Shown here: piece by piece, positions 1 to 38,746 of the stretch
Numbering within the stretch: the stretch's first letter is position 1
How the letters are laid out: the number at the start of each line of letters is the position of its first letter
Virus record (IMG/VR): IMGVR_UViG_3300037258_000126
Span: 1 to 38,746 of that record
Source: a virus
Strand: one strand, 5' to 3'
DNA: 38,746 nt
The notes under the pieces: model-generated
Told to the model about the DNA's origin: nothing
Databases searched by the model: none
Seen by the model: only the letters and a program-made list of their open reading frames with translations
Position numbers and translations under genes: made by a program

Positions 1-77
1 GTTTGTGTCCTTGGGTGTCCCCAAGTTCTATAGCAAATACAGATAGTTGTGCTAAATCAACGTGCCGGGAAGGCAGC

Positions 78-128
78 TGGTCGGAGTGGCAGGATTTGAA
101 CCTGCGACCCCCTCGTCCCGAACGAGTG
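78..128 (-). other. Putative phage attachment core: 3' 51 nt of a tRNA-Pro(CGG) gene
   Basis: Read on the minus strand, this stretch is the 3' part of a tRNA: anticodon stem-loop with loop TTCGGGA (anticodon CGG, Pro, G37), variable loop, T-arm with TTCAAAT, a seven-base acceptor strand CACTCCG, discriminator A and CCA. The matching 5' acceptor strand CGGAGTG and a D-arm are absent upstream, where unrelated sequence begins. A 3' tRNA fragment of this size is the classic attP/attB identity segment of tyrosine integrases. No integrase gene is visible here; it may lie beyond position 1. A decayed tRNA is the alternative. Confidence 0.6.
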
Positions 129-205
129 AGTCTTCCTAGCCATCATTGATTTATAACGCTTTCTCTTCACTCTTTTTGCCGCATGTTCGTTCTTTGTTGC
201 GGCTA

Positions 206-227
206 AGTGGGGGACCAGTGGGGGACC
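206..227. repeat. Two adjacent 11-bp direct repeats near the att core
   Basis: AGTGGGGGACC occurs twice without a gap, about 80 bp from the tRNA-Pro fragment. A related G-rich pair (GTGTCC twice, positions 5-10 and 15-20) lies on the other side of the fragment. Direct repeats flanking an att core are typical arm-type integrase binding sites. That function is inferred from position only. Confidence 0.35.
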
Positions 228-241
228 GAGAACATCCTGCA

Positions 242-270
242 TTGCGTCCCATAAATCGATACGCTACAGG
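242..270 (+). promoter_or_regulatory. Possible rightward promoter for the secreted protein gene
   Basis: TTGCGT, a 17-bp spacer and TACAGG lie just upstream of the only plus-strand gene. Both boxes are imperfect, so this is a weak prediction. It fits the gene being an independently transcribed moron. Confidence 0.25.
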
Positions 271-276
271 GCGCGC

Positions 277-618
277 ATGAAAAACATAGCCCTCACGCTC
301 GCTCTATTGGTTATAGCGCCCGTTGCGGCCTCGGCGATGGGTCTGCCTACCAAAACTCAATCCCTCAAAGCCCACGCCGCTCTCAAGCGCGTGCTGAAAG
401 ATCCTGAGTCGGTTCGCTACGTTGGCGAATGGACCAACCCCGGCGTCGTCTGTGGCGTCATCAACGCCAAGAACTCCATGGGCGGCTACACCGGCAACGT
501 GACCTACTGGTACGACATTGCGGCCGATCGAGTGGAGATCGTGCAGAATGTGACCGGCGAGAATGACATCGACTACATCGAGGCAATGGGCCGATATAAT
601 CGGCACTGCCAGGGATGA
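277..618 (+). CDS. Small secreted protein, probable moron
   Basis: This 113-residue protein starts with a clear Sec signal peptide (residues 1 to about 20, ending ASA). A mature domain follows with the motif VCGVINAKNSMGGYTG and a second Cys near the end (RHCQG), so a disulfide in the periplasm is plausible. The motif VCG-x-x-NAKNS-x-GGYTG recurs in short periplasmic proteins of bacteria and prophages that have no assigned function. It is the only convincing plus-strand gene in the window and has no operator palindrome near it. It lies between the att-like sequence and the tRNA cluster, a usual site for lysogenic-conversion cargo. An AGGG sequence precedes the ATG. Function unknown. Confidence 0.75.
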   Translation: MKNIALTLALLVIAPVAASAMGLPTKTQSLKAHAALKRVLKDPESVRYVGEWTNPGVVCGVINAKNSMGGYTGNVTYWYDIAADRVEIVQNVTGENDIDYIEAMGRYNRHCQG

Positions 619-622
619 TGGC

Positions 623-1021
623 TTAGTTTGTTTCGCGCAAAATATGTCCCACTCTAACGTGGGATATTTTCTCAATTACGCCTATCGCTCGAAGAGACAA
701 TCCATCTTCGCGTGATTTCAAAATCCTTATCTTTCTAATATCACGCGCATCCTGATCATCTTTCGCCGCTCGTAAGTGATCTAAGTAATCCTGATTAGTG
801 TACGCTGGCGAGTCCGAATGAACCGCCATGTGACAGTTAAAACAAAGCGTCCTAAATATATTGACCGCCTTGCCGTATAGATGATGCAGCGTAAGAACCG
901 CTATTCTTTTCTCCCCGCAGTGCTCACAAACTGGATGTTGTCGAAAATACCACGCAGCCGCGGCGCCGTATAAATACCGAAGATCGTGAAGTTTGCGCGT
1001 GAAGGGATTTTTAGAAGGCAT
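623..1021 (-). CDS. HNH endonuclease with C-terminal helix-turn-helix
   Basis: The 132-residue product has an HNH nuclease core: a CEHCG zinc knuckle near residue 32, the catalytic LHHL segment near 45, an Asn, and a second knuckle LCFNCH near 60. The C-terminal part (about 100-130, DGLSLRAIGVIEK...HVRVGHIL) resembles a resolvase-type helix-turn-helix that would target the nuclease to DNA. This layout fits a free-standing homing-type HNH protein of phages. It lies next to the tRNA cluster and converges on the secreted protein gene with 4 bp between them. The ribosome binding site is weak (GAGACAG). A role in terminase cleavage seems unlikely this far from the head genes. Confidence 0.75.
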   Translation of the reverse strand: MPSKNPFTRKLHDLRYLYGAAAAWYFRQHPVCEHCGEKRIAVLTLHHLYGKAVNIFRTLCFNCHMAVHSDSPAYTNQDYLDHLRAAKDDQDARDIRKIRILKSREDGLSLRAIGVIEKISHVRVGHILRETN

Positions 1022-1071
1022 TCTGTCTCACTTATAGCTGTCTCGTTTAGGCACTGAGCTACTTTCCAAAA

Positions 1072-1146
1072 TGGTGCTCGGGGAGAGGATCGAACTCCCG
1101 ACATTCTCCGTGTAAAAGAGCTGCTCTTCCGCTGAGCTACCCGAGC
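1072..1146 (-). tRNA. tRNA-Val(UAC)
   Basis: A full cloverleaf of 75 nt with encoded CCA: acceptor GCTCGGG/CCCGAGC, D-arm GCTC...GAGC, anticodon loop TTTACAC (anticodon TAC), and T-arm GGGAG-TTCGATC-CTCTC. The outermost anticodon-stem pair is mismatched (G-A), which is unusual but tolerable. It is the last member of the leftward tRNA cluster. Confidence 0.88.
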
Positions 1147-1152
1147 CTAATC

Positions 1153-1227
1153 TGGAGCCGGAGGAGAGATTTGAACTCCCGACCAACGGTTTACAAAACC
1201 GCTGCTCTACCGCTGAGCTACACCGGC
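1153..1227 (-). tRNA. tRNA-Thr(UGU)
   Basis: A 75-nt cloverleaf with encoded CCA. Acceptor GCCGGTG pairs with CTCCGGC apart from one T-T mismatch. The anticodon stem GCGGT/ACCGT closes loop TTTGTAA (anticodon TGT). The T-arm has TTCAAAT. It lies 6 bp from tRNA-Val. Confidence 0.88.
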
Positions 1228-1270
1228 ATACGCGATCCCGTATAAATCGCCGCTATACGGGATCGCGTAT
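1228..1270. repeat. Perfect 17-bp inverted repeat between two tRNA genes
   Basis: The arms 1228-1244 and 1254-1270 are exact reverse complements around a 9-nt loop, filling the space between tRNA-Thr and tRNA-Pro(UGG). In RNA this would be a very stable hairpin. No T-run follows it on either strand, so it is not a standard terminator. An RNase processing signal or a palindromic insertion element are the options I would consider. Confidence 0.8.
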
Positions 1271-1272
1271 AA

Positions 1273-1349
<77 letters not shown>

Positions 1350-1356
1350 ACAAAAC

Positions 1357-1433
1357 TGGTGGACAGGGATGGACTTGAACCACCGACCTAACGGTTATCA
1401 ACCGCTCGCTCTAACCAACTGAGCTACCCGTCC
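1357..1433 (-). tRNA. tRNA-Ile(GAU)
   Basis: A 77-nt cloverleaf with encoded CCA: acceptor GGACGGG/CCTGTCC with one G-T pair, D-arm GCTC...GAGC, anticodon stem AGCGG/CCGTT closing loop TTGATAA (anticodon GAT), and a T-loop TTCAAGT. Spacing to its neighbours is 5-7 bp. Confidence 0.92.
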
Positions 1434-1438
1434 GTAAC

Positions 1439-1534
1439 TGGAGCGGCGGGGCCGTGCTTTACCGGCCTCTGCGAAGGGGCGCTGGTGGTGATCAAATCCA
1501 CCTCGCGTTGCTTCGGTACGCACTAGCGCGCCGC
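1439..1534 (-). ncRNA. Aberrant tRNA-like element with a long variable arm
   Basis: This element fills a tRNA slot, 5 bp from tRNA-Ile and 7 bp from tRNA-fMet, and ends in TCCA. By hand it folds into a cloverleaf. The acceptor is GCGGCG/CGCCGC. A D-like stem GCGT/ACGC has a 9-nt loop. An anticodon-like stem GGTGG/CCACC has a 9-nt loop, ATTTGATCA. A small variable arm GCG/CGC follows, then a T-like stem GGCCG/CGGCC contiguous with the acceptor. Canonical signatures are missing: no TTC in the T-loop, no GG in the D-loop, and a 9-nt anticodon loop. If the middle triplet is used it reads TGA (Ser), and Ser tRNAs do have long variable arms. It could be a decayed class II tRNA or a tRNA mimic. Confidence 0.4.
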
Positions 1535-1541
1535 GTGACTT

Positions 1542-1618
<77 letters not shown>

Positions 1619-1624
1619 CAAACG

Positions 1625-1652
1625 AAAAGGGCGGCTGTTTCCAGCCGCCCTT
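1625..1652 (-). terminator. Rho-independent terminator after the repeat structural protein
   Basis: An 11-bp perfect stem AAGGGCGGCTG/CAGCCGCCCTT with a four-base loop is followed on the minus strand by TTTT. It lies about 25 bp after the stop codon at 1678 and directly before tRNA-fMet, separating the protein gene from the tRNA cluster. Confidence 0.85.
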
Positions 1653-1677
1653 CAAACTGTGTTTGAAGAAAGCTGTC

Positions 1678-2799
1678 TTAGGCGAGTGCCGCCGTATTGA
1701 TCATTGGCAACCACGAACCGTTCAGGAACTTGAGCTTCGCGATCTGGTTGACCGCGCTGAACGTGAGCGTTGTGCCGCCGACGAAGGCGCCTGTCACAAC
1801 CGCATTGCCACCGGCCTGCGTCTTGAGATAGAGCGTCACTTCCTGAGCCTCATCGCCCTTCGGCAGCGCGTAAGAAACGTCGCCAGAGGGAGCAGCCGGG
1901 GTGATCAGCGCGTAGGTGCTGAACCGCGGGAAGCCTGTTGCCGGATCCACAAGAATGTCGGCAGTGTTGCCGCCAGCCAAGGTAGCCGCGCCCCAGGAAA
2001 GATGCGTGGAAGCTTCTGTCGTCACGATGCTGTCGTTGGTATCGCCGTCCTGCGCGACGCCGCTCGCCGACACAACAACGGTTGTGCCCGATGGGTTGGT
2101 CGCAACGACCGACGGATGCGCGACAGTGGCGCTCGAATAGTCGGTGCCCTTGTTGGAACCGGCGTTGATGGCCTCATAGAGGTGCGTCAGTGAGCCGGCA
2201 GCGGAGCCAGCCTTGAGAACCTCGTTCGCGACGCTGTTCACGCCGCCCGTTAGCGTTGTTGCGCCGAAGGACAGATGCGCCGAAGTTTCGGTCGTCACGG
2301 TGTTGTTGCCGTTCACGCCAACCGCAGCGGCGGTCAAGCCGACTGTGGTGCCCGACGGATTGGTGGCCACAGCAGCCGGGTTCGCGACGCAAGCCGCGGC
2401 GTAATCGGTGCCGGAAGTGCCGCCGCTGGCGTTGATGGCGTGGAACAGGTTGGTGAGCGACGCAGCGGCGCTGGCGCCGATCAGCACATGGCCAGCGACG
2501 TTCGTGAGAGCGGTCTGGAAGGTGTAGACCACCCCGCCGACAGTGACGGTATCGCCGTTCGCGACGTTGGTGCTGTCACCAGTCAGAAGGCCGACAGCCT
2601 TCGCTTCGGTGAGAGCCGCAACGAACTTGTAAACTTCCTCGTCGATCGTGACCGTATCGAGAGCGGTGATGTTGGTGCCGTCGCCGGTCAAGGTGCCTGT
2701 CGCGGCAACCGACCCATTGACGTTGTTCATGCCGAGCATACGGCCAGCAGCCAAGGCTGCAATCTTTTCGCCGTGCCAGAAGAGGACTTCGTTAGCCAT
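1678..2799 (-). CDS. Repeat-containing virion structural (decoration-like) protein
   Basis: The 373-residue product starts at ATG 2799, preceded by GGAGTT; the open frame extends further upstream but without a ribosome site. The protein is rich in Thr, Ala, Gly and Val and has no signal peptide or membrane segment. Residues from about 60 to 310 contain repeats of a beta-rich unit: 'DTVTVGGVVYTF', 'AASLTNLFHAINA', 'ATNPSGTTV', 'LSFGATTLTGG', with a second degenerate copy after it. The same unit occurs once in the tail tube protein at 31918-32778. The C-terminus (KLKFLNGSWLPMIN) resembles virion-surface domains. It has its own operator (2827-2844) and strong terminator, so it is probably an abundant virion or capsid-decoration protein. 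It is far from the head genes, which leaves the location in the particle open. Confidence 0.7.
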   Translation of the reverse strand: MANEVLFWHGEKIAALAAGRMLGMNNVNGSVAATGTLTGDGTNITALDTVTIDEEVYKFVAALTEAKAVGLLTGDSTNVANGDTVTVGGVVYTFQTALTNVAGHVLIGASAAASLTNLFHAINASGGTSGTDYAAACVANPAAVATNPSGTTVGLTAAAVGVNGNNTVTTETSAHLSFGATTLTGGVNSVANEVLKAGSAAGSLTHLYEAINAGSNKGTDYSSATVAHPSVVATNPSGTTVVVSASGVAQDGDTNDSIVTTEASTHLSWGAATLAGGNTADILVDPATGFPRFSTYALITPAAPSGDVSYALPKGDEAQEVTLYLKTQAGGNAVVTGAFVGGTTLTFSAVNQIAKLKFLNGSWLPMINTAALA

Positions 2800-2826
2800 T
2801 TGGTAACTCCATTCGGATTTAGCCGT

Positions 2827-2844
2827 TAAGTCAGTGCTTACTGT
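2827..2844. promoter_or_regulatory. Operator palindrome 1 (degenerate right half) over a -10-like box
   Basis: TAAGTCA-GTGC-TTACTGT; the left half is perfect and the right half is poor. On the minus strand TACAGT, preceded by GTGC, overlaps the site, and the gene start is 28 bp further on. A repressor here would cover the -10 and start site. Confidence 0.55.
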
Positions 2845-2880
2845 AGCACCGAATTTCGGAAAAGGAAACCCTTGTCCCTG

Positions 2881-2910
2881 AAAAAGGGGCGGTGCGCGGT
2901 GGCACCGCCC
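2881..2910 (-). terminator. Rho-independent terminator
   Basis: An 8-bp perfect stem GGGCGGTG/CACCGCCC is followed on the minus strand by CTTTTT. It ends the operon of small genes and the ligase, about 75 bp after the stop at 2985. Confidence 0.8.
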
Positions 2911-2969
2911 AGATGACAGGAGAGGCACGGCCCGAAGGCCGCAGCTCTATCTTAAGTCCTTGATTTCAG

Positions 2970-2987
2970 TAAATCAATACTGACTTA
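2970..2987. promoter_or_regulatory. Operator palindrome 2, containing a stop codon
   Basis: TAAATCA-ATAC-TGACTTA, one mismatch from the consensus arms. The first three bases of the minus-strand copy are the TAA stop of the membrane protein gene. It lies before the terminator at 2881-2910 rather than directly at a gene start. Confidence 0.75.
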
Positions 2988-3260
2988 GCTTTTTAGGCCA
3001 GCCATGCGACGTTTTTCCCGACGCATAGCCGCCTTAATGCGCCACTTTTGCTTACTCCAGGCGACAAAGATGAAGATCGCCAGTCCAAGCAGCCCGCAGC
3101 CCAATACGATGCCGATCAGTGACCCTAGGAAGGCCAACCATGCGAGTGGCCAGGCCAGGATGACTATCCAGGTCCAAATGCTCGACGGATCGACGTGGGA
3201 GCCGATCAGCATCAGATGTAACAATAGGCCGATGCCGACGTATAAAGCCAAACGGATCAT
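2985..3260 (-). CDS. Small polytopic membrane protein
   Basis: The 91-residue product has two to three hydrophobic stretches (about 3-21, 28-46 and 50-70) and a strongly basic C-terminal tail (KQKWRIKAAMRREKRRM) expected in the cytoplasm. Its ATG overlaps the stop of the upstream gene by four bases, so it is translationally coupled to the ligase operon. No family recognised. A holin, superinfection-exclusion or membrane-anchoring role is possible, but nothing in the sequence decides. Confidence 0.65.
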   Translation of the reverse strand: MIRLALYVGIGLLLHLMLIGSHVDPSSIWTWIVILAWPLAWLAFLGSLIGIVLGCGLLGLAIFIFVAWSKQKWRIKAAMRREKRRMAGLKS

Positions 3261-3526
3261 TTTCTGTCCTTAAGTTTGGCCTCTGTCGCGCGAGCGCGCT
3301 CCAGATAGGCGCTGTTGGTGATGAGGAGGTTCTGATTATGGGTTTCGAGCCTGGCGACCTCCGCCTCCAGCAGCTCGATAGCTTTCGATTTTGCCACCGG
3401 CAAAGTTGCCGCAAGAATGCTGTCACGCATGTCCTGTATTAGCCCGGCTACATCACCGATAACGAGGTATTCCAGGCGGTCGAGAACTCGGTTCGCTCGC
3501 GTGACTAGGCTGTGCGGATCTTTCAT
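3257..3526 (-). CDS. Small helical protein of unknown function
   Basis: An 89-residue, charged, almost entirely helical protein. The second half (about 45-89) has heptad-like spacing of Leu, Ile and Ala, suggesting a coiled coil. No Cys, no signal peptide. It starts 4 bp after the stop of the upstream gene and overlaps the downstream membrane protein gene, so it is an inner member of the ligase operon. I do not recognise it. Confidence 0.6.
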   Translation of the reverse strand: MKDPHSLVTRANRVLDRLEYLVIGDVAGLIQDMRDSILAATLPVAKSKAIELLEAEVARLETHNQNLLITNSAYLERARATEAKLKDRK

Positions 3527-3529
3527 CTG

Positions 3530-3805
3530 TTATTTCTCCACCTCAAGGACCATCCCGCCAATCGCGCGACGGCCTTCGAACTCCGTAGCAAACAGAACGA
3601 CTTCATCGACCGACATTGCGCGCGAAGCGTCCAATACCGTTTCCGCCAAGACAACTTCGCCAACTTCCTTTACCGGCACCTTCACGCCGTTTACAATTCC
3701 GCCCAGAATTTTACTCTCGCCGCCATCGTAATGAGTGACGCGCAGCGTATCGCCTTCGAGAAGATGAATGGTTCGTTTAAGCTTGCTACGCTTTAGAATT
3801 TCCAT
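3530..3805 (-). CDS. Small beta-rich protein downstream of DNA ligase
   Basis: The start at ATG 3805 overlaps the ligase stop (ATGA), giving 91 residues. The sequence alternates short hydrophobic strands and glycines (EGDTLRVTHYDGGESKILGG, VKVPVKEVGEVVL) and has no Cys and no membrane segment. Tight coupling to the ligase suggests a DNA-replication or repair accessory role, but that is inference from position. No family recognised. Confidence 0.6.
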   Translation of the reverse strand: MEILKRSKLKRTIHLLEGDTLRVTHYDGGESKILGGIVNGVKVPVKEVGEVVLAETVLDASRAMSVDEVVLFATEFEGRRAIGGMVLEVEK

Positions 3806-4938
3806 CAGTCGGCCCTCCCATCGAAGTGCCAATCAATAACGACCGGGAAACGCAAGCTCTTATCCGGCGTGTAGCCGAAATAGCGAACAGTGACCGCCGA
3901 TTTCGAATTGATTTTCGCCGGCCCTTTCTTGAGCATGTCGATGGCGAAGTCTTTTGACCCGCGCATGCCGGAGCCACATTCGTCGCTGCCGTCGGCTGTC
4001 GGCTCGGGCAATTTCACCACGATCGTTTTCGCGGCGCCTGCCCAGTTGCCCTTGCCCTCTTCGATGCGCAAGAGCGGGAACTCGGCCGTGTCGAACTCTT
4101 TGCGCTTGAGAAGATACTTGGAACGCTTATCGACCTCGTAGGGCGCGTTGATACGCACCATCTGGCCCTCGTAGCCCATCGCAATCGCGGCGCCGTTGAG
4201 AGCGTCAAGTTCAGCCTGTGTGCCGGCAACCGATGTCGGCACGAATTGAATTACGGGATTTGCAATGCCGCTCGCCAGCGTTCCCAGCATCACTGCGCGA
4301 GCTGCAAAGTTATCCTTACTGCTCGCCACATCGTAAATGTGATACTGGATCAGCTCCAGCGCCTCGGCGCGCTGTGTGTTGTTCGGCTTCTGCTTTCGCA
4401 CCACACTCGCGATCTTGTTGAAGTCCTCTTTGAGATCGTGGTTGTAAAGCTCGCCGTCGAGAATCAGATCGGGGTACTTGACGAACACATGCGCCAGCGC
4501 GGCAAGAATGTGATCGACGTTCAGATGCCGCTGATATTCGCGACTGAACGCGCCGTGTCGAGACACGAACGCGCGAATGCCGTCAAGCTTGGGCTGCGAA
4601 TAGACTACGCCGCCATTCTTGAAAACCTGCGTGACGCGATCCCTCTCATCCTCGTATTTCTTGGCGAGCATCGGCGACGGCGGCACTTCATCAAGCTCAG
4701 CCTCGGTCTCGCGGTATTCTCGGTCGAGCTTCTTACTGCGCTCCGACTCTGCTTCCGCGTGAGCCTGCTGCTCGTCGGTACGCTTCTGCTTACCGACGCA
4801 AGCTGTCCAGGCGCTCGTCACGAGATTACCGCCCTTGATGCCGGCGATGGTGCGATAGTTCTTGCCATCGACCTCGTAGCTCCAGGTACGCAGCTTGCCT
4901 GCGCTGTCGCGCTTGACGATTTCCTTACAGGTAATCAT
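3805..4938 (-). CDS. ATP-dependent DNA ligase
   Basis: The 377-residue enzyme seals DNA nicks through a lysyl-AMP intermediate. Visible motifs are I (KLDGIR, K117), IIIa (LDGELY, E163), IV (YEGQMVR, E257) and V (LLKRKEF, lysines near 278-280), followed by a C-terminal OB-fold region (about 285-377). The N-terminal 50 residues (TWSYEVDGKNYRTIAG...VTSAWTACVGK) form a WGR-like module that I know from other phage ligases, joined by a charged helical linker. Its ATG overlaps the upstream stop. It acts with the primase, helicase and WGR-like protein encoded just upstream, presumably on lagging-strand nicks. Confidence 0.93.
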   Translation of the reverse strand: MITCKEIVKRDSAGKLRTWSYEVDGKNYRTIAGIKGGNLVTSAWTACVGKQKRTDEQQAHAEAESERSKKLDREYRETEAELDEVPPSPMLAKKYEDERDRVTQVFKNGGVVYSQPKLDGIRAFVSRHGAFSREYQRHLNVDHILAALAHVFVKYPDLILDGELYNHDLKEDFNKIASVVRKQKPNNTQRAEALELIQYHIYDVASSKDNFAARAVMLGTLASGIANPVIQFVPTSVAGTQAELDALNGAAIAMGYEGQMVRINAPYEVDKRSKYLLKRKEFDTAEFPLLRIEEGKGNWAGAAKTIVVKLPEPTADGSDECGSGMRGSKDFAIDMLKKGPAKINSKSAVTVRYFGYTPDKSLRFPVVIDWHFDGRAD

Positions 4939-5474
4939 GACGCTTTAATCTCCTCGTTGATTGCAGCGGCCATATCGCCGCTCACTGCGGCGCTCATTGC
5001 GCCGCTATCTTTTTCAGATGCCACTAATTCATCCATCTGCGCCGGCGTCGGGTCTGCGCGGCGGGCCTTTTTAACCGCCCGCTTCACGCCATCGCGCGCT
5101 TCGTCGTTTGCTTTGAAAAGCATTGCGGCTTCTGCCGGCGGCAGCCCTGCGCGCTCGATCGCCTTTTCATGCACGAGCACGGGCGCGATGCGGGCCAACA
5201 CGGTGTCGCTCAGCTTACCGACTTTCGCAGTGACCGAATGATAGGGATCGATTTGCTTGGCGAAAATTTCTCTGATCATCGCCGAAATCGGACACTTGCC
5301 TGCGGCCATTGCGACCTGACAGCCGCGTCGCGTCGGCGGCCCCTCGCCGCGCATGTAAAGTTCGTGCAGCGTCACGCACGCCGCGATCTTCGTCTCCGCC
5401 CTAAAGACGGGACAAACGATCTTGAATTGGTTCGTGATTTCGAGCGAGCGCTTATGCCCGGTAATCGAAGCCAT
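4935..5474 (-). CDS. Cys-containing protein of unknown function
   Basis: The start is taken at ATG 5474 (MASITGHKR...), overlapping the upstream stop as TAATG; a TTG start 15 bases earlier is less likely. The 179-residue protein has four Cys in its N-terminal third (C..V, AAC, GCQ, KCP), a possible metal site, and a Lys/Arg-rich middle (VKRAVKKARRA). The C-terminal 45 residues are acidic and Ala-rich and look disordered. It lies between the WGR-like gene and the ligase in one overlapping gene string, so a role in phage DNA metabolism is plausible. No family recognised. Confidence 0.65.
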   Translation of the reverse strand: MASITGHKRSLEITNQFKIVCPVFRAETKIAACVTLHELYMRGEGPPTRRGCQVAMAAGKCPISAMIREIFAKQIDPYHSVTAKVGKLSDTVLARIAPVLVHEKAIERAGLPPAEAAMLFKANDEARDGVKRAVKKARRADPTPAQMDELVASEKDSGAMSAAVSGDMAAAINEEIKAS

Positions 5475-5659
5475 TAGAATGATCCCCAAATTGGAGTTTC
5501 GGCCACTCGTAGATCGGGCGGATCTGAGTTGGCGCGCTCTCTTAGAAGTCTGATGATTTGAAGAGGCGGCTCACGCAGCGCCACAATCATCTCTGCCCGC
5601 GCGGCAGTGCTTATTCTCGCGAGCCCTGTCTCTATCATGTCTCGGCTGCTCTCGATCAT
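5474..5659 (-). CDS. Small protein of unknown function
   Basis: A 61-residue product overlapping its upstream (TAATG) and downstream (TAATG) neighbours, which supports it as a real coupled gene. The sequence is mostly helical and amphipathic, with a short PPDL and IWGSF tail. No recognisable domain. Confidence 0.6.
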   Translation of the reverse strand: MIESSRDMIETGLARISTAARAEMIVALREPPLQIIRLLRERANSDPPDLRVAETPIWGSF

Positions 5660-6174
5660 TAGAACAAACCGAAGATTGGATTTTCAACAGCGCGATCAGC
5701 GACCGACTCGACTACATCCGGGATCAGCCTCTTCGGCCGCTCTTTGACGCGCATTTTTCCATTCGTGTCCTGTTCGAACTCGACAGAGTGATCCTCGCGC
5801 ACGCCTGTTGTGTCGGCGCCCGGCATGATAAATTCGAGATTGCCCGCGCCAATTTTATTCCAGTACGCTTCGCCCATAATCTTGCGAAACTCCGCCCAGT
5901 CACGAGCGGTCTTAACTGTGTCGATGAATAGGGCGCTGTAGTCCTTGCCGAGCTTCTTGTTATATTTTCCCTGATAGGCTTTCTCGGCCTCTGCAACGGT
6001 GTCGTATCTGGTGACCTCGAAGCCAACGCCCCAGGTTCCCTTTTTGCCGAAGCGCTTGATAAACAGCGAACGGCCTTCCGCCGTTACGATCAGGACAAGA
6101 TGATAATCCTTGCCGCCCGACACAGAGTTGGCGCGGCCCGACTGTTTCTTGATGTGAATTGGATAGATCGACAT
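5659..6174 (-). CDS. WGR-domain-like protein
   Basis: The start is ATG 6174 with GGGG upstream (a TTG one codon earlier is the alternative), giving 171 residues. Residues about 20-80 resemble a WGR domain: a strand pair (DYHLVLIVTAEGRSLFIKRF), a G-x-W-G turn (GKKGTWGVGF), then the helix pattern T-x-A-E-A-E-K-A-Y and GKDY. WGR domains bind nucleic-acid ends in PARPs and some ligases. This gene opens the ligase operon, and the ligase itself has a WGR-like N-terminus. The second half is acidic and unassigned. It is the first gene after operator 3. Confidence 0.65.
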   Translation of the reverse strand: MSIYPIHIKKQSGRANSVSGGKDYHLVLIVTAEGRSLFIKRFGKKGTWGVGFEVTRYDTVAEAEKAYQGKYNKKLGKDYSALFIDTVKTARDWAEFRKIMGEAYWNKIGAGNLEFIMPGADTTGVREDHSVEFEQDTNGKMRVKERPKRLIPDVVESVADRAVENPIFGLF

Positions 6175-6201
6175 CAATCCCCTGCTGCTATCTGCTGCGT
6201 A

Positions 6202-6227
6202 TAGTTATAGCGCGTTTCGTACGGTTT
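6202..6227 (-). promoter_or_regulatory. Conserved promoter-like element A
   Basis: On the minus strand this reads AAACCGT-ACGAAA-CG-CGCTATAACTA, matching the element at 9978-10003 with a 1-bp gap and one substitution. Both contain a TATAAC -10 candidate but no clear TTGACA box 17 bp upstream. They may be read by a modified polymerase or an activator. Gene start is 28 bp away. Confidence 0.5.
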
Positions 6228-6228
6228 G

Positions 6229-6246
6229 ATAGTCAATCCTGACTTA
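6229..6246. promoter_or_regulatory. Operator palindrome 3, containing a stop codon
   Basis: ATAGTCA-ATCC-TGACTTA. The primase stop codon is the first triplet of the minus-strand copy. TTGACT is present on the minus strand, but the best -10 (TATAAC, 6205-6210) is 21 bp away. Confidence 0.75.
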
Positions 6247-7380
6247 CCGCCTACAGCCCGCATAGGGATTTTTTAGGCGCCACTGAATGTTGAGAATTGG
6301 AGTGTATTCTTGCGCCGCACCGAACGCATCGCGCACTGTCTGCGGCAGCACCTCGTTTGGGTCGCGCTCGAACGGCAGCGTGGCAATTCTCACCCGCAAG
6401 CCGATGCGCCGCAGAAGCTCCGCGGCATCCAGCGCGGCTTCGAGCGCCTTCACCTCGCCGTCCCACATGATCGTCACTTCTTCCAGACCCATCTTCATGA
6501 GCTGAATAAAGCGGCCGAGCTGGTCGTTGCCATCCATCGAGCCGTAGCTCAGATGTTTGCCGAATGATCCAACCGGGATCACGTCGCGAAGCGTCGTCTC
6601 CTCGTCGAACGCCTTCTTGATCGCCATAACATCGAAAGCGCCCTCGCCCATCACGATGCGCTTGGCACGACCAACGCTCTGTCCATTGAACAGGTATCGG
6701 CCTGTTCCGGGCAGACCCTTTGGGAAAAGGTATTTCTGACTGCCCTCGAAAACTCCGGTGATATCGCGGCCCTGAAACGTCATCATCTTGCCGTCGAGAT
6801 CGAACACGGGAATGATGATGCGGCCATCGAATATCTGATAGCCTTTCGATCCATCTTCTCGCTTAAACCAGAACTTGCCGCCAACGCAGTATCGAAGGTG
6901 AAAGTATTTCGCCAGCTCGCTATCGACACCGCGGGCTTGAAGATAGACGAGATTGCGCCCCTCGCTCGTCGGCAGCGGAAACGACGCCGGCAGAATTGCC
7001 TCGTCGTATTCGACAGCAACCATTGTGGTGCGTCGCGGGCGCCAGCCTTGATCGGCAAGCGCTTCCTTCACATGCTTAAATGTTTCCGCCCAAGCCTTCT
7101 TGCCGCTCGGGCTTGTATCTGATGGATCGTGGCCGAGCGACCAATGAATGAAGCCTAGCTTGCTGAACTTCTCATTGCAGACAAAGCAGTTGCCGGCGCC
7201 GGTGTCGGCGTTCAGATAGGTACGCCATCGCCGATCGCCGCACGCAGGACATTCCTGTGCGTGTATCTGCATACCCGATGAGCCGCGCGATTTCTTGAAC
7301 TCGCGGCCCTCGCGCTCGAACCATTGCTCCAGATCGAGCGAGTCCGAAAGCTCTTGGGTGTCATCCTTACTTTTCGACAC
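6244..7380 (-). CDS. DNA primase (zinc-binding plus TOPRIM)
   Basis: The start is placed at GTG 7380, with GAAGG about 7 bases upstream; TTG 7383 is the alternative. The 378-residue enzyme has a zinc finger C-x2-C-x17-C-x2-C (residues 44-68) like T7 gp4 and DnaG. A TOPRIM domain follows, with the catalytic Glu in MGEGAFD (about 246), the Asp in MWDGE (about 307) and a DPNEVLP motif (about 340). It would lay RNA primers on the phage lagging strand. It has no helicase domain; that is the separate gene upstream, whose 3' end it overlaps by 14 bp. The pair looks like a T7 gp4 split into two coupled cistrons. Confidence 0.92.
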   Translation of the reverse strand: MSKSKDDTQELSDSLDLEQWFEREGREFKKSRGSSGMQIHAQECPACGDRRWRTYLNADTGAGNCFVCNEKFSKLGFIHWSLGHDPSDTSPSGKKAWAETFKHVKEALADQGWRPRRTTMVAVEYDEAILPASFPLPTSEGRNLVYLQARGVDSELAKYFHLRYCVGGKFWFKREDGSKGYQIFDGRIIIPVFDLDGKMMTFQGRDITGVFEGSQKYLFPKGLPGTGRYLFNGQSVGRAKRIVMGEGAFDVMAIKKAFDEETTLRDVIPVGSFGKHLSYGSMDGNDQLGRFIQLMKMGLEEVTIMWDGEVKALEAALDAAELLRRIGLRVRIATLPFERDPNEVLPQTVRDAFGAAQEYTPILNIQWRLKNPYAGCRR

Positions 7381-8722
7381 CAAGCACCTTCGTCAGGAAC
7401 TTCATGCGTTCGCGGTCTTGTTTGATCCGAATTGTCAGCTCTGCCTGGTTACGGCTCGCGGCGAACACCAGACGAGCCTCGCCCGATGCAATCTCCGCAT
7501 CGGTCGCGTTGCCTGATATGACCAAGTCGGCGGTTCTGATCTTGTTGTAATCCTCCGCAACGTCCGTTGCTTTGGCGACCATTGCTTTGGCTCCATCGCG
7601 GTTGGTTTGTGTCGCTGTAAGGACCGCGGCGTTCTGCTCATAGGCGATCGCGCGCAGGTCGAGCCAGATGGAGCGAGAGTTCTCTCGCATATCATCGACG
7701 AAATGATCGGGACACATAATGTCCGCGTAATCCAAAACGATCATGTCGAAGATGATGCCGCGCGTGCGATACTTCTCTATCAGTCTGCGCAGCGCCGATG
7801 GCTTTAAGGTGCCGCTTGCAAAATCGTGGATCTTTAGAACGCCGTGCGCTTTCGCCTTGATGGCTTCTAGTTTGTCTCTCACGTCGAACGGAGTGGTCTT
7901 TAGCTCCTTCATCATCGTATCGGTCAGGCTTGCGTCGCATCGATCGGCGTAAATTAGCGCCGAGACCTCGCACGACCCAATGAATACGTTGTAGCCCGCT
8001 ATCGCGGCGTTCATGCCGAAGTCGCCCAGGCCCATCGACTTGCCCCACTTAGCGCGAGCCATAAGCGCTGACAGCTCTCGACGGCCCCAACCGCCGTGGT
8101 ACAGATGCTTGTCGATGTCTGGATAGCCGGTGGTGATGCCGGTGGGCTTAATTGTGCCCGCTGTGATCGCCACGCGCGTCGCGGTGCGACTATCGATCTC
8201 GTCGAAATAATCATATTCGCTGCCGTCGTCGGTCGCGCCGACGGTCATCGCCTTGCCCATCAAATCGCTGATCTTGCCGTAGTCGCGCTTTCCGAGCGCG
8301 TGAACCGAGGCAAGAAGCGCGTCTGATATCGCACGTTCTTTGGCGAACTCTGCAACCGAGTCGATCACAAAGTCGCGGTCGCTAATAGGCATGGTTAGAT
8401 AGTGCGCAAGCTTTTTCTTAAGCTCTGACACCATATCGGCGCGAATGCGCTTATCCGCGATCGCCGTCGCGAACACGCGCGTCATGGAGCTTTTGTCTGG
8501 AGCCTTTTTGTAGGTCTTGTAGAAGTCGAGCGCTACGCCGGTAATCGTCGCGTCAAGCTCGTCCTCGAAATACTCGGGCAACACCAGTCCTTCGGTGCGC
8601 TGAGCGAACACCGTGTCGCGCAATGTCAGCGCCACGATCTTGCTCTTGAACGCCGCGTCGAACTCGTAATGAGCCGGCGCCGCGCTCGCCGCGGGTTCCG
8701 CTGCTGGTGTCCCCGTCGTCAT
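7367..8722 (-). CDS. Replicative DNA helicase (DnaB/T7 gp4-type)
   Basis: The 451-residue protein has an N-terminal helical region (about 1-170) and a RecA-type motor. The Walker A is ARAKWGKS (222-229), with Ala in place of the usual first Gly. A CEVSA segment carries the Glu (252) that activates water in DnaB-type motors. The Walker B is MIVLDYADI (D331), and the sensor loop TATQTNRDG (369-377) is equivalent to the SQLNR loop of DnaB. It would unwind phage DNA as a hexamer with the adjacent primase. Its ATG overlaps the upstream stop (TAATG). An operator palindrome sits 49 bp before its start, inside the upstream gene. Confidence 0.92.
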   Translation of the reverse strand: MTTGTPAAEPAASAAPAHYEFDAAFKSKIVALTLRDTVFAQRTEGLVLPEYFEDELDATITGVALDFYKTYKKAPDKSSMTRVFATAIADKRIRADMVSELKKKLAHYLTMPISDRDFVIDSVAEFAKERAISDALLASVHALGKRDYGKISDLMGKAMTVGATDDGSEYDYFDEIDSRTATRVAITAGTIKPTGITTGYPDIDKHLYHGGWGRRELSALMARAKWGKSMGLGDFGMNAAIAGYNVFIGSCEVSALIYADRCDASLTDTMMKELKTTPFDVRDKLEAIKAKAHGVLKIHDFASGTLKPSALRRLIEKYRTRGIIFDMIVLDYADIMCPDHFVDDMRENSRSIWLDLRAIAYEQNAAVLTATQTNRDGAKAMVAKATDVAEDYNKIRTADLVISGNATDAEIASGEARLVFAASRNQAELTIRIKQDRERMKFLTKVLGVEK

Positions 8723-9024
8723 TAGGCCGCCGGGGTCTTTTCTTCGAAGCTCTGAATGTCGTGCTTAAAGTAAGTCACAACTGACTTATCGCTGTGGATT
8801 AACTGAATGGTGAATGCGTCCGCTGCCGTTAATTTCCCGATAACGACATCCATCACCGATGTCTCCACATCGCCTACTCTTTGAGTGAGTTGCTGCGCAA
8901 GGGTTAGCATAACCTCTTTGCCGATCAGCCGCTCAAGCTCCTGCTGATGCGACCAGCGCGGCATGGCCGTTTTCATGCGATGACCATTACCGCGGCGCTC
9001 AAGTTTGAATACGGGACGGGACAT
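8722..9024 (-). CDS. Small protein upstream of helicase; contains an internal operator
   Basis: ATG 9024 is chosen over the TTG at 9051 because GGAGAG lies 7 bases upstream. The 100-residue protein starts basic (RRGNGHRMK), then alternates helix and strand (LIGKEVMLTLAQQL, VGDVETSVMDVVIG, FTIQLIHSDKSVVTYFKHDIQSFEE). The pattern looks like a small Sm/Hfq-like or single-strand-binding accessory fold, but I cannot assign it. A perfect operator palindrome is embedded in the codons for DKSVVTYF near its 3' end. Confidence 0.7.
   Translation of the reverse strand: MSRPVFKLERRGNGHRMKTAMPRWSHQQELERLIGKEVMLTLAQQLTQRVGDVETSVMDVVIGKLTAADAFTIQLIHSDKSVVTYFKHDIQSFEEKTPAA
8771..8788. promoter_or_regulatory. 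Operator palindrome 4, intragenic, perfect arms
   Basis: TAAGTCA-CAAC-TGACTTA with both seven-base arms exact, inside the coding region of the gene at 8722-9024 and 49 bp before the helicase start. The spacer does not create TTGACT, and no good -10 follows at 17 bp. Confidence 0.85.
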
Positions 9025-9035
9025 CTTCTCTCCTA

Positions 9036-9176
9036 TTACAGCAACGGCCAAAGTGAAAGAGCGACTACAGCGAGCACCAGGACGATAAACGCATAGCCTT
9101 TGTACTCGTCGATACGAATGCGCCGATTGTCGGCGGCAACATCGGGGCCTGTTGGATCGTCTGCGCCAAGGCTCAT
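9036..9176 (-). CDS. 46-residue single-pass membrane protein
   Basis: ATG 9176 follows GGAGTTTGTC, and the frame closes with tandem stops TAA TAG. The first 28 residues are polar (GADDPTGPDV, RRIRIDEYKGY), and the last 18 form one hydrophobic helix (AFIVLVLAVVALSLWPLL), so it should be a tail-anchored inner-membrane peptide. Its stop lies 12 bp before the next ATG, overlapping that ribosome site. Function unknown; a small holin-like or regulatory membrane peptide is possible. Confidence 0.6.
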   Translation of the reverse strand: MSLGADDPTGPDVAADNRRIRIDEYKGYAFIVLVLAVVALSLWPLL

Positions 9177-9199
9177 GACAAACTCCTGCTGATCGCGTC

Positions 9200-9943
9200 T
9201 TAATTATAGCGCTGTTGCGCTGGTTGATTTGTGGCTAGTGCGGCGGCTCGCTGACCGATCTCGGAGCCAAGCCGCGAGTTAATCTTTTCGAGCGGTATCA
9301 GATCCTCGTCGATGAATGCGGCGAGCAGCTCCGGGCGATTACCCCGGTTGGCGATCTGCTCAAACAGATATTCGTGGTGATCGTTCTGAACCTTTAGATC
9401 GACGTACTTGGCGTTCGTGTAGCCGGGGTTCTTGCTGTAGTGGAAACGCACCTTCTGATGCTCGACCCAGTCGATCGCCGTTCGATCGGTGACCAGATCG
9501 GTGTAAAGGTGTTGCGGCCGCGGCAGGTAGTTCTGGTTCCAGTACCGCAGCGTCCAGTGAAAGGCGCTTGCGAGATAGATGTCGTAAGGAACACCCATCG
9601 CGTCGGCGACCTGGCGCGCACGCCAGATACCGGAGATCATGCGCTTCCGCGATTTCAACTTGTCGGTGGTCAGGCCCTTGATGTCGAACAGATCGTCGGG
9701 CAGCGGGCGCACGTACTCTCCGCGCGTCGTGTCGATGTTCTTCCGATACGCCAGCTTGTACGCCTTCTTAAACTCGTGAGCGAAGAGATACGTTGCTGCG
9801 ACGGGGCTCATGAAGCGGTAGTCGAACCACTTGCCGGTCATCAACGCGCGCTCGATATCGATCCAATCTTTACGAATGAACCTATTCTCAATTCGAGCGG
9901 CATCCATAGCGGATATATCGATGCCAAATATCTCTTCCGTCAT
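9200..9943 (-). CDS. Conserved-looking phage protein of unknown function
   Basis: A 247-residue soluble protein rich in Trp, Tyr and His, with no signal peptide, membrane segment or nucleotide-binding loop. An aromatic stretch (ASAFHWTLRYWNQNYLPRPQHLY, about 122-145) and a basic helix (KLKSRKRMISGIWRARQVADAMG) suggest a compact, possibly nucleic-acid-binding fold. It starts at ATG 9943 behind GGTGAG and follows promoter-like element B. It heads the string that leads into helicase and primase, so an early or replication role is likely by position only. Confidence 0.65.
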   Translation of the reverse strand: MTEEIFGIDISAMDAARIENRFIRKDWIDIERALMTGKWFDYRFMSPVAATYLFAHEFKKAYKLAYRKNIDTTRGEYVRPLPDDLFDIKGLTTDKLKSRKRMISGIWRARQVADAMGVPYDIYLASAFHWTLRYWNQNYLPRPQHLYTDLVTDRTAIDWVEHQKVRFHYSKNPGYTNAKYVDLKVQNDHHEYLFEQIANRGNRPELLAAFIDEDLIPLEKINSRLGSEIGQRAAALATNQPAQQRYN

Positions 9944-9964
9944 TTCTCACCAAGGTTAGATCGT

Positions 9965-10003
9965 CGTAACGCTACGCTAGTTATAGCGTTTTCGTTACGG
10001 TTT
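9965..10003 (-). promoter_or_regulatory. Promoter-like element B within a nested inverted repeat
   Basis: The minus strand of 9978-10003 matches element A (6202-6227), with TATAAC as the -10 candidate. The same bases form a nested dyad: outer arms CGTAACG (9965-9971) and CGTTACG (9993-9999), inner arms CGCTA (9975-9979) and TAGCG (9984-9988). No operator palindrome is present here, so this promoter may escape the dispersed regulator. The gene start is about 20 bp from the dyad edge. Confidence 0.5.
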
Positions 10004-10771
10004 ATCGCAGTGAGTGATGGCCGCAATGTCCTTAGCGTCGTGCTCAATCAGAAAGGACCGAACCACGTCAAGCGGTACAGCGAAGCCAAGAATTTCATTT
10101 GTGCGATGGCCCAATACCGGGACGCCGATCAATTCACCTTTGGAGTTGTATGCGGCGCCGCCGGAATTACCGCCGATCACGCCGGAAGATACCTGCATCA
10201 ATGGCTGTTTAATCTGGGTATCGGTGCCGAATTTCAATAGATCGTAATTGCGCTGGACGCTCGACACGATCCCTTTCACGACGCTGGAGTAAAGCGAGCC
10301 CATCGGGTTGCCTACGACATAAGCCGTATCTCCGCGCACAGGGGCGACGCACGCAAGATGCGTTTCCTGGGTATTCGGAATCTTTGCCTTTATTTCCAGA
10401 AGAGCCAGATCGACATCGGCGTCAACCGCAAGCACCTTGACCTTGTAGACGACGGTACGAACCGCGTCGCCGCTCTGGAAATCAAGCTGACTAACGGTGC
10501 CGTCACGGAGCCGACGCACCTTCTCTTTGGTGATCTTGCCCTTGTCGTCCACGTTCTCTTTGTCGATGTCCTCGTACTGAGCAGCGACGCAGTGATTGGC
10601 GGTCAGGACCAGGCCGCGCGTCTTGTCGATCAGCGTGCCGGAGCAGCCGTCGTTCACCATGAAATTCGTCTGGTCGATTTGGGCGTTCATGTCGGCGATA
10701 TCCCACGCGAAGGCGGGAGTAGCCAACAGGCAGCCGAAAATCACCGATAAAGCAAGCAACGTATTCTTCAT
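9995..10771 (-). CDS. Secreted trypsin-like serine protease
   Basis: The 258-residue product has a Sec signal peptide (residues 1-22, cut after PAFA) and a chymotrypsin-fold protease: His in LTANHCV (about 59), Asp in VDADVDLALLEI (about 119) and Ser in GVIGGNSGGAAYN (about 199). GNSGG is the catalytic signature, so it should be active in the periplasm or outside the cell. ATG 10771 has AGGAG upstream. A phage-coded exported S1 protease is unusual. Candidates are host-envelope modification, lysis help or a lysogen trait. It is not the prohead protease, which would be cytoplasmic and lie with the head genes. Confidence 0.88.
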   Translation of the reverse strand: MKNTLLALSVIFGCLLATPAFAWDIADMNAQIDQTNFMVNDGCSGTLIDKTRGLVLTANHCVAAQYEDIDKENVDDKGKITKEKVRRLRDGTVSQLDFQSGDAVRTVVYKVKVLAVDADVDLALLEIKAKIPNTQETHLACVAPVRGDTAYVVGNPMGSLYSSVVKGIVSSVQRNYDLLKFGTDTQIKQPLMQVSSGVIGGNSGGAAYNSKGELIGVPVLGHRTNEILGFAVPLDVVRSFLIEHDAKDIAAITHCDKP

Positions 10772-10807
10772 AACTCCTGCCTCGTGTTTGGTGTTTAGAT
10801 TGGTTTA

Positions 10808-11116
10808 TTACTCGGGGGTGCCGTCGTTCAGTCCAGGTACTGTGTCGGCTTCACTCGCAAGCTGCGTTGGCTTGTAGGAATACATATCGATCATCGCTTC
10901 GATGCCCGTCGCCGTGGTGTCGGCGTTGAGGATCTTGGATGTATAGATGTAACGAGTCTCGCCAGCGGCGAACGCCACAACGCGAGTCTCGCCGGCGCGT
11001 GTGATCATGGCGACATTACCGGCGCCTACGACTCGAATAGCCGAAGCTTCCGTTGTCAGCACCTGATCGTCCGAACTAACGTCAACAGGCACGATATCGA
11101 TTGCAATGTCGATCAT
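10808..11116 (-). CDS. Small beta-rich structural-type protein
   Basis: A 102-residue protein with alternating strands, ending in an acidic tail. The central pattern (GAGNVAMITRAGETRVVAFAAGETRYI, then LNADTTATGIEAMI) recalls small phage 'spike base' or virion-surface proteins of alphaproteobacterial phages. It has its own well-formed promoter with an operator in the spacer (11140-11168) and starts behind GGGAG. It is probably a virion component despite lying next to accessory genes. Confidence 0.6.
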   Translation of the reverse strand: MIDIAIDIVPVDVSSDDQVLTTEASAIRVVGAGNVAMITRAGETRVVAFAAGETRYIYTSKILNADTTATGIEAMIDMYSYKPTQLASEADTVPGLNDGTPE

Positions 11117-11139
11117 TTGAAACTCCCAATGAGGCGTCC

Positions 11140-11168
11140 ATTATAGGTCAGTCAGCACTGACTTACAA
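11140..11168 (-). promoter_or_regulatory. Strong sigma70-type promoter with operator in the spacer
   Basis: TTGTAA (11168-11163), 17 bp, TATAAT (11145-11140) on the minus strand. The spacer is nearly filled by operator palindrome 5, so a bound regulator would exclude RNA polymerase. Drives the gene starting at 11116. Confidence 0.75.
11148..11165. promoter_or_regulatory. Operator palindrome 5
   Basis: TCAGTCA-GCAC-TGACTTA, one perfect arm and one with a single mismatch in the first two positions pair. It lies between the -35 and -10 boxes of the promoter at 11140-11168. Confidence 0.85.
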
Positions 11169-11170
11169 CA

Positions 11171-13027
11171 TTAACCCCGCGATTTGCCGTTTTGCAGCGT
11201 AATAATGGTCCTTTTGCCGTCTAGGTACTGGGCAATGCACGCCACTGCCCAGCCCGAAGGCCCGCGATTGTACCGTTGATCCAGCTCTGTGACGCCATCG
11301 ACGTAGACGCCCTCATCGATCTCGGGACTGTGTTTATCGCCGATCGACATTTTGCGGCCGAGACGGGCAAAGCCTGCTACCGTTCCCTTTGCGCCGTTGG
11401 CGCCACGAAACCCGTGGTGGCCACATTCAACGCCATCTACGATGAAACTATCGCCGTCATATATCCAATGAACCTTTTTCAGGCCCTTAGAGAACCGACG
11501 AATGGCGTATTCTAAAACGCTAAACTTCGGCGGCTTTCTGTAAGCGTCGAGCGCGTCGGCGACCGCCTCGCGATGCCCTAGATAGGCATCTTCAAGCTGT
11601 AGGCCGAGCCGAATGTTATTGCCGTCGCCACGATAGCGACCACTCCGAACGTAACCTTCCAGAGCGAGATCGTGATTGGACTCGACCACATTGATTTGCA
11701 TCCATGGTCGCTCTAACAGAGTCAAAAACACGGCTGCGCTTGTTATTTCATCCAACACCTTGTTTCGGCCACGATACGAAAGCTCGTGAGCCATTGCGTT
11801 ATCGCCGATGTTGTGCGGATTGCGCGACTCATTGTCGAATAGGTCGTGAACGAATATATCCTGCGGCTTGAGCCGATCGATTAGACCGCCCTCTTTGGTT
11901 CGCTTCTTGTTGATGATGTCGATGCCAAATATGGCCGAAGCGTTCTTGGGGCCGAGCTTGCGCTCGTGAACATCAGGCAGCGTCATATACCGAACTGTCG
12001 GCTGGCCTTTGATGACCTTGCCATTCCTAACCTGCACGTCGAAATCGTAGAAGGCGCCATCATTGCCCGCTGTAATCTGCCGGCAGAAGATGTCGCCGTC
12101 TTTGTCGAACTCGACGATCACCGCTCCGGCGACTTGGTGGAAGATCGCCTTGATCCCCGCCTTGCGCGGGATCACCTTCGGCTTGGTACATAGCCCGGTG
12201 GTCATGACCTGATGCGCCTGTCGATTGGGATCGGTCGATGGAATGCTCTTGAGCTGCCGCTTGGCGTGCGGGTACACGCCCCATCGGCCGCGCGTGTATG
12301 TGCCGAGATCCGATATCGGCGCCGACGCGGTCGGCAGAATGTTCATTTCGCCGCAGAATAGGAAGTTGTCGCCGATCGCCATCTGGCCGAAGCAAAGATA
12401 ATCCGCGATCTCCTTTGCGTAGGCGCGCGCTACCGGGTTGTTCTCACTCCACCACTGCGTCTCGTAGGTGCCGGGACCAACGACCAGGTCGGCTTTCAGA
12501 TGCTTCGCGTAGGCAACCAGATTGTCCCAGATCGGGTGAACCTCTGCATCGTTCTGCGCGCCCGTGAAGATGAACTTGCGGCCTTTGAACTTCTCGACCG
12601 GCTGAACTTTCAACGTGTCCGACAGCCAGGTCCGTGGCGTGCTCTCGCGCGTTCTCCGACCGCGGGAACCGCGGTCGTAGCTATGCGTGACATGGCTCTC
12701 GATAATGATCGCTTCGGGATTTATGACGGGATATTTCGTGCCGGTCACGAGATCGGTTATGTCGCCCGACAGCATCGTTGCGCGGGCCTGCGCGTGCTCT
12801 TCTGGCGTTCCCTCGTCGCGCGTGATCGCGCGGGCGCCGTTCTGACCAGTACGCACAATCAATTCAGGAAACGAATCGTCTTTATCAGGCAGTCGGCGAT
12901 AAATATCCGCCCAACCCTTCACTCGACGCGGTGTAATCCCGAGTTCTTTCGCAACGTCCGCTCTTGTTGGATATTTTTTCTTGTCGTTAAAGATTTCCGC
13001 GAATTTTTTCCAGTCGGGAGTGGTCAT
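11171..13027 (-). CDS. A1-like metallophosphoesterase with N-terminal HTH
   Basis: The 618-residue protein begins with a helix-turn-helix (about 18-42, RADVAKELGITPRRVKGWAD). A middle region follows with TGAQNDAEVH and a KADLVVGPGTYE strand. The C-terminal half is a calcineurin-type phosphoesterase: D-x-H in LPDVHERKLG, an Asp in VHDLFDN, NHD in VVESNHD, GHHG, and a final GDKHSPE. The order and flanking text recall a phage family that I associate with the T5 pre-early A1 protein; that link is from memory and tentative. It may cut or process DNA. Its own operator-controlled promoter lies 15 bp upstream, and it stands alone between the spanins and the virion-type gene. Confidence 0.72.
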   Translation of the reverse strand: MTTPDWKKFAEIFNDKKKYPTRADVAKELGITPRRVKGWADIYRRLPDKDDSFPELIVRTGQNGARAITRDEGTPEEHAQARATMLSGDITDLVTGTKYPVINPEAIIIESHVTHSYDRGSRGRRTRESTPRTWLSDTLKVQPVEKFKGRKFIFTGAQNDAEVHPIWDNLVAYAKHLKADLVVGPGTYETQWWSENNPVARAYAKEIADYLCFGQMAIGDNFLFCGEMNILPTASAPISDLGTYTRGRWGVYPHAKRQLKSIPSTDPNRQAHQVMTTGLCTKPKVIPRKAGIKAIFHQVAGAVIVEFDKDGDIFCRQITAGNDGAFYDFDVQVRNGKVIKGQPTVRYMTLPDVHERKLGPKNASAIFGIDIINKKRTKEGGLIDRLKPQDIFVHDLFDNESRNPHNIGDNAMAHELSYRGRNKVLDEITSAAVFLTLLERPWMQINVVESNHDLALEGYVRSGRYRGDGNNIRLGLQLEDAYLGHREAVADALDAYRKPPKFSVLEYAIRRFSKGLKKVHWIYDGDSFIVDGVECGHHGFRGANGAKGTVAGFARLGRKMSIGDKHSPEIDEGVYVDGVTELDQRYNRGPSGWAVACIAQYLDGKRTIITLQNGKSRG

Positions 13028-13041
13028 CCTGCCTCGCGTGA

Positions 13042-13059
13042 TAAGTCAGCGTTTACTTA
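13042..13059. promoter_or_regulatory. Operator palindrome 6, directly after a TATAAT box
   Basis: TAAGTCA-GCGT-TTACTTA. On the minus strand TATAAT (13065-13060), preceded by an extended -10 TGC, abuts the site, so the palindrome covers the start of transcription. The A1-like gene starts 15 bp later. Confidence 0.8.
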
Positions 13060-13090
13060 ATTATAGCACTTTCAACGGGGTACTTCCCGC

Positions 13091-13384
13091 CTAATGCTTG
13101 ATCTGACCGGCCGCGTCGAGCTGCTGACCAACGGAGTGCAATTTGTTGTTGCAACCGTTTCCCCAAGTGTCGAGCTTCTTTTCATAGGTTGCGGCAGCCG
13201 AGCCCTGGTGGGCCGGATCGAGCGAGAGCGGTTCGGGCGGCAACGGATCCTTGCCACAGTTGAAATCGCTCGCAGCAAACATTGGCCCGCTGATATCGAC
13301 TTGCACGGGAACCGGGCGTTGCTCTTGATCTGTCACACAGCCCGCCAGTATTGAGGCGAGCGTGAGCGCTATAAGAGTTTTCAT
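13091..13384 (-). CDS. Outer-membrane spanin lipoprotein (Rz1-like)
   Basis: The start is ATG 13384, overlapping the i-spanin stop as ATGA; the frame also runs 11 codons upstream but without a start context. The 97-residue product has a lipoprotein signal with lipobox LAGC (Cys at 16) and a Pro-rich stretch (KDPLPPEPLSLDP) typical of Rz1-type proteins. It would sit in the outer membrane and pair with the adjacent i-spanin to fuse the membranes after endolysin action. The gene pair is overlapping rather than nested. Two further Cys in the mature part could crosslink. Confidence 0.8.
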   Translation of the reverse strand: MKTLIALTLASILAGCVTDQEQRPVPVQVDISGPMFAASDFNCGKDPLPPEPLSLDPAHQGSAAATYEKKLDTWGNGCNNKLHSVGQQLDAAGQIKH

Positions 13385-13926
13385 TTCAATCCTCGTGCGG
13401 CGCGACGCGCCTTCCATGTGTCAGTGAGAACGCCAGGAACGCTGCCGTCGTGATCTTTCTTCTCGCTCTCGATCAAAGATTCAATTTTCTGATCTTGATC
13501 CGCAATCTTTGCCGTAGCTTCTGCAAGATCGTTAGCCGCTTGGGCCGCGGTGTCTGCCATCTTCTTGAGTTCGGCGGCTTTCGCACTCTCCGCATCCCGC
13601 TCGCGCGCCGTCAGACATACCGCCAGCTCTTGCTCTTGCGGCGGGCGTAGCTGACAGCCGTAATGTTGCTCAAGCGATACGTGCTCGGCATTAAGCAGCT
13701 TGTAAGCGGCTTCGGCTTGTTCGAGATGTTGAATGCGAACCGTTAGGCCGACGCTGACGCCAATTAAAATAAAGAGACCGACGCCAATCGCGATCCATTT
13801 AACCGTCTTATTAGCGACCATGCTGCCGACCCAGGCAATACCGATACCTACGGGGCCGCCTATAAGAGCCAGCGGCCCTGCGCCGGTAAGCAGCGTCATT
13901 AAAATTCCAAATCCTGTCGTAAACAT
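13381..13926 (-). CDS. Inner-membrane spanin (Rz-like)
   Basis: The 181-residue product has hydrophobic segments at about 8-33 and 43-63, then a long helical, heptad-rich region (about 65-155, AELKKMADTAAQAANDLAEATAKIADQDQKIESLIESE) and a basic tail (KARRAARGLK). A membrane anchor plus periplasmic coiled coil followed by a lipoprotein gene is the Rz/Rz1 arrangement. Two N-terminal membrane segments rather than one is unusual. The gene lies 21 bp after the upstream coiled-coil gene. Confidence 0.75.
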   Translation of the reverse strand: MFTTGFGILMTLLTGAGPLALIGGPVGIGIAWVGSMVANKTVKWIAIGVGLFILIGVSVGLTVRIQHLEQAEAAYKLLNAEHVSLEQHYGCQLRPPQEQELAVCLTARERDAESAKAAELKKMADTAAQAANDLAEATAKIADQDQKIESLIESEKKDHDGSVPGVLTDTWKARRAARGLK

Positions 13927-13947
13927 GGTGATCCTTATCGATTTAAT

Positions 13948-14268
13948 TTACTTCTTTGGCGTCGTTATCGCCTGCTCGATGCGCTTCATGCTTTCGCGAA
14001 TATCGCCGATACTCTCGCGGATATAACCAATGCTGGTTTCGACGGCGACCATCCGCGAGTCCAGCTTCGCCGCCTTTTCATCAACACGATCCATACGAGC
14101 GGTAAGCTGGGCGGCTACGGATTTGCCGCCGTCCAAATCTGCCGTGGATTTAGTCGCAAACGCCGCCACGCCCCAAATGAGGCCGACAACGAAAACGACC
14201 ACGGTGCAGATCTGCCCGAAGTTCATGCTCCAAAACTTTGGACGCACAGGCAGTTGAATGTCGGACAT
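13948..14268 (-). CDS. Membrane-anchored coiled-coil protein, possible lysis accessory
   Basis: ATG 14268 has GGAG seven bases upstream; the GTG one codon earlier is less well placed. The 106-residue product has a short N-terminal tail, one membrane helix (about 18-38, GQICTVVVFVVGLIWGVAAFA) and a charged C-terminal coiled coil (MDRVDEKAAKLDSRM...IRESIGDIRESMKRIEQ). This resembles XhlA-type and antiholin-like proteins in layout. It opens the spanin operon from its own promoter and operator, so a lysis function is likely but not proven. Confidence 0.65.
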   Translation of the reverse strand: MSDIQLPVRPKFWSMNFGQICTVVVFVVGLIWGVAAFATKSTADLDGGKSVAAQLTARMDRVDEKAAKLDSRMVAVETSIGYIRESIGDIRESMKRIEQAITTPKK

Positions 14269-14286
14269 CACTAGGCTCCAATATCG

Positions 14287-14304
14287 AAAGTCAGTGCTGA
14301 CTTA
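14287..14304. promoter_or_regulatory. Operator palindrome 7, overlapping the end of a TATAAT box
   Basis: AAAGTCA-GTGC-TGACTTA. The minus-strand TATAAT (14309-14304), in the context GCGCTATAAT, overlaps the site by one base. The first lysis gene starts 19 bp downstream. Confidence 0.85.
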
Positions 14305-14364
14305 TTATAGCGCACCAAATCACGGCTGGATAGGGGCATCATTTCCTATCTAATGGCGCTTAAT

Positions 14365-14595
14365 TTAACATTCGCCCCATTCAATCGGGCCGCGCGGGTC
14401 GTAATTCTGCCAACGAAACGCCTGTGAATGAAACCACAACCAAACAAAATACATACGCCCCCAACCAGAACCGATAACGCGCGAAGGGCGATGCCAGAAT
14501 CTATGAGAGCCTTGAAAAATAAGTTTAATAAGCGCCGCTATCCCGTAAAGAGTCCAACTGACAATCAACTTCAGTAGCGGCCATAATGCTTTCAT
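14365..14595 (-). CDS. Small basic membrane protein
   Basis: A 76-residue, Trp-rich product with an N-terminal hydrophobic stretch (about 4-30) and a second amphipathic one (GRMYFVWLWF, about 46-56). Net positive charge and one C-terminal Cys. It lies 8 bp after the cupin-like gene. No family recognised; holin-like and prophage membrane proteins of this size exist, so that remains an option. Confidence 0.5.
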   Translation of the reverse strand: MKALWPLLKLIVSWTLYGIAALIKLIFQGSHRFWHRPSRVIGSGWGRMYFVWLWFHSQAFRWQNYDPRGPIEWGEC

Positions 14596-14603
14596 AAATC
14601 AAC

Positions 14604-14909
14604 CTATTTTACATAAATTTTGGTATGCACCGATCTGGCTTTATCAGAACGGGCGATTACAGCGTGAGGAACTCCGGCAGCGACGACGATAAAATAGCCC
14701 TCATCTGCATCCGCATCGTGGTCGGTCTCAACGAGTCCTTCGTCGCGCCATTCCTGAAAGGTAAATAGGCCGCGCTGAAATAGAACCGTGTGAACATCCG
14801 CCTCTTTAGGGTGTGCGTGTTTCTCTAAGATGTCACCCTTTTTGGCGAAGTCGCATATAGTATGCGTTAGATCACCTGTTTTAACTTCACGTTGCTTAGG
14901 CGACGACAT
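14604..14909 (-). CDS. Cupin-fold protein
   Basis: The 101-residue product shows a single small beta-barrel pattern with likely metal ligands: H in EKHAHPKEADVHTV (the H-x-H...H motif of cupin motif 1) and a second motif with GVPHAVIAR near 80. Cupins bind metals or sugars and act as isomerases, dioxygenases or sensors. No partner enzyme is encoded here. The gene overlaps the end of the small tail-gene neighbour by 14 bp. A metal-dependent modification of a host or virion sugar is possible, but there is no direct evidence. Confidence 0.65.
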   Translation of the reverse strand: MSSPKQREVKTGDLTHTICDFAKKGDILEKHAHPKEADVHTVLFQRGLFTFQEWRDEGLVETDHDADADEGYFIVVAAGVPHAVIARSDKARSVHTKIYVK

Positions 14910-15111
14910 TTGACTTAGCTCCAGGCTTGGGGGCGTTTACCGCATCCTCTGCGGCCCAACCAGCGCGAATTTCCTCAGCCTCATCGGCCGACAGAATAAT
15001 TTCAAATCCGCTGTCGTTGGAAAACAGGTTGTTCGTATTGGCGCGAGCGGTCGCTTCATCAGCTTCCGACATCTGCACAAATTCGCCGTTGACCTTTTGA
15101 TAAAGGCTCAT
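14896..15111 (-). CDS. Small acidic protein after the tail fibre gene
   Basis: A 71-residue acidic protein (EADEATARANTN, DEAEEIRAGW) starting 2 bp after the tail-fibre stop, so translationally coupled. Position and composition fit a fibre-assembly or fibre-cap chaperone, but the sequence has no motif that proves it. Its last codons carry a half-operator (TTGACTTA on the plus strand, 14910-14917) without a partner arm. Confidence 0.5.
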   Translation of the reverse strand: MSLYQKVNGEFVQMSEADEATARANTNNLFSNDSGFEIILSADEAEEIRAGWAAEDAVNAPKPGAKSNVVA

Positions 15112-15112
15112 C

Positions 15113-16321
15113 TTACGGATATCCCCATAATTTCACGACGCCATCGGCGATATTTCCTGATGTTGTTATAATTCGCACTCCGTTGATGGCGGCGGTGTCG
15201 GAGTTATAAGAGCCAAAGGAGAAACCCATAACCATACGATCGGGCTGACAACAACCAGCCGGAGTGCTAAACCATGATAGGTGGCCCCCAACTGTTTTGT
15301 GTTTAGTGGTGGTGGTAGGATCGCCCGTGAATATCGAGCCGTTCAAACCGTAGCCGAATGTATTATGTACCGAAGTGGCTAAAGTAATAGCTGATATCGG
15401 GTTGCTAACGCTGTTAACGTAATAGCCCGCCGTTTTCCAAGTCGAGCCGCCGTCCTGCGAGAATTGAAGGTTAAAGGCGACATTATCATTAGCAGGACGA
15501 AGATATATAAATTCAAGTTCGTATTTTTTATAAGCAGAGGTCAAGTGCGTAGTATCGCTAATGAACGCACTCGATGATGCAGTGAGTGTGGCAAGCAAAG
15601 TGCGAGTTGGGATGTTAACGCCAGCGCTCGCCAACCCGGCCGCAGTCACCATCTTCGCGTTGTCGGTGCCCGTAGCAATGTCCGATCCCGCCGCAATAGC
15701 CGGCGCGGATACAGCCGCACCCGACGCGCGGTAGAGCGTGAAATAAACAACGCCGCTCGCGTCGCCTGTGAACTCCGCAAAGTCTCCCACTGCCGTAGTA
15801 ATGTTGCTGCCACCGGCATTCCCGATCAGTGACGCGCCAACAGTGATGGTAAGAATGCCGGTAAATTGTACCCAGCGCGTATGGCCCTCTAAAAGAGTGA
15901 CCGCGGTGATGCCCGTGGTGCCCGTGACGTGAACGTACTGTCCAGTGGCCGTCTCCAGGTTCAATGTGGCAGCAGACGCGATGTCGGTGCCATGCGTGTC
16001 GCTAAACATCAAATCTTCGGCAGCGGGCGTGATGATCAGAATTGCGCCGCCCGCCAACGTCATCTTAGTAGTGCCGACAACGCCGGCGATCTTCGAGCGA
16101 CGAACCGTGTCGCGCGTCATCGTTAGAGCGCTGGTGCCGATCGTGCCAAAGCCCTGCTCGACATCGGTTCCTTCAGTCAGCGTGTATGCGACGACGTCGC
16201 CAGATGCGTAACCGCCGTCAGCCGGCACGTAAAATGCGCCGCTAGTCGCCGTACCAAACGTCACGGCGCCCGTGCCAATGGTGGCGATAAAGACCTTGCA
16301 GCGATTACCAATTTTCTTCAT
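15113..16321 (-). CDS. Tail fibre / receptor-binding-type protein
   Basis: The 402-residue product opens with a beta-rich domain (CKVFIATIGTGAVTFGTATSG...LTMTRDTVRRS, about 8-100) often found at the base of phage fibres of this group. A Ser/Thr/Gly/Ala-rich shaft follows, then a linker 'DIATGTDNAKMVTAAGLASAG', and a C-terminal domain (about 240-402) with aromatic strands (YKKYELEFIYLRPAND, HLSWFSTPAGC) that could bind a receptor. ATG 16321 with GAGG upstream. Transcribed from an operator-controlled promoter. Confidence 0.72.
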   Translation of the reverse strand: MKKIGNRCKVFIATIGTGAVTFGTATSGAFYVPADGGYASGDVVAYTLTEGTDVEQGFGTIGTSALTMTRDTVRRSKIAGVVGTTKMTLAGGAILIITPAAEDLMFSDTHGTDIASAATLNLETATGQYVHVTGTTGITAVTLLEGHTRWVQFTGILTITVGASLIGNAGGSNITTAVGDFAEFTGDASGVVYFTLYRASGAAVSAPAIAAGSDIATGTDNAKMVTAAGLASAGVNIPTRTLLATLTASSSAFISDTTHLTSAYKKYELEFIYLRPANDNVAFNLQFSQDGGSTWKTAGYYVNSVSNPISAITLATSVHNTFGYGLNGSIFTGDPTTTTKHKTVGGHLSWFSTPAGCCQPDRMVMGFSFGSYNSDTAAINGVRIITTSGNIADGVVKLWGYP

Positions 16322-16338
16322 CTAATCCTCGATCGCCG

Positions 16339-16367
16339 TGTTTAGCCGTTCCATTTCGATAAGTCAA
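16339..16367 (-). promoter_or_regulatory. Leftward promoter, -35 inside operator 8
   Basis: TTGACT (16367-16362), 17 bp, TAAACA (16344-16339). The -35 is made by the operator's last spacer base plus its right arm; the -10 is weak. Confidence 0.5.
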
Positions 16368-16377
16368 TCCTGACTTA
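16360..16377. promoter_or_regulatory. Operator palindrome 8, perfect arms
   Basis: TAAGTCA-ATCC-TGACTTA, starting immediately after the TAA stop of the repeat protein gene (16378-16380). Confidence 0.9.
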
Positions 16378-17733
16378 TTAACTGGCAATAATCTGTGCCA
16401 CTCGTCGTGGCGGGTTATGAGCGGACGTGTCATCGACAGCATTACCCGCTTCGGCAAAGCTGTTGCGGAATATCGCCTTAACTGTGATCGCGTCTTGCGC
16501 ATTAGCCGCCTCGACAACGTGAGATGGATAAATCGCAAGCGTAGCGACCGTATCAAGCGCCGTCGCCGCTTCCATCAATCCGTTTGGATCAATATCGAAC
16601 GAAACTGGCGCATCCATAGCCGCCATAGCGTCCGACATCGCATTGCGAAGAATAGCGAGAGACGCCGTGGTGTCAGTGGCGTTTGCTGCTTCGGACACCG
16701 ATGTTGGGTGTACCGATCCCGAGCCTGGTGCGTCCTGCGCGGACGCAACTTCAATCACCATGGATGGTGAGATCGCAAGCGTCGCGGATGTTTCGGTCGC
16801 CGCTCCATTCTCAGCCACTGTCGATGGCGAGATAGCAAGCGTCGCGCATGTATCCACGGCCGAGGCCGCTTCCGAAATTATGCTCGGATCAATATCGAAA
16901 GAGTTTGGATTATCCGAGGCCGAGCCAGCGTCGGTTCGGCCCGAAGGATAGATAGCCAAAGAAGCTGGTGTATCCAGCGCCGCGCCCGCCTCAACAACAG
17001 TCGAGGGCGATACGGCAATCGTAGCCGATGTGTCGAGCGCAGCGCCTGCCTCGACTATCGCTGATGGTGAAATAGCAAGTGTTGCCGATGTGTCCATCGC
17101 CGCCACGGCTTCAACAGCCGCCATCACATAGGGCGTCGAAGATCCTTCGATTTCCGCGGCGGTTCCCGACTCCGCTACGCTATTTGGATACACAGCGAGA
17201 GAAGCTGGCGTATCCTGAGCGGCGCCGGCTTCCGCGACAGTCGAGGGAGACACCGCGATCGTGGCGGAGCTATCAGCGGCGGCGCCGGCTTCCGCGACAG
17301 TCGAGGGAGACACCGCGATCGTGGCGCAAATATCTACCGCTGACGCAGCTTCACTGACCCCATTAGGATCGATATCAAAGGAGACTGGCGCATCTAGCGC
17401 CACAACAAATTCTACTACCGGCGATGGATAAATTGCCAGAGACGCAACGGTGTCAGCCGTACTGCTCGCCTCTGCAACAGAAGCAGGATGTATTGAAATA
17501 GAATCTGTAGCGTTAGTTGCCGCCCCCGCCTCTGTGACCGAGCTGGGGTATACAGCAAGCGACGCCGGAGTGTCAGAGGCCGATCCCGCCTCTACAACCG
17601 AGTCATTATAGGTCGCTACCGAGGTCGATACGGGCGTATCGACCGCGCTACCCGCTTCAGCAACGGATACATTATAAGAATTTAATAGAAATTCGCCGAC
17701 GGAAATTTCGCCGACTGATTCATCACCTATCAC
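16378..17733 (-). CDS. Tail-associated protein of about twenty 20-residue repeats
   Basis: GTG 17733 is the only start; a TAG lies six codons upstream. Almost all of the 451 residues are a 20-residue repeat of the form S/T-L-A-x-x-P-S-x-V-x-E-A-x-x-A-x-D-T-x-A, for example TIAVSPSTVAEAGAAADSSA. There are about 20 copies in near-perfect register, with Asp and Glu at fixed positions. Such regular units suggest a rigid solenoid or fibre shaft. Two neighbouring units are identical over 48 nt, so the array is still expanding or contracting. It lies among fibre genes. The last 20 residues break the pattern with a basic PPRRVA. Confidence 0.72.
   Translation of the reverse strand: MIGDESVGEISVGEFLLNSYNVSVAEAGSAVDTPVSTSVATYNDSVVEAGSASDTPASLAVYPSSVTEAGAATNATDSISIHPASVAEASSTADTVASLAIYPSPVVEFVVALDAPVSFDIDPNGVSEAASAVDICATIAVSPSTVAEAGAAADSSATIAVSPSTVAEAGAAQDTPASLAVYPNSVAESGTAAEIEGSSTPYVMAAVEAVAAMDTSATLAISPSAIVEAGAALDTSATIAVSPSTVVEAGAALDTPASLAIYPSGRTDAGSASDNPNSFDIDPSIISEAASAVDTCATLAISPSTVAENGAATETSATLAISPSMVIEVASAQDAPGSGSVHPTSVSEAANATDTTASLAILRNAMSDAMAAMDAPVSFDIDPNGLMEAATALDTVATLAIYPSHVVEAANAQDAITVKAIFRNSFAEAGNAVDDTSAHNPPRRVAQIIAS
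17219..17326. repeat. Recent 60-bp tandem duplication
   Basis: Positions 17219-17266 and 17279-17326 are identical over 48 nt and exactly 60 bp apart, matching one 20-residue protein repeat. Other units of the array are much more diverged, so this copy is recent. Confidence 0.9.
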
Positions 17734-17846
17734 GGCGTAGCTCGCAGACTAAGTGCGGCGTCGGTAAGGTGAATGGGGCGGACGAGATATAACGTCATGA
17801 CGCCCCTATTCCTTATGAGGCAAGCTCTCTGCTTGGGAAGGGTGTT

Positions 17847-17872
17847 CCCCGCTCGCTTTGCGACGAGCGGGG
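17847..17872 (-). terminator. GC-rich hairpin, possible terminator
   Basis: A 9-bp perfect stem CCCCGCTCG/CGAGCGGGG with an eight-base loop lies just after the stop of the gene at 17880. No T-run follows on the minus strand, so termination is likely weak or needs help; mRNA stabilisation is the alternative. The stretch between it and 17734 holds no gene. Confidence 0.5.
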
Positions 17873-17879
17873 CATTTCA

Positions 17880-18458
17880 TTACAGACTCAGCGAGTAGCT
17901 CACGTTGACCGTGTCGCCGCTCAGAACGGCGCGAGCGCCGCCGCTGAAGACACCGGCCGACAACAGAGTTCCCGCCGTGCTCATCAGCGTCGCAACCGCG
18001 CCGGTGCCGTACACGATGAAGCAGCCTTCCAGCGTGCCGTTGCCGGTCATGGTGAACGAGAGGGACGAAGACAGGGCCTTAGCGCCGGCAGATGCGGCAC
18101 TCCAGGCGGCGATAATGCGCGCCGCGAAGGTCGGAGCATTGGTGCTGCCCGCTTCGGTCCAGCCGGCGTGGCTCGCCATTGTGTCTGTGGCGTTCACGGC
18201 AGACCAGGAAACCGAGGAGATCAGGCCCATGTAGGGGCCAACGACGGTATAAGTCGAGCCCTCCAGAGCGGTATCGAGCATGAGGTTCTTGCCGATCGTG
18301 CAGACCACATTGTCGATTACTTCTTTCCACTTCAGCTTGCCGTCCTTGCCAAAGCACTCGACGGTGTATTGGCCATGAGCCTCCGCCCGCTCGGCGTGGC
18401 CGTGACGACAGTTCATGGAAGCCCCAGAAACCGCGACGGGGTGCAGCTTGTCACTCAT
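17880..18458 (-). CDS. Virion-associated beta-rich protein
   Basis: The 192-residue product matches a family pattern that I recall from many phages: an N-terminal polar region (GKDGKLKWKEVIDNVVCTIGKNLMLDT), then VGPYMGLISS, ATDTMASHAGWTEAG and TFAARIIAAWSAASAGAK, ending in a long beta-rich part (LEGCFIVYGTGAVA...SGDTVNVSYSLSL). The family is annotated only as phage structural protein. It has its own good promoter and operator and is followed by a hairpin, which fits a separately expressed virion component. Confidence 0.7.
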   Translation of the reverse strand: MSDKLHPVAVSGASMNCRHGHAERAEAHGQYTVECFGKDGKLKWKEVIDNVVCTIGKNLMLDTALEGSTYTVVGPYMGLISSVSWSAVNATDTMASHAGWTEAGSTNAPTFAARIIAAWSAASAGAKALSSSLSFTMTGNGTLEGCFIVYGTGAVATLMSTAGTLLSAGVFSGGARAVLSGDTVNVSYSLSL

Positions 18459-18497
18459 TTTCAGTCTTTCTCTCGGTTAGGGCGAAACTTGAGCACT

Positions 18498-18526
18498 CTA
18501 ATAGCCCTTGGGTGATGATAAGTCAA
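18498..18526 (-). promoter_or_regulatory. Leftward promoter, -35 inside operator 9
   Basis: TTGACT (18526-18521), exactly 17 bp, TATTAG (18503-18498). Drives the virion-associated protein at 18458. Confidence 0.65.
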
Positions 18527-18536
18527 TACTGACTGT
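18519..18536. promoter_or_regulatory. Operator palindrome 9
   Basis: TAAGTCA-ATAC-TGACTGT, overlapping the stop codon of the upstream fibre gene by one base and covering the -35 box of the promoter at 18498-18526. Confidence 0.88.
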
Positions 18537-19477
18537 TATCGAAAGCCGGCAACAGTCAGAGAAATGCCGCTCAGCGTGTTATCCCGCGGATTTGGGGCGA
18601 CAACGCTGAAGATGTCACCTGCCGCGAATGAGGTATCCGATGCCGCCGCGAACGTGCCCGCCGTTCCCGATGCCGCAAATGTCACGGTTCCGAACTGGAC
18701 GCCGTTCTTTTGCAGGGAAAAGACTGATGTTGCTGTTGCCGCTATTCCGGCCCGCGCCTGGCTTTGAACCAGACCTGCATAGAATGTGACGGCGATCGAC
18801 ATCACCATCTGATTGAGAACTTCGCCACCATCGGGCCGCAAGCTCGACCATGTCGCGATGTCGTATCGGCCGCCGCTATTCAGCTCTACGTCCCAGTAGA
18901 GCGGGTTTGCCTCTGGCGCGGCGTTGGTGCTCGGTTGAATGGCGATATAGATGCTGCCTGCTCGGCTGATCGAGTCCCCAATGACGTAGGCCGTGGCGCC
19001 GTTCCAAACGCCGCGCCAGTTGGTGCCAGCCGGGGAGCCCTGTAAAACCCAAGCCCCTTCTACTTTCAGCCATAGGATCCAGGGCGCGCCGGGGGAATTT
19101 GTTTTTAGAGCGTATTGACCGTCTTCACCCATCGACGGGTCCGGCGTCGAGCCTTCCACGAATAGGAACAGGCCGGCATTCTGAATGTTTGCGATGAATG
19201 TCCGAAGAGTTGCCTGCGTCAACGACGGATCGTAACGAAGCCACGACATCTTCAAGATGCGGTAAGCGGTCCCCGCTGCCGTTGAGCCCGCCCAGTTGTC
19301 TTTCAGCGTGATTGTGCCGAAGTCTTCACTGACGGAATCTATCACGGCAACCGACGTGCCGATCGCGATCCAATCGCCTTCGATCACATCAACCCACAGC
19401 ACGCCCGAACCAGGGATCGTCGGGGATCCATTGGTTACGCTAACCGTGCCGGTATTATAGGTGCCGCCGATAGCCAT
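18536..19477 (-). CDS. Tail fibre protein with carbohydrate-binding-like module
   Basis: The 313-residue product has an N-terminal beta domain (GTVSVTNGSPTIPGSG...GDWIAIG) typical of baseplate-proximal fibres, then PDPSMGEDGQYALKT. A central module follows, resembling chitin/carbohydrate-binding CBM5/12: WRGVWNGATAYVIGDSIS, GSIYIAIQPSTNAAPEANPLYW. The C-terminal 110 residues are beta-rich and end in LTVAGFR. It could contact cell-surface polysaccharide. ATG 19477, with AGGAAA upstream, follows an operator-controlled promoter. Confidence 0.75.
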   Translation of the reverse strand: MAIGGTYNTGTVSVTNGSPTIPGSGVLWVDVIEGDWIAIGTSVAVIDSVSEDFGTITLKDNWAGSTAAGTAYRILKMSWLRYDPSLTQATLRTFIANIQNAGLFLFVEGSTPDPSMGEDGQYALKTNSPGAPWILWLKVEGAWVLQGSPAGTNWRGVWNGATAYVIGDSISRAGSIYIAIQPSTNAAPEANPLYWDVELNSGGRYDIATWSSLRPDGGEVLNQMVMSIAVTFYAGLVQSQARAGIAATATSVFSLQKNGVQFGTVTFAASGTAGTFAAASDTSFAAGDIFSVVAPNPRDNTLSGISLTVAGFR

Positions 19478-19501
19478 TCGTAGATTTCCTAAAGTTGGGC
19501 C

Positions 19502-19530
19502 ATATAATCAGCCTCGTTAAAATAAGTCAA
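19502..19530 (-). promoter_or_regulatory. Leftward promoter, -35 inside operator 10
   Basis: TTGACT (19530-19525), 17 bp, TTATAT (19507-19502) on the minus strand. Confidence 0.6.
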
Positions 19531-19540
19531 CACTCACTTA
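19523..19540. promoter_or_regulatory. Operator palindrome 10, containing a stop codon
   Basis: TAAGTCA-ACAC-TCACTTA. The TGA stop of the upstream gene (19534-19536) is part of the palindrome. Confidence 0.85.
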
Positions 19541-19980
19541 CCGAGTGGTCCAGAATAATTACCTTTTCCATTCGGGTCCGTCGGCCAATTATTGAGCATT
19601 TCTTCTGTAGTTGGTAGCTTTGATAAATCCCTCAAAGCCTTGCGATAGGACACCCAATTAGCACGATCTTTGTCGGTTATCGGAAAATCTGAAATTAGAT
19701 AAACATCAGACCCGCGCAATCTCGCTAAGACGGCGCTCTTAATATCCTCAAGCTTAGGTATTGCGTCCGTCGCCTTTTCGACATCGGTTTTTTCTCTGAT
19801 CGTACTTGTTGCCAGATCAATCTTAAATCTTTTCGCGTCTATATTCATGGCGGCGCCATGCGATAATTCCAAAGTAACCGTATTGTGCTCTGCGACCTGT
19901 GCGGGCGTGTCGGTATTTTCCCAACCAACAATTTCCCCAGTTGAGGGCTCATAGTGAATGTGAATCTGATTCGCGCTCAT
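19534..19980 (-). CDS. Tail fibre assembly-type protein
   Basis: Start at ATG 19980, overlapping the gpJ stop as ATGA; 148 residues. The N-terminus (IHIHYEPSTGEIVGWENT) describes a small beta domain. The C-terminus carries ITDKDRANWVSYRKALRDLSKLP...WPTDPNGKG, the signature of phage tail-assembly chaperone domains that follow fibre or gpJ genes. It probably helps fold or cap the central fibre or the fibre encoded next. Confidence 0.75.
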   Translation of the reverse strand: MSANQIHIHYEPSTGEIVGWENTDTPAQVAEHNTVTLELSHGAAMNIDAKRFKIDLATSTIREKTDVEKATDAIPKLEDIKSAVLARLRGSDVYLISDFPITDKDRANWVSYRKALRDLSKLPTTEEMLNNWPTDPNGKGNYSGPLGK

Positions 19981-22900
19981 CGTTTCGCAGCCATTGCCCA
20001 AAGAGTTCGGTTAATCATGTTGAAAGCGCCAGAATTGCAATCGCCGTTCCAGTTGATGTTCACCGCAATCGAATCAACGCCACCACTCGCCACATAGGTA
20101 TAAGCGGTAGAGAGATTGATGCTCGATGGCGTCCCGCCGCCCTGCCCTTGCGCAAGAGCCAGCGTTCCGTTGACCCGTATTTCTGTATAAACTTCAACGC
20201 TGGAAGCGCTATATTGAAGCTGACCAAAAAAACCGATCAAAACTGTTATTGATTTCCCCGCAAGTCCAGTGCTGTCAACCGACAGTGTAACCGAGGATAT
20301 ATTTATAGGCGTTGACGCAAAGCCCGTGCCCGTGATCGTTGTTGTCAGAACTTGCGTGAGGGGAACGGTTACTGCGTTGTCACCAATGTTCAGCGATTTG
20401 ACGGCCAATAAGTCAATAGCGGCATTCGCGGCAGTGATTGAGCCGACGGCCATCTTCGCCGCAGTGACTGATCCGGCGGCGATCGCTGGCGCCGTGATGG
20501 TGCCGTCACCGATCATCACGCCAGCCATAACGATTTGAGGCACGCCATTTACGGTAGAGGCCGTAAACATAGGCACAGGCAAACCGCCGCCATTAGCTGT
20601 TCCGGTATGAACGCCCGACTGAGTACCGCTCGTGTTAATCGCGGCGCCGCCGAGCGTCGCTGAGATTTGAAATGCTCCCGCGACCAAGCCCGCTGCGATC
20701 ACATAGTACCAAACACCTGCGACAATTCCCGTTGGCAGCGCGCCGGTCGTTGCGAACTTCACTTGCTGACCCACACTGAAGCCGTGCGCGGGCCAAGAAA
20801 TCAAACCCGGCGTGGCAATAGAAATCGTCACAGCCGACGACGCGCCATTGATGTGAGCTGGCGAAGCGATCTGAAAATTATCCGCGATGATCGTCATATT
20901 CGCGGTCGAGCCGTCATTGTACGCTTGAATGCCCGACATGAAGCCGTTCACATCAAGCGTCACCATCCATTGATCGGCAAGTTTGCCGCCGACAGTCGCT
21001 ATCGCCGTAGAATTAGTCGAGACATCTGCCGTTAGATCACCAAGGCTCGCGGTGACTGTGATCTCGTAAGCCGCGAGAGCCGACGCCGCATCGGCGCCAA
21101 CGGTTGCGATCTCTGACGCCTGCGCTGTCAACGTGCCGTTAAGCGTGTCGAAATTTGCGCTTATGATCGACTTCAGTTCGGACTTGTCGATTGCGTTGGC
21201 CGCATCTTGCTCCGAAGCCGCGGTCGCGATGATGCCCTGCGTCGCCTCGATCGACGACTGCATCGTGCTTATCTGATTGGTTATGTAATCCGCGAGCTGC
21301 GTGTTGAACGCCTCGATGTCCGTTCCGGTACAGGTCACCGCTATCTGCGGGCCGATATTCATGCCCGTCTTACCAAACTGATCGTAGGCGCCGACGCGCA
21401 CGTAGTAGATGCCAGGCGTTATCTGAACTACGGATGTAGCGGTGTCTGGGCCTTCATAAACCGGAGGAGTGATAAGCGGATCGAACCCGTTCGTTGGCGA
21501 AATCCATACGATCGACTTAAAATAATCGTTATCCGCTACGGTCCATTTCACATCGATAGACACATCAACGGAAGTAACGATCGGCGTGACAGCCGCCGGC
21601 GAAGGATTAGTGACAGTTGTTGTCGCCGGATCAGACTGCTCGACGCCCAAAAGCGACATAGCGGTGACCGTAAAGGTCAGTGCTCGGCGCGGGCCGCCGT
21701 CATTGATGTTATCTTCGAGGCTGTAGGTGTATGTCGTGCCGCTCACAGTTTCGGTGCGCAGCAAATCGTTCGTGTCGGCATCGTACACGCGCACCACATT
21801 TTGAAGCGCGTACGCCACTGAATTATCAGGGAAAGTGTTCACCCAGCTAATCGTCGGCGCTGTACCCGTGTAGATGGTCCCGCCGCCCAGAATTTCGAGC
21901 GAGCCAGCGGTGGGCGTGTCGGCCGCGGACCAACCATGCACGGTGATCGCGCTCGGCAGATTGATCGATTGCAGACCCGTGTACGAAATCGCCGCGACGT
22001 AGAAGACCCAGTCGCCCGGCACGATGTTGAATAAGTCAATACTGAGTGACGCCGTAGTACCAAAGTCAACAGCGCCGCGGGGCGAGTCCGCGGTGATGTG
22101 ATACTTGGACGCGAGCGCGCCAGCGGGCGCCGTCCAAGACAGAGTAACGCGAGACTGCGGCGCGCCGTTGGTGAAATAATTGCTCTCAACAGCCGTCGCG
22201 TTGCTCGGCGGCGCCATCACATTCGGCGGGCGCGTGTAGACGGGCGTGGCCAGCGCCAAGTTCTCTTCGACGCGAGCGTACTTCGTCGGATCATTGAACA
22301 ACGCGCTGATCTTGAAGATATGCGAGTCTTGTTCCTGCACGGACAAAACTCGATACTGGCGCGGCGTGACATCCGTGCCTTGAATGACCCACATCGTTCC
22401 GGCTTCGGGCAATGCCGATAGCGGGTTCGTCAGCGTCAAGATCGTATTGGTATCATCGAAGCTCGTGATCGGCTGCGTCTCGACCGTACCATCGGGCATC
22501 ATGACGGTGAGCGTGTAGCTTTCGCCATCACCGGGCGCGAACGGCGCATCGATAGTCATGACCGACGTTGACGCGACGGTATCCAATCGGCCGCCAATGC
22601 GCGCGCCGCCTGTCTTGCGGGGATCAGCGACCAGAATGATATCGCCCGGCTTGAGCGTTTTGCCGTCTTCAAGAATGTAGCCGCTCCAGGACATCTGAAA
22701 ATCGACCGTTTCGGTCTCGTGCTCTTCAGTGTCGAGGATCCATTTGCCGAAACGTGTTGCTTGGCCACGGCTCGTGCAGCCCGGCGCAACCACATCAATC
22801 TGACGCCAGCCGAAGCGCTGGATCATATCGTCGTTCTGCACCACCTCTACGGTCGGCCTATAGAAGTCCGTGGGATCGTTCCACGACACCATCGCGACTG

Positions 22901-24215
22901 AGTGCCGCGACTTCATGCCTGTACCGGAATAGTTGAAATGCCCGCCGATGACGTTCGCCGGCGAGAGAGTTGTGATCGCATCCGTCGGCATATCGGCAAC
23001 GGCGAAGACCTGGCCGAGGGACCAGAAGGCCATGCCGCGGAATGCCGCGCAGACGGTCTGCAAAACTTTGTAGGCTTCTTCGCGCGTGTTGATCACGCCG
23101 TTGTAGACGAAGCGCGGCTCCATGATTGGCGAGCCGTCGGGGTTGAAGTAGCCGCTCGGAACCAGCTCGTCGCAATAAGTGGCGATCTGATAGAGGCCCC
23201 ACTTATCGACAATCGATGGATCGACAAATTCGCCGATGCCCCAACGACTATTCGTTAGGAGCGCGTAAAACACCCATGCCGGATTGTTGTGCCACGCCGT
23301 TACAAACGTGCCGTCCCAAACGCCCGTGTAGACGCGCGTGATCGGATCCCAGTTCGACGGGATGTCAGTTTTCAATCCCTTGACGTGATAGCCGCGCTTG
23401 GGGATCGACGAGCCGAAATACTCGGCGCTCATCGTCAGCGCCACCAGCGCCGTATTGGGATAGATAAATTGGCCTTGAACGACCTCGGTGTAGCTCTCCC
23501 ACCAGGTATCGTTTTGCAGATTGATGTCGGTCGTCGAGTCAGCGCATGTTCGCGTGACCCGAATGTTCCAGGGCGCGCCGCCGGCGGGCATTTGAACAAG
23601 CGTCTGATACTCGTAGGGGCTCGTGCATTTCTGATTTACGAGCGCAACCGCTTCGGCGAGCACATAATCGCCGCCCGACGGCGCCACTTCGACAATCCAC
23701 GAAACGCTCGCCGCATTCAGATCGCCCGAACCTGGATCAAGATATGAAAGATTCGGGACGCGAATAACAACCTTGACGGCATTGGTCGTCTCATCCTCGA
23801 TCGTGCGAATAATCGGGCCGATCGAGAATTTAATCTGTTCCTCAACAGAGGTAGTTGTTTCAGACGATGCGTATCCGTTTAGAACGGCCTGATCGGGCAA
23901 GCCCGTGCGCGCGTCCCAGGATACTCCGGGGATCCACACGTCATCGCCGGTGAGCGTCGTTCCCGTCGTAACCGGATCGTACGTGCCTGTATCGGAATTG
24001 TAGGTGAATAGGCCGCCGAAGTTGTACGTGCCGTCTGCATTTTGCAGGGGCGTCTCGTTGAAGAAGATCGATTGAGCGCCCGCAACGAGCCCTTCTATTT
24101 CCCCCTCACCAAGAAGCTCTACAATGCGCGCAAGCGTGTTCGAGCGCAGCGTATTGGGCGCAACGCTTGCCCCGCCTCCTTTGCTGCCTCCGCCACCTGA
24201 CCCTGTAACTCTCAT
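19977..24215 (-). CDS. J: Tail tip / central fibre protein (lambda gpJ-like)
   Basis: The 1412-residue host-specificity protein begins with a Gly-rich stretch and the gpJ opening LARIVELLGEGEIEGLVAGAQSIFFNETPL. The first 650 residues follow gpJ hub domains (WNDPTDFYRPTVEVV, GRQATRFGKWILDTE-type region). About 660-960 are fibronectin-III-like modules. About 1130-1230 is an FCCH-like module (SWPAHGFSVGQ, LPTGIVAGVWYYV), also found in the M-like protein. The C-terminus is beta-rich and should contact the receptor. TAATG couples it to gpI. An operator palindrome lies inside the gene at 22032-22049. Confidence 0.93.
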   Translation of the reverse strand: MRVTGSGGGGSKGGGASVAPNTLRSNTLARIVELLGEGEIEGLVAGAQSIFFNETPLQNADGTYNFGGLFTYNSDTGTYDPVTTGTTLTGDDVWIPGVSWDARTGLPDQAVLNGYASSETTTSVEEQIKFSIGPIIRTIEDETTNAVKVVIRVPNLSYLDPGSGDLNAASVSWIVEVAPSGGDYVLAEAVALVNQKCTSPYEYQTLVQMPAGGAPWNIRVTRTCADSTTDINLQNDTWWESYTEVVQGQFIYPNTALVALTMSAEYFGSSIPKRGYHVKGLKTDIPSNWDPITRVYTGVWDGTFVTAWHNNPAWVFYALLTNSRWGIGEFVDPSIVDKWGLYQIATYCDELVPSGYFNPDGSPIMEPRFVYNGVINTREEAYKVLQTVCAAFRGMAFWSLGQVFAVADMPTDAITTLSPANVIGGHFNYSGTGMKSRHSVAMVSWNDPTDFYRPTVEVVQNDDMIQRFGWRQIDVVAPGCTSRGQATRFGKWILDTEEHETETVDFQMSWSGYILEDGKTLKPGDIILVADPRKTGGARIGGRLDTVASTSVMTIDAPFAPGDGESYTLTVMMPDGTVETQPITSFDDTNTILTLTNPLSALPEAGTMWVIQGTDVTPRQYRVLSVQEQDSHIFKISALFNDPTKYARVEENLALATPVYTRPPNVMAPPSNATAVESNYFTNGAPQSRVTLSWTAPAGALASKYHITADSPRGAVDFGTTASLSIDLFNIVPGDWVFYVAAISYTGLQSINLPSAITVHGWSAADTPTAGSLEILGGGTIYTGTAPTISWVNTFPDNSVAYALQNVVRVYDADTNDLLRTETVSGTTYTYSLEDNINDGGPRRALTFTVTAMSLLGVEQSDPATTTVTNPSPAAVTPIVTSVDVSIDVKWTVADNDYFKSIVWISPTNGFDPLITPPVYEGPDTATSVVQITPGIYYVRVGAYDQFGKTGMNIGPQIAVTCTGTDIEAFNTQLADYITNQISTMQSSIEATQGIIATAASEQDAANAIDKSELKSIISANFDTLNGTLTAQASEIATVGADAASALAAYEITVTASLGDLTADVSTNSTAIATVGGKLADQWMVTLDVNGFMSGIQAYNDGSTANMTIIADNFQIASPAHINGASSAVTISIATPGLISWPAHGFSVGQQVKFATTGALPTGIVAGVWYYVIAAGLVAGAFQISATLGGAAINTSGTQSGVHTGTANGGGLPVPMFTASTVNGVPQIVMAGVMIGDGTITAPAIAAGSVTAAKMAVGSITAANAAIDLLAVKSLNIGDNAVTVPLTQVLTTTITGTGFASTPINISSVTLSVDSTGLAGKSITVLIGFFGQLQYSASSVEVYTEIRVNGTLALAQGQGGGTPSSINLSTAYTYVASGGVDSIAVNINWNGDCNSGAFNMINRTLWAMAAKR
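22032..22049. promoter_or_regulatory. Operator palindrome 11, inside the J-like gene
   Basis: TAAGTCA-ATAC-TGAGTGA, 16 of 18 bases of the best consensus, in the fibronectin-like part of the coding region. TTGACT is present on the minus strand, but no good -10 follows 17 bp on, so a promoter is unlikely. Confidence 0.65.
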
Positions 24216-24856
24216 TAGCCTTCACCGATGTTTTCGACATCGAAGCCGGCAGAAACCGCTTGCGAGCCACAGATCACTTCGCCAAAAATCAATGAAACGC
24301 CTGATCCTTGCTGATCGACGTTGATTGGCCCCGTGAAGGCGAAAGACGAAGTGTTGTCATTGTTGGTGGGCGCTTTAGCGAGAAGCGTCGCTGCGCCCAA
24401 AAGCGCAACACTCAGACCCATAAGCGCGATTGTGCCGTAGCTGATACCAGCAGAGCCAAGAATTGCCGTTCCCGGAATTGCCGAACCCATTGCCGAAAGG
24501 GGCGCTGCGAGTGTGCCGCCGGAGAAAAAGATGGCCGCTCCGATCAAGGCAATGCCAGCGACGGCCTTTACCGTTCCGCTAGTGCCTTGGCTTTTTGATC
24601 CGGCAGCGACCGGAATAATGTGCAACTCGGCATTGCCAATCTTAAAACTATTGATGTATTCCAACTCGATATCGAGTCCATCGTCAGTATCGCCGCGCAC
24701 AACGCGATACGACCCCTTCTCCATCTCCGCGATGAAGCGTTTTGGGAAGGCGCAATTCAGCGCGCGTATGGCTTCGCCGGCGGTCGCCACATCGAAGCGA
24801 AACTTGGGGCCAAATTCTTCTTTAAGATGCCCGTAAAGATAGATGTCGTGCATCAT
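24215..24856 (-). CDS. I: Tail assembly protein (lambda gpI-like)
   Basis: Start at ATG 24856, overlapping the gpK stop (the next codon is also ATG); 213 residues. The N-terminal ubiquitin-like half (DIYLYGHLKEEFGPKFRFDVATAGEAIRALN..FPKRF) and the C-terminal hydrophobic Gly/Ala-rich segment (VAGIALIGAAIFFSGGTLAAP..., about 98-165), ending in NVDQQGSGVSLIFGE, are as in lambda gpI. It is needed for assembly of the tail tip with K, L and J. Confidence 0.9.
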   Translation of the reverse strand: MMHDIYLYGHLKEEFGPKFRFDVATAGEAIRALNCAFPKRFIAEMEKGSYRVVRGDTDDGLDIELEYINSFKIGNAELHIIPVAAGSKSQGTSGTVKAVAGIALIGAAIFFSGGTLAAPLSAMGSAIPGTAILGSAGISYGTIALMGLSVALLGAATLLAKAPTNNDNTSSFAFTGPINVDQQGSGVSLIFGEVICGSQAVSAGFDVENIGEG

Positions 24857-25650
24857 TGGGCGACACCCGTGTATCGAACCCAAAGATCGGCGGCGCGAGC
24901 CCAAACGCCCGAAGGCTCCCGGCGCGAATTGCGACCAGGGAGGTGATGCAGAATGAGATTGTGATCCACAAGAATGCCGGCGTGGTTCAGTCGCTTCTTG
25001 GGATTTGCTACCGCGTCGCCCAGCTTGATTAGAAAGCCGTCACCGGGCCGCGCCTCCGACCGAGAGATGGTCGTGAAGCCCTGCGTCTTCAGGTGATCGA
25101 CGTAAAGGTCTTCGCCCTTCTGCCACCAGTTGTCGTCGCGAGGAATTTGCGGCAGCTCGATCGGCGGCAGCGGCCAACCAACTCCCTGATCGGCCATGCC
25201 CGAAGATCCAAGCGCAAATGAATCGCGAATTAGCGAATAGCAGTCAAAAATCCCATGAACGAACGGGCGCCCAATCAAAGGCGCCTTCGCGATTTGATCG
25301 CCCCAGATAACCGTATGGCCAATAGTCGTCTCATTCAGCATGATGATGACCCACGGCACGTTGGTCGCGAGCTGTTGCTCCATATCGTGCTGTGTCGGGA
25401 AGATCGGGCCGTTGGGGTGCGAGTGAATGACCGCCGTAAGCGTGCCCGCCTTCACCGCCTCGTCGTACCGCGGATCGTCGATTGCGAAATCTGTCAGCGG
25501 CGTCTTCGCTTTATTTTCGCAAGCGACGTACACGCCGCCGGCGATGAAGCCGCAGCTCTCATTCGGGAATTTTGAGCGCGCGTCTCCCTTCGCCGCTTCA
25601 AGAGCAACGGGGCCAAGAAAACTCTTCATGGTCGCTTCGTATTGGATCAC
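24853..25650 (-). CDS. K: Tail tip protein (lambda gpK-like): JAMM plus NlpC/P60
   Basis: GTG 25650 overlaps the gpL stop; ATG 25629 is a possible internal start. In 265 residues there are two enzyme domains. The N-terminal one is a JAMM/Mov34 metalloprotease fold: ESCGFI with its Glu, then HSHPNGPIFPTQHD, fitting H-x-H-x7-T-x2-D. The C-terminal one is NlpC/P60-type: catalytic Cys in GIFDCYSLIRD, His in LNHAGILVD and a following HHL. In lambda-type tails this protein acts in tip assembly and may cut peptidoglycan during DNA entry. Confidence 0.92.
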   Translation of the reverse strand: MIQYEATMKSFLGPVALEAAKGDARSKFPNESCGFIAGGVYVACENKAKTPLTDFAIDDPRYDEAVKAGTLTAVIHSHPNGPIFPTQHDMEQQLATNVPWVIIMLNETTIGHTVIWGDQIAKAPLIGRPFVHGIFDCYSLIRDSFALGSSGMADQGVGWPLPPIELPQIPRDDNWWQKGEDLYVDHLKTQGFTTISRSEARPGDGFLIKLGDAVANPKKRLNHAGILVDHNLILHHLPGRNSRREPSGVWARAADLWVRYTGVAQ

Positions 25651-26372
25651 TGATGCACCCGCCCGCAGCCTGGGAAGCCGCCGAAGGGGAGTGGATTTGC
25701 AGCGCCGAAACGAAGCTGACAGTCAGTCAGCTTGCGACCGCAGGCGTCCTTGTCGATCGTTGTTGGGTTGCCAGTGGAGTCAAAATAGCTGGTGCCCGTG
25801 TATGGGCAAGGATTGATCGTCGGATAAATGAACCCATCAAGCGCCGCTCGCGGGTCCGCTGGATTGTAGGCGCGATAGCGTTGCGTGCAGGCGTCGCGAA
25901 TGACCTGGCGACCTGGGATCATCTTGCCTTCTTGATCGATGGCGGCTGACAGCTCCCACTCAATGAAGATCGGGTTCTCGCTCGTCTTGCGCTCGACCTT
26001 GAAAACGTCCGGCCCCATAAACGCGCTCGGGTCTGCTTTCGGCTGACCGTCGAGAAAGCGCTTGAATGTTCGGACACGGCGCACCTCACAACCACATAGG
26101 TCGCCATAGGTGTTGACCATCGCCTGTATGACGCTGTTCGTATTGGAGATTTGGATTTTTGGCGTCGGTAGAACGCCGCCGGCGTTGGTGTCGAACTCGC
26201 TCAAATGAATATCGACAGCCGTATATTCCTGGCCGCCGAACACGACATTATCCGCGCCCACCTTGCCCTGCGTGAAATAGTTCACGCCGCCGCCGGCGCT
26301 GGTCACGTCGATGCGGAAAAGGAAGACGATCTCCCCCGGATTAGGCAGATGAGCAATCGAAGCGAGGGTCAT
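25647..26372 (-). CDS. L: Minor tail protein (lambda gpL-like) with Fe-S cysteines
   Basis: The 241-residue protein has the gpL hub signature (FRIDVTS...QEYTAVDI, PTPKIQISN, GCEVRRVRTFKRFLD). Its C-terminal domain has Cys residues in CTQRYR, NPCPY, ACGRK and DCQLRFG, the pattern that ligates a 4Fe-4S cluster in lambda gpL. It joins the tail tube to the tip. Its ATG is only 27 bp from operator 12. Confidence 0.92.
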   Translation of the reverse strand: MTLASIAHLPNPGEIVFLFRIDVTSAGGGVNYFTQGKVGADNVVFGGQEYTAVDIHLSEFDTNAGGVLPTPKIQISNTNSVIQAMVNTYGDLCGCEVRRVRTFKRFLDGQPKADPSAFMGPDVFKVERKTSENPIFIEWELSAAIDQEGKMIPGRQVIRDACTQRYRAYNPADPRAALDGFIYPTINPCPYTGTSYFDSTGNPTTIDKDACGRKLTDCQLRFGAANPLPFGGFPGCGRVHQ

Positions 26373-26377
26373 GCCTA

Positions 26378-26406
26378 CTTTTACGAAGCCTTGATTGATA
26401 AGTCAA
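26378..26406 (-). promoter_or_regulatory. Possible leftward promoter, -35 inside operator 12
   Basis: TTGACT (26406-26401), 17 bp, TAAAAG (26383-26378). The -10 is only about 5 bp from the ATG, so a transcript from here would be leaderless or nearly so. The -10 match may be fortuitous. Confidence 0.35.
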
Positions 26407-26416
26407 TAATGACTTA
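26399..26416. promoter_or_regulatory. Operator palindrome 12, perfect arms, containing a stop codon
   Basis: TAAGTCA-ATAA-TGACTTA; the TAA stop of the M-like gene is the first triplet on the minus strand. Confidence 0.9.
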
Positions 26417-27022
26417 CGCCAATTTAGAAAAGTCCTCTCGCAGCGTCGCCGCGCAGGTATTCGGAGCCTTTCGCGAGCGATCCCAGTCTTTACAGGACCA
26501 TTTCCGCACGGTGTCGCCGCTCAGTGCATAGTAGAACGGCGTGTCGCCGCCCTGATTCTCGAAGAACGCTTCAATAGCGATCGCCTGATCTAGCCGCAGC
26601 ACATCCCATTGCAGGGTCACCACTCGCCGCATGTGATTGAGACCGTCGCGGGTCGTTTGCGTATAGCCGTCGCCGAAAGCCGCCTCTTTCAGCTTCAACT
26701 CAGGCTTTGTCTTTGTGCCAGGGCTCGGGTCTACGGGCGGCAAAAAGTTATTCAGCACTGAAGACGTTGCCGTCCCTGTGATGATGCCATGCTGGTTACC
26801 GCTCGTTTCAATCGCCACTCCGCCCGCCGTCGCGCCTATCTCGAACGCATCGTCTGTTAAGCCCTCAGCCAGAACGTAATAGAGAATGCCGGGCACTACG
26901 CCCGTCGGGAGCCAACCCAAAGGCCATTGCGGTGCAAACCATACAGCCTGGTCCGCGCTGAAGCCGTGTGCGGGCCAGCTCACGATAGCCGGCGAAGCGA
27001 TTGAAATAGTTACGGTTGTCAC
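26414..27022 (-). CDS. M: Minor tail protein (lambda gpM-like) with an extra N-terminal module
   Basis: GTG 27022 is the start, with AGGAAC upstream. Of 202 residues, about 105-202 are the gpM-type domain (KLKEAAFGDGYTQTTRDGLNHMRRVVTLQWDVL...FFENQGG..FYY...RKWSCKDW). Residues 1-86 are an added FCCH-like beta module (SWPAHGFSADQ, LPTGVVPGILYYVLAEGL), nearly the same as one in the J-like protein. Ordinary gpM lacks it. It acts between tape measure and tip. Confidence 0.88.
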   Translation of the reverse strand: MTTVTISIASPAIVSWPAHGFSADQAVWFAPQWPLGWLPTGVVPGILYYVLAEGLTDDAFEIGATAGGVAIETSGNQHGIITGTATSSVLNNFLPPVDPSPGTKTKPELKLKEAAFGDGYTQTTRDGLNHMRRVVTLQWDVLRLDQAIAIEAFFENQGGDTPFYYALSGDTVRKWSCKDWDRSRKAPNTCAATLREDFSKLA

Positions 27023-27038
27023 TTGCTGTTCCTATCGG

Positions 27039-27056
27039 TAAGTTATTATTTACTTA
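27039..27056. promoter_or_regulatory. Operator palindrome 13
   Basis: TAAGTTA-TTAT-TTACTTA, one substitution in each arm. It lies 1 bp after the tape-measure stop and 17 bp before the M-like start. Confidence 0.7.
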
Positions 27057-27057
27057 C

Positions 27058-30000
27058 TTAGCGATTCATGAGCCCGCCGGGCTTCATCTGCGTACGAATA
27101 GCCTGCGCGACCATCTGATTTGCCGAGTCTTGAACCGCGCGGCCGACCTTCTCCGCGAGATCCTGATTGTCCTGCGGATGCCCGCCTGTAGCGTTCACCG
27201 TCACGTTATTGTTGTGCGTGATGATATGCCCGCCTTTGCCGCCGTACTTCTTAGCGAGCTTGTCGGGCCAGCCGATCTCTTCGCCTTTCTTCGCGATGAT
27301 CGGCACTTCACTCGAATCGAGGCCAGGGTATCCGCCTGTGTGGAAGCGCGGCGCGCCAACAAAGTTGCTTAGATCCACCATGCGTGTTGCGAGATGACCA
27401 CCTGCGACGCCGCCTGTGTGCGCGTGACCAATGCCGCCCTGCCCCATCGGAGTGCCGCCCTTAAGCGCTCCGCCGCCCGCCGCCTTCCCTGCGCCACCGC
27501 CTGATGTGCCGCCAATGCCCATCATTGGACCCATAAGATTTCCGATGGCGCCGCGGATAGCCATTCGCATCATGTCTTGAATGATTGAGTCGGCCATGCC
27601 GCGAAAATCGACCTTCCCCTTCATAGCCATCTTCGCGAGGTTATCGGTGAAGGTGCCCATCCAGCCGGCAGACGCCTGCTGAAAATTCTGGCCAATGTCT
27701 GACCAGCTCTTCATTTCCTTGCCGATTGGCGAGTCTGCTACCTGTTTCTGCGCAAGCAGTGCCTTCTCTTCCGCTACTTTCCGCTCAAGCGCGATGCGCT
27801 GATCGGCATTCAGGCTTGTATTGCGCAGCAGCTCATCGAGCCGCTTGATTTCCTCGTTGTAAGACTCCTGACGCAAAGCGTCGCCGGTCAACAGGCTCTT
27901 CTTGAGCGCGTCGATTTTTTTCTGCTCATCCGCGATCGCATTGCCCGCGGCATTATCGTTGGTGAGCCGGCGGATAGCCTCGTTCTTGGCGATAGCGTCG
28001 GTGCGCCCCGCCTTTCGAAGCTCGTCGTTTTCCTTATCGATCTTGGCGTCGTCGGCTGATATGGCGCGCGGCTTCTTCTTAGTACCGTTGTCGAGTCGAT
28101 ACTGAAGATCCGCCTGCTCTTTCTTCAGACGCTCAAGAGTTGCGTCCTGCGCATTGATGATCGACTCGGCCTTCTCGGCGAGCTTGGTTCGCTTTTCGCG
28201 CGCACGATCTGCCGCGTCGGCTTTATTGGCCTCATCGGTGATCGTCTTGTAGGCTGCGCTATGTACGTCCTTATCCGAACCGTACTTGCCCTCGGCGATG
28301 TTCTTCTGCACCTCCTTCAAGTTCTTATTGAAGGTAGTCAGACTTCCCGCCGCTGCGGCTGACTCGGATCGCAGTTCCTGAATTTTATCGGTTAAAGCGT
28401 TATGCGCCTTAGCCTTTTGATATTCCTTCTCGTCGGCCGCGATCTCATCGGCCGTCTTTCTCTCATTTGGATCCAGCTTCGCGTCCAGCTCGCTCTTGTG
28501 CTGAAACGTACCGCGATTTTGATCCTTTGTGACGCCTTCACCAGGAGGCGTCGCGCCGCCAAGCACGGACGCCGCGAGATTGTCATTCAGCTTTGTGCCA
28601 TCGACGTTAAGACGGAACTGGCCCCAGGCACGCGACAGGTCTTGAACAACGCCGAGCATCCCTCGGCCTTTGCTCTGCATTTTGTCGCCCAGCGCAACGT
28701 CCATGCCGCCGGCAGCCTCGCGAGCCGTGGTGTTTACATTCTGGTACTGCTTGACCATCGCCTCGATAGGCTTAAGCCCACCGTAGCCGCCGGCTTTCAT
28801 TTTGGCGTAGATTTTCTCAAGGCCGCTCATGTCGCGCGTCTGCTCGGCAAAAAGCTTTGCCTTGGTGCTTTCGCGCAACGACTCAAGATCGTGATCGAGC
28901 TTCGCCTTGCCGTCAGCCTGAGCCTTTAGGTCTTCATAGACACCCTTAAGTTGCTTCAGCCGCTGAATCTTTGCGTCGAGTTCGGCATTATCGAAGATAT
29001 TGAGCTTCTTGTTGCGGCCCTCTTCGAGGCTATAGATGAACTGAGCAAGCTCGCCATTGGCGCCGGCAAGGTTAGCCTTGCTCTTCTCAATGTTCCCATT
29101 GAGCGTGTGCAGCATCTGATCGGCTTTATCGAGCGCATCCTGAAGATTGACGCCCTTTGCGTTTGTCTGCGGGCCAAGCGGCATTGAGCGAAGACGCTCC
29201 ATGCTCTTCATAATCTCGTTCTGCTGCCGAATGAGATCGGCCTGAATAGCGGCAGACTTAGCGGGATCGGTCAGACCCTTTCCGACAAGGGCCTTTTGAT
29301 CATTCAGATGTTGCTCAAGATTGTCGTAGTGCCACTGATCGTCAGCGAGCGCGAGCGCGCGGCCCTCCGCCTTGAAATTCGCTTCCAAGACGGACGTGTC
29401 GTGATGAGATTTCTTTAGCGCATCGTACTTTTCTGCATACGCCTTATCCCGCGCCTTGCGGTCTTCGTCGTAGCCGCGCTGATGAATCGTGTTCTCATCT
29501 TCGATCGCCTCATTAGACAATCGAACGGCGCGATCATTTTGCTGCTTGGTAAATTCAATGCGGCGCTGTTGCAGCGTTTCATAAACGCTATTGGCATTCG
29601 CTTCCAGCTTGTCGATTTTTGCTTGCTGATCCGTCATCTTGGAGAACGAAACCATTCCCTCAGATGTGCTTGGATCCACGCCCTGCATACTGCGCATCAA
29701 TTCGCGCTTCTCGTAGGCAAGCTGCAACTCACGCTCAGCCTGAGTGAGCTTCTGCTCCGCGAGCTTCATCTGCTCTTCGTCGGCAGCGCCGTACTTCTTT
29801 ACGGCCTCATAGGCATCGTTGACCTTATCTTCGAACAATCCGAAGGCGTATGCTGCCGCAGCCAAAACGGCAACGACCGGCACAATGAACGTGGAGACAA
29901 AAGACATAGCCGTGCCGAGAGCCGAAATCGCAATCGTGGCGCCGCGCGCAAGACCAGTAGTTGTTGAAATTCCCACGCCAAGAATGCCGAGCTTCCCGGC

Positions 30001-31143
30001 CATCATGTCTAATTTATTGAAATTCCACGCAAGCTGCATTGCGTTAAGTTCCATGCGGAACATACGCACGGTTGTTACTAGGCCGCGAAGAGCGGTTCCA
30101 AAGGTAAGAAGCGTGCCGATGATCACACGAGCGCCGAACGCGACAGCTAGTACCTCGGCTACTCCGGCTATCTCGCTGCGGAAGCGAACAACCCAATCGA
30201 GCACACCACGAATGCCCTGCACAACCGATGACATCGCATTGCCGAATGCCGCGGCAAACACCTTCGCCTGATTGCCCGAAAGAAACTCGTTGAACTCCTT
30301 AAGCTGTTTCTTCGTCTCATCGAAGAAGCCGGCCTTGCCCGCTTCCAGCGCCAGGTTCTGAATAATGGTCGTCGTCTGCGACATCAGACCATTGAAGGTC
30401 TGCATCATGCGCTTCGCCGAACCGCCGAATGTACGATCCAATTCGCCGTAGAACGCTTCCATCGACGTTTTTGCGTCGAGCGTTCCGGTGGCTACGATTG
30501 TGGAGAGCTGTTCGACGGAAACGCCAAGCGCACGCGCCATGATCTCCACGGCGCGGGGAATATCCTGACCCAACTGACGGCGCAGTTCTTTGGTCTGAAC
30601 TACGCCCTTGCCCGCCATTTCTTGCAGAGCTAAAGCCGCTCGCTTTAGCTGCGACTCAGTGCCGCCGAACGCTGCGACCGTGTCGATGACCGCTTTCAGA
30701 CTTCCGTTAAGGGGGTCTGTGCCGCTTGCGCGCAATTTAACGAACGTATCGGTGATAGCCTTCACCGAGTACGGCATTTCAAGCGCCATCTGACGAAGCT
30801 TGTTGACCTCGCCTGTCGCCTCTTTCATCGGATCCGTAGCCGAAGACATACCGCGCAATAGGTACGTCAGCCGCTCGAACTCAGCATTTACCTTGATGAT
30901 ATCTGCGGCCCAGCCGGTTGTTACCGTGCGAAGATTTTCAAACGCCAGGCGAGCAGCCGCAACGATGACGATAACGTCTCGCATGTGGCCGATAAAACTG
31001 CGATGGGCCGGCTCGACGCGCTGAAGCGCTACCGCCGTTTGCCCGACCTTATCGTTGAATTTGTCGATGCTTTCGCCCGCGTGCAATATGCGGGTCGTGA
31101 ATGTGCCGTCATCCAACTCTAGCTGAATACGTATTCCGGCCAT
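27058..31143 (-). CDS. H: Tape measure protein
   Basis: The 1361-residue protein sets tail length; at about 0.15 nm per residue it predicts a tail of roughly 200 nm. The N-terminal tape-measure domain is clear (LRGMSSATDPMKEATGEV, ASGTDPLNGSLKAVIDT, GQDIPRAVEIMARALG, about 90-270). Hydrophobic segments lie near 330-360 and 410-450, a long charged coiled-coil region fills about 460-1160, and the C-terminal FRGMADSIIQDMMRMAIRGAIGN is lambda-like. ATG 31143 overlaps the upstream stop (TAATG). Confidence 0.95.
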   Translation of the reverse strand: MAGIRIQLELDDGTFTTRILHAGESIDKFNDKVGQTAVALQRVEPAHRSFIGHMRDVIVIVAAARLAFENLRTVTTGWAADIIKVNAEFERLTYLLRGMSSATDPMKEATGEVNKLRQMALEMPYSVKAITDTFVKLRASGTDPLNGSLKAVIDTVAAFGGTESQLKRAALALQEMAGKGVVQTKELRRQLGQDIPRAVEIMARALGVSVEQLSTIVATGTLDAKTSMEAFYGELDRTFGGSAKRMMQTFNGLMSQTTTIIQNLALEAGKAGFFDETKKQLKEFNEFLSGNQAKVFAAAFGNAMSSVVQGIRGVLDWVVRFRSEIAGVAEVLAVAFGARVIIGTLLTFGTALRGLVTTVRMFRMELNAMQLAWNFNKLDMMAGKLGILGVGISTTTGLARGATIAISALGTAMSFVSTFIVPVVAVLAAAAYAFGLFEDKVNDAYEAVKKYGAADEEQMKLAEQKLTQAERELQLAYEKRELMRSMQGVDPSTSEGMVSFSKMTDQQAKIDKLEANANSVYETLQQRRIEFTKQQNDRAVRLSNEAIEDENTIHQRGYDEDRKARDKAYAEKYDALKKSHHDTSVLEANFKAEGRALALADDQWHYDNLEQHLNDQKALVGKGLTDPAKSAAIQADLIRQQNEIMKSMERLRSMPLGPQTNAKGVNLQDALDKADQMLHTLNGNIEKSKANLAGANGELAQFIYSLEEGRNKKLNIFDNAELDAKIQRLKQLKGVYEDLKAQADGKAKLDHDLESLRESTKAKLFAEQTRDMSGLEKIYAKMKAGGYGGLKPIEAMVKQYQNVNTTAREAAGGMDVALGDKMQSKGRGMLGVVQDLSRAWGQFRLNVDGTKLNDNLAASVLGGATPPGEGVTKDQNRGTFQHKSELDAKLDPNERKTADEIAADEKEYQKAKAHNALTDKIQELRSESAAAAGSLTTFNKNLKEVQKNIAEGKYGSDKDVHSAAYKTITDEANKADAADRAREKRTKLAEKAESIINAQDATLERLKKEQADLQYRLDNGTKKKPRAISADDAKIDKENDELRKAGRTDAIAKNEAIRRLTNDNAAGNAIADEQKKIDALKKSLLTGDALRQESYNEEIKRLDELLRNTSLNADQRIALERKVAEEKALLAQKQVADSPIGKEMKSWSDIGQNFQQASAGWMGTFTDNLAKMAMKGKVDFRGMADSIIQDMMRMAIRGAIGNLMGPMMGIGGTSGGGAGKAAGGGALKGGTPMGQGGIGHAHTGGVAGGHLATRMVDLSNFVGAPRFHTGGYPGLDSSEVPIIAKKGEEIGWPDKLAKKYGGKGGHIITHNNNVTVNATGGHPQDNQDLAEKVGRAVQDSANQMVAQAIRTQMKPGGLMNR

Positions 31144-31427
31144 TATCCAATCTTCCCAAGTAACTTCAGGCCCTGAAGGCCAGCTCTATCGATTTGCTCC
31201 TCTTGTCTTGCGAGCACTCTGTCGAAATCTACGACGGTGCCCATCTGTGTCCGAAGATCCTCGAATAGCGCTTTCACGCCTTCCGAAGTCTGCGAGCGAA
31301 TGGCTACATCGGCCACGCGCATATCTTTTTCCGCCGACAGGCGGTCGATGTTCTTGTGCAACATCCAGAAGGTCACTACTGGCGTAGCAAGCAGCTTCTG
31401 AGTGTCAGAAAATCCGTAGAACGACAT
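31143..31427 (-). CDS. Tail assembly chaperone, T-type second frame
   Basis: This 94-residue frame lies in the -1 frame relative to the G-type gene and couples to the tape measure gene. The frame remains open back through the G stop codon and well into the G gene, as needed for a G-T fusion by -1 frameshifting. It also has its own ATG at 31427, but only a weak ribosome site (CGCGGG). The sequence is helical and charged, as in other T-type chaperone domains, which bind the tape measure during assembly. Confidence 0.75.
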   Translation of the reverse strand: MSFYGFSDTQKLLATPVVTFWMLHKNIDRLSAEKDMRVADVAIRSQTSEGVKALFEDLRTQMGTVVDFDRVLARQEEQIDRAGLQGLKLLGKIG

Positions 31428-31465
31428 TACCCGCGAGAAAATAAAGCCGAAGTCGATCGCCTTTA

Positions 31466-31831
31466 TTATCCCGCTTGGACTGGGTGTGCCTTCGCGTCCT
31501 CGCCGGCCTCCTTCTCGACCGTCTTGGCGCCGTTGTGTTTCATCGCAAATTCGAGCAGCGTATTGAGCTGAATAAGGGTCAGCTTATTGGTGATCTGGAC
31601 CGTCATTGTCGGGAATGCGCGGCTGAGCATATCGCGCACGACATTCATTTCTGCCTCGGCGTCTACCAGCGTGCCCATATCCTGCACTGCCTTGGTATTG
31701 CGCACGAAATCTTCGAGCGTGATCGGCACCAACTTGTGTTCGATGCCGCCCAACTTAACTGTCACGTCGCTATTCGGGACCACTGCGTCCAGGTCCAAAT
31801 AGTGAGCGCTCTTGCCTGTCGTTTGAGTCAT
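31466..31831 (-). CDS. Tail assembly chaperone, G-type
   Basis: A 121-residue protein between tube and tape measure: beta-rich start (VTVKLGGIEHKLVPITLEDFV), then helices (LIQLNTLLEFAMKHN) and a charged, likely disordered C-terminal tail (KTVEKEAGEDAKAHP). Position, size and the open -1 frame downstream identify it as the G-type chaperone. The final sense codons GCG GGA precede two stops, so GGGA is a possible simple slip site. No classic X-XXY-YYZ heptamer was seen. Confidence 0.8.
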   Translation of the reverse strand: MTQTTGKSAHYLDLDAVVPNSDVTVKLGGIEHKLVPITLEDFVRNTKAVQDMGTLVDAEAEMNVVRDMLSRAFPTMTVQITNKLTLIQLNTLLEFAMKHNGAKTVEKEAGEDAKAHPVQAG

Positions 31832-31846
31832 TGTTGTTCCTTGATG

Positions 31847-31879
31847 CGAAAAGACCGCCGGCTGTTAACCGACGGTCTT
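31847..31879 (-). terminator. Terminator after the tail tube gene
   Basis: An 11-bp stem AAGACCGTCGG/CCGGCGGTCTT with a 7-base loop and TTTT on the minus strand, between the tube stop and the G-type start. It probably reduces read-through so that the tube protein is made in excess. Confidence 0.75.
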
Positions 31880-31907
31880 ATTTACGCGGGTACTAAAGAT
31901 AAGTCAA
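31879..31907 (-). promoter_or_regulatory. Possible leftward promoter, -35 inside operator 14
   Basis: TTGACT (31907-31902), 17 bp, TAAATA (31884-31879). The -10 touches the terminator hairpin, so a transcript starting here would miss most of the stem's first arm. This would give a terminator-free message for the chaperone and tape genes. Confidence 0.45.
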
Positions 31908-31917
31908 GACTGACTTA
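31900..31917. promoter_or_regulatory. Operator palindrome 14, perfect arms
   Basis: TAAGTCA-AGAC-TGACTTA, directly after the tail-tube stop codon (31918-31920). Confidence 0.92.
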
Positions 31918-32778
31918 TTAGCTGGCCGAAGGATCGCCAACGATGAACAGTTGGCCGGCATTATTCGGGTCGGGGTAAGCCATGAACTCGCAGTCGAACA
32001 CCCGCTCTTGGTCGAGCTTGTAGGCGAACTGCATCGCGCCGGGCGTCATGGCCAACGGGATGGTGAAGTCGTCGCTGTGATCGGATGGATCATTCGCGAC
32101 CGGATGGATCACGAGCACCTGAGCCATATCCAACAGCGAGGTGCCTACGGCATTCGGAACAACGACCTTCTTCTTGGTCGCGTCGGTGCCGCCAGAGAAC
32201 CCAACGACTGTGACGTTGGCGCCGGTGGCGAAGTTGGCGCTTACAGTCATGGCATTGCCGGCTGTACCGGCGTCATCTGCGGTCAGCGTGACAACCGCAC
32301 CAGCGACGGTCGCAGTCAACTGATCGATAAGCGGGTTGATGCTCGCATTGATCGCAGCCGCGAGATTCGCGGCGGAGATTTGGTACGTTCCACCGATCGC
32401 CACGTCGGTATCGAGAAGCGGCATCGTCTTGTAGGTGAACTTCACGCCGTTGATCGTCACATAGTCGGTCGTCACGGGCACAGCGGTCGCGAGAGTAATC
32501 GTCCCGGTCGCCTTGGCGCCACCAGTATTGGTCAGGATGGCGCCCGGCATGATGCGAACCAGATTTTCCAGGGTCGTTTCGGCCAGCGGCACCTTCACTT
32601 TGCAGGTACGGCCGGTGATAATTTCGTTGATCGGCGAATTGCCGAACTGATCGACTTCGACGGGCTTGCTTTCGGTGGCCACGGTCACATCGACGCCGCC
32701 CTTGGTGTAACCAAGGTCTTCACCGCCGAAGGACACCTGACAGACGCCCATCTTCACATTTTGGGTATTTGAAGCCAT
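31918..32778 (-). CDS. V: Major tail tube protein with an inserted beta domain
   Basis: The 286-residue product follows tail-tube form: CQVSFGGEDLGYTKGGVDVTVATESKPVEVDQFGNSPINEIITGRTCKV at the start and a matching C-terminal half ('HPVANDPSDHSDDFTIP', 'YKLDQERVFDCEFMAYPD'). About residues 88-195 are an inserted beta module (VTINGVKFTYK, NLAAAINASI, VVTLTADDAGTAGNAMTV, GFSGGTDA). This is the same module as is repeated in the protein at 1678-2799 and is probably displayed on the outside of the tail. It has a strong promoter and its own terminator. Confidence 0.9.
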   Translation of the reverse strand: MASNTQNVKMGVCQVSFGGEDLGYTKGGVDVTVATESKPVEVDQFGNSPINEIITGRTCKVKVPLAETTLENLVRIMPGAILTNTGGAKATGTITLATAVPVTTDYVTINGVKFTYKTMPLLDTDVAIGGTYQISAANLAAAINASINPLIDQLTATVAGAVVTLTADDAGTAGNAMTVSANFATGANVTVVGFSGGTDATKKKVVVPNAVGTSLLDMAQVLVIHPVANDPSDHSDDFTIPLAMTPGAMQFAYKLDQERVFDCEFMAYPDPNNAGQLFIVGDPSAS

Positions 32779-32828
32779 GACAGATAAATCCTCGTTGAAA
32801 GGCAGAGTCGGTTGATCGACTTGTCTAT

Positions 32829-32857
32829 ATTCTAACTCGGCCTAGGGCATAAGTCAA
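32829..32857 (-). promoter_or_regulatory. Strong leftward promoter for the tail tube gene
   Basis: TTGACT (32857-32852), exactly 17 bp, TAGAAT (32834-32829), five of six at each box. The -35 is part of operator 15. Leader of about 45-50 bases before ATG 32778. Confidence 0.78.
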
Positions 32858-32867
32858 AGCTGACTTA
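32850..32867. promoter_or_regulatory. Operator palindrome 15, perfect arms
   Basis: TAAGTCA-AAGC-TGACTTA, 3 bp after the stop of the small secreted protein gene, over the -35 box of the tube promoter. Confidence 0.93.
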
Positions 32868-32870
32868 TGC

Positions 32871-33065
32871 TTATCGGCTCTTATGTCGCGCTGGGCGCTT
32901 TTTAAGGGCACTTGGCGGGATTACGACCTTGGCATTCACCGTTTTAGGGTGTTTTACCAGATGCGCGTGATGCGGCGCTACGTGGCGAACGTGACGCTTG
33001 GCTGCGCCGATCGCCGGCGCACCCAGTATCATCGATAGAAATAGGACCAAAATGGCCTTCTTCAT
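32871..33065 (-). CDS. Tiny secreted basic protein next to the endolysin
   Basis: Start ATG 33065, overlapping the endolysin stop (ATGA); the frame runs further upstream only inside the endolysin gene. 64 residues: signal peptide (about 1-21, ending IGA), then a very basic His/Arg/Lys-rich chain (KRHVRHVAPHHAHLVKHPKTV...KKRPARHKSR) without Cys. The motif LVKHPKTV is shared with the tail of the holin-like protein two genes upstream (LVKHPTTV). It may bind the envelope or peptidoglycan during lysis. No family recognised. Confidence 0.6.
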   Translation of the reverse strand: MKKAILVLFLSMILGAPAIGAAKRHVRHVAPHHAHLVKHPKTVNAKVVIPPSALKKRPARHKSR

Positions 33066-33721
33066 GATAGCACCTGTGACCATCGTTGATACCATTCCTG
33101 CCGGCCCGCCCAACCCTCGATCGAGCCTGGGTTGTCCACGGTATGCCCGTCATTGACCAGAGCGCTGACCTGCATGAGGTCATTTGAGTCCGCATAGGGC
33201 AGACACTTGCAGACGCACACGAAGTCGCCCACGGCGCACAGAAGGGCCGTATCGGGGGCCAATAGCGCGCCGGGGTTGGCAATCAGATCGATGCCAACAT
33301 ATTGACTCAGTTCGCGATAAAGGCCCTTTCCGGTCGTTTGTAGAAGGCCCTTTCCGCCGTATCGATAGCCGTCGCCGGGCGCGTCATTGCCCATGCGGCC
33401 TTCGTAGACTGCGTTGGCGAGCGCCTCGGGGTTGTGCAGTAGACCGGCAAGCTCCTCGTCGCTCTTGGCGCGGAAGCGACTGGGCCATACCTGGCGCAAG
33501 CGCTCGGCGCTCGAATAGGACAGATTTTCCTGAAGCTCGCTCGGATTGCCGCCGCCCGTCTCCGCGCTGATCTGCGTCATGAAGTGCAGAATGCGGTTGC
33601 GATTGCCTGCCAGGCCGAACTTGGCAAACACGTCATCCGACGTGTCGATGATGCCTTGGAGCAGCTCTACCGGACAGCCCGGCCAGAACTGTTGAATTGG
33701 GTCGGTGATATCGAGAGACAT
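33062..33721 (-). CDS. Endolysin, glycoside hydrolase family 19
   Basis: A 219-residue GH19 (chitinase/lysozyme-fold) muramidase-type enzyme: the catalytic Glu in FMTQISAETGGG (about 53), the family segment GYRYGGKGLLQTTGKGLYRELSQY (about 116-139), and VNDGHTVDNPGSIEGWAGRQEWY near the C-terminus. No signal peptide, so it needs a holin; a holin-like gene lies directly upstream. It would cut the cell wall at lysis. It sits between tail terminator and tail tube, far from the spanins. Confidence 0.9.
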   Translation of the reverse strand: MSLDITDPIQQFWPGCPVELLQGIIDTSDDVFAKFGLAGNRNRILHFMTQISAETGGGNPSELQENLSYSSAERLRQVWPSRFRAKSDEELAGLLHNPEALANAVYEGRMGNDAPGDGYRYGGKGLLQTTGKGLYRELSQYVGIDLIANPGALLAPDTALLCAVGDFVCVCKCLPYADSNDLMQVSALVNDGHTVDNPGSIEGWAGRQEWYQRWSQVLS

Positions 33722-33736
33722 TGGGATCCTCGTTGA

Positions 33737-33754
33737 TAAGGCAGTATTGACTTA
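33737..33754. promoter_or_regulatory. Operator palindrome 16 (spacer reversed)
   Basis: TAAGGCA-GTAT-TGACTTA: one mismatch, and the usual ATAC spacer is in the opposite orientation. On the minus strand TAAAGT immediately precedes the site as a -10 candidate; the endolysin start is 16 bp away. Confidence 0.8.
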
Positions 33755-33763
33755 CTTTACCAC

Positions 33764-34207
33764 TTAAACTTGTGGCGGTACAGACACCGTTGTTGGATGC
33801 TTCACGAGCGGCGGGTGCGATATCGGCGTTTGCTGGCTCAGTCCGCCACTATTGTATCCGCCATAGCTGCTCATTCCGCCGTAATTACTCTGTCCCATGC
33901 CATAGCCGCCGAAGCCGCTGTACGAGCTTCCGCTCATTGCGCCGAGACCCCAGTAGGCGATGACGCTCGCGCTCAAGCCGCTGAAGTAGAGCGACAAAAA
34001 CGCGCCCATGTGATCGATAAGCTCAGCTTTGCCAGGCATAAAAAGGCCAGCGAAGATCAAGCCTGCGCCGCCGACGATGAACTGGGCGAACGCTATAATG
34101 GCCATGCGACGGCGCGTTCGAAGACGCTTAAGCACATAGGCTTCACGAACCTGGTCCTTGGCTAGAACCGCGGCGTCTAATTCTTGTTCTGTGTCGGTGT
34201 TTGACAT
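33764..34207 (-). CDS. Holin-like two-pass membrane protein
   Basis: Start at ATG 34207, overlapping the tail-terminator stop (TAATG); 147 residues. A charged N-terminus (1-34, RLRTRRR) is followed by membrane helices at about 35-57 and 67-92, then a Gly/Ser/Tyr-rich tail (about 92-124) and a Pro-rich end with LVKHPTTV. Two helices and its place just before the endolysin gene suggest a holin. The long Gly/Tyr tail is not typical and could bind the partner protein encoded after the endolysin. Confidence 0.65.
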   Translation of the reverse strand: MSNTDTEQELDAAVLAKDQVREAYVLKRLRTRRRMAIIAFAQFIVGGAGLIFAGLFMPGKAELIDHMGAFLSLYFSGLSASVIAYWGLGAMSGSSYSGFGGYGMGQSNYGGMSSYGGYNSGGLSQQTPISHPPLVKHPTTVSVPPQV

Positions 34208-34608
34208 TAGACCGGCATCACATAGTTGGCGTCCATATCGACGGACCACTCAATCCCCTGCCCGTCTAGCCGCGGATAAACGACCGGAAGAATCTTCGGG
34301 AAAAGATGATTGACCTGCATTTGCAGATTGTTATCGCCGTCGAAGAACATGCGATTGTAAAAGGTTAGCGCCTTCATTGCGTTCTTTGCCAGCGCGTCTC
34401 CCGTAGCCTGATCGGGGGCGCGCACAATGACCTGGACGTTGTGCTTGAAGTAATTCGGCAGATTTGGATCCACCGGCACGCCTATCAGGGGCTCGCGCAG
34501 CATAATGCCTTGCTTGCAATCGGCGTTCATTCGATAGACGAAGATGCTTGTGCCGATCGCGCCGAGACTCGCATCTGCCAGAACTTGTGCTAGAAGATCG
34601 AGCCTCAT
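34207..34608 (-). CDS. Tail terminator-like protein
   Basis: A 133-residue protein with the alpha/beta pattern of tail terminators: LLAQVLADASLGAIGTSIFVYRMNADCKQGIMLREP, then VQVIVRAPDQATGDALAKNAMKAL. It is placed after the gp10-like gene and before the tube, as usual. It would cap the top of the tail tube so that it can join the head. ATGA overlap with the upstream gene. Confidence 0.78.
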   Translation of the reverse strand: MRLDLLAQVLADASLGAIGTSIFVYRMNADCKQGIMLREPLIGVPVDPNLPNYFKHNVQVIVRAPDQATGDALAKNAMKALTFYNRMFFDGDNNLQMQVNHLFPKILPVVYPRLDGQGIEWSVDMDANYVMPV

Positions 34609-35051
34609 ACTTGAAGCTCCACTTCTGTCGCCTCAATCATCGATTTCTCAAGCACCGGCTCGGCCGCGTCTACCGCGCGCTGAATAAACTTCGAACCAAT
34701 TACAATGCCTGGATTTGCAGCCATCTTGGCTAGCGTAATCGGGCCGGGCTTCATGCTTTCGTAATTCTCATGAATCAGCGTCGCGTATTCGTCCACGTCA
34801 ACGCCGTTCACGGTGCCGCCGGCGACAATGTCGATCGCCAAACGCCCGCGCTGCTCGTAAGTCGTCTCCTGATGGATCGACTCTACGAGATTGCCCTTAT
34901 CTTCCGGGCATTGCAGTTGCGACTGCGCTACGATCTTATCGGCGCCGCGGTGCATAACTTTACGCGCCGTCGCGGGCACACGCTCCGCGATATTGCGAAG
35001 CTTGGTCTTTAGCTGGGGCACGCCCGATATCTTTACTTTTGCGAAGCTCAT
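34605..35051 (-). CDS. HK97 gp10-like head-tail joining protein
   Basis: Start at ATG 35051, overlapping the head-closure stop; 148 residues. Family signs are VPQLKTKLRNIAERVPATARKVMHRGADKIVAQSQLQCPEDKGNLVESIH (helix and the 'P-x-x-x-G-x-L' turn), then YATLIHENYESMKPGP and a C-terminal helix (FIQRAVDAAEPVLEKSM). The family works at tail completion or head-tail joining. Confidence 0.85.
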   Translation of the reverse strand: MSFAKVKISGVPQLKTKLRNIAERVPATARKVMHRGADKIVAQSQLQCPEDKGNLVESIHQETTYEQRGRLAIDIVAGGTVNGVDVDEYATLIHENYESMKPGPITLAKMAANPGIVIGSKFIQRAVDAAEPVLEKSMIEATEVELQV

Positions 35052-35392
35052 CGCGCCCAAATCCCAAACGAAACGTCAAAATGATCGATGGCGCCCCACA
35101 CGTCACGGCGTTCGATGATCTCGGTGACACGAAGGTCAATGCCGCTGATTGTGAACTTATCCTCGGCCTCGATCTGAACGCTTGGCGGGAAAAGAATGCG
35201 CGAGCTGGAAACCGTTTCCTCTGCGTTTCCTCGCGTCGCCGAATAGTCGGCGCGCACCGGAGTTGTCTTCACCTTAGTCATCAGCGTCACGATTGCACAC
35301 GGTACTGTGAGCGGCGCCGCATAGCTCTCTTGCGCATACAGATCGGTGACCTGTCGGCGGCTTAGAACGCCTGTGGTATTAGGCACAAACAC
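35048..35392 (-). CDS. Head closure-like protein
   Basis: GTG 35392 starts the frame 1 bp before the upstream stop. 114 residues, beta-rich, with ILFPPSVQIEAEDKFTISGIDLRVTEIIERRDVWGAIDHFDVSFGIW at the end, typical of connector/stopper proteins (SPP1 gp16, HK97 gp7-like). Gene order supports this. Confidence 0.7.
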   Translation of the reverse strand: MFVPNTTGVLSRRQVTDLYAQESYAAPLTVPCAIVTLMTKVKTTPVRADYSATRGNAEETVSSSRILFPPSVQIEAEDKFTISGIDLRVTEIIERRDVWGAIDHFDVSFGIWAR

Positions 35393-36187
35393 TTAGGGCG
35401 CTCGCGTGAGAGTGAACCGATAGTCGAGATAGGTCTTTAAAAGCTTGAGCGTTTCAACGCTGATACCCATGTCGAGCGGCCGAACGCCGCTACGAAACAT
35501 GAACTTGCTCTCGCCAACAGACTCCGCGAGAAGACCTGCGCGCCGTTTGTCGCCAATGGGATCTGGCGAAATAACAGCGTTCGCTTCGACAATCTGCGCC
35601 TTCTTTAGAGCTGCCTGAAATTGAATCGGGTAAGCCGAGAACAGCAGTTGCGTCATCACTGGCCACATCTGCGGCGTGATCCGCGCGTGCATATCCTGCA
35701 AATAGATGTTCTGCGTATCGACGTATTCTGGCCATCGAATGAGATAGCCAAAGCGCGTTAGCCGATAGTAAGCCTCCGCCATCGCGCCGATTAGCACGTC
35801 ATCCGACGCAGACTGCCACGCCGGGATGTTGATCACATCGTTTGCGGTCAGCTTCGCCTGAAGTAAAGACTGAAAAGTGTTCGTAAGAAGGACCAGCCGC
35901 GCGTTATCGTCTCGCACTTGGTAGGAGTAGTTCACGTAGCTGGTGCCGATCGCCGTCGTCATCTCCAGCTCAATGTTGCGGGCGCCGGCTGGCGTGTTGA
36001 AGTTTCCTGTGATCGTGATGTTGGCCTGAGTGGTATATGGGCCGGCGATCGCCGTCGGCCCCGTAATCACGTTGCCGTTTTCATCAGTGACCGTATAGGT
36101 GACAGCAGTAGGCGTGACCGGATCGCCGTTGTAATCGACGTAAACGATCTCGACCGCTACCGCAGTACCGACTGGAAACCGATCCAT
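35393..36187 (-). CDS. Head-tail adaptor with N-terminal Ig-like domain
   Basis: Of 264 residues, about 1-92 form an Ig-like beta domain (GTAVAVEIVYVDYNGDPVTPTAVTYTVTDENG...NIELEMTTAIGTSYVNYSYQV). The rest (about 95-264) is helical (LVLLTNTFQSLLQAKLTAND, AMAEAYYRLTRFGYLI, SVETLKLLKTYLDYRFTLTR), as expected for a gp6/gp15-type adaptor that binds the portal. The Ig domain may be displayed at the neck. Confidence 0.68.
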   Translation of the reverse strand: MDRFPVGTAVAVEIVYVDYNGDPVTPTAVTYTVTDENGNVITGPTAIAGPYTTQANITITGNFNTPAGARNIELEMTTAIGTSYVNYSYQVRDDNARLVLLTNTFQSLLQAKLTANDVINIPAWQSASDDVLIGAMAEAYYRLTRFGYLIRWPEYVDTQNIYLQDMHARITPQMWPVMTQLLFSAYPIQFQAALKKAQIVEANAVISPDPIGDKRRAGLLAESVGESKFMFRSGVRPLDMGISVETLKLLKTYLDYRFTLTRAP

Positions 36188-36197
36188 CTAACCCTCG

Positions 36198-36932
36198 TTA
36201 AGCCTTTGGCGTTTCAGGAATCTTCTCGGCCGCCTTAGCGGCCGCTAGAATTGCTTCTCGTTCTGGCGATTGATGACCGAGATGCTTCGCCGGCGGCGCA
36301 TCCATCACCGTGACGTTTTGGCCATCCGGGCCGATCGCGTTGGACGTTCCGCCCGTCGTTACAAGCCGCGCTTTCGCGTCGATGACAGCCATGCGCGCGG
36401 CTTCCTTAGCCAGAGCGTCGGCTGTCGCCTTTTCGCGACTTGCCTTGAGCATCGCTTCCTTGTCTTTGTTGCGAGCGACGAAAGCCGCTTGCGCCTGAAC
36501 TATCAGCAAAATGAGCTTGTTGATCGAGCGGTCGCGTACTGACCATTTGTCGCCGATTGCTCGAAGGCCATTGATGCCCTCTTTCTGAGCGATGGTCGTT
36601 AGTTCATCCTTGGTGTAAATCTTTGTAGGAGCGCGGCCCGCATCGGCCAGGCGATCGCGACGATCCGCGTCGATCTCATCCTGCGTAGCTTTGCGAAGAC
36701 TTGTCGGCGCTTCACCGACATTTACGCCACCAACCAGGCGCGCGGCGATGCCGCCCTGCGCGATTGCGTTACCCTCTTCGTCTGTGAGGTCGCACGCGAC
36801 GAGACCGCAAAGAAAATCGATCTGCTTCCGACTGAGAATGTCGTTCGACAAGCCGTTCGAAAAATCGACGCCGCCGAAATTGCCGGTGTAGGTTTCCCAT
36901 CCCGGTGCTGTGATGCGAATTTTGTTAGCCAT
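36198..36932 (-). CDS. Head-associated protein of unknown function
   Basis: A 244-residue protein found directly after the capsid gene. The N-terminus (IRITAPGWETYTGNFGGVDFSNGLSN..LSRKQIDFLCGLVACDL) matches a widespread phage head-module protein without assigned function. The middle has a helical SAP/HeH-like segment (YTKDELTTIAQKEGINGLRAIGDKWSVRDRSINKLILLIVQAQ, about 104-147) that could bind DNA or protein. The end is charged and flexible. Its role may be in head completion. Confidence 0.62.
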   Translation of the reverse strand: MANKIRITAPGWETYTGNFGGVDFSNGLSNDILSRKQIDFLCGLVACDLTDEEGNAIAQGGIAARLVGGVNVGEAPTSLRKATQDEIDADRRDRLADAGRAPTKIYTKDELTTIAQKEGINGLRAIGDKWSVRDRSINKLILLIVQAQAAFVARNKDKEAMLKASREKATADALAKEAARMAVIDAKARLVTTGGTSNAIGPDGQNVTVMDAPPAKHLGHQSPEREAILAAAKAAEKIPETPKA

Positions 36933-36956
36933 GTGCTCTCCAGATGCCTCGTTAAA

Positions 36957-36987
36957 CGAAAGGGGCCGGGTTTATGCCCGGCCCCTT
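36957..36987 (-). terminator. Strong terminator after the capsid gene
   Basis: An 11-bp perfect stem AAGGGGCCGGG/CCCGGCCCCTT with a six-base loop, followed by TTTCGTTT on the minus strand. It separates the highly expressed capsid gene from the rest of the head genes. Confidence 0.82.
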
Positions 36988-36988
36988 A

Positions 36989-37006
36989 TAAGTCAATACT
37001 GACTGA
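36989..37006. promoter_or_regulatory. Operator palindrome 17
   Basis: TAAGTCA-ATAC-TGACTGA, 10 bp after the capsid stop and directly before the terminator. TTGACT is present on the minus strand, but the 17-bp position falls in the hairpin, so a promoter is unlikely here. Confidence 0.85.
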
Positions 37007-37016
37007 TTAGCAAGCT

Positions 37017-37925
37017 TTAGACGTTGGTGACGCCTTTGAGCCGGGCAACCGACAGCGTGGATTTCAGAGCAGTGCCGACGTACCACTTGACGCGGTAGCG
37101 CACGGCATCCTTGGTCTGAATGGTGCCGATCTCTTCGACCGCGATGCCAGCCATGTTGTTGCCGACGATGCCGTGGAAGCCATCGATCTCATTCAGGCGC
37201 AGCGCGTAGATGGACGTGGTCGCTGCGTTGGTGCCCTGAGTCTCGGTATTGGAGATCCAGTCGTTCAGGATGACCGGGATGCCGTCGATCGCCGGAACTG
37301 GGCGGCCGAAGTTCTCGATCATTACCTCAGTGGCAGTGTTGCCGTTCATCGCGCGGAGCAGCGCTTTGAACGCACGCCATGTGGACCGGCGCATCATGTA
37401 ACAGTCCGGGCCGCCGGGCAGTGTGACAAGGTCACGCAGCTCGTCGATCATGGACAGCGTCACGGAGGCGCCGTTCGCGCCGGCGATGAGGGTCATCGAC
37501 GGATCGGTCAGAACCGCGAGGCCGTCGAAGGACTTGCTGTTCGCCTGGTTGTCGCCGTTGATCAGAGCGCGACGGAAGGTGAAGCCCAGCGCCTTGGCCT
37601 TGGCAGCGAGCTGAATCGCGAGCTGGCTGTTGTGGTCGGACTGGGTGGTGATCAGGAACTTGTCGAGGTCAACGTCGCCAGCCAAGATGCGGAGCTGGGT
37701 CGAGACTTCGGTGAAGGTCGCGCCGCCTTCGTTGACCGTATCGTACGGGTCAAGGAAGTCGCCTTCGGTCAGCGTGTTCTCACGATTGTAGAGATACGCT
37801 TTGCCGTTGATCGGCATGAAAGGGATGAGGGCGAAAAGGTCATCGCGATGGATGATCTCTTCGATCACGCCACGCTCCAGCACTTCAAGCGAGAGTTTGG
37901 CGGCTTCTACTGCGAGCAAAGGCAT
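37017..37925 (-). CDS. Major capsid protein (HK97 fold)
   Basis: A 302-residue capsid protein without an obvious long delta domain: LSLEVLERGVIEEIIHRDDLFALIPFMPINGKAYLYNREN at the start, an E-loop-like region, LAAKAKALGFTFRRALINGDN, then DCYMMRRSTWRAFKALLRAMNG and a C-terminal ..MAGIAVEEIGTIQTKDAVRYRVKWYVGTALKSTLSVARLKGV. The scaffold gene is upstream. AGGAG precedes the ATG. It is flanked by two operators and followed by a strong terminator, as expected for the most abundant virion protein. Confidence 0.93.
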   Translation of the reverse strand: MPLLAVEAAKLSLEVLERGVIEEIIHRDDLFALIPFMPINGKAYLYNRENTLTEGDFLDPYDTVNEGGATFTEVSTQLRILAGDVDLDKFLITTQSDHNSQLAIQLAAKAKALGFTFRRALINGDNQANSKSFDGLAVLTDPSMTLIAGANGASVTLSMIDELRDLVTLPGGPDCYMMRRSTWRAFKALLRAMNGNTATEVMIENFGRPVPAIDGIPVILNDWISNTETQGTNAATTSIYALRLNEIDGFHGIVGNNMAGIAVEEIGTIQTKDAVRYRVKWYVGTALKSTLSVARLKGVTNV

Positions 37926-37961
37926 ATTCGTGAAACTCCTAGAAGTGGGTCGCCGGGGCGA

Positions 37962-37979
37962 TAAGTCAGCGTTGACTTA
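37962..37979. promoter_or_regulatory. Operator palindrome 18, perfect arms, at the capsid start site
   Basis: TAAGTCA-GCGT-TGACTTA, five bases downstream of the -10 box of the capsid promoter and 37 bp before the ATG, so over the transcription start. Confidence 0.92.
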
Positions 37980-37984
37980 CCAAT

Positions 37985-38012
37985 ATAATACCCCGGCGGC
38001 GCACATTTGCAA
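37985..38012 (-). promoter_or_regulatory. Capsid gene promoter
   Basis: TTGCAA (38012-38007), 16 bp, TATTAT (37990-37985) on the minus strand, between operators 18 and 19. Confidence 0.68.
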
Positions 38013-38021
38013 AGGAAAAAA

Positions 38022-38039
38022 TAAATCATTACTGACTTA
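38022..38039. promoter_or_regulatory. Operator palindrome 19
   Basis: TAAATCA-TTAC-TGACTTA, one arm mismatch, 9 bp upstream of the capsid -35. A further half-site TTGATTTA (38052-38059) contains the stop codon of the scaffold gene. Confidence 0.82.
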
Positions 38040-38056
38040 CTCTATCCGACGTTGAT

Positions 38057-38746
38057 TTACTTGGCTTTCTTGAGCGCTCCGGCATTCAACGCGGCCTGAA
38101 TACGCTCACGGCCAGATACTTCTCCGGTCGTCGCGTGGGAAGTTTCCTTCACCGGGATGCCGCTCACGGTCGTCGAACGGGCACCCGGCTTCAGCTTGGA
38201 CTTGTAAAGCTGATCCTTGTCAGACGCCGAATCTACCAATTTTTTGATCGACTCCTCGAAACCGAGCGCCTCGCCGGAGCTGTTGACCAACTTGGTGCGC
38301 CCTTCGGCGCCTTTGGGCTTGTCATAGGCCACAACATTGCCATTCTCGATGTCGAAGTGATCGCCGTAAATCTGTCGGGCACGCGGCGCCGGCAGCACCA
38401 ATTCATCGGCGATGAACTTGGACGTATTGAATGAAGCACCGACGGTCAGATCGTTGATTGTCTTGGTCGCCGCATCGAGCGCGGACTTATTGGCCTTGAT
38501 CTGCGTTTGCGCCTCGGCCTGCTCCTTCTTGTGCTCATCGGCCATCATTTTCTTCAACCGATCGAACTCGCCGGCCTCTTCGAGACGCTTTTTCTCGGCG
38601 GCATCCTTATCCGCGGCGGCCTTATTGGCCGCGTCGAGCATCTCCTTTGCCTTTGCCGGGTCGATGCCCTCGAAAGCCTTCAGCTTCTCTTCCAAGGCCG
38701 CCTTTTCGGCGTTTGTTGTTTTCACCTTCTCCTTGTTCTTCATGAC
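38057..38746 (-). CDS. Capsid scaffold-like protein, probably cut by the window end
   Basis: At least 228 residues. An ATG lies at 38743, but homologous scaffold proteins I recall have about 60 more residues before the motif LKAFEGIDPA, so the true start is probably outside the window. A long charged coiled coil (about 10-95) is followed by FIADELVLPAPRARQIYGDHFDIENGNVVAYDKPKG and a basic tail (ALNAGALKKAK). It would direct capsid shell assembly. Place: directly before the major capsid gene. Confidence 0.78.
   Translation of the reverse strand, partial: VMKNKEKVKTTNAEKAALEEKLKAFEGIDPAKAKEMLDAANKAAADKDAAEKKRLEEAGEFDRLKKMMADEHKKEQAEAQTQIKANKSALDAATKTINDLTVGASFNTSKFIADELVLPAPRARQIYGDHFDIENGNVVAYDKPKGAEGRTKLVNSSGEALGFEESIKKLVDSASDKDQLYKSKLKPGARSTTVSGIPVKETSHATTGEVSGRERIQAALNAGALKKAK

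Follow-up and report, generated by a model that had tools for sequence, protein, structure and literature searches.

A predicted promoter-distal operator, probably a transcriptional roadblock, at the end of an Hfq-like gene before the replication genes of a putative RepC phage-plasmid

Dispersed repressor sites in phages and phage-plasmids

Cluster A mycobacteriophages carry up to ~30 sites for a repressor of the L5 gp71 type across their genomes, some at promoters and most elsewhere, where they are proposed to stop elongation (PMC6550527, PMC9283540). These stoperators are asymmetric 13-bp sequences oriented with transcription, their repressor is a monomer of ~183 aa with an HTH and a Stoperator domain, and the consensus of the sites differs from clade to clade in step with the repressor (PMC6550527, PMC9283540). 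The site analyzed here lies at position 8771 of a 38,746-nt viral sequence (IMG/VR record IMGVR_UViG_3300037258_000126; hereafter the window). It lies downstream of promoter-like elements, a geometry that would allow a stop of elongation as proposed for the stoperators. Unlike them, it belongs to a set of 18-bp palindromes with mismatches on either arm, and its candidate repressor is a short HTH_3 protein (130–150 aa) of alphaproteobacterial phage-plasmids. By analogy, then, the site would work like a mycobacteriophage stoperator but is not of that family, being palindromic and found in unrelated hosts.

The C1 repressor of P1, also a phage-plasmid, likewise has many sites dispersed over the genome, although the P1 operators differ from the window set in being asymmetric and acting at promoters. 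C1 is not known to be related to the XRE-type protein discussed below. SSU5-type phage-plasmids encode a DnaB-like helicase homologous to that of the window (~38% identity), but SSU5 is a Salmonella (enterobacterial) phage-plasmid, unlike the alphaproteobacterial group of the window. Dispersed TAAGTA-N6-TACTTA palindromes stand before SSU5 genes (14 in 40 kb vs. 0.55 expected; 27 genome-wide vs. 5 in the reversed control). No palindrome lies just before the SSU5 helicase gene, a profile search found no XRE homologue in SSU5 or in a Stenotrophomonas relative, and Stenotrophomonas phage ANB28 has no dispersed palindromes. The arrangement may be wider than the group of the window, reaching SSU5-type phage-plasmids.

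RepC phage-plasmids of Rhizobiales (pLM21S1, V1VFA-S, RHph_X66, pAMS5a) have the gene order, the helicase operator and an XRE gene beside repC in common with the group of the window, and differ in operator arms, which vary by clade, and in some cases by having no Hfq-like ORF. Papers on these elements mention a DNA-binding regulator and no operator set (PMC12509600, PMC5537653). We found no published report of the set in the literature searched, the coverage of which mostly excludes subscription journals.

The window probably represents part of a large siphophage, a ~117-kb RepC phage-plasmid of a kind found in Alphaproteobacteria. Its helicase is closest to those of IMG/VR contigs (54–59% identity), followed by those of complete elements of ~115–122 kb (Methylobacterium pAMS5a, M. 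oryzae, Shinella, Sinorhizobium pLM21S1 and Rhizobium phages), and a nucleotide search for close named phages returned only tRNA and short A1-gene matches. All annotated complete relatives possess repC; the region of repC and the XRE gene falls outside the window fragment. A cluster at 1072–1618 (−) consists of five genes for tRNAs of Val, Thr, Pro, Ile and Met, the Pro gene being ~91% like one in Achromobacter phages.

The helicase site and the operator set

The palindrome, TAAGTCA-CAAC-TGACTTA, has two exact 7-bp arms (Table 1) and is crossed on the gene strand by the codons GAT AAG TCA GTT GTG ACT TAC. An earlier note on this DNA had described an exact operator inside a coding region, 49 bp before the helicase gene, that also encodes DKSVVTYF-type residues and is followed by no good −10. 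Our analysis confirms the observation: the palindrome is perfect and ends 48 nt before the helicase ATG at 8722, the codons spell D-K-S-V-V-T-Y, and no −10 hexamer follows it in the window. On the minus strand no sigma70-like promoter was predicted in its vicinity, and both flanks are coding. Given the protein sequence and the codon usage of the window, the probability of a perfect palindrome in this frame is ~0.0012.

Table 1. Coordinates of the helicase operator, neighboring genes, promoter-like elements and further operators in the window
Feature	Position	Strand	Details
DNA primase	6244–7383	−	Overlaps the end of the helicase gene; phrog_47 (2e-45)
Next operator	6229–6246	−	2 mismatches; 35 nt on, promoter-like GCTATAACT at 6211 (−)
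DnaB-like replicative helicase	7367–8722	−	First gene past the operator; phrog_19 (7e-62), PF03796
Putative Hfq/Sm-like small protein, 100 aa	8722–9024	−	ATG at 9024, RBS-like GGAGAGAAG; AlphaFold2 fold, Foldseek, weak profile matches
Perfect palindromic operator, predicted	8771–8788	−	Gene-strand sequence TAAGTCAGTTGTGACTTA, encoding part of D-K-S-V-V-T-Y; kept in every relative compared
Small membrane-type ORF, 46 aa	9036–9176	−	Between P2 and the Hfq-like gene; from translation
Conserved phage protein of unknown function	9200–9943	−	Between P1 and P2; phrog_2500 (5e-50)
Promoter-like element P2	9202–9210	−	GCTATAATT; 422 nt ahead of the helicase operator; no operator of its own
Promoter-like element P1	9979–9987	−	GCTATAACT; precedes gene 9200–9943, ~1.2 kb ahead of the helicase operator; no operator of its own
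Previous operator, upstream	11148–11165	−	1 mismatch; before gene 10808–11116
Operator after promoter-like element	13042–13059	−	Immediately follows promoter-like GCTATAATT (13067, −); a textbook case of overlap with a promoter
Operator after promoter-like element	14287–14304	−	Directly after promoter-like GCTATAATA (14311, −)

The site is conserved in place in 10/10 IMG/VR relatives and in Methylobacterium, Shinella, Sinorhizobium, Rhizobium and Pararhizobium elements, a set of relatives not fully independent of each other. It lies within the small ORF just ahead of the helicase in the IMG/VR relatives, pAMS5a, M. oryzae and Shinella, as in the window. The earlier note had suggested comparing synonymous conservation at these codons: all 11 ORF-bearing sequences use TCA for Ser and ACT for Thr (background 9% and 12% in window genes), while the residue between them varies freely. 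Where the ORF is absent (pLM21S1, V1VFA-S and X66), the site is kept as TAAGTAAGCACTTACTTA in the gap before the helicase, at −35, and N1_10, Y2_11 and Pararhizobium carry the clade variant TCAGTAAATATTGATTGA, 16–17 nt before the helicase start. Relatives that keep the protein and lose the palindrome, which the note had named as the case against its reading, were not found among those compared. Because the site stays in place in the ORF with rare TCA/ACT codons, in the gap of relatives lacking the ORF, and with arms that differ by clade, it is kept by selection on the DNA and not by coding.

The same pattern recurs throughout the window, at a density of ~1 per 2 kb. Nineteen sites have ≤3 mismatches (shuffle mean 0.56, maximum 2), six of them perfect, and with two mismatches allowed 18 remain, against none for a reversed control pattern. 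Seventeen of the 19 are in or at the edge of gaps, 14–96 nt ahead of a gene start, if site 2827 is included, the gene of which very likely starts at ~2799. Only 8771 and 22032 (2 mismatches) are well inside genes, and of these 8771 alone is perfect. All recognized window genes are on the minus strand. Copies are carried by all ten IMG/VR relatives (31–43 in the two near-complete ones), and complete relatives have tens of them. In complete pAMS5a there are 51 copies of TMAGTCA-N4-TGACTKA, mostly within ~100 nt of a start codon; 38 of the 51 are fully intergenic in a genome that is 10.4% intergenic (binomial p ~5e-27). The arms differ by clade, being TAAGTCA/TCAGTCA in the window and the Methylobacterium group, TAAGTAA in V1VFA-S, X66 and pLM21S1, and TCAGTAAATATTGATTGA-like in N1_10, Y2_11 and Pararhizobium.

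Complete relatives encode an XRE-type (HTH_3) regulator of 130–150 aa beside repC, with an HTH_3 profile match in some members. Since its gene is flanked by sites (in at least eight relatives) and its recognition-helix region differs between the same clades as the operator arms, this protein is the best candidate for the repressor that would bind the sites. The window fragment holds no XRE gene, and the identity of its repressor is taken from the relatives. The reading of the palindrome as an operator is strongly supported by the many copies, their intergenic enrichment, the conserved position, half-sites that vary independently (see below) and the copies on both sides of a candidate repressor gene.

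The Hfq-like gene and its promoter-like elements

The operator overlaps the codons of a Sm2-like strand (...SVVTYFKHDI) in the product of the ORF just upstream of the helicase, which very probably starts at ATG 9024 and not at TTG 9051. AlphaFold2, run on eight homologues, gave an N-terminal helix and five strands (pLDDT 75), for which Foldseek returned mainly Hfq structures (probability 1.00, target-length TM up to 0.85, E ~5e-3 to 3e-2). Profile matches are weaker: the window protein has no Pfam match, the best match among its relatives is to Hfq (E 0.0083, weak), and PDB profile matches are likewise weak (E 0.27–0.6). From the modeled fold we assign the product, with moderate confidence, to the Hfq/Sm fold. 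The strand ending in FKH can be likened to the YKH of bacterial Hfq.

The family, with conserved motifs WSHQ-x-EL and ADQF, is found just upstream of the helicase in the window and in L007, L008, L009, L010, L011, L016, L014, L143 and L017, and is annotated as hypothetical only. Further upstream, the window has a secreted trypsin-like protease (phrog_9683; 9995–10771, −) where relatives have PhoH and GIY-YIG genes.

A promoter-like element, approximately GAAACGCCG-N11-GCTATAAY, recurs before early genes in pAMS5a (L140–L142) and in the window at 6211, 13067 and 14311. The same phage-plasmids encode a sigma-70-family protein, and the motif may be a phage-sigma promoter. Counted from the first base of GCTATA, operators in pAMS5a start either 7–16 nt (mostly 11) downstream or 35 nt upstream; the 35-nt spacing also occurs in the window, at 6229–6246, and recurs in relatives. 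Operators at these distances are ordinary promoter-overlapping operators. Among pAMS5a sites without GCTATA, TG stands at −12 from the operator in 18/43 (other offsets mostly 0–6), with no clear recurrence in other genomes as a late promoter motif.

The surroundings of the helicase site follow the conserved order P1, P2, Hfq-like gene, operator, helicase, primase. A P2-like element lies 249–293 nt upstream of the operator in most ORF-bearing relatives, the longer distance of 422 nt in the window being due to the extra small ORF, and many have a P1-like element ~1,050–1,200 nt upstream. No ORF-bearing relative has an operator (≤3 mismatches) within 60 nt of P2; in pAMS5a, P2 is followed by ACAGTCAGCAATCAGAGA, with 4 mismatches, which could be a weak operator. 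There are exceptions: one relative (L011) is without P2, M. oryzae is without P1, P1 of Shinella has an adjoining operator, and the −35 part of P2 in the window is not obvious. Because promoter-like GCTATA elements lie 250–420 and ~1,050–1,200 nt upstream in most ORF-bearing relatives, usually without an operator of their own, the helicase site is predicted to be a promoter-distal operator. The distance is not a conserved feature of the helicase site as such, since a promoter-like element lies only ~37 nt before it in the Rhizobium clade and a promoter-like TCTATAG element ends just before it in N1_10 (10 nt spacing).

Proposed mechanism and alternatives

We propose that the 18-mers are genome-wide binding sites of the master repressor of a RepC-type phage-plasmid. 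As long as the phage persists as a plasmid, dimers of the repressor would occupy sites before most lytic genes and, at most recognizable promoters, where site and promoter overlap, would block initiation. Site 8771 is placed differently: it falls within the last part of the Hfq-like gene, and neither of the two promoter-like elements upstream of it has an operator. Repressor bound there would stop RNA polymerase coming from P1 or P2 just before the helicase and primase genes, so that the Hfq-like gene could be transcribed while the replication genes stay off in the plasmid state. The sites, their conservation, the clade variants and the layout are observed and the Sm fold comes from a model; the identity of the repressor, dimer binding, promoter activity and the block are our interpretation. 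We consider it probable that the window carries such a set of repressor sites together with a roadblock at 8771 between the Hfq-like gene and the helicase and primase genes. The earlier note had also read the site as a roadblock; the geometry, with promoter-like elements far upstream and the operator just before the helicase, speaks for this, the block itself is deduced from it, and in the Rhizobium clade, with its ~37-nt spacing, the site may act by plain promoter-proximal repression.

More tentatively, a single dimeric repressor may silence nearly all lytic genes from tens of palindromes throughout a whole group of alphaproteobacterial phage-plasmids, perhaps in SSU5-type elements too, with a promoter-distal roadblock that separates, within one operon, the replication genes from an Hfq-like RNA chaperone expressed in lysogeny. 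The site set offers a concrete immunity system for widespread, little-studied phage-plasmids, with a predicted repressor, its sites, clade-specific specificity and immunity groups. If the roadblock is real, a stoperator-like mechanism built on an ordinary dimeric HTH protein would have arisen independently of that in mycobacteriophages. The system also draws attention to Hfq-like proteins that phages encode and may produce during dormancy.

The main rival, which we regard as rather unlikely, is that 8771 is an ordinary promoter operator, with the repressor blocking initiation at an unrecognized promoter at the end of the Hfq-like gene. The TCTATAG element of N1_10 and the short spacing in the Rhizobium clade agree with this, as does the position of nearly all other sites just ahead of start codons, many without a recognizable promoter, such that other promoter types may exist. 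In the window, however, no −10-like element lies near the site and both sides are coding, and the recognizable elements are conserved 250–420 nt upstream.

Binding by a ParB/KorB-like clamp protein in place of the XRE protein, with sliding, silencing at a distance and a tie to plasmid partitioning, seems improbable. These elements do encode ParA/ParB-like proteins (PMC12509600), and KorB silences at a distance on plasmid RK2 (PMC11790492), but the sites are spread over most gene starts instead of clustering at par genes, and the arms of the operator change from clade to clade in parallel with the recognition-helix residues of XRE.

An RNA hairpin acting in the transcript, as a processing or terminator-like element, is very improbable. 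The RNA can form a 7-bp stem, but a weak one (z −1.3 at 8771), and at positions 2/17, the most variable, the arms vary independently without compensatory changes (23 paired vs. 24.1 expected); the letters and not the pairing are conserved, and the hairpin was rejected on these grounds. Independent variation of the half-sites fits two protein half-sites, as for a dimer, unlike an RNA stem. No Rfam families besides tRNAs were found. Least probable of all is a palindrome kept by the protein through a need of the Sm2-like strand for K/Q-S-x-V/L-T, residues that are partly conserved, which we rejected given the fixed rare codons, a probability of ~0.001 given the protein, and the contradicting persistence of the site without the ORF in pLM21S1, V1VFA-S and X66.

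Two further features of the window were observed. A 451-aa ORF at 16378–17733 (−) is highly repetitive, with SVAEAGAAxDTxASLAIxPS-like units. In the structural region, operators at 36989–37006 and 31900–31917 of the window, and at 12913 and 40257 of pAMS5a, have a stop codon on one side and, on the other, a hairpin with a T-rich stretch resembling an intrinsic terminator.
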